Virus record (IMG/VR): IMGVR_UViG_3300034980_000091 | Span: 1 to 46,565 of that record | Direction: 5' to 3' (one strand) | Length of the DNA: 46,565 bases | Source of the DNA: a virus | In this document: in pieces, positions 1 to 46,565 of the stretch | Layout: every line of letters begins with the position of its first letter | How positions within the stretch are numbered: the stretch's first letter is position 1 | Program-made: the position numbers and the translations under genes | The notes under the pieces: generated by a model | Database searches by the model: none | What the model was told of the DNA's origin: nothing | The model's input: the letters and a program-made list of their open reading frames with translations, nothing else

Positions 1-143
1 GTTAGGTGTGAAGAAGATGTAAAGATTACAGCCAAGCTTTGGAAGAAGGAAGAAGAATACCTTAAGGCTCTATACCCTGAAGGCTACGACCACCTGATTG
101 AACACCTCTCCTTCAAGAGTGAGTGTCTGGCTGAACAATCACA
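1..143. repeat. left copy of terminal assembly overlap
   Basis: Bases 1-143 are repeated at 46423-46565 with a single mismatch (C at 127, A at 46549). Both copies lie in the same reading frame of the DNA polymerase, so joining the ends restores one continuous gene. This is what a circular assembly gives when its ends overlap. A genuine direct terminal repeat inside an essential gene is much less likely. Confidence 0.9.
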
Positions 144-1482
144 GATAGGGTGGGCAATAAACAAAGACTTCATACAGAAAGGTATCGACACACTAAAGCC
201 TATCATCGACAAGAAGACAGCGGCGCTTGAAAGTGTGCTGCCTAATGTCGAAAAGTTCACACAAGTTTCAAGACCTAACAAACCGTTCAAGAGAGATGGA
301 ACCTACTCAGTAGCAGGAGCCAAATGGTTCAGCTTGCTCAGACAGAGAGGATTGCCTCGTTCTTTTCTTGGGTCAGTTTCAGTGTTAGCGGGGTCCAAAC
401 CGCCTAATGCAGGAAGCCCAGCACAGATTAAGGATTGGTTGTTCAGCTTGGGATGGGAACCCTGTACATATGAGACAAGCAGGAATGGTAATAAGGTACC
501 ACAGGTCAGAGTATTGGGCAAGGATGGCAAAGAACTTGCGCCTTCTGTCAAACTACTGATACAGACAGTACCAATGGTCGCTGAGCTTGACGAACTGTCA
601 GTCTTACAGCACCGCTTATCAAGTCTTGTGGGCTTCCTAGAGAAAGAGGTGGATGGTAGAGTTAAAGCCACCTCACAGGGCCTTACGAATACGCTGAGGT
701 TCAAACACAGTGCTCCTTGTGTGAACATGCCGGGTGTGAAGAAACAGTTCGGAGAGTGGATCAGAGGCAGTCTGGTAGCAGATGAAGGTTACGTCCAAGT
801 GGGCGCTGACATGGCATCTCTTGAGGCTAGGACTAAGTGGCACTACATGTGGCCCTATGATCCAGAGTATGTAAAGGAAATGCAGAAGCCGGGCTTTGAT
901 GAACACCTAGACTTGGCTCATCAAGCTGGTGCTGTTACAGTAGAAGAAATTGCGGAGTACCAAGCTGGTTTCAAAGACAAGCTAACTCCAATCAGAAACT
1001 TATATAAGCCTGCCAACTACTCGTGTGTGTATGGAGTAGGGGCACCTAAGCTTTCATTAACCATTGGCAAGAGTGTTGCGTTTGCCAAGACAGTCATTGA
1101 TGCCTATTGGGAGCGGAACTGGGCGGTCAAGAAGATCGCTGAGGAAGCTCATGTCATCGAAATAGAAGGGCAGATGTGGCTGTTCAACCCCGTATCTAAG
1201 ATGTGGCTTAGTCTTAGGTACATGAAGGACGTCTTCTCCACTCTCAATCAGAGCACAGGTTGTTACTGCTTTGATATGTGGGTGAAGGAGGTAAGAGCAA
1301 TGGGCTACAAGATCAACGGACAATTCCATGATGAAATCATCAGTCAGATACCTGAAGGTACTGAAGACAAGGTGCGTAAAGATCTGAAGGAGGCCATTGC
1401 TATAGTAAACCAGAAACTAGAACTTAACATAGATCTGGATGTAGGTATTCAGTTTGGAAAAAGCTATGCCGATATCCACTAA
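1..1482 (+). CDS. DNA polymerase, family A (T7 gp5-like), C-terminal part
   Basis: This is the polymerase part of a T7-type family A replicative DNA polymerase. The frame is open from base 1 and continues the N-terminal part at 46060, giving about 614 residues once the ends are joined. A GTG at 235 is internal and is not the start. Numbered on the joined protein, motif A is VGADMASLEAR with Asp391. Motif B is R453-x3-K457-x3-Y461 followed by YG, which matches T7 R518/K522/Y526. Motif C is QFHDEI (564-566 for HDE). T7 gp5 has 704 residues, so this enzyme is shorter; loss of the thioredoxin-binding insertion would explain that but is inferred from length only. The single-stranded DNA-binding protein gene follows 14 bp downstream. 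Confidence 0.95.
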   Translation, partial: VRCEEDVKITAKLWKKEEEYLKALYPEGYDHLIEHLSFKSECLAEQSQIGWAINKDFIQKGIDTLKPIIDKKTAALESVLPNVEKFTQVSRPNKPFKRDGTYSVAGAKWFSLLRQRGLPRSFLGSVSVLAGSKPPNAGSPAQIKDWLFSLGWEPCTYETSRNGNKVPQVRVLGKDGKELAPSVKLLIQTVPMVAELDELSVLQHRLSSLVGFLEKEVDGRVKATSQGLTNTLRFKHSAPCVNMPGVKKQFGEWIRGSLVADEGYVQVGADMASLEARTKWHYMWPYDPEYVKEMQKPGFDEHLDLAHQAGAVTVEEIAEYQAGFKDKLTPIRNLYKPANYSCVYGVGAPKLSLTIGKSVAFAKTVIDAYWERNWAVKKIAEEAHVIEIEGQMWLFNPVSKMWLSLRYMKDVFSTLNQSTGCYCFDMWVKEVRAMGYKINGQFHDEIISQIPEGTEDKVRKDLKEAIAIVNQKLELNIDLDVGIQFGKSYADIH

Positions 1483-1496
1483 CAAGGAAAAACAAA

Positions 1497-2147
1497 TTGG
1501 GACTTAATGTAAAAAACAAGAACGGCCCGGGTGTGAAGATTGACACACTAGATATCGGATCTTATCCGGGGTGGCTGTCTACAATTGTGTACGTTGGCGA
1601 ACAGGAACGCAACGCATACATGGGTGAAGAGAAACCTAATGCTGATGAAGTGTTCATGACATATGAGTTGGCTGATGAGTTTCTTAAAGGTGAGGATGGT
1701 GAGGAAGATACTACACGTCCACGTACCCTCTTCGAAAACTTCTATGTCTTCGGACTTAAGTCTGAGAACGCTACCTCAACCAAGAGGTACTATGCCTTGG
1801 ACCCTAAGGTCGAACATGATGGTGAGTGGGAGAGCCTGCTCGGTGCCCCATGTATGATTAACATGGTACATAACAAGGCCAAGAGTGGCGATAGGATCTA
1901 CGAGAACGTCGACTCTATCTCTACACTACGGGCTAAGGATGTCAATAAGATGGGTACTCCTGTACTGGAAGCCAAGTTCTTCGATGTCTACAACCCTGAC
2001 ATGGAGATGTTCGATAGTCTCCCTGAGTTTCTACAGAACAAGGTTAAGAGTTGTGTTAACCTGACTGATGAACTCAGAGAAATGTATGGTCTTGATCCTA
2101 AATCAGGTGACAGCCCTGTTGAATTGGATGATGAAATCCCGTTCTAA
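1497..2147 (+). CDS. single-stranded DNA-binding protein (T7 gp2.5-like role)
   Basis: The 216-residue protein begins at a TTG (LGLNVKNK), with an AAGGA ribosome-binding site about 8 bp upstream. It ends in a very acidic tail, SPVELDDEIPF, closely resembling the C-terminal tip of bacterial SSBs (DDDIPF) and functionally like the acidic tail of T7 gp2.5, which recruits polymerase and helicase. The core is mixed alpha/beta with a central acidic loop (GEDGEEDTTRPRT). Its position between the polymerase and the 5'-3' exonuclease matches the T7-type replication cassette. The assignment rests on the tail, size and context; core similarity was not tested. Confidence 0.8.
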   Translation: MGLNVKNKNGPGVKIDTLDIGSYPGWLSTIVYVGEQERNAYMGEEKPNADEVFMTYELADEFLKGEDGEEDTTRPRTLFENFYVFGLKSENATSTKRYYALDPKVEHDGEWESLLGAPCMINMVHNKAKSGDRIYENVDSISTLRAKDVNKMGTPVLEAKFFDVYNPDMEMFDSLPEFLQNKVKSCVNLTDELREMYGLDPKSGDSPVELDDEIPF

Positions 2148-2155
2148 GATTAACC

Positions 2156-2178
2156 GGGGCTGCTGTAATGGCAGCTCC
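2156..2178 (+). promoter_or_regulatory. stem-loop in leader of a small membrane-protein gene
   Basis: GGGGCTGC (2156-2163) pairs with GCAGCTCC (2171-2178) around a 7-nt loop, with one G-U pair. It lies directly after the SSB gene and is not followed by a T run, so it looks like an mRNA processing or stability hairpin rather than a terminator. The downstream CCTACTAACGAAAGG translation-start region (from 2177) overlaps its 3' arm. Confidence 0.5.
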
Positions 2179-2198
2179 TACTAACGAAAGGTGAAGGT

Positions 2199-2291
2199 AT
2201 GTACGAGGTATTAGATCTTATTCTTACAATTGTATTGTTGGTTTATGTCTACTTTGTGGACAAGAGACTTGGTAAACTTGAAGATAAATAA
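2199..2291 (+). CDS. 30-residue single-pass membrane protein, unknown function
   Basis: An ATG with a good ribosome-binding site (AAAGGTGAAGG) opens a 30-codon frame starting MYEVLDLILT. Residues 5-19 are almost all hydrophobic (one transmembrane helix), followed by a charged tail (DKRLGKLEDK). It sits between SSB and a coiled-coil gene in the replication operon. Its function is unknown; small membrane peptides of this kind often belong to phage host-takeover sets, but nothing here proves that. Confidence 0.6.
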   Translation: MYEVLDLILTIVLLVYVYFVDKRLGKLEDK

Positions 2292-2318
2292 ACCCGACTC
2301 AACAAAAAAGGAAACAGT

Positions 2319-2531
2319 ATGTTTAAGAAAAAACCTAAGTCAACATCTGAAGTAGTTGCACAGTTCGAGGCAATGATTGACGACCTAGGCTTCATTGCAG
2401 AAGCTAGGAATGAAGAGGTCGAGAAACAGACTGCTATCATTGAAGAGGCACGTTTGAAGTCAGAAGCTTCTAAGACTGAGTATTATAAAGCTTTGACTGT
2501 TGCTGGTAAAATCAAGGGACTTATTGGATAG
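2319..2531 (+). CDS. 70-residue coiled-coil protein, unknown function
   Basis: The protein starts MFKKKPKSTSE after a GGAAAC leader. Residues about 10-60 are rich in Glu, Ala, Lys and Ile with heptad-like spacing (EAMIDDLGFIAEARNEEVEK), predicting one long amphipathic helix. It is followed directly by the next gene with no gap. No family was recognised. Confidence 0.7.
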   Translation: MFKKKPKSTSEVVAQFEAMIDDLGFIAEARNEEVEKQTAIIEEARLKSEASKTEYYKALTVAGKIKGLIG

Positions 2532-2699
2532 ATGGCACTGACTGAAATCAAAAAGAAAAACTTCCCACTGAAGAGCGAGGCTAATGCTTGGGCCAAGGAA
2601 CAAAAGGCCAAGGACCTAGACATTGTTAAGTGGGACGTCAAGCGTGAACCCCAGAATTTAGAGAGGCCTTACCGGGCTAGTCTGTATAAGGAGATTTGA
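2532..2699 (+). CDS. 55-residue hypothetical protein
   Basis: The ATG at 2532 follows the stop of the previous gene without a gap, suggesting translational coupling. The product begins MALTEIKKKNFPLKSEANAW and ends RASLYKEI. It is basic, soluble and contains two Trp. No family was recognised. Confidence 0.6.
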   Translation: MALTEIKKKNFPLKSEANAWAKEQKAKDLDIVKWDVKREPQNLERPYRASLYKEI

Positions 2700-2700
2700 T

Positions 2701-2898
2701 GTGAAGTTTAGTTTTATTAAAAAAGAAGAGCCAGAATTTTTTAATGATTTTTGGTATGATATTACTGTAGGAGGGGGTATTAACCTTTCAACTATTTTAA
2801 CCGTTAAAGATCAAATTTTAGAAGTAGAGTCTGCAATAAATACTATAGAAGACTTTAAAAATCAGGCAGAAAAGTCGGGTGTATTAGAAGAATGGTGA
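2701..2898 (+). CDS. 65-residue hypothetical protein, AT-rich
   Basis: The start is GTG, preceded by AAGGAGA at suitable spacing inside the end of the previous gene. The protein (MKFSFIKKEEPEFFNDF...) is acidic with a helical C-terminal half. The gene is visibly more AT-rich than its neighbours, using TTT, TTA and ATT codons, which suggests separate acquisition. No family was recognised. Confidence 0.6.
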   Translation: MKFSFIKKEEPEFFNDFWYDITVGGGINLSTILTVKDQILEVESAINTIEDFKNQAEKSGVLEEW

Positions 2899-2902
2899 TA
2901 AA

Positions 2903-3724
2903 ATGACCCCTCTTATTGACGGAGACATGATGCTGTATGAGTGTTGCTTTGCAGCTGAGTACAGAAAGAAAGACGCTACTGATTGGGAGTTCCCAGAGTT
3001 TGAGTCTATTCGTAACATCTTGGACAGTAAAATCCTTGAGATAAAAGCCCGTCTTGAGACAGAGGAAGACCCCATCATCTTCATTACAGATAACAAATGG
3101 CTAGCTGAGCGTCAGGAAAGAACGTTCCAGCCTTTGTTTAGGTTCGATGTAGCAGTGACCAAGCCTTACAAGCATGGTAGAACCTCAGAGAAACCCTTCC
3201 ACTTCTACAATCTACTCTTCTACATGATGCTGAACTACAACTGTTCTATTGTTGTTGACGGTCTTGAGGCAGATGATGCCTTGGGTATATATCAGTGTCA
3301 GAATGAAGGTACGATTATATGTAGTCGGGACAAAGATCTAAGACAGATCCCCGGATTGCATTACTCTTGGGAGACAGGTGTCAATCCTTCCTTTGGTCCA
3401 CACAAGGCTCAAGGTTTAGGTCGTATCTGGTATGTCAAAGATAAAGTGTATGGGTTAGGATGGAAATGGTTCTTCTATCAGATGTTGATAGGTGATCCAG
3501 TGGATGGCATCGGTGGGTGCAAAGGAGTTGGTGAAAAGAAAGCCTTCCCTCTGCTAGTAGATGCCAATTCAATTGAAGAGATGTATCAGATTGTTCAGAG
3601 AACTTACAAGAAAGTTTATGGAAAGGAGTATTGGTACACGTTCCAAGAGATGGGTGAGTTGTTGTTCATCCGTCGTGATGATAAAACCTTTCAGGAATAT
3701 TGGAGAACGAATTTTGTCGTATGA
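2903..3724 (+). CDS. 5'-3' exonuclease (FEN/PIN family, T7 gp6-like)
   Basis: This 273-residue protein has the layout of phage flap-endonuclease-type 5'-3' exonucleases. An N-terminal acidic site is at LIDGDMM (Asp6, Asp8). The central metal site is DGLEADDALG (Glu122, Asp124, Asp125) and ICSRDKDLRQ (143-145). A helix-three-turn-helix DNA-binding segment (GDPVDGIGGCKGVGEKKA, 197-214) follows. In T7-like phages such an enzyme degrades host DNA and removes RNA primers. It follows SSB and small genes in the replication operon. Confidence 0.92.
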   Translation: MTPLIDGDMMLYECCFAAEYRKKDATDWEFPEFESIRNILDSKILEIKARLETEEDPIIFITDNKWLAERQERTFQPLFRFDVAVTKPYKHGRTSEKPFHFYNLLFYMMLNYNCSIVVDGLEADDALGIYQCQNEGTIICSRDKDLRQIPGLHYSWETGVNPSFGPHKAQGLGRIWYVKDKVYGLGWKWFFYQMLIGDPVDGIGGCKGVGEKKAFPLLVDANSIEEMYQIVQRTYKKVYGKEYWYTFQEMGELLFIRRDDKTFQEYWRTNFVV

Positions 3725-3727
3725 TAG

Positions 3728-4120
3728 ATGAGTGAGAAAAACACCCGAGCAGGAGGTATGTGGACAGAAGCAAGGTTCAATGGCTTTATACGTAGTGTGC
3801 TAAGACAAGCAACTCGTAAGTGGAAACCTATATCTGACTGCAAGAAAGAGGCTTGGGTATCAAGAGGAGTATATCTTTGCAATGGGTGTAAGAAGAAAGT
3901 AAAACTTACCCTGCCTGACAAACAGAAGAATGTGTTTGTTGATCACATACATCCAGTGGTGGACCCTAAGAAAGGTTTCGAAAGCTGGGACGTGTTCATT
4001 GAAAGATTATTCTGTGAGAAAGATAATTTACAGGTTTTATGTAAGGCCTGTCATGACACCAAAACAGAAAAAGAAAAAGAATTGAGGAAGTTATGGAAAA
4101 CCAAATCGAAGAAACACTAA
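3728..4120 (+). CDS. HNH endonuclease
   Basis: The 130-residue protein has a canonical HNH (beta-beta-alpha-metal) fold. A structural zinc knuckle is formed by C51-x2-C54 and C105-x2-C108. The catalytic DHIHPV motif includes His73, and the helix holds LQVLCKACHDTKT with His109. It is free-standing, so it could be a homing endonuclease or a nicking enzyme for host DNA breakdown or packaging. It overlaps the next gene by 28 bp. Confidence 0.9.
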   Translation: MSEKNTRAGGMWTEARFNGFIRSVLRQATRKWKPISDCKKEAWVSRGVYLCNGCKKKVKLTLPDKQKNVFVDHIHPVVDPKKGFESWDVFIERLFCEKDNLQVLCKACHDTKTEKEKELRKLWKTKSKKH

Positions 4121-4413
4121 TGGATGAGATCGAAGAAGAGAAGCATCCAACATGGAACGATGTACAGGACCCTTATTTGAGGGCTTACAACCGTATTATT
4201 TATTCAACCAATCTTCTTTCTGATGGGTATTCTGAAGATGTAGTGATTGAGTATCTTAGAGCAGTGCCTGAAAAAGACCTACTGTTGGCCCAAACTATGA
4301 CAGCAGTTCTTGCGTCTCTGGATGAAACACAGAGAGAAACTATGGTTAACAAGATTACATCTGGTGCCATATACTTAGAGAATATGCCTGTTGAAGAAGG
4401 TTTGTTCCATTGA
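4093..4413 (+). CDS. 106-residue acidic hypothetical protein
   Basis: The start lies inside the HNH gene (28-bp overlap) and the end overlaps the next gene by 4 bp. The protein is strongly acidic at its N-terminus (MENQIEETLMDEIEEEKHP) and predicted all-helical. No family was recognised. The tight overlaps support it being a real member of the operon. Confidence 0.7.
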   Translation: MENQIEETLMDEIEEEKHPTWNDVQDPYLRAYNRIIYSTNLLSDGYSEDVVIEYLRAVPEKDLLLAQTMTAVLASLDETQRETMVNKITSGAIYLENMPVEEGLFH

Positions 4414-4736
4414 GTAGGGGCGTTAAATATGACGGAGGTAAGCTTCGAATGGAGCTTATCCCTCCCGAGGCATTAGACTCATTAGCTGCTGTGCTTACAT
4501 TCGGAGCTGATAAGTATGATGAACGTAACTGGGAACTAGGTATGAACTGGTCTCGTGTGTATGGCGCTTGTCTTAGGCACCTGAATGCTTGGGTACAATG
4601 CCAAGAGAATGGTACTGATGATGAGACAGGGCTCTCTCACCTAGATCATGCTCTATGTTGTATTGCATTTCTTATTACTTATGAGAAACGTTCTATGTAT
4701 GTACTAGATGACCTGACTTCAAGGAGAGATGTATGA
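4410..4736 (+). CDS. dATP/dGTP diphosphohydrolase-like protein (DUF5664, MazG-like)
   Basis: The 108-residue protein starts at a TTG in a 4-bp overlap. It has the signature of the phage dATP/dGTP diphosphohydrolase N-terminal family: KYDGGKLRMELIPPEAL, then FGADKYDERNWELG, then RHLNAW, and the metal-site-like DDETGLSHLDHALCC. Members are all-alpha NTP pyrophosphatases related to MazG that remove pyrophosphate from deoxynucleotides. It sits beside other nucleotide enzymes (HD hydrolase, ThyX, ribonucleotide reductase). The family match is from motif recognition; the substrate is inferred. Confidence 0.8.
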   Translation: MSRGVKYDGGKLRMELIPPEALDSLAAVLTFGADKYDERNWELGMNWSRVYGACLRHLNAWVQCQENGTDDETGLSHLDHALCCIAFLITYEKRSMYVLDDLTSRRDV

Positions 4737-5482
4737 AGATTTATATCTTAGACATTGAGACTAAGCCAAACCTAGCCTATGTGTGGGGCATCTGGCAACA
4801 GAATGTATTGCCTAGTGGTATGGTTGAACCCTCTGAGATTATTTCCTATGCTGCTAAACAGTTGGGACGTAAGCGTACCTATTACAGAGATGAGAGACAA
4901 GGTGTTAAGCGTATGCTTCGTGGCTTGTGGAAGATCTTGGATGACGCAGATGTCATCATTGGTCATAACAGTGACAAGTTTGATCTCAAGTTAATTAGGG
5001 CAGCGTTGCTTAGAGAGGGCTTCAAACCCCCGTCTCCTTTCCTACAGATCGACACCCTTAAGATTGCTCGTAAAGAGTTTAAGTTTGCAAGGAACAGTCT
5101 TTCAGCTTTGGCTAAGGAGCTAGGTGTTTCACAGAAGAGTGAGCATAAGAAGTTTCCGGGCATTAAACTTTGGACAGAGTGTCTCAAGGGTAATGAAGAT
5201 GCTTGGAAAGAGATGAAGGCCTACAATATTCAGGATGTATTGGTGACTGAAGAAGTCTACATGAAGCTACGTCCTTGGTCTTCTAGTCATCCTAACCTTT
5301 CTAAACCTGATGGCTCTTGCTCTTGTGCAGTGTGTGGTCATAATGAAGTTCAATACCGTGGCTACTATACATCTAGAGTAGGTGTGACATATAGACGCTT
5401 CGTCTGTAAAAGTTGTAATAGCTGGGGCAGAGAGGCTCAATTAGACAAAGACGTCCCTAGACGTTTTGGAAGGAATGTGTAA
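4733..5482 (+). CDS. DnaQ-like 3'-5' exonuclease with C-terminal zinc ribbon
   Basis: This 249-residue ribonuclease-H-fold exonuclease has exo I at LDIET (Asp7, Glu9), exo II at IIGHNSDKFD (Asp81/Asp84) and exo III at YNIQDV (Tyr164, Asp168), giving a DEDDy active site. Residues 198-228 hold two CxxC pairs (C198/C201 and C225/C228), a zinc ribbon. The polymerase carries its own exonuclease domain, so this is a second, separate nuclease, perhaps for DNA breakdown, repair or recombination. It overlaps the upstream gene by 4 bp and the downstream gene by 1 bp. Confidence 0.85.
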   Translation: MKIYILDIETKPNLAYVWGIWQQNVLPSGMVEPSEIISYAAKQLGRKRTYYRDERQGVKRMLRGLWKILDDADVIIGHNSDKFDLKLIRAALLREGFKPPSPFLQIDTLKIARKEFKFARNSLSALAKELGVSQKSEHKKFPGIKLWTECLKGNEDAWKEMKAYNIQDVLVTEEVYMKLRPWSSSHPNLSKPDGSCSCAVCGHNEVQYRGYYTSRVGVTYRRFVCKSCNSWGREAQLDKDVPRRFGRNV

Positions 5483-5724
5483 TGGAATATATTTACGCAG
5501 TGTTTTATGTGTTAGGGACTGGGTGGTCAATGTTTCCGGGTCTCTATCCTCTACAGGTTGACGACTGTGAAGCTAAGGCTAAATTAATGCTCCCTACTAT
5601 AGAACAGATCTATAATAGAGAAGATAGAATTTCTGACTATGAGTTAGGTTGCATTACTGCAGAAAACTATGATGACCTGAAGGCAAAAATACTAGAGAGA
5701 TATCCACCCGGAGAACCATCATGA
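5482..5724 (+). CDS. 80-residue hypothetical protein
   Basis: The ATG overlaps the previous stop by one base. The N-terminal 25 residues are hydrophobic and aromatic (MEYIYAVFYVLGTGW) and may be membrane-associated or a signal sequence. A Cys-containing soluble part follows, ending with a Pro-rich tail. It shares an ATGA overlap with the HD-domain gene. No family was recognised. Confidence 0.65.
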   Translation: MEYIYAVFYVLGTGWSMFPGLYPLQVDDCEAKAKLMLPTIEQIYNREDRISDYELGCITAENYDDLKAKILERYPPGEPS

Positions 5725-6281
5725 GTCCTTACTACCACAAACGCATGTCATCTGGGAGGTTGGTCGACTTGGCCAACTTCTCTCATAAGGATGTAATCTT
5801 AGGTGACATTGAACAGGCTATCAACCATATCTACAGGTTCGGTGGTAGCTGGGAAAAGGTTAAACCTCTCACTGTTGGTCAGCACTCTCTGTTGTGTATG
5901 AGATTGGCTGAGCTAGACGGTGCAGACACACTTACTCAGATGTCTTGTCTGACCCATGACTTCGGTGAAGCTTATGTAGGTGATATGTGTACCGCGATCA
6001 AAAAACTTCTCGGTGACTCTTGGGATAACTTTGCTAAGCCTATTGAAAATATAGTGGATGAAGTATGTAACCCTTGGGGGATGGTAGATCACGACACTAT
6101 CAAGCACTATGACAACCTTTCTTTCGCTATTGAGTGTGACTGTATCTTCAAACGTAAACCTGTTACAGCTAAGGTGTACAGGAAAATGTTTCATGATGTA
6201 GCAAGTTATGGTCTAACCCCACCTGTACAACATAACTACTTTAGGTTGCAAAGATTAATTGAACAAAGGAAAGCCGCATGA
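5721..6281 (+). CDS. HD-domain phosphohydrolase (YfbR/DatZ-like)
   Basis: The 186-residue protein has the metal-binding HD pattern: His55 (VGQHSLL), His79-Asp80 (LTHDFGEAYVGD) and a distal Asp near 131-140. Its size and layout match YfbR-like deoxynucleotidases and the related DatZ dATP triphosphohydrolase of 2-aminoadenine phages. It is coupled by ATGA overlaps to the genes on both sides, ThyX being next. It probably hydrolyses a deoxynucleotide to rebalance pools. Whether it acts on dNMP or dATP cannot be told by eye. Confidence 0.82.
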   Translation: MSPYYHKRMSSGRLVDLANFSHKDVILGDIEQAINHIYRFGGSWEKVKPLTVGQHSLLCMRLAELDGADTLTQMSCLTHDFGEAYVGDMCTAIKKLLGDSWDNFAKPIENIVDEVCNPWGMVDHDTIKHYDNLSFAIECDCIFKRKPVTAKVYRKMFHDVASYGLTPPVQHNYFRLQRLIEQRKAA

Positions 6282-6916
6282 CAAAACTTTCAGCTAAGCT
6301 TGTATCTCTAACACAGCCAGTTATACCTCTGAAGAATGAAAGCCCAGAAGGTATTATTGCCTATTGTGCTAGGGTATCTAACCCTGAGTTCCAAGACCAA
6401 GACAACATGAAGCTGTTGGATTACTGTAAAAGAAACAAACACTGGTCCATCTTCGAGATGGCTGATGCAACCCTAGAGATTGAAGCTCCTCGTGACATCA
6501 CACGTCAGTTGTTACGTCATAACTCATTCAAATTCCAAGAGTTCAGTCAGAGGTACTCGGACAAGATTGCATCTACTATCAGACAGTTTCGTAGACAACA
6601 TGAAACAGATAGACAGAGTTCTATTGATGATCTGTCATCCGATGAATACAATAGGGCTGAGGTTCATTCTTACTTAGCAGCTTCTGCAGGTTTCACTGCT
6701 TATGAACGAATGTTGGAACTGGGTGTAGCTAAGGAATGTGCTCGTGTTGTTCTTCCAGAAGGTCTAACTATGAGTAGACTGTACATGAAAGGTTCTCTCC
6801 GTAGCTGGATTCACTACCTAGATGTAAGAGAAGGCAATGGTACACAGAAAGAGCACACTGATCTAGCTAATATGATTAGAGAAGAACTGAAAGGAGTGTT
6901 TCCAAATTGTCTTTAA
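6278..6916 (+). CDS. thyX: flavin-dependent thymidylate synthase ThyX
   Basis: This 212-residue protein makes dTMP from dUMP using FAD and methylene-tetrahydrofolate. It shows the family landmarks HWSIFEMADATLEIEAPRD, the signature at 80-92 and the C-terminal SLRSWIHYLDVR segment. The signature reads RHN-x7-S instead of the usual RHR-x7-S: the third residue is Asn82, codon AAC at 6521-6523. Length is normal. It overlaps the HD gene by 4 bp and the next gene by 10 bp. ThyX beside a class II ribonucleotide reductase is typical of roseobacter and cyanobacterial podoviruses. Confidence 0.92.
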   Translation: MTKLSAKLVSLTQPVIPLKNESPEGIIAYCARVSNPEFQDQDNMKLLDYCKRNKHWSIFEMADATLEIEAPRDITRQLLRHNSFKFQEFSQRYSDKIASTIRQFRRQHETDRQSSIDDLSSDEYNRAEVHSYLAASAGFTAYERMLELGVAKECARVVLPEGLTMSRLYMKGSLRSWIHYLDVREGNGTQKEHTDLANMIREELKGVFPNCL

Positions 6917-7101
6917 AGAACATAAGAGAAGATATAGTCTTTGAGATTGAACTTAGACAGTCTCTTATATACTCTAGCTTAAGGTCGGCTGAAGAGGAGG
7001 GCGATATTGATATAGGGATAATGACCAGAGACGCTCATAGAAAAGAAATATATATCTTGAAACAAAGACTAAAAAGAATTGATGAACAGGAGGTTGAATG
7101 A
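6907..7101 (+). CDS. 64-residue hypothetical protein
   Basis: The TTG start overlaps ThyX by 10 bp and has a GGAGTG ribosome-binding site. The protein is highly charged and helical (EELRQ-type segments, KQRLKRIDEQEVE tail). It overlaps the ribonucleotide reductase gene by 4 bp, so it is translationally coupled. No family was recognised. Confidence 0.65.
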   Translation: MSLKNIREDIVFEIELRQSLIYSSLRSAEEEGDIDIGIMTRDAHRKEIYILKQRLKRIDEQEVE

Positions 7102-8786
7102 GAAAAGAACTAGCAGAGATCACCGATAAGCTTAAGTATAGAGACGGTGAGGATGAGACCAAGGAAGAGAAAAGTTGGAGGTTAGCCCGTGCGACATCTG
7201 ATGACGATATTCATAGTGAACGTCTTTACGATATTTTCAATAATGATAGATTTCTTATGGCAGGACGTATTCAAGCCGCTATGGGTGCGAGCAAACAAGT
7301 TACGGCATTCAATTGTTTTGTTTCTCCTATCATCGAGGATGACTTCGACTCTATATTCGAGGTACTTAAAAAAGGTGGACAAACACTCAGACTCGGCGGA
7401 GGTGACGGGTTCGATTTTAGCCGTCTACGTCCTAGCGGTAGTCATATTACTACTCTGGACACTAGTGCGTCTGGTCCTCTAAGCTTTATGGATTGTTATG
7501 ACTCCATGTGTAAAACTGTGGTGTCAGCAGGACATAGACGTGGGGCTATGATGGGTGTCCTTAGAGTAGATCATCCCGACATTGAGCTATTCATTAAAGC
7601 TAAGCACAATGAGTCTAGACTTCGTAACTTCAACATCTCTGTAGGCATCACTGATGATTTCATGAGAGCTGTGAAGGACGATGACGAATTTGAACTGGTA
7701 CATGACGGTCGTGTATACAAACGTGTTAACGCTCGTGCCTTATGGGACAGCATTATGCGTAGTACATGGGACTGGGCTGAGCCGGGAGTGTTATTTCTAG
7801 ATACTATTAACAGAAAGAATAATCTTCATGCAATCGAAACAATCACGGCCACTAATCCGTGCGGCGAGCAGCCTCTACCTCCTAACGGGGCTTGTCTGTT
7901 GGGTAGTTTTAATCTTGTTGCTTATCTGAGACACGAACCTAATGGTTGGTTCTTTGATTACGACAGACTTATTGAAGATATCTATAGTGTAGTGCCTGCA
8001 ATGGACAACATTATCGATCGTACCATCTACCCCCTTCCTGAACAGAGACTTGAAGCTTTGTCTAAGCGACGTATGGGACTAGGTGTTACAGGTGTAGCTA
8101 ATGCAATGGAGATTCTTGGGTTCCCTTATGGTAGTTCAGCTAGTAAAGAGTTTCTTTCAGGTGTTTTGTCTACCATCATGGATAAATGTTATCTTGCGAG
8201 TATTGATCTAGCAATTAAGAAAGGTCCTTTTCCTCTGTTCGACGCTGACACCTACGGAGGTGAGTTCTTCAAGACACTACCTGACCTTATTCAAGAGGAT
8301 GTAAAAACTTATGGTATCCGTAATAGCCACCTACTTTCCATTGCACCCACAGGAACCATCTCGTTGGTCGCGGGGAATGTATCATCTGGTATCGAACCTC
8401 CATTCTCTTTGGAGTATGATCGTGATGTTATCTTCGAAGAAGGAAGAAAAGAAACCTTCAGGCTGAGAGACTATGCTTATGATGTACACCAAATTGAAGG
8501 TATGACAGCTGACCAACTGTCAGGTAAAGATCATGTTGACATGTTGGTATTAGCCAGTAAGTATGTTGACAGCAGTGTATCTAAAACCTGTAATGTAGGT
8601 GATGACACCACGTTTGATGAGTTCAAAGATCTTTATCTTCGTGCTTATGAGGGTGGAGCATCTGGTTGTACCACTTTCAGATCATCTGGTATGAGAGGTG
8701 GCATTCTTAATAAGATTGAGGAGGAGACTGATGAAGGAGCAGCTTGTTTCATTGACCCAAACACAGGCCTTAGAACTTGTGAGTAA
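7098..8786 (+). CDS. nrdJ: adenosylcobalamin-dependent ribonucleotide reductase (class II)
   Basis: The 562-residue enzyme reduces ribonucleotides to deoxyribonucleotides using coenzyme B12. Visible motifs are FNCFV (Cys73), GGDGFDFSRLRPSG, NPCGEQPL with the radical Cys255 and Glu257, CLLGSFNL (Cys266), and SIAPTGTISLVAG. Cys73/Cys266 are the expected redox pair, 11 residues after Cys255 as in other NrdJ proteins. A C-terminal Cys pair (CFIDPNTGLRTCE) probably passes electrons from thioredoxin. It is compact, without an ATP-cone. The ATGA overlap with the preceding gene and ThyX upstream form a dNTP supply cluster. Confidence 0.95.
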   Translation: MRKELAEITDKLKYRDGEDETKEEKSWRLARATSDDDIHSERLYDIFNNDRFLMAGRIQAAMGASKQVTAFNCFVSPIIEDDFDSIFEVLKKGGQTLRLGGGDGFDFSRLRPSGSHITTLDTSASGPLSFMDCYDSMCKTVVSAGHRRGAMMGVLRVDHPDIELFIKAKHNESRLRNFNISVGITDDFMRAVKDDDEFELVHDGRVYKRVNARALWDSIMRSTWDWAEPGVLFLDTINRKNNLHAIETITATNPCGEQPLPPNGACLLGSFNLVAYLRHEPNGWFFDYDRLIEDIYSVVPAMDNIIDRTIYPLPEQRLEALSKRRMGLGVTGVANAMEILGFPYGSSASKEFLSGVLSTIMDKCYLASIDLAIKKGPFPLFDADTYGGEFFKTLPDLIQEDVKTYGIRNSHLLSIAPTGTISLVAGNVSSGIEPPFSLEYDRDVIFEEGRKETFRLRDYAYDVHQIEGMTADQLSGKDHVDMLVLASKYVDSSVSKTCNVGDDTTFDEFKDLYLRAYEGGASGCTTFRSSGMRGGILNKIEEETDEGAACFIDPNTGLRTCE

Positions 8787-8910
8787 AGGGTTGAAATCTA
8801 AGAAACATTCTTGGTATCCTTTTTCTACAGAAGAAGGTTTTAAACAGAGTTTCTTGTTTGAAGATAAGGATGTGAAGTGGAAGATAACTGTGACGTTAAG
8901 TCATGAGTGA
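8731..8910 (+). CDS. 59-residue hypothetical protein
   Basis: An ATG at 8731 with a strong GAGGAGGAGA ribosome-binding site is chosen over an upstream in-frame ATG at 8698 that lacks one. The gene overlaps the end of the reductase in another frame by 56 bp. The product (MKEQLVSLTQTQALELVSKG...) is mixed alpha/beta. No family was recognised. Confidence 0.6.
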   Translation: MKEQLVSLTQTQALELVSKGLKSKKHSWYPFSTEEGFKQSFLFEDKDVKWKITVTLSHE

Positions 8911-9106
8911 TTTGTTACAGGTCAGTATAGAGTACTCTTACTCAGTTGTCAATGAGGCAGAAGCTAATGACATAGTTACAAAGTTTGTGGAGTATGATGA
9001 GCCTGATGGTATCTTCAACAAGGATAATTATGAGGCCATTTGTATGATAGGAGATGATGACTCTATCAAGTTACATATCAGAACCACCTTCGACTCTGTA
9101 CATTAA
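8903..9106 (+). CDS. 67-residue acidic hypothetical protein
   Basis: This is the last gene of the plus-strand unit, overlapping its neighbour by 8 bp and lying just before the terminators. It is acidic and predicted mainly beta (LLQVSIEYSYSVV; DDSIKLHIRTTF). No family was recognised. Confidence 0.65.
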   Translation: MSDLLQVSIEYSYSVVNEAEANDIVTKFVEYDEPDGIFNKDNYEAICMIGDDDSIKLHIRTTFDSVH

Positions 9107-9112
9107 GACAAT

Positions 9113-9145
9113 AAAAAACCCCCGCTACCACTAGGGTAACGAGGG
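9113..9145 (-). terminator. intrinsic terminator for the late (minus) unit
   Basis: CCCCCGCTACC (9119-9129) can pair with GGTAACGAGGG (9135-9145), with two mismatches. On the minus strand the hairpin is followed by six T (AAAAAA at 9113-9118 on plus). It lies just after the outer spanin gene, the last late gene. Confidence 0.75.
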
Positions 9146-9150
9146 CTATA

Positions 9151-9185
9151 AGGCTCCCCTATTAATTTAGGGGGGCTTTTTTTTT
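9151..9185 (+). terminator. intrinsic terminator for the plus-strand unit
   Basis: AGGCTCCCCT (9151-9160) pairs with AGGGGGGCTT around an 8-nt loop and is followed by a run of T extending to 9185. It ends the transcript carrying replication and nucleotide genes. With the adjacent minus-strand hairpin it separates two converging units in about 75 bp. Confidence 0.88.
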
Positions 9186-9393
9186 ATGTGCAACCAGCGT
9201 CGTAAGCTGCGATAAGCTTTACACCTGACTGCTGAGATAATGGACCACCATCCTTAATCAAAGCTTGAACATGATCCTCCACTGGGGCTCGCATTCCGTC
9301 GCAGAGGGCTGCTTTAGTGTCCTTCGGCACGGCGGAGCAACCACTCACGAGCACCATCAGGAGTATTAGGGGAATTGATAATAGCTTCATCAA
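9184..9393 (-). CDS. outer-membrane lipoprotein spanin (Rz1-like)
   Basis: The 69-residue protein has a lipoprotein signal peptide with a clear lipobox (LVSGC, Cys19). The mature part is short (about 50 residues) with two more Cys. It overlaps the inner spanin gene by 80 bp in a different frame, the usual Rz/Rz1 architecture. Together the two bridge the periplasm and fuse inner and outer membranes at lysis, which implies a Gram-negative host. Confidence 0.85.
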   Translation of the reverse strand: MMKLLSIPLILLMVLVSGCSAVPKDTKAALCDGMRAPVEDHVQALIKDGGPLSQQSGVKLIAAYDAGCT

Positions 9394-9553
9394 TCTTTTT
9401 CCTTGTTTCGACTATCGTTTCTAAATTTTTTACCTTGATCTCCTCCTCTTTATCAGCTCTACCTTGGTAGTATATTAAAGATATGCCTACCAACACAATG
9501 GTTATGGCTACAAAGTACTTAGTTAGAGGGCTTGTTAAGAGAGTTAAAAACAT
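9314..9553 (-). CDS. inner-membrane spanin (Rz-like)
   Basis: The 79-residue protein has one N-terminal transmembrane helix (residues about 12-29, YFVAITIVLVGISLIYY). A charged coiled-coil periplasmic part (KEEEIKVKNLETIVETRKK) follows. The outer spanin gene starts within it. It is short for an i-spanin, but the topology and overlap fit. Confidence 0.82.
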   Translation of the reverse strand: MFLTLLTSPLTKYFVAITIVLVGISLIYYQGRADKEEEIKVKNLETIVETRKKIDEAIINSPNTPDGAREWLLRRAEGH

Positions 9554-9716
9554 TCACTTGTTTCCCCGCTGCATCTGCTAAGAACACCGCTGCCATAAAG
9601 GCTATGTAAGGTGTGACAAGTAGAGCAACCATCTGTTCTGATGCAGCCAGTGTTAAATACACCAAATGCACGAACATGAGGAAGGCTACTTCTCTTTTGT
9701 AAGTTTTTTGTTTCAT
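9519..9716 (-). CDS. small two-helix membrane protein, holin candidate
   Basis: The 65-residue protein has a charged N-terminus (MKQKTYKRE) and two predicted transmembrane segments (about 10-27 and 32-50) with a short loop. That is holin-like in size and topology. It lies immediately upstream of the spanins (35-bp overlap) and downstream of a lysozyme-like gene. Holin function is inferred from context. Confidence 0.65.
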   Translation of the reverse strand: MKQKTYKREVAFLMFVHLVYLTLAASEQMVALLVTPYIAFMAAVFLADAAGKQVNVFNSLNKPSN

Positions 9717-10249
9717 CGCTTCACCCTTATAGGTGTTGATAGTGGGACAACTGTCTGGTCTTTGAAACCTTTACAGTCTGGTACCCTGACAATTGCTGCG
9801 TAAAGGAACAATCCATCTGGAGCTTCCATTGGTATGGTTACATAAACAGGGAAAGTCGTAAAATCTGTGTTTCTTTGTGCCTGAGTGGCAACAACTGTCT
9901 CTGTAAGATTTGTTTGGACCACTCCCTGTTCATTAATCCACCTCATTTCTACGAGTCGGTGGCAGTTAGAGTTTGACTTGAGAAGGAATACAATAGGGAC
10001 AACTTCACCGGGCTTTACAGGTCCATCCTTCAGGACGATGCCGTTACCCTTGAACTCAAGGACATCTCTAGGCCCTTGTTCAGGTAGTTGTTCAATGAAT
10101 GAGGTTATCTTATCATCTACGTAAGCGTCTATGACCGGAGCCACCAGATATGCTATAGGTGTACAGATCACAGACACTGCAGCTACAATTTTGGCTGTAC
10201 CAAAGAGGAATTCTTTGAATTGTTTAGCCAGTGAGGGATTTTCTGTCAT
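9713..10249 (-). CDS. 178-residue membrane-anchored protein, unknown function
   Basis: An N-terminal transmembrane helix (residues about 19-40, IVAAVSVICTPIAYLVAPVI) precedes a roughly 110-residue beta-rich domain with two Cys (near 95 and 158) that could form a periplasmic disulfide. Phrases such as VLKDGPVKPGEVVPIVF suggest an Ig-like sandwich. It lies inside the lysis cluster, overlapping the holin candidate by 4 bp and the hydrolase gene by 26 bp. It may regulate lysis or superinfection; no family was recognised. Confidence 0.75.
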   Translation of the reverse strand: MTENPSLAKQFKEFLFGTAKIVAAVSVICTPIAYLVAPVIDAYVDDKITSFIEQLPEQGPRDVLEFKGNGIVLKDGPVKPGEVVPIVFLLKSNSNCHRLVEMRWINEQGVVQTNLTETVVATQAQRNTDFTTFPVYVTIPMEAPDGLFLYAAIVRVPDCKGFKDQTVVPLSTPIRVKR

Positions 10250-10814
10250 TCTTCAGAGCCTCCAGAACAGCGTCAGGAGAGATGAGAGACTTGTTCAGGC
10301 CATCCCCTGCATAGTAGCTACGACCATGGCCCTTACCGCCCACCACAGGGAAGCTGGCCCACTCTTTAGCTAGGTTGTTGGCAAACTTCTCGTCTGAAAT
10401 CTTACCAGCCTTCCATTTGCTGTAACCACGACCGTCTGCAAGAGACCCTGCCATCCTATCCTGCAAGGCTTCATCGAACAGTTCGTCTCCTGTAAGGTTT
10501 AGGTTCTTAATCAAACCGTCCATTGTACTACGGATGATTTGGTATTTACCTACAGCACTGGACTCTGACCCATTGGCTACGAAACGCTCTTGCCACGCCC
10601 TGACATCCTTCACTTTCATCTCTGTGAACTTAACATCTTGATTACGGGCGTTGCCGAAGAAAGCATTGTAGTTACCTTGGGCTTCTTTCTGCCCGATTAG
10701 GTCAAACAACGCAGGTCTCGTGGACTTGGTAGCTTTCTTGAGTTGCTCTCTGGTAGATACTGGTCTGTACCTACCCTTAGAGACTGCTTCTTCTACTCTT
10801 CTGTAGATTGCCAT
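10224..10814 (-). CDS. lysozyme-like peptidoglycan hydrolase
   Basis: The start at 10814 (MAIYRRVEEAVSKG) is chosen because it has a GAGGGA ribosome-binding site and lies 4 bp past the upstream gene's stop; an earlier in-frame ATG would overlap that gene. The 196-residue protein has a lysozyme-superfamily core: a catalytic Glu44 in LIGQKEAQGNYNAFFGN, then SSAVGKYQIIRSTM, the strand-helix element typical of muramidases and transglycosylases. It follows the ejection proteins and precedes the holin and spanins, so it may be the endolysin or a virion-borne entry enzyme. No signal peptide is seen. Confidence 0.75.
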   Translation of the reverse strand: MAIYRRVEEAVSKGRYRPVSTREQLKKATKSTRPALFDLIGQKEAQGNYNAFFGNARNQDVKFTEMKVKDVRAWQERFVANGSESSAVGKYQIIRSTMDGLIKNLNLTGDELFDEALQDRMAGSLADGRGYSKWKAGKISDEKFANNLAKEWASFPVVGGKGHGRSYYAGDGLNKSLISPDAVLEALKNDRKSLTG

Positions 10815-10818
10815 AAAT

Positions 10819-12927
10819 CTATCCCTCAACCTCATACACTTTTCCTCCAATCTTAATCGAGTCTCCGATCTTAATCGTACCATCAGCCAATGCGGCATCT
10901 GCTTCGTCATCGTTAGCGAAGGATGGGTAGTCTTTAGTCGACTCGTTCACAACTTTAACATCTTCCTTGGTAATTACAGCATCGCCGGTGATCTGAGAAG
11001 TTCTGAAGTCTTGATCAGACCGAGTGATAGCTGCATCAATCTCTAGTTCCCAATCTTTAATGGTAGGGATATTCTTAGAGGCTGAGTCAATACTGTTCAG
11101 TCTACCAATACGTTGTTTCAGTTCTCTCATAGCTCCATTAGCCAAGACCAACGGCTGGTTATTAACCTGACTGGTCCTTCCTCCAATAGGAGAGTTCTTG
11201 CTGGTAAAGCTAAGAGGTGTTTGCAGCACTGCCATTATGTTCTCTTCAGTAACAGGCAGGTTTTTCTCCTTGAGAGCAGTGACAATGTTCTGTGCATTGC
11301 TACCTTCTGAAGCAAGAAAAGCTTTCATGTTAAATTCTAAAGAGAAGCCATCGTTGTAGTCGATGTAGAAACCAGCTGGCAAGTTTTTAGCGAGCTGTTT
11401 GCTATCCCACATGTTGATTGCCATCTGTTTGACAAACATACCATTGAGAGCTTTAGTAAACTGAGTGCCTTGTTCACCTTCTAGGGCGGCCAACTGAGAG
11501 AAACGGGGCAGGTTCTGTTGGATGAATGAGTCAAAGCTTGCATTATCCAGTACATCATCACCTGCAGACACCAAACCAATCAGTTCCATACCAGCTTTGA
11601 AGGATTTAGCAGCATCTGCCGAGTCATCAAGACTGTCAGGACCATTCATAATTCCAGAAGTTACAGTGATTTGCTCACGTCTAGCATCTGGTTCACCTGA
11701 GAAGAACTCAATAGCCCTCTGTGACAGGGTTTTGGAGTCGTTCCCATCCTCTACGCCCTTTGGATCTAGGATAGCACCTGATGGATTGATCTTATATCTA
11801 TCATTGTAAGCCTTAGCCACTTTAGCTGTAGGTAGTTGGTTGTTCCAGATCAAAGCATCTGTAAGTTGACGCATCCCATCTGGTGTCTTGAACAGAGGAC
11901 CTAGTTCTTCGTCATTAATCAGCCTGCCTAGTTCTAATACAGCTTTGCTGCCTTGGATTTTAGCCAGTCTGTTGAACTCTTCACCGTTAGCCTCAAGCAT
12001 ACTGATCAAACGATCCATGGGTTCCATGACTTCAGCCAATCTAGCCTCTGCATCTTTGGTAGTGATACCATCTGCAGCTGTATATTCGCCTAGGAACTCG
12101 GCTGCCTTCAAGGAACGTAACTCTCTCAATGCAGTTAGGTCTTCCATAGCATCGAATTCTTGATCTGGATCAATAGTCTGTGGCAAAATCTCTCTGTCCA
12201 TAAGTTCTCTAATCTGAGAAGCTTGGTTCTGAGAGATTTGTTCAGACATGTTCTGACTTTCCAAAGCCATAGACTCTTTATTGGTTTTGGCAGACTGTAG
12301 TCTGAGAGTAGCCTGCTCAATGATAGCCTTCTGAGACTGCGCCCTGTTATAGAACTGTTCAATGTAAGGCATTTGTTCTGAGGGTGCTAGCTTAGCGGCC
12401 TGTGAAGCAACCACTGCACCTTCTGAGCTTTTCAAATACAGCTGTACATTCTCCAAGTGCACCTGATTTACATCAAGAGACTCTGGAATTGCAGTTTTGA
12501 TGCCTGTAAGGTTCTCAAGAAGCTTAACAGCCTGATCTTGTAGCCTAGGGTTGTTCTGAATGAACGTGCTTGTGACCATATTGATGTTGGTCTTAGCCCC
12601 TTGACTACCTTTAGATCTAGCATCTTGCAAGGCTGCAAGTTTTCTAGCATAAGGCTTAAGCGCTTCTTCATCCTTCTGGGCCTGAGTTTTAGCAGTTGAG
12701 CTAGCATGGCCTGCAATACTTGCAATTGCACCGAAGACATCAACCTTAGGTACAGGACGGTTCTCATCCAACTGTCTAATGTCAGGACGAGTCTGAGCAA
12801 CAGCTGATTTGCTAGCTCTTGTTAGTTTTTGTGCAGGAGTAGAGGGCGCAATAGGCCCTCTCTCCGCTGCGGCCCCAACCAATCTAACTGGCTGAGCCTC
12901 ACCTCTTAGTTTAGGATCGAGATCCAT
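10819..12927 (-). CDS. internal virion (ejection) protein, T7 gp15-like in size
   Basis: The 702-residue protein has an Ala/Pro-rich N-terminus (about 1-60). A long helical region with coiled-coil character follows (about 85-260). It ends with a compact element, GTIKIGDSIKIGGKVYEVEG, common at the end of phage ejection proteins. T7 gp15 is about 747 residues. It is the third of three consecutive large proteins after tail tubular B, where T7 has gp14-gp16. Homology was not tested. Confidence 0.7.
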   Translation of the reverse strand: MDLDPKLRGEAQPVRLVGAAAERGPIAPSTPAQKLTRASKSAVAQTRPDIRQLDENRPVPKVDVFGAIASIAGHASSTAKTQAQKDEEALKPYARKLAALQDARSKGSQGAKTNINMVTSTFIQNNPRLQDQAVKLLENLTGIKTAIPESLDVNQVHLENVQLYLKSSEGAVVASQAAKLAPSEQMPYIEQFYNRAQSQKAIIEQATLRLQSAKTNKESMALESQNMSEQISQNQASQIRELMDREILPQTIDPDQEFDAMEDLTALRELRSLKAAEFLGEYTAADGITTKDAEARLAEVMEPMDRLISMLEANGEEFNRLAKIQGSKAVLELGRLINDEELGPLFKTPDGMRQLTDALIWNNQLPTAKVAKAYNDRYKINPSGAILDPKGVEDGNDSKTLSQRAIEFFSGEPDARREQITVTSGIMNGPDSLDDSADAAKSFKAGMELIGLVSAGDDVLDNASFDSFIQQNLPRFSQLAALEGEQGTQFTKALNGMFVKQMAINMWDSKQLAKNLPAGFYIDYNDGFSLEFNMKAFLASEGSNAQNIVTALKEKNLPVTEENIMAVLQTPLSFTSKNSPIGGRTSQVNNQPLVLANGAMRELKQRIGRLNSIDSASKNIPTIKDWELEIDAAITRSDQDFRTSQITGDAVITKEDVKVVNESTKDYPSFANDDEADAALADGTIKIGDSIKIGGKVYEVEG

Positions 12928-12930
12928 ATC

Positions 12931-15900
12931 TTACTCCTTTAGACTTCTAGCCACTTGTATCATAGTTGAATTTACATTACCTCTTTCAACTTCTCTAACC
13001 AACATGGCATCAAAGAAATCTCCATCAGGTCGTGAAAGTACTCTCTTCACTTCATTACGGTCATATGGCATAAGGACATTATACAGTGCAGCGATATCTT
13101 GACTTACAATATCCGCACTCTTAAGGTCACCGTTGTCCAGATGATCTAACATAATCTTACGATAGGTGTACATCTGTTCAGAAACCTTCTTAATGTATTC
13201 CTTATGGTCTACGCTGTTCTTATAAATCTCAAAACCAAGGGTAACCTCCTTGAGAGGTATACCAAGACCGATCATCAAAGCATCATCACTGGTTAAATTC
13301 TCCAGAAGAACCTTACCTGACCTACGGCTGACCATCTGTTGGTAGCTGTATGCCATGTATGCACTCTGCACCCTGTTCAGGGAAGTGATAGTCTTTGTCA
13401 ATCTCTTGAAATCATATTCTGCGTAGTCCCAACGGCCACTGAACATAGCTAATGCAGTCTTAAAGATTAAGTCTACACTTTCTCCAAGGATTTCTCCTGA
13501 AGGTCCAATGAGAAGTTCTGCCGTAGTGCCTTCCATAACGTCGGAGAACATAGAGGTTATCCCTCCTGATGCACCAAGACGTGAACTAATGTCTGTCTCA
13601 GTGTCATATACAGAAGACAATAAGTAGTCAATCATACCATATCGAGCAAACTTGTACACCTCAGGGTCAATACCACTATGACCATGGTATGTTCTCTTGT
13701 CTGTAAGGAAACCGAGAGGTACAATCCCAGCACCACCCCAGAAAGCTGCCTGTGTCAGAGCCAATCTAATACGCTCTGGTCCAGTTAGCACATCTGAAGA
13801 AAGCATCTGCTCCCACATTCTGACAGAATAGGTCATGAACTGTGTAGGTACAGCTAACATACTTCTCTGCCAAGCAGCACCAGAAGCACTGGTCATAGAC
13901 GCCGTAAGTATATCTTGCCTGCGCATGACCAACAACCTCCCCTCATCCGAGAATAAGTCTAGGTCTGGAAACTTAGCTTTAGTGTCTAAGAATGCAGCCG
14001 CCATACCACCTATACGAGCCAGAAGTTCCCCTTCATTAAACGGAATACGTCCTGCCTTCAACAGAGGTTTCATTCCACTGTTGTAGATAGATTGGTTACC
14101 ATCCAACTCAATGATGTTCTGATCTACTAGGTCACGTCCTGAAGTTTTGATGAACCTCACAATATTTATGAAGTCTTCAGGTTCGATGCCTACAGCTTTG
14201 CCAACTCCCTGTGCAATTTTATTAATAACTGCATTGTTAGGAGCTACCATCGCTGCTCTTATAGGACCTACTGCCACTGTAGCTGCAAGTCCATTGTTAC
14301 TGACACCCATGATATTAATCAGCTGTGAAGACTGAACCATAACCTGATCAACAGCGAACAAACCCAGCTTAGTGTTAAACGCCAAGCTACGTAGGAACCC
14401 TACAGGATCTGTATCTCTCAACCCTTTACTAATCTTCTTGGCACCTTTGTTGTAAACGAAGTCTGCCAGTTTGTTCATAGTTCTGTCAAGAGCCATCATG
14501 TCTCTGGTTTTGTACCGGAGTTTAGATTGGATTAGATCTTTCTCTGCGGCTAGTTTACTACCACCTTCCAATGTAGTGCTGATTTTAGCTTTATCTAAGT
14601 TCTCCAAAAGACTGCCGTTCAGATCATGTAGGTTGGAGATAAACCCTCCATCCTTAGCAGCTTTAAGCCAGCCTGCGGCTGCCCGTCTGATGTAAGCGTC
14701 ATTAGCAGCTTTGTTAAGAGCAACAGTAAAGCTCTGTTCTGTGGCACGGGAAGGTGACAGCATTGCAGCTGGGTCTCCGCCGTAACCTACGAGAGGTTTC
14801 TGTGCTCTAGATCCAGAGGTATTAACTAGATAGTTCTCACCGACAGTGTTTCCATAACCAACACGGGAGTTGAGCAACTCTTCTCCATCAGGAGCGAAGT
14901 CAACATTCTTAGAAAGGTTAAGGTCCCACTCTTCTGCAAAGGAGAACAAGTCTTGTGGCTCCATGCCTGTGTTCCAACCACTGTTAGCCTCTACAACCCT
15001 AATAAAGTCTGGGTCCTCAAGTAGGGCAGGGGCAGCATCTATCACTTCTTCAAAGGTGCTATCTCCCAGTCTAGAACGGATAAAGGCTACAATAGCATTC
15101 ATCTGTTTGACAGTTTCACGAGCCTCTTTCTCTGTAACAGTAGCCATGAATGTACGAGGTGTCCCCCGAATTTCAGCTCCGTCACCGAAAGTTTTCTTGG
15201 TTTCCTGTTTGACAAAGAATTTGGCACCATCATAAATCCTGCTGCCTCCGGGGTTGTACCCTAGGACATCATTGTGGATTAGAGGACGCCTAGCTTGGTC
15301 TTTATTGTAAACATACCTTACAGGTTTACCATCTACATCAGTCATACCATCAGCCACTTCTAAGATGGACCCTCTAGGGAAATCTTCTGGTGCATGATAC
15401 TTACCATCTGTAGGATTGTACACCTTGCTCTCTACAAGTTCAGAGGGCTTGGCTCTCATCCACTGACCATCCAGTTTGTACATGGCTTCCCCGTTCTCAA
15501 CAGCCCTCTTGAGGATTGCATCAGCACGTAGAGCCCACACTGTATCGTTCAGTTTAAGCTGGTCGTTGTAATACTGTACAACCTTAGTGGTAGGTTGTTT
15601 TTTAAACTTGGTCTCATACTCGACTGCGAACTCTGCATCAGAGAAGGGAATGTTTCTGTCGAAGTGGGCTGGGTTATCATTAAGTTCAGACATAACTTCG
15701 TCAACTTTTCTAACCTCTTTCCTGCCTACACTCTTGGCGCTCTTGTTATAGATGGTCTCCGCTTCTTTGTAGATACGGCTGACCTGTGCCTCGTTTGTTT
15801 TCAGGAGGGAGTCAAGCTTTACAGCTGTACGTGAGGTAGTTGACTTGAGAGAATGAAACAACCCATCGTTAATCTCAGAGAGTGGGGTTGCAGGTACCAG

Positions 15901-17250
15901 ATCGTTCTGCTTCAGGCTTCTGCCAACTTTAACTACATCACCAACCACACCATCTTTAAGCTGACCGGGGACAACCTCACCACCTAGACGTTCAGCTAGA
16001 TCTTTGGCTGCTTTTGAACCGGGTTTAAACAACCCGCCCTTTGCTCTACCTAGGTAACCATACACTGTACGGTTGTTAAAACCATCAGGTTCTACTTCCA
16101 TGTGAACCAAACGTTTCCTGTCACCGATGTTCATGTTACGTTGGAACTGTGCCTCAATAACAGGGGCTAGTTCTGCAACTTCTTCATCAGTAAGGACACC
16201 AATGAACTGAGCATCTTCTCTGACAAAGTTTAGAAGTTGGTTACTACCTTCTACAGACTCGGCAACCTCCAAATTCATGGGGGCTTTGTCTCCTGAGTCT
16301 TTAACCCCAGTTCTGAGGAGAGGGGCAGTACCTTCTTCAATAGCCTTGGCAGGGTCTACACCATCCTTCAGGCTTCTTACAGCCATCTCGACTGCCGCTG
16401 CTGAGTCTGAAAGCTTGTGCACTCTTTGGGCAGTGGAACCTGCTTTAACTGCTCTAGTTAGGGCAACTGCACCAACCGTCACTGCACTCTCTGCACCTAA
16501 ACTGGCAGCATCCACAACACCTAGAAGTGTATCTTCCAAGGCTGCAGCACCAACACCGCCTTCTTTAAGCTGGTTGATAAAGGCACCGAGATACAAGGAG
16601 TTCTCTTCTGTAAAGAACCCTTGGTCTCCCATCTCATCGAAGATTTCCCTAGCCTGTTCAATAACCTCATCATCTGATTTATCAGAGAACAAGAGGCTGG
16701 AGAACTCTTTGGCCAAGTCATTACGTTCACCGGAGAAGTTGAAGAACAACTCACCTACACCTTGGCTCAACACCTGATCACCAATCTCTAGGAGTGTGTC
16801 AGTTGTGCCTGTGTTCTGTGACTGCAAATATTCGTTTGCCAGCTTGGTAATCATAACACTGCGTCTGAGAGCTCTACGTTCCTCTCTTGCAAACTGTGTC
16901 TTGCCTGCAAGGAGAGCCTCTGCTGGAGATGTAATCGTAGATCCGAAGATAGAGTTGTCAATAAGACTCTGTACACCTTCTACATCTGAACGATCGGTCA
17001 GTTTAGAGTCTAGCTGTTCAACTACAGCAGCCTCTTCTTCATTCTTAACCTGAGCAGACAGGTCCATGTCTATCTTAGGACCGAGACCTGAGGACAGGTT
17101 GTTAACCATTTCTTCTAAAGGTGCGCCTGTCACATGACTGAACAGCTTAGCATCTTCATTGATGTTACGTCTATCAGGAACTAGAAACTCGCCCCCCTCG
17201 ACGTTAAGGTTGAAGTCTACACTCTCCGTCTGTTTCAAACTAAAGTCCAT
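12931..17250 (-). CDS. large internal virion (ejection) protein, T7 gp16-like in size
   Basis: At 1439 residues this is the largest protein in the genome. It starts MDFSLKQTESVDF and overlaps the upstream gene by 1 bp. Long helical stretches dominate, with hydrophobic segments near 240-270 (VDAASLGAESAVTVGAVAL) and in the last third (AAFWGGAGIVPLGF). T7 gp16 (1318 residues) forms the channel for DNA ejection and has an N-terminal transglycosylase; I see no such domain here, and the hydrolase is a separate gene at 10224-10814. The position after tail tubular B supports the assignment. Confidence 0.75.
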   Translation of the reverse strand: MDFSLKQTESVDFNLNVEGGEFLVPDRRNINEDAKLFSHVTGAPLEEMVNNLSSGLGPKIDMDLSAQVKNEEEAAVVEQLDSKLTDRSDVEGVQSLIDNSIFGSTITSPAEALLAGKTQFAREERRALRRSVMITKLANEYLQSQNTGTTDTLLEIGDQVLSQGVGELFFNFSGERNDLAKEFSSLLFSDKSDDEVIEQAREIFDEMGDQGFFTEENSLYLGAFINQLKEGGVGAAALEDTLLGVVDAASLGAESAVTVGAVALTRAVKAGSTAQRVHKLSDSAAAVEMAVRSLKDGVDPAKAIEEGTAPLLRTGVKDSGDKAPMNLEVAESVEGSNQLLNFVREDAQFIGVLTDEEVAELAPVIEAQFQRNMNIGDRKRLVHMEVEPDGFNNRTVYGYLGRAKGGLFKPGSKAAKDLAERLGGEVVPGQLKDGVVGDVVKVGRSLKQNDLVPATPLSEINDGLFHSLKSTTSRTAVKLDSLLKTNEAQVSRIYKEAETIYNKSAKSVGRKEVRKVDEVMSELNDNPAHFDRNIPFSDAEFAVEYETKFKKQPTTKVVQYYNDQLKLNDTVWALRADAILKRAVENGEAMYKLDGQWMRAKPSELVESKVYNPTDGKYHAPEDFPRGSILEVADGMTDVDGKPVRYVYNKDQARRPLIHNDVLGYNPGGSRIYDGAKFFVKQETKKTFGDGAEIRGTPRTFMATVTEKEARETVKQMNAIVAFIRSRLGDSTFEEVIDAAPALLEDPDFIRVVEANSGWNTGMEPQDLFSFAEEWDLNLSKNVDFAPDGEELLNSRVGYGNTVGENYLVNTSGSRAQKPLVGYGGDPAAMLSPSRATEQSFTVALNKAANDAYIRRAAAGWLKAAKDGGFISNLHDLNGSLLENLDKAKISTTLEGGSKLAAEKDLIQSKLRYKTRDMMALDRTMNKLADFVYNKGAKKISKGLRDTDPVGFLRSLAFNTKLGLFAVDQVMVQSSQLINIMGVSNNGLAATVAVGPIRAAMVAPNNAVINKIAQGVGKAVGIEPEDFINIVRFIKTSGRDLVDQNIIELDGNQSIYNSGMKPLLKAGRIPFNEGELLARIGGMAAAFLDTKAKFPDLDLFSDEGRLLVMRRQDILTASMTSASGAAWQRSMLAVPTQFMTYSVRMWEQMLSSDVLTGPERIRLALTQAAFWGGAGIVPLGFLTDKRTYHGHSGIDPEVYKFARYGMIDYLLSSVYDTETDISSRLGASGGITSMFSDVMEGTTAELLIGPSGEILGESVDLIFKTALAMFSGRWDYAEYDFKRLTKTITSLNRVQSAYMAYSYQQMVSRRSGKVLLENLTSDDALMIGLGIPLKEVTLGFEIYKNSVDHKEYIKKVSEQMYTYRKIMLDHLDNGDLKSADIVSQDIAALYNVLMPYDRNEVKRVLSRPDGDFFDAMLVREVERGNVNSTMIQVARSLKE

Positions 17251-18383
17251 TAGAAGCCTCCGCCGCCAGCAGGTTCTATATTACTCCCTCGTGCATCTAC
17301 GAGAGGTTTAACCTTGGCAATTACATTTTCAATTCTGTTCACATCCACCTTGCTGGTGGTAACTGTACCATCAGGCTTTGTGACAGTCTTAACTCCATCA
17401 GGTGAGACAGAGGTTACATTACCATTAGCTCTGCGTTTAATCACAAGGCCACTGGCGAAGGTCCTCTTGATGCCACCATCAGGTAGCTTGGTCAGGAAGG
17501 CCCCATCACTATCTTGATACTGTAGTTCACCTTTGTTGTTAGCCTCATCAATCTTACGATTAAGGACTGACAACTGGTTCTCTCTAGAGTCCACAAACTT
17601 ACCCGGATCGAGGTTAGCTTCCTCTTTGATCCTGTCTGCTTTCCTATTCAACTCGTTAATACGATTGTTGCTTTTGGAAATCTCTAGGTTAGCTGAGTTC
17701 TGTTGCAGAGCAAGATCTGTTTCTGCTTTTCTCTGCACTTCTAGAGCTTTGAGATTAGCTAAGCTTGTATCAAACCCTAGCTCTTGTGCCAACTGAATAG
17801 CCTCTTGCTCTCTCTGAGAACTCTCGAAAGACTTTTTAGCAATAGCTGAGTCCTGAGCAGCGAACCCTAAGGTGTCTGCAAGCTGACTTGACAAACTACC
17901 TAGGCCACCCTGTACACCAGAGCTGTTTAAAGATGCTCCACTGTTAGCAGCTGAGTTAAGAGTTTGACCCCTAAGGATCTGTTCTTCTCTGATAACCTGA
18001 CGTCTAGTTCTGTTGGAAATTACAGAAGCTTGGTCATTAGCCAAACCTACTTGTACATTTCGTTCAAAGTTAGAGTCACGTAAAGCATCATTAGTTTGTT
18101 CGTTCAGGCTTATTAAGTCTAGGTTAATATCAGTGAGAGTGGTATTGGTAGAACTGATAATCTCATTCTTAGCCTTAACGTCTGCACGAATGATCGCGTT
18201 CTGATCCTTTACCTCTTCTCCAACCTTATCGTTGATGCGACCAACCTCTACGTTAGCAAGGGAGGCCGCCTCATTTCTTTCTTTGATTTCTTTCCTGTTA
18301 GAAGCCTGAGCCCCTAACCCTTGTACTGCTTGTGCAGCACCAGCTACGGCACTGATGACTGCTAATGCTGCGAATACCGGCAT
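17250..18383 (-). CDS. internal virion (ejection) protein, T7 gp14-like position
   Basis: The 377-residue protein starts MPVFAALAVISAVAGAAQAV, a hydrophobic N-terminus as in T7 gp14. A long coiled coil (about 30-280) rich in Asn, Glu, Ala and Leu follows. The C-terminus has short repeated phrases (GVKTVTKPDGTVTTSK) and ends GGGGF. T7 gp14 is 196 residues, so this is nearly twice as long. It is the first of three ejection-protein genes. Confidence 0.7.
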   Translation of the reverse strand: MPVFAALAVISAVAGAAQAVQGLGAQASNRKEIKERNEAASLANVEVGRINDKVGEEVKDQNAIIRADVKAKNEIISSTNTTLTDINLDLISLNEQTNDALRDSNFERNVQVGLANDQASVISNRTRRQVIREEQILRGQTLNSAANSGASLNSSGVQGGLGSLSSQLADTLGFAAQDSAIAKKSFESSQREQEAIQLAQELGFDTSLANLKALEVQRKAETDLALQQNSANLEISKSNNRINELNRKADRIKEEANLDPGKFVDSRENQLSVLNRKIDEANNKGELQYQDSDGAFLTKLPDGGIKRTFASGLVIKRRANGNVTSVSPDGVKTVTKPDGTVTTSKVDVNRIENVIAKVKPLVDARGSNIEPAGGGGF

Positions 18384-18384
18384 G

Positions 18385-20748
18385 TTATCTCCTGTTGTCG
18401 TAGTCTCTATCTCTAGAGCTGATGTTACTGTAGCCTAAAAGATTGATAGGGTAGATACCATCCGACTCAAACCTAAGCTTAAGGGCTTTGCCTCTGCCTC
18501 TGAACTTGAGTTGTTTGATACTTATGTATTTATGAAACTCATACTCAGCATCCCCAACAGTGCCTGCCGGAGTTGTCTTGATACGCTCTGCATCATAAGG
18601 TTCATAAGCGTCCTGAGAATTCTCGAACTCTTCGAAATCCCAAGAGTGTTTTACCTTAACCCTAGTCTCTGTCTCTACATTTTCTGTTGAGTAGTTAACA
18701 GGGAATGGGAAGTAAAACTTACTATCCTTATAAGTGTAGACAATAACTTCCTTGCTGTCCTTATCATTGTGCATATCCCCATAGAAATTGGGAGTAGTCT
18801 CAAGATAGGCAGAGAAAGGTGTGTCTACTTCTCCTGACGTATAGGTCTTAACATCTACGTTGATAGGAGCAGACATGTCTGCAAAGTGCCAGTAGTCATA
18901 GGTGAAGTTAGCTGGTGTAGCATTCTGATACTGACTATCATCTGGTAATATTGTATCATCTTTCACAATGTACATTATACGAGACTCGGCATCAGTGATT
19001 GTACCCATCTCTCTACGTGCATTACCTGCGCTAGTGTAGTCATAGTAGTTAGCTTTGAAGTAGAAAGCATCCCTAACTTTAACATCCTCATCGAATGTCC
19101 ATGGCATAAAGGCTTGGTTCTTCAGGTCTAGGACCAGACACTTAGTCTTGTGTGTAGTACCGGGACTGTTAAACAACCAATGGACCTGTAGTTTCAGTTC
19201 ATCAAACACACCTCTTACATCTGACACACAGCCTTGGTAGTTCTCTACCCAGTATTTCTGTATGACATTTCTTGAGACGTTAGTGTGTACGAAGTTGTTG
19301 TTCTGATCTACCTCTAAGGTTTGCACACCTTCTTTGTTGATGTAGTAGGTGACATTGTTGTTCTGTACAATACTGAAGGGACTATCTGTACCAAACGTAG
19401 TGATTTTTTCTACTCTATAACTGGTAGCAGCGAACCCGTTTTGTCCGGGCCTGATTGCCCATACACCTGAAGCACTAAATACTAATAGACTGTCACCAAA
19501 GGTAATGAGTCTTGTAGCCTGTGTCAACCCGGGGATGGTGATACTTCCACCGTCATCATCTACAAGATCACTAAGAACCTGTGCAGTAGGGTCATTCTTC
19601 TGGTAGCATTTACCTAACTGGGACTCATCTTCAAGTACCTGACTAAAGAACACCTTATCGGAAAGGGTTCTATGAGGATGCCCTGCATAAAAGATCCTTC
19701 CTGCATAAGCTTCTGATCTAGACATATAGTCTTCTTCAGTGCTAATATCAGGGAAAAGTGCATTAACTTCATAGAAATTACTTGAAGTCACGTCTGTACT
19801 AGCTATTGAGTTATGACTGTTAGTTCTTGAGAAAGTAATCCCGGGGTACTGGTGAGCATCAATAATAAACTTACCACCAGAAATTAAGGTGGAGCCCTTA
19901 GCCTGAGCTATGAATGCTGAGTAATCAAAAGCTCCTGCAGCTGTAAGAGCAGAATGCCAACGACTTGTAAGGGGAGGGAAAGTACTGTCTCCTGTACCTG
20001 TCTGCCAAGCTGTAAGCTCTGTCTCTGCCCACCCAGCATTGTACGTGTCATAACGTCTACCATCTGTAGGTACAGTGTTAGACCCTGCAGGTACAGCCGC
20101 AACTTTTAGATCTTCCTCATCTTCAAACCTATAGAAGTCTCTCATCAAAATAGGGAACTCAGTGGCTGTCACAGAGTTTATCTCGTAGTAAGGAGAGCTA
20201 CTATTAGTATCCATATCCAAAGTAATTCTGGTAGGTCTAGTACGTGCGCTAGTTACGATTAGGTGGTTGTTATAAGGGGTAAAGTCCAAGGCATCGAACA
20301 GTGAAGAAGGACCTTGAGTATCTAGGATAACTCTTTCTGCTACAGTGAAACCAAACTCTCCATTCAATGGTAGGAAAAATAATTGGTTACCATTGTACGA
20401 AGGGTCTGTAAGATCTGCATCTGTTAGGTTATTAGAACCATATTCCAATTGCATACATAGAATAGAGATACCTCTGAAGACACCAGTGGTAGGTGTCCAC
20501 ACATAGGTTCTGAACTGTGCGTCATCTGGTAAATCAAACTGAGCAGTTACTATGTCTTGAGCAATGTGAGGATCAGTCCTGTTATGAATGTAGGCTAGTC
20601 CTTTACGACTAACCCTTCTACCATCCAGCTCAATATCCATATTCAGTTCGTCTGTTGTAGAACTATCTACAGGTGTAAGTGGAGTTTGTTCTGTAACTAA
20701 ACCCCTACTTAGATTTACTACGGGGTTTCTTTGGAGGTCTTGAGCCAT
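18385..20748 (-). CDS. tail tubular protein B (T7 gp12-like nozzle)
   Basis: The start at 20748 (MAQDLQRNPVVNLSRGLV) is preferred over one at 20880 that would overlap the upstream gene much further. The resulting 787 residues match T7 gp12 (794). Typical features are NLSRGLVTEQTP near the N-terminus, DGRRVSRKGL, and a beta-rich body with FTPYNNHLIVTSARTRP and FSASGVWAIRPG. The protein forms the tail nozzle. It follows tail tubular A and a small gene. Confidence 0.88.
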   Translation of the reverse strand: MAQDLQRNPVVNLSRGLVTEQTPLTPVDSSTTDELNMDIELDGRRVSRKGLAYIHNRTDPHIAQDIVTAQFDLPDDAQFRTYVWTPTTGVFRGISILCMQLEYGSNNLTDADLTDPSYNGNQLFFLPLNGEFGFTVAERVILDTQGPSSLFDALDFTPYNNHLIVTSARTRPTRITLDMDTNSSSPYYEINSVTATEFPILMRDFYRFEDEEDLKVAAVPAGSNTVPTDGRRYDTYNAGWAETELTAWQTGTGDSTFPPLTSRWHSALTAAGAFDYSAFIAQAKGSTLISGGKFIIDAHQYPGITFSRTNSHNSIASTDVTSSNFYEVNALFPDISTEEDYMSRSEAYAGRIFYAGHPHRTLSDKVFFSQVLEDESQLGKCYQKNDPTAQVLSDLVDDDGGSITIPGLTQATRLITFGDSLLVFSASGVWAIRPGQNGFAATSYRVEKITTFGTDSPFSIVQNNNVTYYINKEGVQTLEVDQNNNFVHTNVSRNVIQKYWVENYQGCVSDVRGVFDELKLQVHWLFNSPGTTHKTKCLVLDLKNQAFMPWTFDEDVKVRDAFYFKANYYDYTSAGNARREMGTITDAESRIMYIVKDDTILPDDSQYQNATPANFTYDYWHFADMSAPINVDVKTYTSGEVDTPFSAYLETTPNFYGDMHNDKDSKEVIVYTYKDSKFYFPFPVNYSTENVETETRVKVKHSWDFEEFENSQDAYEPYDAERIKTTPAGTVGDAEYEFHKYISIKQLKFRGRGKALKLRFESDGIYPINLLGYSNISSRDRDYDNRR

Positions 20749-21019
20749 GTCGTTCTTCCCACTTTCTGTCTCTTTCGACTGCTTTAGAAGGTTTAGAAGT
20801 CCTGATATGCTGGAGTACAACAGCCTTAGCATCCAACATCGTGGTGAATAGTCCGTTGATTGAAGAACTTTTCTTTCCACTTGTATGTACCTCGAACATT
20901 GTGCCAGTGTATCCCGACCTCTTGATCACAAAAGGCTCTTTGAATTTAGGAGAAATGATGGAAGTTTCTGCTCCACCATCTTTACCATAGTATTCGTTAA
21001 CCTTAATTCCGTCTTCCAT
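20705..21019 (-). CDS. 104-residue hypothetical protein between tail tubular genes
   Basis: It overlaps tail tubular A by 17 bp and tail tubular B by 44 bp. The N-terminal two-thirds is beta-rich (EPFVIKRSGYTGTMFEVHTS) and the C-terminus very basic (RPPKKPRSKSK). It is probably a minor virion or assembly protein, inferred from position. No family was recognised. Confidence 0.7.
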   Translation of the reverse strand: MEDGIKVNEYYGKDGGAETSIISPKFKEPFVIKRSGYTGTMFEVHTSGKKSSSINGLFTTMLDAKAVVLQHIRTSKPSKAVERDRKWEERHGSRPPKKPRSKSK

Positions 21020-21809
21020 AGTTAGCCCTATCTCTAATCTCTGTCACCTTACTGGTGTCTTTCTGTGTGAACACTCTTGCCCTTCGTTGGGCAATCTCCA
21101 AGCCTTGGTTAGGCCCGTCTTTATCCAGAGAAAATACCATGGACTGACAAGCCCTGACAAACTCTGGCCACATGTTAATCTCAATGTCTTGAATGTCTGT
21201 CTCACCTGAGAGGAACAGTGGGTATTTGGTTAGTACAACCCTTAGTCTATCTTCATCCATGTGACCACCTGTATCCTTGGTGATATCATAGGCATCAAAC
21301 ACTACAGTCTGATTGTCAAAGGAAGTGTAATAGCTAGGGTCTACATCTGTTCTGACTTTACAAATACCATACCCATCGTCAGACAAACCTACATCTGTAA
21401 TAACGAAGTCCGAGGACAGGCCGTCATTAAGTTTAAGGAAAGACTCTGGGTCTAGATATTGTACATCTATATAATCAGGATCTGTTAGCAGATTGGCTTC
21501 AGACGTTCTGTTGAAAGATACATGAGATACGTTTCTTACGTCATGTCTTACACCATCATCTGAAATATATAGGAAAAACTTTGTAGGTGTAGTCACTCCA
21601 ACTGTACTACCACCATATGTTACAGGTTCTAGCTTATGGACTTCTCCATAATGAGACTTGTCTTTGGTGAATACAATGTCGTAATACACGTCTTCAATCA
21701 TAGAAAGTATCTTAGTCGGATACTCATCTGAGAAGTCTGCACTCTCTATGGAGTCTGCCCCGATAGCTTCGAGACATTTATTAATCAACTTTAGGTTTGT
21801 ATATCTCAT
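21003..21809 (-). CDS. tail tubular protein A (T7 gp11-like gatekeeper)
   Basis: The 268-residue protein starts MRYTNLKLINKCLEAIG, the typical N-terminal helix of the T7 gp11 family. An EYPTKILSMIEDVYYDIV segment and a beta-rich middle follow, then a C-terminal helix with WPEFVRACQSMVFSLD. It joins portal and nozzle. It is longer than T7 gp11 (196). The gene is preceded by a terminator-like hairpin separating it from the capsid genes. Confidence 0.85.
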   Translation of the reverse strand: MRYTNLKLINKCLEAIGADSIESADFSDEYPTKILSMIEDVYYDIVFTKDKSHYGEVHKLEPVTYGGSTVGVTTPTKFFLYISDDGVRHDVRNVSHVSFNRTSEANLLTDPDYIDVQYLDPESFLKLNDGLSSDFVITDVGLSDDGYGICKVRTDVDPSYYTSFDNQTVVFDAYDITKDTGGHMDEDRLRVVLTKYPLFLSGETDIQDIEINMWPEFVRACQSMVFSLDKDGPNQGLEIAQRRARVFTQKDTSKVTEIRDRANYGRRN

Positions 21810-21820
21810 CGGTCATCCAT

Positions 21821-21855
21821 AAAAAAGGGGGGAAGGAGGTTCGCTCCCGCCCCCC
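21821..21855 (-). terminator. intrinsic terminator between capsid and tail genes
   Basis: On the minus strand a G6/C6 stem (21827-21832 with 21850-21855), with further GGGAG/CTCC pairing inside and a CGAA loop, is followed by six T (21821-21826). It lies in a 54-bp gap after the decoration protein gene. Partial termination here would give more capsid than tail transcript. Confidence 0.82.
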
Positions 21856-21863
21856 GGTTAGAA

Positions 21864-22349
21864 TTAGACAGGCGTGTAGTACTTAATCACAACCTTAGCA
21901 ACACCGGCTGTGTAAGGACCCGTACCGACTGTCACGTAAGGGAAAGCGTTAGCCGTCCCAACCGTAACGACGCCACCTACCATGTCACCGTCGCACTGAA
22001 CAACATCACCATCTGCGTCCATAGCAGTTTTAGCGATAGTTGCATCAACACCATCGACGTCGATTACCGTACCGTCATCTTCAGCAAAGCCGATAGACAA
22101 CGTGGTAGAACCACCGCTGGTGAATGCAGTCTCGACTACCATAAAGGCATCAGTGATGACAGAGTTGGCTGGAATGTAAGCATTCCGACCAGTAGTGTTA
22201 CCAGCTGTATCGAGACCTCGGAGATCCTGAGAGTCTAGCTCAAGAACCATGGTTTCCTCAGAGTAGCCTGACTTACCCGTAGGGTCTGTCTCAGCTAGAG
22301 TGAGGTTGTAGTTGACGCGAAGGCCATCGTAGTTAGTATGCGTGGTCAT
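21864..22349 (-). CDS. capsid decoration-like protein
   Basis: The 161-residue beta-rich, Gly/Thr/Val/Asp-rich protein lacks long helices (GGSTTLSIGFAEDDGTVIDV; VTVGTGPYTAGVAKVVI). It lies 15 bp after the major capsid gene and just before a terminator, where decoration or head-fibre proteins are often encoded. Codon use is rich in C-ending codons like the capsid gene, suggesting high expression. The role is inferred. Confidence 0.6.
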   Translation of the reverse strand: MTTHTNYDGLRVNYNLTLAETDPTGKSGYSEETMVLELDSQDLRGLDTAGNTTGRNAYIPANSVITDAFMVVETAFTSGGSTTLSIGFAEDDGTVIDVDGVDATIAKTAMDADGDVVQCDGDMVGGVVTVGTANAFPYVTVGTGPYTAGVAKVVIKYYTPV

Positions 22350-22364
22350 AAGGTTCTCCTTTCC

Positions 22365-23336
22365 TTAAGAGATCGTTGGGGTGTGGGAGACCATAACCAT
22401 GTTCTCATCCCGGAAACGACCTTTAACACCGTAACGAGCCGTAGTGTAGAACTCGTGACGCTGACGTTCAGGACGCCATTTGACATCGACCTTCGGAGCC
22501 TGACGCCAAGCGCCAACCCAAGGGAGGAGATCATTCTGGGCAGAGAAGAAGTAAGATGCCTTACCATTGGTAGACGAATAGTCAACCGCATTACTACCTA
22601 CTCGGTCAGGCAGAGCAGAGTCTGTGACGAGTGGCAGATAGTTGGACATATAAACGTCAAAGCCGTAGATGTTCTTGAGGAACGTCAGACCCGAGTTAAT
22701 ACCTTCTTCAAGGATATTATCCCAACGCATGTTGTCGTTAGAGAGACCCACAATGTTAGTGAGTACGTTTGTCTCGTAAGCAACTGAAGGATCGACAATT
22801 GCTACGCGGCCCTGAGGCGGAACGTTAGCTTTGTCAAGAGCGTAAGCAGCAGCTGCGAAATCAGCAAACTCAATCTTACCAGCGTTACCACCAGAGAACC
22901 TGTGATGAGCCGTGTTAATGGTCACCTGATCATTCTCAGTATGGAGGTTGTCGCCTGCAGCAAGAGTGGTTTCCTCTACGTGACGTTCGATAGCCCGCAT
23001 CTGTTTAGGAACAAACGAAGCTTCGACTTCTGCCATGTAGAAACCATCCTGACGGTTCTTCTCCGTGATGGAGGTACCGCTTGAGACGTACTGGTCAATC
23101 GAGAAGGTGTACTCACCAGTGTCCATTGGACGGAGAACGATGTCAGTATCTTCAACATAGTCGTCCGTGGTCAGGTCACCGATTGACGGAATAGTGAACT
23201 GGTCACCATCCGGGAAATCCGAGAGCTGTTTAACCCAGCGCCAACCCATCAAGTCTTCCTGAATGGTATCCTTGAGTTCGTTGGACCAGATCTCACCTCT
23301 GCGGAGTAGTGAGGAATTGCCTGTAGTATCGGTCAT
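22365..23336 (-). CDS. major capsid protein
   Basis: The 323-residue protein lies between scaffold and decoration genes. The N-terminal segment (NELKDTIQEDLMGWRWVKQL), IPSIGDLTTDDYVEDTDI, and the C-terminal DVKWRPERQRHEFYTTARYG resemble HK97-fold major capsid proteins of marine T7-like phages. Codons such as CGC, GTC and ACC are favoured, unlike the AGA/AGG-rich neighbours, as expected for the most abundant virion protein. Confidence 0.9.
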   Translation of the reverse strand: MTDTTGNSSLLRRGEIWSNELKDTIQEDLMGWRWVKQLSDFPDGDQFTIPSIGDLTTDDYVEDTDIVLRPMDTGEYTFSIDQYVSSGTSITEKNRQDGFYMAEVEASFVPKQMRAIERHVEETTLAAGDNLHTENDQVTINTAHHRFSGGNAGKIEFADFAAAAYALDKANVPPQGRVAIVDPSVAYETNVLTNIVGLSNDNMRWDNILEEGINSGLTFLKNIYGFDVYMSNYLPLVTDSALPDRVGSNAVDYSSTNGKASYFFSAQNDLLPWVGAWRQAPKVDVKWRPERQRHEFYTTARYGVKGRFRDENMVMVSHTPTIS

Positions 23337-23346
23337 TTAAGACTCC

Positions 23347-24072
23347 TTATCTTCCGAAAAAGGCTTGGCTCCCCATCTCTACCATAGCGTCATCCATCTC
23401 TTTACGAGTTTCAGGGCTGCGATATAGAGCAGGGTTTTCCTTTCGGAGTTTTGTATAAAAGGCCCAGTCTTTTACTTGGGACCTATCTGAATTTGTACCA
23501 GACCTAAAAGAGCTAGCGTCATGGCTAGGAGTAGAACTCCGTGTGCCATCAGAGATAAGCTTGAAGAACACTGCAGGATTACCCTTGGCAACGTCTTCGA
23601 GATATTCCGTGGTTACATCCAACTCAACTGATTTGGCTTTAATAGCCTCCTGAGCTTTGTCTGTGTCACCATACCGAGCGATTAAAGTTTCATTAACCGT
23701 CCGAACGTTGGCCGCTTCCGTGACTGCATTGTTCGTCTCTTCTAATGTCTTCGTTACTAAAGCTTTAAGGTCCTCTTCACTAAGGCTACCAGAGGTATTC
23801 TGATCCAATGTGGGGTCGGGGACAACTGCAGGAACTGCCGACTGTGCTTGCGCTTTTTCTTCCTGTAGTTTTTCGAGAAGTTCCTTGGCATGGTCAGCCT
23901 TAGCAACCTTCTCTTTCTCTGCATCCAACTCCTCTTTAAGAGTTTGAATGTAACGGTCTCCTTCTAGTTTACCGGCGACAAGTGCTTCAACAGTCTTGTA
24001 CTGTTTGCCTTCACCGACTAGGGAGTCCAATGAGGTAGACTGGTTAGTCTCTTCATTACCAATAAGTGACAT
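23347..24072 (-). CDS. scaffolding (capsid assembly) protein
   Basis: The 241-residue acidic protein has a strong coiled coil at about 38-75 (YIQTLKEELDAEKEKVAKAD) and a low-complexity Ala/Pro/Gln linker. A helical C-terminal part with a basic patch (GTNSDRSQVKDWAFYTKLRK) follows. It sits directly before the capsid gene, as T7 gp9 does. Confidence 0.85.
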   Translation of the reverse strand: MSLIGNEETNQSTSLDSLVGEGKQYKTVEALVAGKLEGDRYIQTLKEELDAEKEKVAKADHAKELLEKLQEEKAQAQSAVPAVVPDPTLDQNTSGSLSEEDLKALVTKTLEETNNAVTEAANVRTVNETLIARYGDTDKAQEAIKAKSVELDVTTEYLEDVAKGNPAVFFKLISDGTRSSTPSHDASSFRSGTNSDRSQVKDWAFYTKLRKENPALYRSPETRKEMDDAMVEMGSQAFFGR

Positions 24073-24074
24073 GG

Positions 24075-24311
24075 TTAGTCCTTTATGTCTAAAAATTTCA
24101 GGATGCGGAGAATAGCATCTCTTTGTCCATGTTGATATGCGACATCACCTTCCCAACCGGGTACAGTGAAGTCAGGTTTAACCTCTTTAAGAATGTGCTT
24201 CTCAATTAGGGACGAGGCTTCTTGGAAGGCTGTGGTGTAGCCTTTTATTTCTTCTAACCTTTTGGCCTTACCACGGGGTTCGGTGTGGTCTTTGGTCCAT
24301 AAGATGTTCAT
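24075..24311 (-). CDS. 78-residue hypothetical protein between portal and scaffold
   Basis: It overlaps the portal gene by 4 bp and ends 2 bp before the scaffold gene. The sequence (MNILWTKDHTEPRGKAKRL...GWEGDVAYQHGQRDAILRIL) is compact and helical. Its role is unknown, possibly head assembly from position. Confidence 0.7.
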   Translation of the reverse strand: MNILWTKDHTEPRGKAKRLEEIKGYTTAFQEASSLIEKHILKEVKPDFTVPGWEGDVAYQHGQRDAILRILKFLDIKD

Positions 24312-26023
24312 AGTCCAACCTCTGCTGCTACAGCTTGACGTTCTTGTTCTTCGACCTGCATCTCCTGAGCGAACTTCTGAATTTCCATCTGCTCAATAAT
24401 ACCGATGTTGTCTCCGTACAAACCTTCTTCACCAAGTTCTTCTGCGAGGATTTTAGCAATCTTCTTACCACTGAGGTGCGTACCTATGGTGGGGTCCTGT
24501 CTCTGTAGGTTAAGAGCTTGGATCTCTTGAACTCTCTTAGCTTTCTCAGCGAAGTGTCTAGCACCTACAGGGATGATTTTACCTTTAGCAGTAATATCCT
24601 CCTTAGAGATACTAAGAAAGTTTTCTACACCGAGAGAACTATCAAAGGTTCTGACCTTCTCAGCCAGTTCAATATTTCTTCGGCTCACCTCAAGCATTGC
24701 ATTGAGGATAGGTTCCAAGAAGGTACGTTCGAAATGAGCGGCCTTATGTTGGAATACTTTATTGGCAGCCTGTTGAAGACCGTCAAATTCAAAAGCGGTT
24801 TTCTCTCCGGGAGTTCTGAAGCCCATAGCTTGACGTGGTGCGCCGGCCATTTCTTCCATCTGTTCCTGAAGACCACTAATCTGGAAGTCTGCATTAAGAG
24901 CTGTAGTGTCTGGCACCATAGCGTTGACATCTCCGTCATCACCTACGTATGCTCTAGCACCCGGCTCATATACAAAGTCTTCCACCTCTCCTCTAATCTT
25001 GAGCAGTGGGTAAGCGATGAGATCGAATACATCTGCCTTCAAGTTTTCAAGGTGATCAATCCTATACTGCATACCCACAAGGTTATCTAGTGGACCCATA
25101 GCATAAAGATTGTCAGGTCTATTTCGCCAGCCAGTGCAATAGATAGGAGCGTGTCCTAACCAAGAGGGCTGATCTTCTTCTGAGAGTACATAGGCCCGGT
25201 CAATCACCCGAATGATTTTATTCTCGAGCAAGTCGCCTGACTCTTTGTCGAAGATGTCTCCGTAGAATGTGAGCATTTCGACTTGTTCAGAGTCGTAGTA
25301 CGCTTGGATAGAACTAAACCCATCTGCAATGTACCCGTCTGATTTATCGAAAGTAGCGCCCGTTCCTGCTATTGTACCTACCTTTTCTCTGGCATCCAAT
25401 ACCCTCTGGAACATTTCTTCGTCCATCTTTTTGATATCCCCTAGGGACTTCATAGACCGGACTATCTTAGGAGTGCTGGTGAAGTCTACTGCTGTGGGAT
25501 CGAACGTGATATCGTGGATAGAAATCCTATGGACCTTGGGTCCTACGTATCCCGGGATGATCTCTCCCATAACATTGTTGTATTCAGACTGATAGTCTAC
25601 TTGTGCAAAGACCATACCTGTCTCAATGAAATCATCAAGCAAGTCTGATGCTGTAGCAACGAAGCCGCTCAGTCTGACCTTGTTATCAATATAAGTTTCA
25701 ATGAACTTAGCTTTCTCAGAAGACTCCTCATCGTATGACTCCCACCTGTTCCACTCTCTTGAAGGGAATAGAGCAGCGAAGTAGTTCGCATGTAGGTTGT
25801 CTTTGATCTGAGTTAGCTTAGGCACTGTAGTTTTGTTTGCCCAAGGCAGCGCCTGATTGGAAGTGGTTGAAGTGTCAGTGGCATATAGATAGTTTCTCAA
25901 CTCTCTAATCTCTGTAATCTTGCCTTGACGTAGACCTCTCCACAGTGTATCTTTATTAGAAACTGCTCTGGCCAAAGCATCCGGCTGGAGCAGTTCTTCA
26001 ACGTTCATAACTTTCTTAGCCAT
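24308..26023 (-). CDS. portal protein (T7-like head-tail connector)
   Basis: The 571-residue protein forms the dodecameric DNA channel at one capsid vertex. It has the size and features of T7-type connectors: HANYFAALFPSREWNRW near 85-105, TGMVFAQVDYQSEYN, the GPLDNLVGMQYRIDHLENLKADVFDL helix region, and a C-terminal Glu/Gln-rich helix. It overlaps TerL by 1 bp and the next gene by 4 bp. Confidence 0.9.
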   Translation of the reverse strand: MAKKVMNVEELLQPDALARAVSNKDTLWRGLRQGKITEIRELRNYLYATDTSTTSNQALPWANKTTVPKLTQIKDNLHANYFAALFPSREWNRWESYDEESSEKAKFIETYIDNKVRLSGFVATASDLLDDFIETGMVFAQVDYQSEYNNVMGEIIPGYVGPKVHRISIHDITFDPTAVDFTSTPKIVRSMKSLGDIKKMDEEMFQRVLDAREKVGTIAGTGATFDKSDGYIADGFSSIQAYYDSEQVEMLTFYGDIFDKESGDLLENKIIRVIDRAYVLSEEDQPSWLGHAPIYCTGWRNRPDNLYAMGPLDNLVGMQYRIDHLENLKADVFDLIAYPLLKIRGEVEDFVYEPGARAYVGDDGDVNAMVPDTTALNADFQISGLQEQMEEMAGAPRQAMGFRTPGEKTAFEFDGLQQAANKVFQHKAAHFERTFLEPILNAMLEVSRRNIELAEKVRTFDSSLGVENFLSISKEDITAKGKIIPVGARHFAEKAKRVQEIQALNLQRQDPTIGTHLSGKKIAKILAEELGEEGLYGDNIGIIEQMEIQKFAQEMQVEEQERQAVAAEVGL

Positions 26024-27552
26024 TAATGAGCTCGGCCTCCAAATCTTGAGTGGAACTGAACAACATTTTTCTGTTGAACAGCCAAGGTTTGTCTAGGCTT
26101 AACTGAACCTTCAACGGCAGTAGCTAGAGTATCCTTTACATCATCATGAGGCGGCCTGCTAGAAACAAGCTCGTCCTCCAGTACAGCACAGTTACCACCT
26201 CTGTAGTGGAAGACCTGATCAAGTTCGTACCTAGGATGTAGGACCGCTTCGATCCTCTCTTCCTTGTTACCTCTTGATCTAACCTCTTCTACTTTAAGAG
26301 CTAGGTTGTGTGGTACTACGTAGTCTTTCTTCAGACTCTTGACAATACTTTCCTGTGCAGCATTGACCTCTGCTCTAAGTTTCTTGAACCCCCACTTCTG
26401 GTGCAGGTACAAAATCTTATCAAAGTACTCAGAGATATGTGGAGTCTTAAAACGTTCTATGTCTAGGATGTAGATGTTACCGTCACTGTCACAACCTATA
26501 ACAACAATACAGGTATAGTCAGCTGACTTCCTAACTGAGAATGCAAAGTCAATGGCTGCCACTAGGTTCAGCCTCTTACCTTTGTACATCCACACTCCAC
26601 CCTGTTGTCTAACCAATCCACGATCAAAGTATTGAAAGCGTTGGAAGTCAATGGGCTGGTTGTCAGGGTCATTAGGGTCATTGTAGTACTGAGCTCGGAA
26701 CTGAGCCTTGTCTAGGTACTTAGCTTTTTTCAAAGCGTAGACATGAATGTCAAACCCAAACCACTTACCGTCCTTACTCTTTGTCCTAGGCCAGAGATAT
26801 TCTCCTGACCCATCTCCTACATCTTCAACGCTCCTCTGCATAACTTCATATACAGGAGCTTCACTAACCATCTTACCATCTTCGTCATACACCTCTTGGT
26901 GCATGTCCATCATCTCGCCGTAAAGATCTGAAGGGTTATACCGTGTACCTACACTCCACTCCTTACAATCAGCGCCTTCAATAGAACTCAGCAGTGAGTA
27001 CTGACGCTTGACTTTGTTACGACCTTCGTTAGTGTCTGCGTTATCCCCGGTTACAATATCATCCATGACAGCAATGTCACAGTGTAGACCTACAAGGTTT
27101 GTTGTCAGGCCTGCTGTAAAGACTGAAGGGTCACGAATGTTCCACTTCTCTCTGTCCGGGTGATCGAGACTAATCTCTGTGTTGGTCCACTTCTCTCTCT
27201 TGCCTTCTTCTCTGTGAAGGTGATTAGGCCAGTATCTCTGGAATGTCTTAGAAGTTAAGATGCCTTTGATAAAGCCCAGCTGTTTCTCAGCTAGGTTAGA
27301 GGTTGAAGAGATGTACAAAATTCTTAGTGTAGGATCTTTAGCTAAGGACTGAGCAACTCTGAAACCAATCAGAGCACTCTTCATGTGGTCTCTAGGGTAT
27401 AGAAGAAGTTGGTGGGACTTAGCATCCGGCCTTTCCCACCAGTCAATAACTTCTCTGTGACAAGAAGACAATGCTCTAGTAGGAGCTACGAGGCCAATGA
27501 ATACCTCTAGGCTGTCTTCTGCTGCCTTTCTTACAATGTCAAACTTGTCCAT
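26023..27552 (-). CDS. terL: terminase large subunit
   Basis: The 509-residue packaging motor has an N-terminal ATPase with a deviant Walker A, YPRDHMKSA (52-60), and Walker B DIAVMDD (159-165). The C-terminal nuclease has acidic residues at VAAIDFAFS (Asp335), YILDIERF (Asp364) and RPPHDDVKD (Asp470/471). The GxGKS loop is replaced by PRDHMKS, as seen in some T7-like and marine podovirus terminases. Confidence 0.92.
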   Translation of the reverse strand: MDKFDIVRKAAEDSLEVFIGLVAPTRALSSCHREVIDWWERPDAKSHQLLLYPRDHMKSALIGFRVAQSLAKDPTLRILYISSTSNLAEKQLGFIKGILTSKTFQRYWPNHLHREEGKREKWTNTEISLDHPDREKWNIRDPSVFTAGLTTNLVGLHCDIAVMDDIVTGDNADTNEGRNKVKRQYSLLSSIEGADCKEWSVGTRYNPSDLYGEMMDMHQEVYDEDGKMVSEAPVYEVMQRSVEDVGDGSGEYLWPRTKSKDGKWFGFDIHVYALKKAKYLDKAQFRAQYYNDPNDPDNQPIDFQRFQYFDRGLVRQQGGVWMYKGKRLNLVAAIDFAFSVRKSADYTCIVVIGCDSDGNIYILDIERFKTPHISEYFDKILYLHQKWGFKKLRAEVNAAQESIVKSLKKDYVVPHNLALKVEEVRSRGNKEERIEAVLHPRYELDQVFHYRGGNCAVLEDELVSSRPPHDDVKDTLATAVEGSVKPRQTLAVQQKNVVQFHSRFGGRAH

Positions 27553-27563
27553 ATTATACCTTA

Positions 27564-29237
27564 TTAAATCACCACCCCTGCATCAGCGTAGTTAGGAGTG
27601 AGGATACTATGCCCTGTTCCTAACGAGTCTGTGACAGGAGCGTTTGAGTTATCTAGGTTGTAGTTGTGTGTCCAGAATAGATTACAGTTTGAACCAGCTG
27701 CAAAGAACCTACCCGGATTAGAAGCACAGTTTAGATATGTACCTTCCTTGAAGCTTGTAAAGGTTCTTTCCGTATTTGCATTGTTACTAACAAGCCAACC
27801 GTAGTTACCAGCATCTGGATTGAAGAAGTCTCCAACAGATGTTAAGCTTTCATAGGACTTAGAGTAGATAAGAAGTGGTGCATAATCACCGCCCGATACC
27901 TGACTCCTGAACGTATTACCAGAGCTGAAGATACGAGAGTACCTACCTTGGAGCATTAGCCCTGTACGCTGTCCATGGAATGTATTACCAATGAAGGTGC
28001 CAGTCTTTGTTGCACCTGCTGTACCTGATTCATCATAACAAGCATTAGACCCTGTAGTGAAGGTTAGTGCAGTTAGGTGACAACCAATAACAGTCCAGTT
28101 CAAACCTCTCCACTGAATACCACCATATGAACTGTTAGTAAACAGATTGTGGAAAGTGTAGTTGTTAGCTCCTGCGTGACTTCCGAAAGGAGGTCTATGG
28201 TTTCTATAAGCTCTTAGGTTAGAGATGCTGCCGTTCTCAGTAAAGGAACCATCTTGCATGTGTCTTGTTCTGTAGCTGCTACAGTCTCTGAATACGATGT
28301 TCGTACAGAACGCTGTGAAGAAGCCATAGAAGCCGCTATTTGTTCCCTCTACAACATCGTCGTCACTATCAAGGTAGCCTCTCATTGTGCCACCGTGTAC
28401 TGTGATGTTCATAGTGAGCTGGCTTCTGACAACAAAACCTTGGAAGCCTTCTACATATCCAATCTCAATATCAACGTCTGTAACTCCAAGGTCGAAGTTG
28501 TATGCGATTATTCCTGAACCATTACCTACGTTATCGTCATCTGCTGGGAAAGGTCTTACTCCACCTCCATAAAGATTACCACCTCTGAAGGTGATGTTAG
28601 AGATGGGTCTCAAACCCTGCATAAGATAGGTGTAGGTTGTACCGTCTAGATCAATAGGGCTGGCATAGTCGAATGTAATCGTAGTGCCGCTAATATCTTT
28701 GATCCGGTTCATCATCCATCGTTCGATAACTTCAGTACCTGTTTCATACCAAGTTTCACCTGAACGTCTGAAGTAGATGATGTCACCAATCTGAATGTTA
28801 GAACTAGAAGTGACTTGACAATCTTCTCCATGAAGATCAATGTTTCCAACTAAGTCGGCATAGAGAATGGTCTCGCCTTTAACATTGAACAAGCCATGAC
28901 TACCAGCAACCGTATTACTCAGAGGGATTTCAGTTGCATCAATAGTTGCACCTGTCATCTCGACATGCATATTACTGGTTGTGATGTTTAACTCTTGGCT
29001 AACCTTGTAGGTTTCACCAGATGTAAAGAGAATAGTTCCGCCGCCGTTAGCTGCTGCTGCATCAATAGCCAGCTGAATAGCTGGGCCATCATCTGTAACA
29101 CCATCTGCTAAAGCACCGAAGTCTTCTGGTCGATATTTACCGCCTAAGACTTTACGTACTTCCTCTTTCCTTAAAGACTCAGGTCTTAAATTCTCTTTCT
29201 TTAGAAGTTCGAAGAAAGGCAGGTTTCTTTGTGTCAT
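27564..29237 (-). CDS. beta-helix tailspike, pectate-lyase-like
   Basis: The 557-residue protein has a short N-terminal particle-binding part. A pectate-lyase/GH28-type start follows at about 35-85 (RPEDFGALADGVTDDGPAI; AANGGGTILFTSGETYKV), then many short beta-helix turns (NITFRGGNLYGGG; TFIGNTFHGQRTG). Such proteins bind or cleave host surface polysaccharide. It lies between the probable small terminase and TerL. Confidence 0.85.
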   Translation of the reverse strand: MTQRNLPFFELLKKENLRPESLRKEEVRKVLGGKYRPEDFGALADGVTDDGPAIQLAIDAAAANGGGTILFTSGETYKVSQELNITTSNMHVEMTGATIDATEIPLSNTVAGSHGLFNVKGETILYADLVGNIDLHGEDCQVTSSSNIQIGDIIYFRRSGETWYETGTEVIERWMMNRIKDISGTTITFDYASPIDLDGTTYTYLMQGLRPISNITFRGGNLYGGGVRPFPADDDNVGNGSGIIAYNFDLGVTDVDIEIGYVEGFQGFVVRSQLTMNITVHGGTMRGYLDSDDDVVEGTNSGFYGFFTAFCTNIVFRDCSSYRTRHMQDGSFTENGSISNLRAYRNHRPPFGSHAGANNYTFHNLFTNSSYGGIQWRGLNWTVIGCHLTALTFTTGSNACYDESGTAGATKTGTFIGNTFHGQRTGLMLQGRYSRIFSSGNTFRSQVSGGDYAPLLIYSKSYESLTSVGDFFNPDAGNYGWLVSNNANTERTFTSFKEGTYLNCASNPGRFFAAGSNCNLFWTHNYNLDNSNAPVTDSLGTGHSILTPNYADAGVVI

Positions 29238-29710
29238 TCAATCACCTTCAATCCTAGCCTTTCCATATCTCTTTCAGTAGAACTATCTATCTTCTTGTTA
29301 ACTTTCTCTGCTTCTTTCTTCTTAGGTTTAGGAGCAGTGAAGCCATTATCAAATAGCCACTTAGCTGCAGTGGCTTTACTCTTACCCATAGTGGCTTCCA
29401 TCTTAAGCTGTTTAACAGCAAGACTCTTCTGCCTAATCATATTCTCAGTGCGCCACTTATCCACTACAGGTCTGATAACTGCAGAAGAAGAAAGGTTCTC
29501 CCAGAAGTCCCAAGTGTTAAACACCTCAGTGGCGAAGTAGTACTCTGTAGGATCTTCCAGTGTCAAGTTGAGATAGAGATCCCTCAGGCATGGAAGCCCA
29601 GAGGTTTTATCCTCTAGGCTCATGATATTGTATTCTGAAGGAGTGACATCTGAGAACAATGCTCTACTCATCTGTACATTATTTACGTGTAGTTGATCGT
29701 GAGTGAACAT
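29234..29710 (-). CDS. probable terminase small subunit
   Basis: The 158-residue mostly helical protein contains SLAVKQLKMEATMGKSKATA followed by AKWLFDNGF, resembling the central region of small terminases from T7-like marine phages, and a basic linker (APKPKKKEAEKVNKKID). It overlaps the tail fibre gene by 1 bp and the tailspike gene by 4 bp. The tailspike gene separates it from TerL, which is unusual. The assignment comes from residue pattern and context. Confidence 0.6.
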   Translation of the reverse strand: MFTHDQLHVNNVQMSRALFSDVTPSEYNIMSLEDKTSGLPCLRDLYLNLTLEDPTEYYFATEVFNTWDFWENLSSSAVIRPVVDKWRTENMIRQKSLAVKQLKMEATMGKSKATAAKWLFDNGFTAPKPKKKEAEKVNKKIDSSTERDMERLGLKVIE

Positions 29711-32601
29711 TAAGCAATCCCATATTTAGTTGTGAAGTAATCTGACATCAGGCTAACCTGTCCAGCATCATGTGCTGAGTCACAGATAAGAAGTTCTGCC
29801 CACTCAGATCTGATGTAGTTAGTGCCAGTACCAGCGCCTAGACGCATGAAGGCACTTGGCGTACCCCAGTCAATATTACCTGTTGCTGCTTGCGAAGCTG
29901 TATCTCCGTTAGCGTCAATGGTTAAGTTAGTACCATCATACTTTACAACAGTCAGGTACGTATCAGTAAGTGCTCCTGAAGGAGTAACTGTTACGTCAAT
30001 AGCACCATCGTTAATTGTCTTCAGGTTGAATGTCTGATTCCCAGTAGAGTTAAGCTCTAAGGAGAAGATCCAGTTCACGCCGCCAAAGAAGAAGGCGTTA
30101 CCTTCACCGACAGAAGCAATACCACCTTTATGTACAAAGTACAATGTAAAATCTTCGGTGATAGTGTTAACAGTAGTGTCGTGTGTACCACTGGTGTATT
30201 TGTTGTAGGTTGTCCAAACGTCATTACCGTTAATAGAACCAGTTGCCTGAGGATACTTACCAGAGCTTGCAATGTATACCTGTGCATTGATCTTATCAGT
30301 AATGTCAGTGACATCTGTACCAGAGATACTCTGAGTAGACAGATCTGATGTATCAATCCAAGCTACACCATTGTAAGAAGCATCGCCCGGGCTAGCCGTT
30401 GTGATGTCTGTAATGTTGTAATCTCCAGAAGCCGTGACAGATCCAGAAGAGTTAGTTGCAGTTACAGTGTAAGTGCCCACTCCGTTTGATCCATCTACAA
30501 GAGTACCAGTAATCTCACCTGTAACAGAGTCAATAGACAACCCTGTAGGAAGGCTAGCTGAGTAAGAAGTTGCGTTGGCTGAGAACCTGTGGTCCGTCTC
30601 TATCGCAGTGATCGTGTCGAACTCATCCTGTACAATGTCAGGGAGATCCACGATTGCAATAGGGGCCCTGTCTCCATACCATACAGACTCTGTAGGTATA
30701 TCTAATAGGAACTCCACCATCTTATCCGTAGCTGCATCGGGGTCGTCAATCAATCTGTATGCACCCCAGTCTCCGCTAGAAGATGGTCCGTGGTGCAGGT
30801 CGAAGTGATTGTACCTACCGTTGATGAAAGCTTTGTGGATAAGGAGTAAGGCTGCCATGAAGGTTGTACACTCATCACTCTTCCTCCAAACAGTCTGAGC
30901 ATCTAGCACAGTTTGTTCATCAGAAGCTGAAGAAGATCCTGTAGAGTGAGAGATGTGAGGACCTTCCTCATATACATCTAGTGACATGCTTGCTGCTTTA
31001 CAAGCCCTGTCATGTAGTCTTAGACGATCTAAGATGAAGGGTAGGCCTCCAGACTCATCAAGGTTAAGGTAGGTATCTACCAGAGCCGAGACTCCTGCGT
31101 CATCACTTACATCCAGCAAGGCCTGCAGAGCAGCAACCTTTACAGAGTCACTGATGATGCCACCTCCGAAGTACAGACCGATTGCAATCCTATCCCATTT
31201 GAGATTTCTTGCACTCCAAGCCGTACCACCTGAGGGAGTGTTTGCTAGCCATATTGCTGCATCAATAAGAGAAGACACACCCGTCGTACTTGCATACTGT
31301 GCGTTAAGGATGTACTCTACATCAGTGGAGTGAATGGCATCGAACCAATCTCTCTTGATTGTAGCTTCGTATACATAGGCGTCTACATGATCATACTCAC
31401 TACCGTAGTAGCCATCAAATCCTGAACCAGTTTTCGTTGCAGTCCTGTTACCGTCAGAAGTGAACTGTGTATCACTATCAACACTGTTAACAATAAAGAA
31501 CTGTCCATCAATACCAACAAGGTCGTTTACAGCAAGCTCTGTAGTGAAAGAGGTTCCACTCCCAGATACAATGCTTGAACCCTTAGTAGTGGACATGGTG
31601 CCAGCCATGGCCGTACCCCTGAAGTACTCTAAGCCTCTAGCATAGTAGTATTCAGTTTGGCCAAAGGCACTGTTCCATGGTTCGTTACTCACTTCAAAGA
31701 GTGTTTTCAAACCTGAGTTAAGGTTGTCTCTGATGTAAGCTGCTTCGTATTCAACCAAGTCTTGAGGAGCTTGGTGGTTCATCAATATCCACAAATCACT
31801 GTTGCTCTGATTACAGATGTCTACGAGAACCTCTACTGGCATGTCTCCGTAGTTGTAGTGACTGGTGGATGCCCGGCCTGCTAGGGTGGGGGCTGTATTA
31901 GAACTGTTAATGTTCAGCCAGTTGAGGTAGCGAGTTTGACCCCCTGCAGAAAGACGTTCAAGCCATACGGGCTCATATACATTCCCTGCATCATATAGGT
32001 CTGCTCTGTCTGTACGAACAACTGCGACATTAGAAATGCCTGTAGTACCAAACCCTGTAATGTTCCAGTAGATTTTTAGGTTGTTTGTTATACTGTCAGG
32101 CGTGAATTCGATTGTGTTGGAGTCTATGGTTGTAGCGCTGTTAGTGTTAGAGCCTGCAGCCATTGTACCATCCCCTTCCCATGTCAGTCTCCAACGACTG
32201 CGGAAAGAAGTTTCTTCTGCACCTAGGTTAATGTAGCTTTCATAATAAGTGGCTCCACCTTCCATTGCTGTAGGGTAGCCATCCGAGTTGGCTGTATAAG
32301 AAGCTGCATTATCAGCTGTCCAATTGTTTGCCTGCTTCACTAGGTTGATGAAAGGTCTGTTAGAACTTACAGCTGTAAAGACACCTGTGTTCCAACCCAA
32401 CCCTCTGGTTGCTCCAAAGGTTCCATCCCACTGTCCAATCATATCCTGTACAGAACCAGAAAGTCCTGTAGAAGAAAGATAGGCTCTGAACATGTCATCC
32501 AAGGTACCACTGTAGTTGGCCCTTAGGAACTGAAAGAGTTTGTCATCATTACTACCTGAAGAAGCTAATGAAGAATACTGTGCATAAGTAAGAAGAGGCA
32601 T
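29710..32601 (-). CDS. tail fibre with glycosidase-like, Ig-like and lectin-like domains
   Basis: The 963-residue protein is the first gene of the late unit, with an AGGAGC ribosome-binding site. Residues 1-70 (SGTLDDMFRAYLSS) form a virion-attachment part. Residues about 110-560 look like a clan GH-A glycoside hydrolase: the acid/base motif FEVSNEPWN (Glu307) and a nucleophile-like LDVYEEGPHIS (Glu545/546). Residues about 665-735 form a putative Ig (He_PIG) domain, LPTGLSIDSVTGEITGTL. The last 220 residues form a LamG/concanavalin-like sandwich. It probably recognises and trims host polysaccharide. Domain calls are by eye. Confidence 0.82.
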   Translation of the reverse strand: MPLLTYAQYSSLASSGSNDDKLFQFLRANYSGTLDDMFRAYLSSTGLSGSVQDMIGQWDGTFGATRGLGWNTGVFTAVSSNRPFINLVKQANNWTADNAASYTANSDGYPTAMEGGATYYESYINLGAEETSFRSRWRLTWEGDGTMAAGSNTNSATTIDSNTIEFTPDSITNNLKIYWNITGFGTTGISNVAVVRTDRADLYDAGNVYEPVWLERLSAGGQTRYLNWLNINSSNTAPTLAGRASTSHYNYGDMPVEVLVDICNQSNSDLWILMNHQAPQDLVEYEAAYIRDNLNSGLKTLFEVSNEPWNSAFGQTEYYYARGLEYFRGTAMAGTMSTTKGSSIVSGSGTSFTTELAVNDLVGIDGQFFIVNSVDSDTQFTSDGNRTATKTGSGFDGYYGSEYDHVDAYVYEATIKRDWFDAIHSTDVEYILNAQYASTTGVSSLIDAAIWLANTPSGGTAWSARNLKWDRIAIGLYFGGGIISDSVKVAALQALLDVSDDAGVSALVDTYLNLDESGGLPFILDRLRLHDRACKAASMSLDVYEEGPHISHSTGSSSASDEQTVLDAQTVWRKSDECTTFMAALLLIHKAFINGRYNHFDLHHGPSSSGDWGAYRLIDDPDAATDKMVEFLLDIPTESVWYGDRAPIAIVDLPDIVQDEFDTITAIETDHRFSANATSYSASLPTGLSIDSVTGEITGTLVDGSNGVGTYTVTATNSSGSVTASGDYNITDITTASPGDASYNGVAWIDTSDLSTQSISGTDVTDITDKINAQVYIASSGKYPQATGSINGNDVWTTYNKYTSGTHDTTVNTITEDFTLYFVHKGGIASVGEGNAFFFGGVNWIFSLELNSTGNQTFNLKTINDGAIDVTVTPSGALTDTYLTVVKYDGTNLTIDANGDTASQAATGNIDWGTPSAFMRLGAGTGTNYIRSEWAELLICDSAHDAGQVSLMSDYFTTKYGIA

Positions 32602-32612
32602 TGTAGCTCCTT

Positions 32613-32669
32613 AAGGAAAGAAAGAAGGGGGGGGGAGGAAGAAGGAGGAATAAGAAGAAGGAGAAGAAG
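32613..32669. repeat. 57-nt purine tract in late leader
   Basis: The plus strand is all A/G except one T at 32651, and includes nine consecutive G (32627-32635). The late mRNA leader is therefore a C/U tract directly upstream of the tail fibre ribosome-binding site. It could affect mRNA structure or form a triplex or polymerase pause. Confidence 0.8.
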
Positions 32670-32684
32670 CTCTCTTTTTATTTC

Positions 32685-32717
32685 CTAATGATGTTTAGAG
32701 TTCTCCTCTTCTCCCAT
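32685..32717 (-). CDS. possible 10-residue leader peptide of the late unit
   Basis: An ATG at 32717, 7 nt after AAGGA, opens MGEEENSKHH and stop. It lies about 40 bp downstream of the predicted late promoter and upstream of the pyrimidine tract. The spacing fits a leader or uORF, but so short a frame can arise by chance. Confidence 0.25.
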   Translation of the reverse strand: MGEEENSKHH

Positions 32718-32760
32718 TACCTATTCCTTATATTGTATTTCGGGGATAGGGTAGAATATA

Positions 32761-32788
32761 TATATAGGTCGATTTAGAGGTTTGTCAA
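32761..32788 (-). promoter_or_regulatory. sigma70-type promoter of the late unit
   Basis: On the minus strand TTGACA (32788-32783) is followed by a 16-bp spacer and TATATA (32766-32761), within a longer TATATATATATT tract. It points at the tail fibre gene 160 bp away. No phage RNA polymerase gene was found, so host polymerase should read it. Confidence 0.7.
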
Positions 32789-32832
32789 GGGGCAAATGTG
32801 AAAATAAATTATTTTTTTTTCTTTTACAGGTC

Positions 32833-32838
32833 TTGACA
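32833..32838 (+). promoter_or_regulatory. TTGACA box, possible rightward -35
   Basis: A perfect -35 hexamer on the plus strand lies 45 bp from the late promoter. The correctly spaced position downstream is only a T-rich TTTTTA, so promoter activity is doubtful unless an activator helps. Confidence 0.25.
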
Positions 32839-32880
32839 TGAGGTTTTCCTAGGTTTTTTACAGAGACTTTTGTTTAGCCC

Positions 32881-32958
32881 CGTTAAACTCCCCCGTTAAA
32901 CTCCCGGTATAATTTTTGTGGAGCCTCGTTAAACTCCCTGTAAAATTTTTGTGGAGAT
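32881..32958. repeat. 33-bp direct repeats (iteron-like)
   Basis: CGTTAAACTCCC occurs at 32881-32892, 32894-32905 and 32927-32938. The last two copies are each followed by TATAATTTTTGTGGAG or TAAAATTTTTGTGGAG (32908-32923, 32941-32956), giving two full 33-bp units and one half unit. The first full unit contains a perfect TATAAT. They flank an AT-rich stretch and could be replication iterons or binding sites. Confidence 0.85.
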
Positions 32959-33058
32959 ATTTTTGAGTGATCTTATTCTGAATAAGGACCCACCCCCAAC
33001 CCCCCTTGGCACCCTCTCCATTCATTCCGTTCATACACTCATTCCCCTCATGCTTCAC

Positions 33059-33093
33059 CACTGCCATCCATTGGCTCTCACTGCCATCCATTG
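33059..33093. repeat. tandem CACTGCCATCCATTG repeat
   Basis: The 15-mer CACTGCCATCCATTG occurs at 33059-33073 and 33079-33093, 20 bp apart. The surrounding 33.00-33.16 kb is full of related CCATTCATTCC words (33018, 33139), giving strong strand asymmetry. Confidence 0.75.
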
Positions 33094-33576
33094 ACCTCAC
33101 CCATTGATACCACTCATGACACTCATGGCCCTTCACCCCCATTCATTCCCGTTGGCCCCCATTGGAGGCCCGTTCCCTACCTAGTAGTAGATAGATTCTC
33201 ATCCCCCACCATACACATGCAACCCCTTGAATATGTTGGCTTTACACTTTGCCCCTGTTTTGTAAACATGCCCCCACAGTCCGTATAAGCCCCTCTCAGA
33301 GCCATCTCGCCTCTAGGTCACAACCATAGCTAAGCACCCTCATCATAGCCCTTGTGGCCTCTCATAGAGCCTGTCAGCTAAAATGTCGACTAAACTGGTC
33401 TCTGTTTGTTCTTTTCACTCGCCAGATGGTTGAAAACCCCTGTAGTTTTTGTGCAACACTTCAAATTATAATGTCAGCCCTGGACAAACATTCTTGTTGA
33501 CATTGCTTTTTCCCTAGCGCACGCGCCTACGCCTTCCCCCTTGTCCTCGATCGTCGCCTCCTGTTCACAAATTGAA

Positions 33577-33596
33577 ACATTATGTAACATCATGTG
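33577..33596. promoter_or_regulatory. two adjacent ACATNATGT palindromes, operator-like
   Basis: ACATTATGTA (33577-33586) is followed directly by ACATCATGTG (33587-33596). Each contains a 9-bp palindrome ACAT-N-ATGT, repeated with a 10-bp period, one helical turn, as expected for cooperative dimer binding. It lies about 180 bp upstream of the first rightward gene. Confidence 0.5.
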
Positions 33597-33778
33597 ACTT
33601 GTTTTCTTGGTCCAGATGCTTAGGTTCCTCCCTAGACGACGCCTTGACTACCTGCCCCGGGCCCTTGTGGCCCTTGGCTTCCGGTCCGGCCTAGTCCACC
33701 CTTGCCGCTGCTGCGGCCCCTCGCCTCTCTTGCGCCCTGTGCGCCTCATATGAGAGCCTACTAACGAAAGGAAAGCCA

Positions 33779-34129
33779 ATGGCGTTCACGCCCTTAGTTT
33801 GTCCGCGCACTGGTCGCCCCATCCGGGTTGTATCCAAGCGTGCTGCAATTGCCTTGAAGCTTGCCGCGCAACGAGAGTTGTTGCGAGACAGGCAGAAGAC
33901 AGATGTACCTGACGACATATCCACCCCTACAAGATTGGGGGAAAGGATGAAAACGATCAAACATCGTCCGGCGCCCTACGTGGTGATGGAAGGCCAGAAC
34001 TTCTTGCCTGACAGACCACGTTCGCCCGAATTGAGACAGCCAGACTTTGAAGGTACAAGACAGGCAATTGCCAAGCGTCTTGAACGTCACGATAAGGCTG
34101 CCCCTCAGAGAAAAAGGAAATTGAAATGA
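33779..34129 (+). CDS. 116-residue basic protein, first rightward gene
   Basis: It follows an AAAGGAAA ribosome-binding site within CCTACTAACGAAAGG, which also occurs upstream of the gene at 2199. The protein is highly basic and Pro/Arg/Lys-rich (CPRTGRPIRVVSKRAAIALK; HDKAAPQRKRKLK), suggesting nucleic-acid binding or an early host-takeover role. No family was recognised. The last 4 bp overlap a small membrane peptide gene. Confidence 0.7.
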   Translation: MAFTPLVCPRTGRPIRVVSKRAAIALKLAAQRELLRDRQKTDVPDDISTPTRLGERMKTIKHRPAPYVVMEGQNFLPDRPRSPELRQPDFEGTRQAIAKRLERHDKAAPQRKRKLK

Positions 34130-34203
34130 TTTCAGTGCTTTTCTACCTGCCCCTTTGGCTTGCTTGGATATATCTAATTCTCCTAGCCCTCGCCTCTCTC
34201 TAA
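34126..34203 (+). CDS. 25-residue hydrophobic peptide
   Basis: The ATG overlaps the preceding stop (ATGA), with AAAGGAAA about 7 bp upstream. The product is nearly all hydrophobic (MISVLFYLPLWLAWIYLILL), a single membrane-spanning helix. A hairpin follows at once. Function is unknown. Confidence 0.5.
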   Translation: MISVLFYLPLWLAWIYLILLALASL

Positions 34204-34213
34204 TCCTTTCAGT

Positions 34214-34238
34214 CTCTTCCCCTGTAATGGGGGAAGGG
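34214..34238 (+). terminator. hairpin after first rightward genes, weak terminator
   Basis: CTCTTCCCC (34214-34222) pairs with GGGGAAGGG (34230-34238) around a 7-nt loop and is followed by TTTAT. The T run is short, so termination may be partial, which would set apart the first two genes. Confidence 0.5.
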
Positions 34239-34618
34239 TTTATCTCAGAGGTATGATCTGACCGATCATTCTTCTCAGGTAAATCAGAGACGTCTTAAAA
34301 ATGCCAGCGTGCGGACTTCTACACCTTTGGCCAAGGCCATAAAGATGTCGTCACCCTTAAGGACAATTCCCCCTAAGTTTTGACGCGGATTAACTTTGCA
34401 TGTGGAGGAAGTCTGAGGACTTCCGTTAACTCACTGATAGCGCACGATGCAAAGACGTACAGTTTCCAGTCCGACCAAAAATAAAATCACAACTTTGGCC
34501 CTGATTGCAGAGATGCTATGTCAGGGTCACGTTGTTAATAGCTAGGGCATATCCCGGGGAAGCTTGGGGTATGCCTCATGGTATTAACGCCTACAATTAA
34601 ATGGAAAGGTAGGACACC
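34239..34618 (+). ncRNA. 380-nt structured untranslated region
   Basis: No gene is seen here, but several stems are: ATGATC/GATCAT (34253-34269), CTTTGCAT/ATGCAAAG (34394-34401 with 34447-34454) enclosing GGAAGTC/GACTTCC (34407-34424), and a strong two-tier hairpin at 34534-34588. This density suggests a leader RNA or small RNA that controls the next gene. No known riboswitch class was recognised. Confidence 0.45.
34534..34588 (+). promoter_or_regulatory. two-tier hairpin upstream of the 164-residue protein gene
   Basis: GTTAATA (34534-34540) pairs perfectly with TATTAAC (34582-34588). Inside, GGCATATCCC (34546-34555) pairs with GGGGTATGCC (34566-34575), with one G-U. It ends 30 nt before the start codon and is not followed by a T run, so a translational control or RNA-stability element is more likely than a terminator. 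Confidence 0.65.
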
Positions 34619-35113
34619 ATGTCTACAATTCTTAATCGTGCCGCTCGCTTTGGCGGCAACCAGAAACGATCCGGTAACACGGGTTTAAGCTTGGCGATCG
34701 AGTGCATTGATCACTTCGCTGATGAAGGAGATTGGCGACCGCTCGCCCGGCTCCTGAAAGGCCTCACCTATTCGAAGTCTGACTTCGCACTCATGCGTAA
34801 GATCATTGGCTTCGGAACAAGCAAGTCTGTCAAGATGAAGGTGGACAAGAACCACCCTGAAATGTTCGTCTTTACACGGGAAAAAGACAGACCCGTGCGG
34901 TCGAATGTCCTCGGACGTCTGTCAGGCAAAGCCGCAGAAGGCCACAGTTTCCGGTCCACTGAGGTGAAGGAACTTGTGACGCCTGAAAAAATCGAGAAGG
35001 CGTTCGACGTTGATAAGTATGCACACGCCATCGTGCTGAAGATGAAGAAAGAAGGCGTGAATATGGGTCAGCTGATGCTGGCTGTCAAAGCTGACATGCA
35101 GGCTAACTCATGA
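34619..35113 (+). CDS. 164-residue hypothetical early protein
   Basis: It starts MSTILNRAARFGGNQKRSG after an AAAGG site. It is helical and basic, with a conserved-looking middle (YSKSDFALMRKIIGFGTSKS). Codon use is richer in GC than the replication genes. It is coupled to the next gene by a 4-bp overlap. No family was recognised; position suggests early host interaction. Confidence 0.75.
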   Translation: MSTILNRAARFGGNQKRSGNTGLSLAIECIDHFADEGDWRPLARLLKGLTYSKSDFALMRKIIGFGTSKSVKMKVDKNHPEMFVFTREKDRPVRSNVLGRLSGKAAEGHSFRSTEVKELVTPEKIEKAFDVDKYAHAIVLKMKKEGVNMGQLMLAVKADMQANS

Positions 35114-35334
35114 AGCTGAACGTAAAGGTTAAGCAAAACGAAACCCGACGTCCTGTTGCCTATCTCAATGTAAAACTAGGCTTTATCTACACTCCTAGTG
35201 GGTCAGATGATAACCGGATCTTCCATCGTAAGGGCGCGACGGGTGCTTACTCTTGGACAGAAAAAGAGATGATCGCTCTCAAGCTGAAACCTATGTACAA
35301 AGGCGATAGCGTCACTCTCACCTACACTTTCTGA
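35110..35334 (+). CDS. 74-residue small beta-rich protein
   Basis: ATGA overlap with the previous gene. The protein is basic and beta-rich, ending ALKLKPMYKGDSVTLTYTF. The DNA directly downstream encodes, in the same frame after the TGA, a diverged second copy of its C-terminal half. No family was recognised. Confidence 0.7.
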   Translation: MKLNVKVKQNETRRPVAYLNVKLGFIYTPSGSDDNRIFHRKGATGAYSWTEKEMIALKLKPMYKGDSVTLTYTF

Positions 35335-35460
35335 GAGGCTTTTTACATTCGTGAAAACACGGATGGACCCATCCAAAACCAAACATTCCTAGAGAACATT
35401 GGACTTAGGCCTTTGTTCAAAGGGGATAGAGTAATAACCTCCGAAACCCGGACCTTCTGA
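35335..35460 (+). pseudogene. degenerate second copy of the preceding gene's C-terminal half
   Basis: After the TGA at 35332 the same frame stays open for 41 codons to TGA at 35458. Its end, GLRPLFKGDRVITSETRTF, aligns with LKPMYKGDSVTLTYTF of the upstream gene, including the terminal TF-stop, and YIR-x4-G aligns with FHRKGATG. There is no ATG or clear ribosome-binding site, so it is probably a decayed tandem duplication. Stop readthrough is an alternative. Confidence 0.7.
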
Positions 35461-35472
35461 AAGGAAACAATC

Positions 35473-35685
35473 ATGAAACTTGTTGGACATTTCGTAGCAC
35501 ATGGTGTTGAACTGGACCTGACGTTCGAAGGCGCGGTGGCTGAAGCCCTTAGCAAAAGCAGGCGTCCTGTCTCTAATGCTGTTCGGCTGGCGAAGCAACG
35601 CCTTGCTGATCAAGGTGCGGTGGACATCATCGTCTTCCCTAACCCAAGTTATGTGCAGTGTTTGGAGGGTCTGTCTGATGCATAG
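35473..35685 (+). CDS. 70-residue hypothetical protein
   Basis: It has a GAAAGGAAAC ribosome-binding site. The protein (MKLVGHFVAHGVELDLTFEG...) is alpha/beta and ends PSYVQCLEGLSDA. It overlaps the next gene by 8 bp. No family was recognised. Confidence 0.65.
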   Translation: MKLVGHFVAHGVELDLTFEGAVAEALSKSRRPVSNAVRLAKQRLADQGAVDIIVFPNPSYVQCLEGLSDA

Positions 35686-35995
35686 GACACTCTTCTTCGT
35701 CTGGATTACTATCTTCATCTTCGTAATCCTCTCGATGACTAACCCCGTTGAGTCTCAGTCTTCCCAGAACTGTGACCAACGGGGCAACTTGGTTTCCAAA
35801 CTCGAGAGTCAATTCAGTGAGACACAGAAAATTGTGGCCCTCACTGGTGTGAATATTGTCCTTGAGTTCTTTGGTAACGAAGAAACTGGCACTTGGACCG
35901 TTCTTATGGTCAACGAAGAAGGCATTGCCTGCATCTCCGCCGCTGGTAATTACTGGGAAGAAGTTTTGCCTGTCAACAAGGATCAGAAGTCATGA
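35678..35995 (+). CDS. 105-residue exported protein, unknown function
   Basis: The start at 35678 has GGAGGG upstream and begins a classical signal peptide (HRTLFFVWITIFIFVILSM, then NPVESQS). The mature part has two Cys (CDQRGNL; GIACISA) that could form a disulfide in the periplasm. It is coupled to the next membrane-protein gene by 4 bp. It may act on the envelope, for example in superinfection exclusion. Confidence 0.7.
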   Translation: MHRTLFFVWITIFIFVILSMTNPVESQSSQNCDQRGNLVSKLESQFSETQKIVALTGVNIVLEFFGNEETGTWTVLMVNEEGIACISAAGNYWEEVLPVNKDQKS

Positions 35996-36171
35996 TTGAA
36001 CTCCTCCTCTACTCACTCGGCATCCCTATCACATGCCTTTACATCAAGGTTTGTGAAGAGAAGACCACGACCAAGATGGACAGTTTCGAGTTAGTCTTCC
36101 TGATCTGCTGGCCGTTAGGCTTCATTATCATGGCATTTATATTCCTTATCCAGTCATTCGGAAGGGAATAA
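35992..36171 (+). CDS. 59-residue two-helix membrane protein
   Basis: ATGA overlap with the exported protein gene. It begins MIELLLYSLGIPITCLYIKV, a first membrane segment, then a charged loop (CEEKTTTKMDSFE), then a second segment (LVFLICWPLGFIIMAFIF). The function is unknown; it probably works with the adjacent exported protein. Confidence 0.65.
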   Translation: MIELLLYSLGIPITCLYIKVCEEKTTTKMDSFELVFLICWPLGFIIMAFIFLIQSFGRE

Positions 36172-36187
36172 TATCTGACAACCAACA

Positions 36188-36264
<77 letters not shown>

Positions 36265-36282
36265 ACTTAACCGGAGATTGTG

Positions 36283-36549
36283 ATGACATACACTATTCTC
36301 GGAACTGGATCGATTGACGACATCTATTTTACAGGGATGTTAGTTTACCTACCTCTCCTTTTTCTTGCCCTCTTTCACTACAGAACTGGGGTAAGGTCGC
36401 TTGATGTTGAAGAGGTTCTAGCTCTGACATTTTTCTGCCTGTCTTGCGTGGTTATGTGGCCAGTGACCATAGCTTTCTTGGTTATATGGCTGTTCCTTTA
36501 TCTCTTGAGAAATCCGAAAGGAAAACGGAATGGAAGAACTTGTAAATGA
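36283..36549 (+). CDS. 88-residue polytopic membrane protein
   Basis: The ATG at 36283 with GGAG 6 bp upstream is preferred to the GTG three bases earlier. There are two or three hydrophobic segments (about 18-33, 46-65 and 64-80) and a basic tail (RNPKGKRNGRTCK). It overlaps the next membrane-protein gene by 20 bp. Function is unknown. Confidence 0.65.
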   Translation: MTYTILGTGSIDDIYFTGMLVYLPLLFLALFHYRTGVRSLDVEEVLALTFFCLSCVVMWPVTIAFLVIWLFLYLLRNPKGKRNGRTCK

Positions 36550-36937
36550 TATGGTTGGCACCAGTTTGTCAGCCGCTTTGTCTCAGGTTGACAAGCTTGT
36601 GACAACTTACGGTGAAGAAGCCGTTAGTTTGGCCTTGCTTGTGGTGCAATTGCGATCCATTGGTGAACTGATCATCAGTCTGATTGCCTTCGCCTGCGTC
36701 CTCACGTCCTTCTTCGTCATCATCCCTTACGCGAAGAAAGTGTGGGACAACGACCCCTCTGAAGAAGGTGACTGTCAATCAAGCACTGTGCTGATCTGCG
36801 CCGTCACTCCCATCCTCACAATTGGTTCACTGATCTTCTTCTTTAGAACCTCCTTCTTGGACCCCGTTGTTTGGGCATCATCCTTTGGTTTCCCAGAAAT
36901 TGAAGTCGCCCGATCTTTGCTGGAAAAGGTGCTTTAA
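36530..36937 (+). CDS. 135-residue membrane protein
   Basis: Residues 1-35 form an amphipathic helix (VDKLVTTYGEEAVSLALLVV). Transmembrane segments follow at about 45-68 and 86-105, separated by an acidic loop (DNDPSEEGDC). It directly precedes the ligase island. Its function is unknown; membrane anchoring or transport for that system is possible. Confidence 0.65.
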   Translation: MEELVNDMVGTSLSAALSQVDKLVTTYGEEAVSLALLVVQLRSIGELIISLIAFACVLTSFFVIIPYAKKVWDNDPSEEGDCQSSTVLICAVTPILTIGSLIFFFRTSFLDPVVWASSFGFPEIEVARSLLEKVL

Positions 36938-36938
36938 T

Positions 36939-36998
36939 ATGGATTGTGAAGCTGAAGAATATCACTGGTGGTTTGGAACTGGGGGTCAACGTCGATGA
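36939..36998 (+). CDS. possible 19-residue minigene coupled to the ligase island
   Basis: ATG follows AAAAGG at 7 bp and the frame (MDCEAEEYHWWFGTGGQRR) ends in an ATGA overlap with the start of the glutamine-amidotransferase-like gene. This arrangement suggests a leader that sets translation of the next gene. It could also be chance. Confidence 0.3.
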   Translation: MDCEAEEYHWWFGTGGQRR

Positions 36999-37756
36999 TT
37001 TTATTCTCGAAGGTAAATAGAGTTTATGTCGTTGACTACAATCTGTTCGACTTTGATGTCATGCCTAAGACAGGTCTTAAAGACCCGAACCTGTCAGAAG
37101 AAGGTCATAAGGTTTTTGGTAGTCACCTTTATGCCCCCTTTTATGCCTCCTCTCATTACACCAGAACTGCTGCATACTGGCACATAGTCAACGTCTTCAA
37201 AGACTATGAGATCAGAACTCTGTGTCCTTTCCGTCTTGAGACAGATGTTATTCACCGAGAAGCTGATGTGCTGACAAAGGATGACATCCTCTTGTTCACT
37301 GGAGGTGAAGACGTTGGTGACAACCATCACCGTGATGCCTATGAGAAACTCGTGTATGACATGTACCCTCATGCCATCAAGGTGGGCATCTGTCGTGGTG
37401 CTCAGTTCCTCAACGTCATGAATGGAGGGGTGTTGGTTGATCACATTAAAAGCAATGGACATGTGCTTGGTCACCACCGTGTCAACAAAGATTGGGCTGA
37501 TACCCAAGAGTTTGAGCCTATGCTTAAAGGCATCACCTATCTAACCTCTACCCATCACCAAGGCATCATCCCCCACCCTGTTACAGCGACAACTTTCGTC
37601 ACCTGTCCTAATGATGGTGTGGCCGAGGCGTTCTGTTACAAGGGCACCAGATGTGTTGGTATACAAAGTCACCCCGAGTACATAGAAGCGATAGGTGGGG
37701 AGGACACTAACACACTATTCACCCGTATCTGTGCAGCCTCCGGTCTGTTCGATTAA
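36995..37756 (+). CDS. class I glutamine amidotransferase-like hydrolase (peptidase C26)
   Basis: The start at 36995 (MILFSKVNRVYVVDYN) gives 253 residues and an ATGA overlap. Landmarks of the gamma-glutamyl hydrolase/GATase I fold are ILLFTGGEDVG (99-108), the nucleophile elbow GICRGAQFLN with Cys133, STHHQG (185-190), and the His226/Glu228 pair in SHPEY. Relatives cleave gamma-glutamyl bonds (folate polyglutamate, gamma-Glu-GABA) or release ammonia from glutamine. It opens the island of ligases. The substrate is unknown. Confidence 0.9.
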   Translation: MILFSKVNRVYVVDYNLFDFDVMPKTGLKDPNLSEEGHKVFGSHLYAPFYASSHYTRTAAYWHIVNVFKDYEIRTLCPFRLETDVIHREADVLTKDDILLFTGGEDVGDNHHRDAYEKLVYDMYPHAIKVGICRGAQFLNVMNGGVLVDHIKSNGHVLGHHRVNKDWADTQEFEPMLKGITYLTSTHHQGIIPHPVTATTFVTCPNDGVAEAFCYKGTRCVGIQSHPEYIEAIGGEDTNTLFTRICAASGLFD

Positions 37757-37776
37757 CCTGTTCTGAGGAGAACACA

Positions 37777-38181
37777 ATGCAAGAATTCATCTTCGTATAT
37801 GGTACGTTGAAGAACAACTATCACAACTCTGCCTTGTTTGCAGACTCGCCTATGATAGGTGAAGCCCAGACTGTGGAGCCTTACCAGACATACTCTGAAG
37901 GCATCCCTTATGTCATTCACCCTAACTATACCAATCCCAATGGTCCGTCTCGCCTCCCTGTCAAGGGTCAGGTGTGGAGTGTGACAAGCCCAGACATTCT
38001 GAGGTCGTTGGATGGACTGGAAGGCCACCCCGATTGGTACCGCCGCGAAAAAATTATGGTGCAGATGGGCGATGGCTTCGAAGAAACAGCTGAGGTTTGG
38101 TGTTACCTGATGCCAAACAACATGGAAAATCGTGACGGACATTCAATGCCAATCAATGAGGATGGTATCTATGAGTACTAA
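37777..38181 (+). CDS. gamma-glutamylcyclotransferase-like protein (AIG2/GGCT)
   Basis: The 134-residue protein has a strong GAGGAG ribosome-binding site. It carries the substrate-binding VYGTLKNNYHN (7-17) and the catalytic Glu82 in LDGLEGHPDWYRR, then the VWCYLM strand. Family members convert gamma-glutamyl-amines or -amino acids to 5-oxoproline, trimming gamma-glutamyl groups. It overlaps the next gene by 8 bp, so it is coupled into the island. Confidence 0.9.
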   Translation: MQEFIFVYGTLKNNYHNSALFADSPMIGEAQTVEPYQTYSEGIPYVIHPNYTNPNGPSRLPVKGQVWSVTSPDILRSLDGLEGHPDWYRREKIMVQMGDGFEETAEVWCYLMPNNMENRDGHSMPINEDGIYEY

Positions 38182-39166
38182 GACAGCGGACTACTATGCG
38201 AAACTCAAGTTTGAAAGAAAAGAGAGGGACAAAAAACTCTACGAAATTTCAGAGAACCTTCGTTCTGAATGGCGCACCTGTCCTAAAGCTCGCAAAAAAT
38301 TAGTGGAGCTGATGAAGATACATCAGAACTCTCCTGCCAAACAGGGTAAAAATTACCATCATATGTATAACAAACCAGAGCCTAATCCACACAAACTGCC
38401 TAATTACTACAGAGGCTCTTGTATGGATCTTAAGTACCTCTTAGACGGGTCTGGACATGTCCATGTGTACAATGAGGGTGGTTGTTGGGGCAGCTTCTTG
38501 TCAAAACACAGACCCACCACTTTGTGTGTGCCAATCAAAAGTACCAGCGTTGACAAGGATGTCATCGAGTGGCTGATCAATACACCAATGCTGAAGAAGG
38601 TGCTGGTCAACCCCGATGTAAAGTCTGTTCTTGCTAACGGGTTTGTCATCGACACTGAGCAGGCTTACTATTCAGAGTGGTATGTTCCCGCAATGTTCTG
38701 TCGCAGTATCTCTGAACAAACCGCAGGAACATACTTCCCGCAGGGCTTCTTCGATAAGATCAAAAATTGCAGTGGCTTTGTGAAATACTGGATGTACATG
38801 GCCAACCCTGTCTCTTTGGGAAATAACTTTAAAGAGTATGTGATCTGCCTGTTCCCAGATGTCCACGGTCAGTGCTGGCAGAGTAATGAAACTCGGCTCG
38901 GAATTAAGACCTTGGTGGAGATGCCTGTGCAAGAGATTATTGCCCCTGAAAACATGAGGAACAAATTCTATGGTCGTAACGAGGTTCACGCCGCTGAATG
39001 GGCGCTCAAGAAGAAAGATGAGAAGTCTTTGTACAGAGTATCAATGGACGTACAAGGTGGCCGTATAGATGATGATCGTATCTACTGTAATAGTAATAAA
39101 GCCTACCTCAAAGACATAGAGACGGCCATCGAAGTCTTGGAAGCAGTGGAAAAAGAAGGAGTCTAG
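38174..39166 (+). CDS. 330-residue unknown protein in the ligase island
   Basis: The start at 38174 (MSTKTADYYAKLK) is chosen for its GAGGATG site and 8-bp overlap. The N-terminal 60 residues are Lys/Arg-rich and helical. A Gly/His/Cys-containing part follows (SGHVHVYNEGGCWGSF near 93-108) and a mixed alpha/beta body with several Cys and Trp. It lies between the cyclotransferase and the amidotransferase, so it may supply or bind the substrate. No family was recognised. Confidence 0.8.
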   Translation, partial: STKTADYYAKLKFERKERDKKLYEISENLRSEWRTCPKARKKLVELMKIHQNSPAKQGKNYHHMYNKPEPNPHKLPNYYRGSCMDLKYLLDGSGHVHVYNEGGCWGSFLSKHRPTTLCVPIKSTSVDKDVIEWLINTPMLKKVLVNPDVKSVLANGFVIDTEQAYYSEWYVPAMFCRSISEQTAGTYFPQGFFDKIKNCSGFVKYWMYMANPVSLGNNFKEYVICLFPDVHGQCWQSNETRLGIKTLVEMPVQEIIAPENMRNKFYGRNEVHAAEWALKKKDEKSLYRVSMDVQGGRIDDDRIYCNSNKAYLKDIETAIEVLEAVEKEGV

Positions 39167-39167
39167 T

Positions 39168-40586
39168 ATGTGTGGAATTGTAGGTATGATAGGTGATCTT
39201 CATAAGAGTGACTGGTCTTTGATGAGGCACCTATTGTTCATGAACACAACCCGTGGTGTACACAGCACTGGCCTGTTCTACGTTGGCAGTGATTGTGAAG
39301 TTAAAATGGAGAAGAGCCAAGGCGCACCCGGAAATCTCTATGAAGATGAGTCCTCTGATATCTGGGACTGGGAGGGTAAGGTTTTACCCAATGCTCCTGT
39401 ACCAAAAATCATTGTGGGTCACAACCGCTTCGCTACGAAAGGCAAGATCAATTCTGAAAATGCACACCCCTTCAACGTGGGTGACTGGTTCGGCGTACAC
39501 AATGGCAGTCTGGAGAGGTATCGACACCTTTCTAAGACCCTCCATGAAGTGGACAGCAAGTACATCATTGACGGCTGTAACCAAAGCGGCTTCACTTCAA
39601 CGTGGGAGTCTATGCGTGGCGCAGCAGCAGTGGTTGCCTATGATCAGAAGAAAGATCTGCTTCACATAGCGAGGAACGAGGAACGCCCTCTTGTATTTGC
39701 TAAGCTGCGTGGTGAAAAAGCTTGGATCTTTGCATCTGAAGCTTGGATGATCCACGCCTTGTACATGAAGGAAGGTACGTCTTCCCTCTATACAAGACCC
39801 GAGTGCACCATGTTTGACAAGAACAAGCTGTACACTGTGAAGGTAGGCAAGGGTGGTTGCGAAACAACAACCTCTCCTCTCCGAAACAACGTGGAAAAAT
39901 ACAGTTTTTATTCAGGAGGTGGCTCGGGTTTTGGAAATAACAAATCTCACAAGGGCGGGAACCTTGCCTCTGTTAGGGTTACAGAGCTACTTAAGAAACA
40001 GAGTAACAGTGGTTGGGCTCTGAATACCTCGGGATGGAAAGAGGCATCGTCTAGGCATAACATTAACCTAGGTGATCACCTTGACATTGAGTTGATCGTT
40101 AAGTCCACTACCTCTCTCAGTCCTTGGGTTATGCAAATGCATCAGAAAACCTTGCGTCACCTTGCGTTCACGGTCAAGGCTGGTCACAAACTGGAAGGTG
40201 TCCCGGTATTTGTATACCTCGATGACAAAAAGTCGTGGCTCAAGATGCACGAAAACACAGGAGATCTGAAAAATCCTGAGGTAATGGTGAGGTTCAACTC
40301 CCGTCCTCGTCTGGTAATTGGGGAACGCAATCAGGTTATTGCAATTCATTGCTCTATCCGTTCGATCTGGCTTGACCCAATCAAGAAGAAAGAAGAAAAG
40401 GAGGAGATGTTCAAATGTTATATGTGCGAAGGCGACTATAGCACTGACAAAAGAGTAGATCTTCCTGCTCCCGACATCGGGGGTATAGTACACGATGTGT
40501 GCAAAGGATGTGCCACAACGTTGGGCTATTATGTAGAAGAAGAGAAAACATCCACCCATTCCACCCGAAGCAATGTCTTGCAATAA
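39168..40586 (+). CDS. class II glutamine amidotransferase (GATase II) protein
   Basis: The 472-residue protein begins MCGIVGMIGD; Cys2 is the expected N-terminal nucleophile. RGVHSTG (29-35), GHNRFATKG (84-92), NAHPF (98-102) and HNG (111-113) complete the Ntn-type glutaminase site that releases ammonia from glutamine. The C-terminal 200 residues lack a recognisable synthetase. They include a ssDNA- or substrate-binding-like region and a zinc knuckle (CYMC and CKGC). Ammonia is probably passed to a separate partner such as the ligases downstream. Confidence 0.9.
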   Translation: MCGIVGMIGDLHKSDWSLMRHLLFMNTTRGVHSTGLFYVGSDCEVKMEKSQGAPGNLYEDESSDIWDWEGKVLPNAPVPKIIVGHNRFATKGKINSENAHPFNVGDWFGVHNGSLERYRHLSKTLHEVDSKYIIDGCNQSGFTSTWESMRGAAAVVAYDQKKDLLHIARNEERPLVFAKLRGEKAWIFASEAWMIHALYMKEGTSSLYTRPECTMFDKNKLYTVKVGKGGCETTTSPLRNNVEKYSFYSGGGSGFGNNKSHKGGNLASVRVTELLKKQSNSGWALNTSGWKEASSRHNINLGDHLDIELIVKSTTSLSPWVMQMHQKTLRHLAFTVKAGHKLEGVPVFVYLDDKKSWLKMHENTGDLKNPEVMVRFNSRPRLVIGERNQVIAIHCSIRSIWLDPIKKKEEKEEMFKCYMCEGDYSTDKRVDLPAPDIGGIVHDVCKGCATTLGYYVEEEKTSTHSTRSNVLQ

Positions 40587-40600
40587 GGAGACAGAATAAC

Positions 40601-41380
40601 ATGACTGTAACTATCGGAGCTGACCCAGAAGTCTTCCTTTTGAAGGAAGGTAGCATGGTCACACCCACTGGCCTGATCGAAGGCACTAAGCTTGAGCCTT
40701 TTCCTGTCGAGAAGGGCGCAATTCAGCAGGATGGTACCGCAGCAGAGTTTAACATTGACCCCACTTCCACGCCTGAAGAATTCGTTGACAACCTCAGTGT
40801 TGTTATGCGTCAGCTTGAGGAACTGTCTGGTTGTGAGCTTGACCCTGAAGTTGTGCGACACTGGGGCTTCGCGGCGCTGAATGATATGTCTGATACAGAG
40901 AAAGTGATGGGTTGCGAACCAGACTTCAATGCTTGGAGTGGTAAGGTTAATCCCAAGCCTTCTGCTGAGACGCCCTTCCGTACAGCGGGTGGTCACGTAC
41001 ACGTTGGCTTCATCAGTGGGGGTGCTAACGATCCGGGTTACAGAAGTTACATTGAACCCCTTGTTAGAATTCTTGACGAACAGATTGGTGTACCTTCTCT
41101 GCTATGGGATGGCAACTCTGAACGTCGTGAGTTGTATGGCAAGGCTGGTGCTTACAGGCCCAAGGTCTTTGGACTTGAGTACAGGGTGCTGTCAAACGCA
41201 TGGATCAAGAACCCGGCTGTGTGTGAGTTCATCTTCAACCAAGCCACTAAGGCTGTGGAAATGTGGAAGAGAGGACACGAGGCATCAAAGGATGCTTTGG
41301 ATATCATCAACGGAAACAAATACGAAATGGCAGAGAAGTTTTGCCTTGAACACGAGGTTCCAATCAATGATTTTAGGTAA
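40601..41380 (+). CDS. phiEco32-type COOH-NH2 ligase (amidoligase type 2)
   Basis: The start at 40601 (MTVTIGADPEVFLL) gives 259 residues. The glutamine-synthetase-like metal and ATP site is seen in GADPE (6-10), QQDGTAAEFN (42-51), GGHVHVGF (130-137) and GLEYRVLSNAW (191-201). This is the signature of the phage COOH-NH2 ligase type 2 family first noted in phiEco32. The enzyme should join a carboxylate to an amine with ATP. The stop overlaps the next gene by 14 bp. Confidence 0.9.
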   Translation: MTVTIGADPEVFLLKEGSMVTPTGLIEGTKLEPFPVEKGAIQQDGTAAEFNIDPTSTPEEFVDNLSVVMRQLEELSGCELDPEVVRHWGFAALNDMSDTEKVMGCEPDFNAWSGKVNPKPSAETPFRTAGGHVHVGFISGGANDPGYRSYIEPLVRILDEQIGVPSLLWDGNSERRELYGKAGAYRPKVFGLEYRVLSNAWIKNPAVCEFIFNQATKAVEMWKRGHEASKDALDIINGNKYEMAEKFCLEHEVPINDFR

Positions 41381-41963
41381 CGACAGAGCTTACAACGAGA
41401 GGAGTCTTGTAGGAACAGTGCTCCTTACAAGGACAAGTCAGCCAGTTCTGATTAATGCACTTGAGGACAGAGGAAGTTCTTGTGTTGTGAACTACATCAA
41501 GGAGGGAGAAACAGATAAGATCCCAACAAAGGATCTGGATCTCAGCAACCCTTTATTGTTGGGCAATGTCAACCAGTCTGGTCGAGTGTTGTGGGCGCAC
41601 CGTAAAGCCTCTCGTCAATACAGGGCTGGCCTGTCACAGAATAACTTGACGATCGTTGACAAGTTCAGGACCAGAGAGAGGCTTAACTATTCTAGTAAGC
41701 CAATTGCTAACTCTCTTATAGGAAACTTCCCTCCTTTCGAAGAGTCTTACGAAGCAATCAAGAAAGGTTTCGCCAAGCAGGTTGCAATCAGTCGTAACGT
41801 GACGATAGCTGAACACCCAGCCCATGAGAACAACGGTGATCTGATTTTATTCTGGGACAACAAGCATGTTGGTTCCCTTGAAGGATCTGAAGGGTTTAAA
41901 CTGAAAGAAGAATATGAGTTCTTGTCTGAAGCTATAGGAGATATCCTCAATGAAAACCATTAG
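41367..41963 (+). CDS. 198-residue unknown protein between two amidoligases
   Basis: The start (MILGNDRAYNERSLVG) lies in the end of the preceding ligase gene, and the end overlaps the next ligase by 14 bp. Sequence features include a beta-rich N-terminus (VLLTRTSQPVLINALEDRG) and a helical C-terminus. It might be a partner subunit or the substrate protein; that is inference from position. Confidence 0.75.
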   Translation: MILGNDRAYNERSLVGTVLLTRTSQPVLINALEDRGSSCVVNYIKEGETDKIPTKDLDLSNPLLLGNVNQSGRVLWAHRKASRQYRAGLSQNNLTIVDKFRTRERLNYSSKPIANSLIGNFPPFEESYEAIKKGFAKQVAISRNVTIAEHPAHENNGDLILFWDNKHVGSLEGSEGFKLKEEYEFLSEAIGDILNENH

Positions 41964-42978
41964 TCAAATCATCAAAGCCGGATCTGTTAAAGGTACCTTC
42001 GGTGTTGAAATTGAAGTCGAAGCCAATCGTGGACGGTTGAATGACATTAACTATTCAGACATCGGCTGGGTGTACACAAGAGATGACAGTCTCAGAGGTG
42101 AGGCATGTGAACTGGTCTTCCCTCGTCCAAAAGATCTGGACAAGTCTAAGGAGTTGATCGACACCTTGATGTCAAATTTTGATGCGAGACGTATCGAACC
42201 GGGTGACAACGGAAGATCTGGTACACACATTCATGTCAACATGAGAGACCTCACAGTTTCTCAGGTTCTGAAGTTCGCCTTCTATTGGTACATGATTGAA
42301 CAACTGGTGATCACTTGGAATGGAGAGAGCAGGGAAGCTAACATGTTTGCCCTTCCAATCATCTCCTCTCCACATCTGCTGGATCTTCTTCCTCAGTTTG
42401 CTTCTCGCAAAAACGTCGATAGTATGTATGATTTGTTTCATGAAGACCATGTGAAATATTCTGCGCTGAATTTTTGTAGGCTAAGAGATCTTGGCACACT
42501 GGAGACACGTTGTTGGAGCCCTGTCCGAATGGATGTGGTTAAAGCAGGGTTGGATATCTTGCACAACATCAAAGAGATTGTGAAAGAGGACGACTCTCTG
42601 TTGACAATCTCAGAAGACTACTCGATGACAGGTATCGAAGAGTTCTTGTCTCCCATCTTCAAGGAACATTACGAGAAGATGCGTAAGGAAGTTGACATGT
42701 CAGATGCAGAGTTGAGAGACTTGCTTCAGCTCAGCTTCAGGTCCATTCAGTTCTCTTTGCGGGAGTGTCACAGAGAGCTTGTGAAGACCCCCAAAAAAAA
42801 GACCTATGGTGACGAGTCAATTCCACTAGGAATAGATGAAGTTGACGTAAGAGTTAGGGGCAACCCTTTCCCCCGTGTTGAACAGGGTCATCGTCAAAAC
42901 AGATATTTCGAAGTGCTTGATGAAGAAACAGTAGTAATGGAAGAATCAGGATACATAGTTCCAGACGCAGAAGTCTAG
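41950..42978 (+). CDS. amidoligase (second GS-like carboxylate-amine ligase)
   Basis: The 342-residue protein has the amidoligase family pattern: FGVEIEVE (17-24), CELVFPRP (53-60), GTHIHVNM (91-98), YSALNF (170-175) and GTLETR (182-187). These are the metal/ATP residues of the glutamine-synthetase-like fold. It is distinct from the type 2 ligase upstream, so the phage has two such enzymes. It overlaps the upstream gene by 14 bp. Confidence 0.88.
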   Translation: MKTISQIIKAGSVKGTFGVEIEVEANRGRLNDINYSDIGWVYTRDDSLRGEACELVFPRPKDLDKSKELIDTLMSNFDARRIEPGDNGRSGTHIHVNMRDLTVSQVLKFAFYWYMIEQLVITWNGESREANMFALPIISSPHLLDLLPQFASRKNVDSMYDLFHEDHVKYSALNFCRLRDLGTLETRCWSPVRMDVVKAGLDILHNIKEIVKEDDSLLTISEDYSMTGIEEFLSPIFKEHYEKMRKEVDMSDAELRDLLQLSFRSIQFSLRECHRELVKTPKKKTYGDESIPLGIDEVDVRVRGNPFPRVEQGHRQNRYFEVLDEETVVMEESGYIVPDAEV

Positions 42979-43033
42979 ACCTATCAGCCCGCCATTAACT
43001 ACATAGAAGAAGAACTCTAAACGGAGAATTACT

Positions 43034-43876
43034 ATGAAGAACTTGAAAGTACTGCCTTACAAAGTTGCCTCAGAAAGCGCGAAAACTTTGGCCAATGGCC
43101 TTGGTGTTAAACGTTTACGACTGAAAGGAAGTAAAGCTAACTTCGGTCGTTCCAGTGTCACTATCAACTGGGGCAACACAGACAATGGCCACGATTGTTA
43201 TACAGGTGAAGGCACTGTCCTCAATCAACCAAGTGCTGTTAAGTTTGCAGTGAACAAGGCAACCTTCCTACAAGGGTTGAGTGATGAGTCTTACATTCCT
43301 CGCTCAACCACAGAGAAGAAGGAAGCTCGTGACATGTTCGCTTTTTGCAAGAAGATTGTTGTGAGAGAGGTGTTGACAGGCAGTGCAGGTAAAGGCATCA
43401 CCATCCTAGATGCTGTCAACTTCGAACACTATGACCACAGTAAGGCTAAGCTGTATGTTGAGTACATCCCTAAGAAGTATGAATATCGTATTCATGTGGT
43501 TGACGGGAAAGTCATTGACCGACGACGTAAGGCTCGTAAGAAAGACGTGTCTGATGAGGATGTCAACTGGCAGGTCAGGAACCTAGAGAATGGGTTTATC
43601 TATGCCATTGACCCTGATTTCGACTTCCCTAAAGAGGCTGACAAAGTTGCAATTGATTGTGTAGCGAAAGCTGGCCTTGACTTCGGCGCTGTAGACATCG
43701 TTCACAACACTACCAGAGGGTGCTCGGTGCTTGAGATTAACTGTGCTCCCGGTCTTGAAGGCACTACAGTTGAGAGTTATGTCAAAGCGTTTCAGGAAAT
43801 GGCTGGCAATATCAAAGACGGTGTGTCAGAACCAGCCTTTGGTGCTGCTAATGGTGGGGGTCAGTTCTGTGGATAG
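43034..43876 (+). CDS. ATP-grasp ligase (RimK-like)
   Basis: The 280-residue protein has an ATP-grasp core: IVVREVLTGSAGKGI (108-122), the phosphate-binding loop; YVEYIPKKYEYRIHV (141-155); VVDGKVID; and the metal site with VDIV (220-223) and LEINCAPG (233-240, Glu234 and Asn236). It probably activates a carboxylate as acyl-phosphate and joins it to an amino group, as RimK adds glutamates. It closes the island, directly upstream of the primase-helicase. Confidence 0.9.
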   Translation: MKNLKVLPYKVASESAKTLANGLGVKRLRLKGSKANFGRSSVTINWGNTDNGHDCYTGEGTVLNQPSAVKFAVNKATFLQGLSDESYIPRSTTEKKEARDMFAFCKKIVVREVLTGSAGKGITILDAVNFEHYDHSKAKLYVEYIPKKYEYRIHVVDGKVIDRRRKARKKDVSDEDVNWQVRNLENGFIYAIDPDFDFPKEADKVAIDCVAKAGLDFGAVDIVHNTTRGCSVLEINCAPGLEGTTVESYVKAFQEMAGNIKDGVSEPAFGAANGGGQFCG

Positions 43877-44045
43877 GGAAGATTATATACAAAAGGAGGA
43901 CGTCTACTGGTACATCTACCTTAGTGGCATCCTCCTTAATGTACCATTCCACAGTGAACAAGAAGCAGAAGACTTCTATAGAAGAGAAATAAAACCAGCG
44001 AGGTTATATAATGACAGGTGTTTGTTACGAAAGAATAAGACATGA
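43851..44045 (+). CDS. 64-residue small protein upstream of primase-helicase
   Basis: It overlaps the ATP-grasp gene by 26 bp and the primase-helicase gene by 35 bp. ATG 43851 is given; GTG 43869, with a GGTGGGGG site, may be the real start. The part YWYIYLSG...VPFHSEQEAEDF...KPARLY resembles HWYSQEVEG..FFHSTKEEAEE...KPKVIY in the gene just after the helicase (45728), suggesting a pair of paralogues. Confidence 0.6.
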   Translation: MVGVSSVDREDYIQKEDVYWYIYLSGILLNVPFHSEQEAEDFYRREIKPARLYNDRCLLRKNKT

Positions 44046-45726
44046 AGCATGTGGTGGTGGAGGCTTACAAGTATATGCAAATGATGACGGGACTACTACC
44101 GGGTTTTGCTGGAGTTGCAGTACTTATGTGCCTGATCCTTATGGAGACGGCAGGAAAGTTGAACCTCCAAAACCTCTATCTGAGGAAGAGATTGAAGAAA
44201 CTCTCTCAGAGGTAGGTGGTTATGATACTGTTGATGTACCCTCACGTCATCTCAGTGCCAAAGATCTAAACGCATGGGGCATCAAGACCTCTCTGTCTGA
44301 GTCAGATGGAAAGACACCCACTGCATTCTACTGTCCTGTAGAGGTGGGGGATAAGGTCACAGGCTACTATGTCAAGACCATCCCTCAGAATGAAGGAGAA
44401 AAAAGCCAAGTCTTTGCATTAGGTGAAGTCAAGAACCCAAAGCCTATTGGTTGGAACAGAGCCATAACTTCTGGCTCACATACTCTGATCATCACTGAAG
44501 GTTTCTTGGATGCAGTTTCTGTAGAAAAAATCTTTAACTATCTGTTGAAGAAGAAGGAGTATACACCTGCTATTGTGTCTCTACCTAATGGGGTGCACAG
44601 TGTTAAGGTTTTCGCTGGCCTATTGAATGAACTTAAACATTTCAAGAGAGTCGTGTCTTGTTTAGATAACGACGAAGCCGGTCAGAAGGCTGCGGCTGAG
44701 TTGGCTAAGATTATCCCTGACTTACAGAATGCAGTGTTACCTATGAAGGACCCTAATGAGTGTCTTGTAAACGGCATAGGTAAGAAAGTATTCCAGATGC
44801 TGTCCTTCGATGGTCCACCCCCAACTAAGAACACCCGTCTCGTGAGAGGTAGGGATGTACATGACCAAGCAAGGGTGCCTACTCAACCCGGTGAACTGTC
44901 GTGGCCCTTCCCTAAGATGAACATCCTGACTAGGCGCATACGATTAGGTGAGACAATCTACATCGGTGCTGATGTTAAGATGGGCAAGAGTGAGCTTCTG
45001 AATGCTATTGCTTCACACATTATCACAGAGGATGGAGTACCTGTACTCGTAGCTAAGCCTGAAGAAACAAACGATCTCACTTATAAGATGTTTGCAGGTA
45101 AGGTTGTAGGTGCTGTGTTCCATGATCCTGATGTACCTTTCGATGAGAAGCTGTATGATGAGGCAGGTGAGTACCTGAAAGACAAGCTGGTAATGATTGA
45201 CCTGTACCAACACTTAGGTTGGGAGACACTCAGGTCTGACATCATTGCAGCTGTACATGAAGACGGTGTGAAAGCTGTATTCATTGACCCCATCACCAAC
45301 CTGACCAATGGCATGGCATCAGCGGATGCTAACACAATGCTGCAAGGTTTGGCACAAGAGGTAGCAGCACTAGCTAAAGACCTGAACATCGTGGTCTTCA
45401 TGTTCTGTCACCTCAAAGCTTCTGATATAAACCTAAGTTCTGAGGCACGTCAGCGGAACTACAATGCTGGCAAGTTCAGAGGGCTAGGTAGTATCAGACA
45501 TTCAATTGGTGGTAACGTATACTCCACACAGTTTGCTGCAAGTCGTGGCATGATGAGGAGTTGTCACCTAATGCTAGGGTTGGAAGGTAACAAAGACCCT
45601 GATCTACCCATGGAAGAACGTAACAAGAGAGACCTAGTTATCCTTGAAGACAGGATGTTTGGTAACTCTGAACGTATCACCCTTACATGGGACCCTGAAA
45701 CCACACTGTTCAAGGAGGCTGAATGA
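44011..45726 (+). CDS. bifunctional primase-helicase (T7 gp4-like)
   Basis: The 571-residue protein joins a zinc-binding primase and a RecA-like replicative helicase. The zinc site has H11-x2-C14 and C33-x2-C36. The TOPRIM part has Glu163 in ITEGFLDAVS and Asp219/Asp221 in CLDNDEAGQ. The helicase has Walker A GADVKMGKS (319-327) and Walker B VFIDPITN (423-430), then a DNA-binding region with FCHLKASD. T7 gp4 is 566 residues. It unwinds the fork for the polymerase encoded just downstream. Confidence 0.94.
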   Translation: MTGVCYERIRHEACGGGGLQVYANDDGTTTGFCWSCSTYVPDPYGDGRKVEPPKPLSEEEIEETLSEVGGYDTVDVPSRHLSAKDLNAWGIKTSLSESDGKTPTAFYCPVEVGDKVTGYYVKTIPQNEGEKSQVFALGEVKNPKPIGWNRAITSGSHTLIITEGFLDAVSVEKIFNYLLKKKEYTPAIVSLPNGVHSVKVFAGLLNELKHFKRVVSCLDNDEAGQKAAAELAKIIPDLQNAVLPMKDPNECLVNGIGKKVFQMLSFDGPPPTKNTRLVRGRDVHDQARVPTQPGELSWPFPKMNILTRRIRLGETIYIGADVKMGKSELLNAIASHIITEDGVPVLVAKPEETNDLTYKMFAGKVVGAVFHDPDVPFDEKLYDEAGEYLKDKLVMIDLYQHLGWETLRSDIIAAVHEDGVKAVFIDPITNLTNGMASADANTMLQGLAQEVAALAKDLNIVVFMFCHLKASDINLSSEARQRNYNAGKFRGLGSIRHSIGGNVYSTQFAASRGMMRSCHLMLGLEGNKDPDLPMEERNKRDLVILEDRMFGNSERITLTWDPETTLFKEAE

Positions 45727-45727
45727 T

Positions 45728-45964
45728 ATGTCAGTTCGTAGCTGGTTCGCAACTAAGTATAGAATTTCTAAAGACCACCCTCACTATATTGTGGAAAAGA
45801 AATTTTGGTACGATAGTCATTGGTACAGTCAAGAGGTTGAGGGACACTTTTTCCATTCAACTAAGGAAGAAGCTGAAGAGTGTCTGATGAGGTACCTTAA
45901 ACCAAAGGTAATTTACATTAAGAAGGGTAATAGTGTAGAAAAGATAATCCCCGTTCATGCATAA
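45728..45964 (+). CDS. 78-residue small protein downstream of primase-helicase
   Basis: The start at 45728 (MSVRSWFATKYRISK) has an AAGGAGG site. It is basic, rich in aromatic residues, and similar in its middle to the small protein before the helicase (FHS-x3-EAE...KP). It is followed by an operator-like palindrome and the polymerase promoter. No family was recognised. Confidence 0.7.
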   Translation: MSVRSWFATKYRISKDHPHYIVEKKFWYDSHWYSQEVEGHFFHSTKEEAEECLMRYLKPKVIYIKKGNSVEKIIPVHA

Positions 45965-45978
45965 TGAATGCCATTCAT
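45964..45978. promoter_or_regulatory. perfect 15-bp palindrome, operator-like
   Basis: ATGAATG-C-CATTCAT is a perfect inverted repeat. It begins at the last base of the preceding stop codon and lies about 34 bp upstream of the TATATA box of the polymerase promoter, where an activator or repressor dimer would bind. Confidence 0.55.
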
Positions 45979-45989
45979 GAAGTTAGGGG

Positions 45990-46021
45990 TTGTAAAATCT
46001 CTTGACAGACCTATATATAAT
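45990..46021 (+). promoter_or_regulatory. promoter for polymerase and downstream replication genes
   Basis: TTGTAA (45990-45995) lies 16 bp before TATATA (46012-46017), overlapping a perfect TATAAT (46016-46021). A TTGACA at 46002 is too close to act with that box. GACCTATATATA (46008-46019) also occurs in the late promoter on the other strand, suggesting a phage-wide promoter element. It lies 38 bp upstream of the polymerase start, in a 95-bp gap. Confidence 0.6.
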
Positions 46022-46059
46022 AAGGGAGTTTAAAAATATTCCCAGAAAGTTAAACCTAT

Positions 46060-46565
46060 ATGACATACATAGTAATGGACATAGAAGCCAATGGGTTATG
46101 GCATGAAGCTACTAAACTACATGTTGTATCATATGCTAAGAAAGGGGAGAAGATTAAATCTACCATAGATCCTATAGTAATACAGGAACTGGTAGGTAAC
46201 CCTGATCATACCATCATTGGACACTACTTCATCGAGAGCGACAAACCTACATTAGAGAAGCTAGGGTATGAGGTTAGAGCTAAGATCATAGATACTCTTT
46301 ACCTCTCCTACTACCTCTTCCCCTTACGTGCAAGGCACGGACTAAACTTCTGGGGTACAGAGTTCGGAGTACCTAAGCCTAAGATTGATGACTGGGAGAA
46401 CCTCTCCTATGATGAGTACAGGGTTAGGTGTGAAGAAGATGTAAAGATTACAGCCAAGCTTTGGAAGAAGGAAGAAGAATACCTTAAGGCTCTATACCCT
46501 GAAGGCTACGACCACCTGATTGAACACCTCTCCTTCAAGAGTGAGTGTATGGCTGAACAATCACA
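46060..46565 (+). CDS. DNA polymerase, family A, N-terminal exonuclease part
   Basis: This begins the polymerase gene, which runs off the window and resumes at base 1. It carries the 3'-5' proofreading domain: exo I at VMDIEANGL (Asp7, Glu9), exo II around IIGHYFIESD, and exo III at YRVRCEEDV (Asp127). An untemplated break in frame is excluded because 46423 and base 1 share codon phase. The two copies of the overlap differ at one codon, CTG (Leu) at 127 and ATG (Met) at 46549. Confidence 0.95.
   Translation, partial: MTYIVMDIEANGLWHEATKLHVVSYAKKGEKIKSTIDPIVIQELVGNPDHTIIGHYFIESDKPTLEKLGYEVRAKIIDTLYLSYYLFPLRARHGLNFWGTEFGVPKPKIDDWENLSYDEYRVRCEEDVKITAKLWKKEEEYLKALYPEGYDHLIEHLSFKSECMAEQS
46423..46565. 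repeat. right copy of terminal assembly overlap
   Basis: It is identical to bases 1-143 except for A at 46549 against C at 127. See the left copy for interpretation. Confidence 0.9.

Follow-up and report, generated by a model that had tools for sequence, protein, structure and literature searches.

Why would a phage keep three ligases and two gamma-glutamyl-cleaving enzymes together beside its DNA replication genes? The question is raised by the window analyzed here (the whole 46,565-nucleotide stretch of IMG/VR virus record IMGVR_UViG_3300034980_000091), in which a sequence-only reading had proposed that eight genes constitute an undescribed modification system. We lean, by a modest measure, toward the view that this island encodes a gamma-glutamyl-protected amide-ligation pathway belonging to a widespread phage cassette that is expressed with replication genes.

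Gene content of the island

An ORF check of the window places eight plus-strand open reading frames at positions 36995-43876, as the sequence-only reading had described. They are tightly packed and partly overlapping, with intergenic gaps of 20, -11, 1, 14, -14, -14, and 55 bp in gene order. The first gene (36995..37756) encodes P0001, a 253-residue C26/class I glutamine amidotransferase (GATase)-like hydrolase of the PuuD type (PF07722, 6e-13), and the second (37777..38181) encodes P0002, a gamma-glutamyl cyclotransferase of the AIG2/GGCT type (134 aa; PF06094 (GGACT), 1e-19). These are followed by P0003 (38171..39166, 331 aa), which an iterated profile assigns as a divergent member of a module-specific family that we call U, and by P0004 (39168..40586, 472 aa), a class II glutamine amidotransferase (PF13522 (GATase_6), 7e-14; PHROG 4736, 8e-57). 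P0005 (40601..41380, 259 aa) is a phiEco32-type COOH-NH2 ligase type 2, which is GCS-like (PF14395, 2e-9; PHROG 3815, 7e-71). Between it and the amidoligase lies P0006, or X (41367..41963, 198 aa; PHROG 11055, 4e-23). The amidoligase itself, P0007 (41950..42978, 342 aa), is Amidoligase_2-like (PHROG 7469 'amidoligase enzyme', 4e-44; PF12224, 0.002), and the last gene (43034..43876) encodes P0008, a RimK-like ATP-grasp ligase (280 aa; PF08443, 2e-5; PHROG 2599, 2e-66). A plus-strand DNA primase/helicase gene (44011..45726; PHROG 239, 1e-113), which lies outside the proposed pathway, starts 134 bp 3' of the ATP-grasp gene.

The catalytic residues of these enzymes are conserved. In P0001, Cys133, His226, and Glu228 are present in 15 of 15 phage homologues, and this triad together with an S-x-HHQ motif (185-189) is invariant in 14-15 of them. 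The best family profile matches are Lin1909 (5e-20), PuuD (2e-9), and three 'probable glutamine amidotransferase' entries, with GMP synthase ranking behind. By triad, motif, and profile proximity, P0001 is thus assigned as a peptidase C26 of the PuuD type, closer to PuuD and Lin1909 than to the synthetase-linked GATases. P0002 belongs to PF06094, and its catalytic Glu82 is found in 12 of 12 homologues. In P0004, Cys2 is conserved in 21 of 24 sequences and Arg87, Asn112, Gly113, and Asp129 in all 24; its C-terminus carries a zinc-ribbon-like CxxC..CxxC arrangement, with pairs at 417 and 445. P0005 scores 37.8 bits against a PF14395 cut-off of 25, which makes it a member of that family, and its residues E10, K30, E49, H132, H134, R175, R186, E193, and R195 are invariant. 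E20, E22, E24, E54, H93, H95, R128, E185, and R187 of P0007 are likewise invariant (23/23), as are K75, E150, R152, K166, D221, E234, and N236 of P0008 (24/24), whose profiles show an ATP-grasp fold but match RimK weakly. The family assignments of the sequence-only reading accordingly stand for PF14395, PF06094, C26, PF13522, and ATP-grasp, as do the residues that it named; for PF12224, P0007 reaches 18.5 bits against a Pfam cut-off of 22, but its PHROG 7469 match and invariant E/H/R residues are those of an amidoligase. PADLOC defence-protein models match none of the eight island proteins.

Distribution of the cassette

A tblastn search of 50,697 phage records produced 316 matches for the COOH-NH2 ligase, 311 for the ATP-grasp ligase, and 326 for the class II GATase, with nearly equal genus breakdowns for the three. 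Scans of viral contigs with P0003, P0004, or P0005 as single proteins gave 0 matches, and a 22-member alignment gave at least 580. The cassette was detected in 23 annotated phages. We define five core genes (class II GATase, COOH-NH2 ligase, X, amidoligase, and ATP-grasp ligase); all five are present in each of the 55 IMG/VR contigs that the COOH-NH2 ligase search brought up and that were long enough, and the primase lies inside the locus in 52, these contigs being the most query-similar ones and including near-duplicates. Hundreds of phages carry the eight-gene set in nearly the same order. The expectation that the three ligases and two gamma-glutamyl-cleaving enzymes make up one unit, and travel together in other phages, is borne out: dozens of phages share these genes and their order, far beyond chance. 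The phages closest to the window by terminase are themselves without the COOH-NH2 ligase.

Cellular genomes were considered as a second source of the cassette and rejected: the COOH-NH2 ligase family is almost absent from them (15 matches across 84,980 species, several of these matches being clearly phage), and L118 and L119 are without other cassette genes. The named hosts among the carriers examined are all Gram-negative in envelope type, a restriction that may reflect phage ancestry alone. Given that the cassette is nearly constant in hundreds of phages with many Gram-negative hosts, it must do something useful.

The two gamma-glutamyl-cleaving enzymes follow a different pattern from the core genes. 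Whole-record scans of the 23 carriers found GGCT in 13, C26 in 14, both in 4, and neither in 0, and the 55 contigs gave C26 in 50, GGCT in 21, both in 16, and neither in 0; if the genes were independent the respective probabilities would be p=9e-4 and p=0.006, values that ignore common descent. The window carries both. Since one or the other is always there and the two are mutually replaceable, the cassette probably requires that a gamma-glutamyl group be removed. Some proteins of the C26 fold, however, are simple glutaminases, and the exchange could then represent shared glutamine/glutamate handling and not deprotection.

Proteins X and U

By their recurrence among homologous loci, X and U, both 'unknown' in the earlier description of the window, are assigned as conserved cassette members. 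X, a family of ~190 aa, is found in 55 of 55 IMG/VR contigs with enough flank. Its AlphaFold2 model (pLDDT 92.5, pTM 0.86) contains a predicted SH3-like barrel at the N-terminus, for which the best short fold matches are Tudor/KOW/PWWP barrels, with weak scores (Z up to 6.4, 48 residues).

U occurs in 52 of the 55 contigs. P0003 has no tblastn match among the phage records and no link by hhalign to a 9-member U profile, and it is tied to the family solely through the iterated U profile (E=9e-6, Z=20000). The family has near-invariant C, R, E, and H residues, of which C and R are clear in P0003 and H is not aligned. Neither Foldseek nor VIA-align found a credible PDB match for the U fold, using a model of the homologue L103 and not of P0003, and this absence is no proof of a new fold. 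PDB sequence searches with alignments of U, X, and the COOH-NH2 ligase returned nothing useful. BFVD matches of U to rank 20 with a named source are CVT22, CW02, RIO-1, and C3/LAh/GAP52-type phages, all cassette carriers or relatives of carriers.

A candidate pathway

We propose that the COOH-NH2 ligase, which is GCS-like, and the Amidoligase_2 enzyme would use ATP to couple an amine to a glutamate carboxyl and an amine to a second carboxylate, after which the RimK-like ATP-grasp ligase would add a third residue. The class II GATase would supply ammonia from glutamine or move a glutamyl group. The PuuD-type C26 enzyme or GGCT, both present here, would then strip a gamma-glutamyl protecting or carrier group off the intermediate or product, with U and the SH3-like barrel protein X perhaps docking the enzymes or the target. 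The order of the steps, the gamma-glutamyl intermediate, and the roles of X and U are what we infer from the gene set.

The enzymes would be made in the cytoplasm alongside replication enzymes. In PaP3, ORF32-48 are middle-phase genes whose expression, like that of the replication genes, is highest at 10-30 min (PMC4707531), and the cassette, ORF42 to ORF48, falls within this range. Mass spectrometry of SU10 detected the ATP-grasp protein, the GATase, the YtfP-family (GGCT) protein, and gp86 (PMC4281155); because that preparation was not CsCl-purified, the detection attests to synthesis of the proteins and nothing further. We found no product, substrate, or mutant phenotype in the literature for any cassette member. 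In our estimate the target is about equally likely to be the cell envelope, a macromolecule inside the cell (protein or DNA), or a soluble metabolite.

Alternative roles for the cassette

Gamma-D-Glu links occur in peptidoglycan stems, whose assembly relies on ATP-grasp and Mur ligases. This chemistry, like the Gram-negative envelopes of all named hosts among the carriers examined, agrees with the published reading, in which the ligases build unusual side-chain linkages after infection and thereby bar superinfecting phages, a role that we regard as possible though doubtful. It has been stated for PSA-HP1/RIO-1, phiEco32, 7-11, PA11, tf, MR299-2, LUZ24, PaP3, and CW02 (PMC5498523) and repeated for OM43 phages (PMC10580990). 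However, we found no muropeptide or superinfection experiments on the cassette in the literature, these two papers included, so far as the host range bears on the matter it may stem from phage ancestry, and Pfam and PHROGs assign no named domain for transport or cell-wall binding to the cassette proteins. The cassette also adjoins DNA replication genes, with which it is co-expressed in PaP3. The sole published role of the cassette is a guess.

The RimK-like character of P0008 could also point to a tagging of proteins, of the host or the phage, with peptides, either RimK-style (polyglutamylation) or as in the R2K ATP-grasp proposal, and we regard this idea, too, as possible though doubtful. Linked ligases are said to work in succession (PMC4431377), and X resembles SH3-like/KOW/Tudor barrels, which elsewhere bind RNA polymerase, the ribosome, or peptides. 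Those fold matches are weak, however, and no acceptor protein for tagging is known.

It seems unlikely that the product of the cassette is an amide-linked group for phage DNA or a small inhibitor of host nucleases. A more specific form of this reading, an unrecognised anti-restriction function that would place an amide-linked amino-acid-type group, made via gamma-glutamyl-protected intermediates, onto phage DNA or a host factor, strikes us as distinctly unlikely; if true, it would explain the restriction-modification (RM) resistance of phiEco32-group phages in the face of the many recognition sites in phiEco32. That group both carries the cassette and resists restriction systems, a link that is new and worth testing. 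phiEco32 has 36 GATATC (EcoRV) sites and Bas94 has 33, versus 11 for the reversed control, and GAATTC occurs 12 times in phiEco32; with so many recognition sites in carriers, RM resistance is not due to missing sites. The cassette also adjoins the primase/helicase and polymerase. Nevertheless, the authors of the RM-resistance work favor a dCTP deaminase and a nucleotidyltransferase, and their main text leaves the cassette genes unnamed. BamHI cleaves the DNA of phage Delta, a Bruynoghevirus (PMC8540360), and HaeIII that of tf (PMC3517423), so bulk G or C modification is unlikely in that group. GAATTC is far rarer than control words in PaP3, Delta, and CW02, as expected for restriction-accessible DNA, and we found no nucleoside analysis in the literature. 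The failure of SmaI on Delta DNA (PMC8540360) was considered as a sign of modification and rejected, since Delta has no CCCGGG site.

Finally, auxiliary nitrogen/thiol metabolism, in which glutamine nitrogen is moved into amino acids or glutathione-like compounds that feed phage replication, is improbable: it has been claimed for the amidoligase, GATase, 'glutathione synthase', and GGCT of ZRK32, a phage in whose presence P. stutzeri grew better on nitrate or ammonium (PMC10945688), but whole phage and not the genes was added in that experiment, the ligase family is near-absent from cellular genomes, and X and U, conserved yet without a recognised enzyme domain, are hard to fit to plain metabolism.

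Comparison with known systems

The gamma-glutamyl-protected ligation pathway that we favor would be encoded by a set that, judged by its gene content, is already described, making the window another carrier of a published kind of cassette. A seven-gene 'peptidoglycan modification cassette' is reported from RIO-1-, phiEco32-, LUZ24-, and PA11/CW02-like phages (PMC5498523, citing Hardies 2013 and Iyer). The proposal that the system is undescribed is therefore not supported, nor is the view that the number of ligases is striking for a phage operon, the same set having been published in other phage groups.

As in RIO-1, GGCT, class II GATase, gamma-glutamyl (COOH-NH2) ligase, second amidoligase, and ATP-grasp ligase occur together in the window beside replication genes, so that both the gene content and the location beside the primase/helicase are of the RIO-1/phiEco32 type; RIO-1 lacks C26, whereas the window has C26 and GGCT, both upstream of U. 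The order C26, GATase-II, COOH-NH2 ligase, X, amidoligase, ATP-grasp, primase is shared with CW02, CVT22, and PA11 (Zobellviridae), at 25-45% identity to the window. CW02 likewise has both C26 and GGCT, although its GGCT lies downstream of ATP-grasp. LUZ24/PaP3 and phiEco32 share the five core genes, GGCT, and the primase neighbour, but their GATase-II follows the amidoligase and they are without C26; PaP3 and LUZ24 have two U-like proteins each.

In the E. coli Puu pathway, the gamma-glutamyl ligase PuuA adds gamma-Glu and the C26 hydrolase PuuD removes it, and in butirosin synthesis gamma-Glu is put on by the ATP-grasp enzyme BtrJ and taken off by the GGCT BtrG. By analogy, and given the profile similarity to PuuD, a cassette ligase may add gamma-Glu that C26 or GGCT removes; neither system has a counterpart to the three ligases, GATase-II, X, and U. 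To the published cassette, our comparison adds the membership of X and U, a gamma-glutamyl cleavage that is probably obligatory and exchangeable, and a group of carriers with an unexpected resistance to restriction. The BASEL collection includes cassette-bearing E. coli phages, so a laboratory strain would allow a direct test of the question.

A further example of a known cassette

The eight genes at 36995-43876 are real, lie on the plus strand of the window, and form a well-conserved cassette that is another example of one already known. Annotated carriers of this set include Citrobacter phage CVT22, CW02, PA11, PaP3, phiEco32, LUZ24, RIO-1, phiM6, GP100, Privateer, LAh_9 and Vibrio phages, and in nearly all of them a primase/helicase gene lies near the set. 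In the literature it appears as a "peptidoglycan modification cassette" of seven genes whose proposed effect is to keep out superinfecting phages (PMC5498523, with reference to Hardies 2013 and Iyer), a reading repeated in PMC10580990, and the same genes were reported piecemeal for UFV-P2 (PMC3890496). Therefore, the sequence-only reading was wrong to call the system undescribed; the number of ligases that it found striking is normal for this cassette.

The window genes run C26 (PuuD-type hydrolase), GGCT (gamma-glutamyl cyclotransferase), U, GATase-II, COOH-NH2 ligase, X, amidoligase and ATP-grasp, with successive gaps or overlaps (negative) of 20, -11, 1, 14, -14, -14 and 55 bp, and a primase/helicase gene starts 134 bp past the last. 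Pfam and PHROGs searches bore out the family names first assigned. The amidoligase scores 18.5 bits in Pfam (cut-off 22) and matches the PHROGs amidoligase at 4e-44, and the ATP-grasp protein has a weak RimK match in Pfam and reaches 2e-66 in PHROGs. Catalytic residues are conserved among 12 to 24 phage homologues, with GATase-II Cys2 in 21 of 24. The alignments show conserved Cys133/His226/Glu228 in C26; Glu82 in GGCT; Arg87, Asn112, Gly113 and Asp129 in GATase-II; E10, K30, E49, H132, H134, R175, R186, E193 and R195 in the COOH-NH2 ligase; E20, E22, E24, E54, H93, H95, R128, E185 and R187 in the amidoligase; and K75, E150, R152, K166, D221, E234 and N236 in ATP-grasp. Paired CxxC motifs, a zinc-ribbon-like tail, close most cassette GATase-II proteins (40416-40512 in the window, the P0004 C-terminus). 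A tRNA-Arg (TCT) gene lies shortly upstream of the island at 36188-36264.

Constancy across phages

Among 50,697 phage records, tblastn found the COOH-NH2 ligase in 316, ATP-grasp in 311 and GATase-II in 326, and the counts per genus almost agree for the three. The viral_contigs set holds at least 580 stretches with a COOH-NH2 ligase gene; the best 80 were fetched, and 55 of these have sufficient flank, a set that includes near-duplicates and is biased toward close relatives. GATase-II, COOH-NH2 ligase, X, amidoligase and ATP-grasp each occur in all 55, confirming that the cassette genes travel together, and U and the primase each occur in 52. Cellular genomes hold 15 COOH-NH2 ligase loci among 84,980 species, several plainly phage. 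Four compared records (L062, L073, L078 and L086) carry two ATP-grasp genes, one either side of the ligases. The closest cassette relative (COOH-NH2 ligase 54% identical) is a 4.9-kb flavobacterial MAG contig (L105, 1-4900), where the cassette abuts an amylase-like bacterial gene; this contig may be an assembly chimera.

The window terminase (26023-27552) is ~61% identical to those of Cobavirinae (Zobellviridae) phages of 39-41 kb, including ICBM1. The COOH-NH2 ligase, the one cassette gene checked, is absent from both relatives checked, ICBM1 (40.2 kb) and T5S1-k141_653015 (45.4 kb), so acquisition or loss of the cassette within this group probably involved all of it together. Both window ends lie in a DNA polymerase gene (46060-46565 and 1-1482), which points to a probable circular genome opened within that gene; the CVT22 polymerase is matched over residues 7-151 by the end piece and over 139-502 by the start piece. 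A separate second DNA polymerase exonuclease subunit (PHROG 403, 5e-83) is encoded at 4733-5482, beyond the polymerase gene's exonuclease part. Of the 50,697 records, Pelagibaca phage vB_PeaS-P1 is the only one with similarity to the tailspike-like protein at 27564-29237.

Exchange of C26 and GGCT

Of 23 carriers scanned over the whole record, 13 have GGCT, 14 have C26, 4 have both and none lacks both; the corresponding counts for the 55 contigs are 21, 50, 16 and zero. If the two were independent, and ignoring common descent, the chance of zero double absence would be 9e-4 and 6e-3, respectively. This pattern indicates that two unrelated gamma-glutamyl-cleaving enzymes substitute for one another. 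Synthetase GATases are more distant from the C26 family than Lin1909 and PuuD are. A pathway that runs through a gamma-glutamyl protecting or carrier group would need C26 or GGCT, either serving in place of the other.

U, X and candidate roles

P0003 joins the U family by iterated profile (E=9e-6). Cys, Arg, Glu and His are near-invariant across the family; P0003 aligns at the Arg and at a Cys (C84 or C105, depending on the alignment), but not at the His. The model of a U homologue (L103; pLDDT 85) has no credible structural match in the PDB, and its named-source BFVD matches come from cassette-carrying phages or relatives. An enzymatic function is possible for U. The X family (PHROG 11055), to which P0006 belongs, is weakly conserved and usually encoded between the COOH-NH2 ligase and amidoligase. 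In the AlphaFold2 model of P0006 (pLDDT 92.5), the first 60 residues resemble barrels of the Tudor, PWWP, KOW and SH3 types (Foldseek probability 1.0 across 48 residues, though with E >= 0.06; VIA Z <= 6.4), which suggests that X may be a docking protein.

Protein tagging is a possible role in view of the RimK-like ATP-grasp and X. A role in DNA modification or anti-restriction would fit the phiEco32 group, which is remarkably restriction-modification-resistant by no known means (PMC11990801) despite 36 EcoRV sites in phiEco32 and 33 in Bas94; however, that paper proposes other genes for the resistance, and DNA of LUZ24-like phages is cut by BamHI and HaeIII. Restriction-site shortages occur in CW02 (GAATTC once, the reversed word 15 times) and phage Delta (CCCGGG 0, control 6). 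The cell wall is a published guess at the target, for which a literature search found no supporting data. The nitrogen-metabolism role claimed for phage ZRK32 was put forward without gene-level tests (PMC10945688).

Expression of the PaP3 cassette genes (ORF42-48) is highest at 10-30 min, as is that of the replication genes (PMC4707531). Mass spectrometry of an unpurified SU10 preparation detected ATP-grasp, GATase-II, the YtfP-family (GGCT) protein and gp86 (PMC4281155).

Comparison with known systems

A gamma-glutamyl protecting or carrier group is used by the Puu and butirosin pathways, whose likeness to the cassette would be the need for a gamma-glutamyl removal step. A crAss-like phage has most of the cassette but lacks a recognised amidoligase or X. 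The window cassette carries both hydrolases, C26 and GGCT, and a divergent U.
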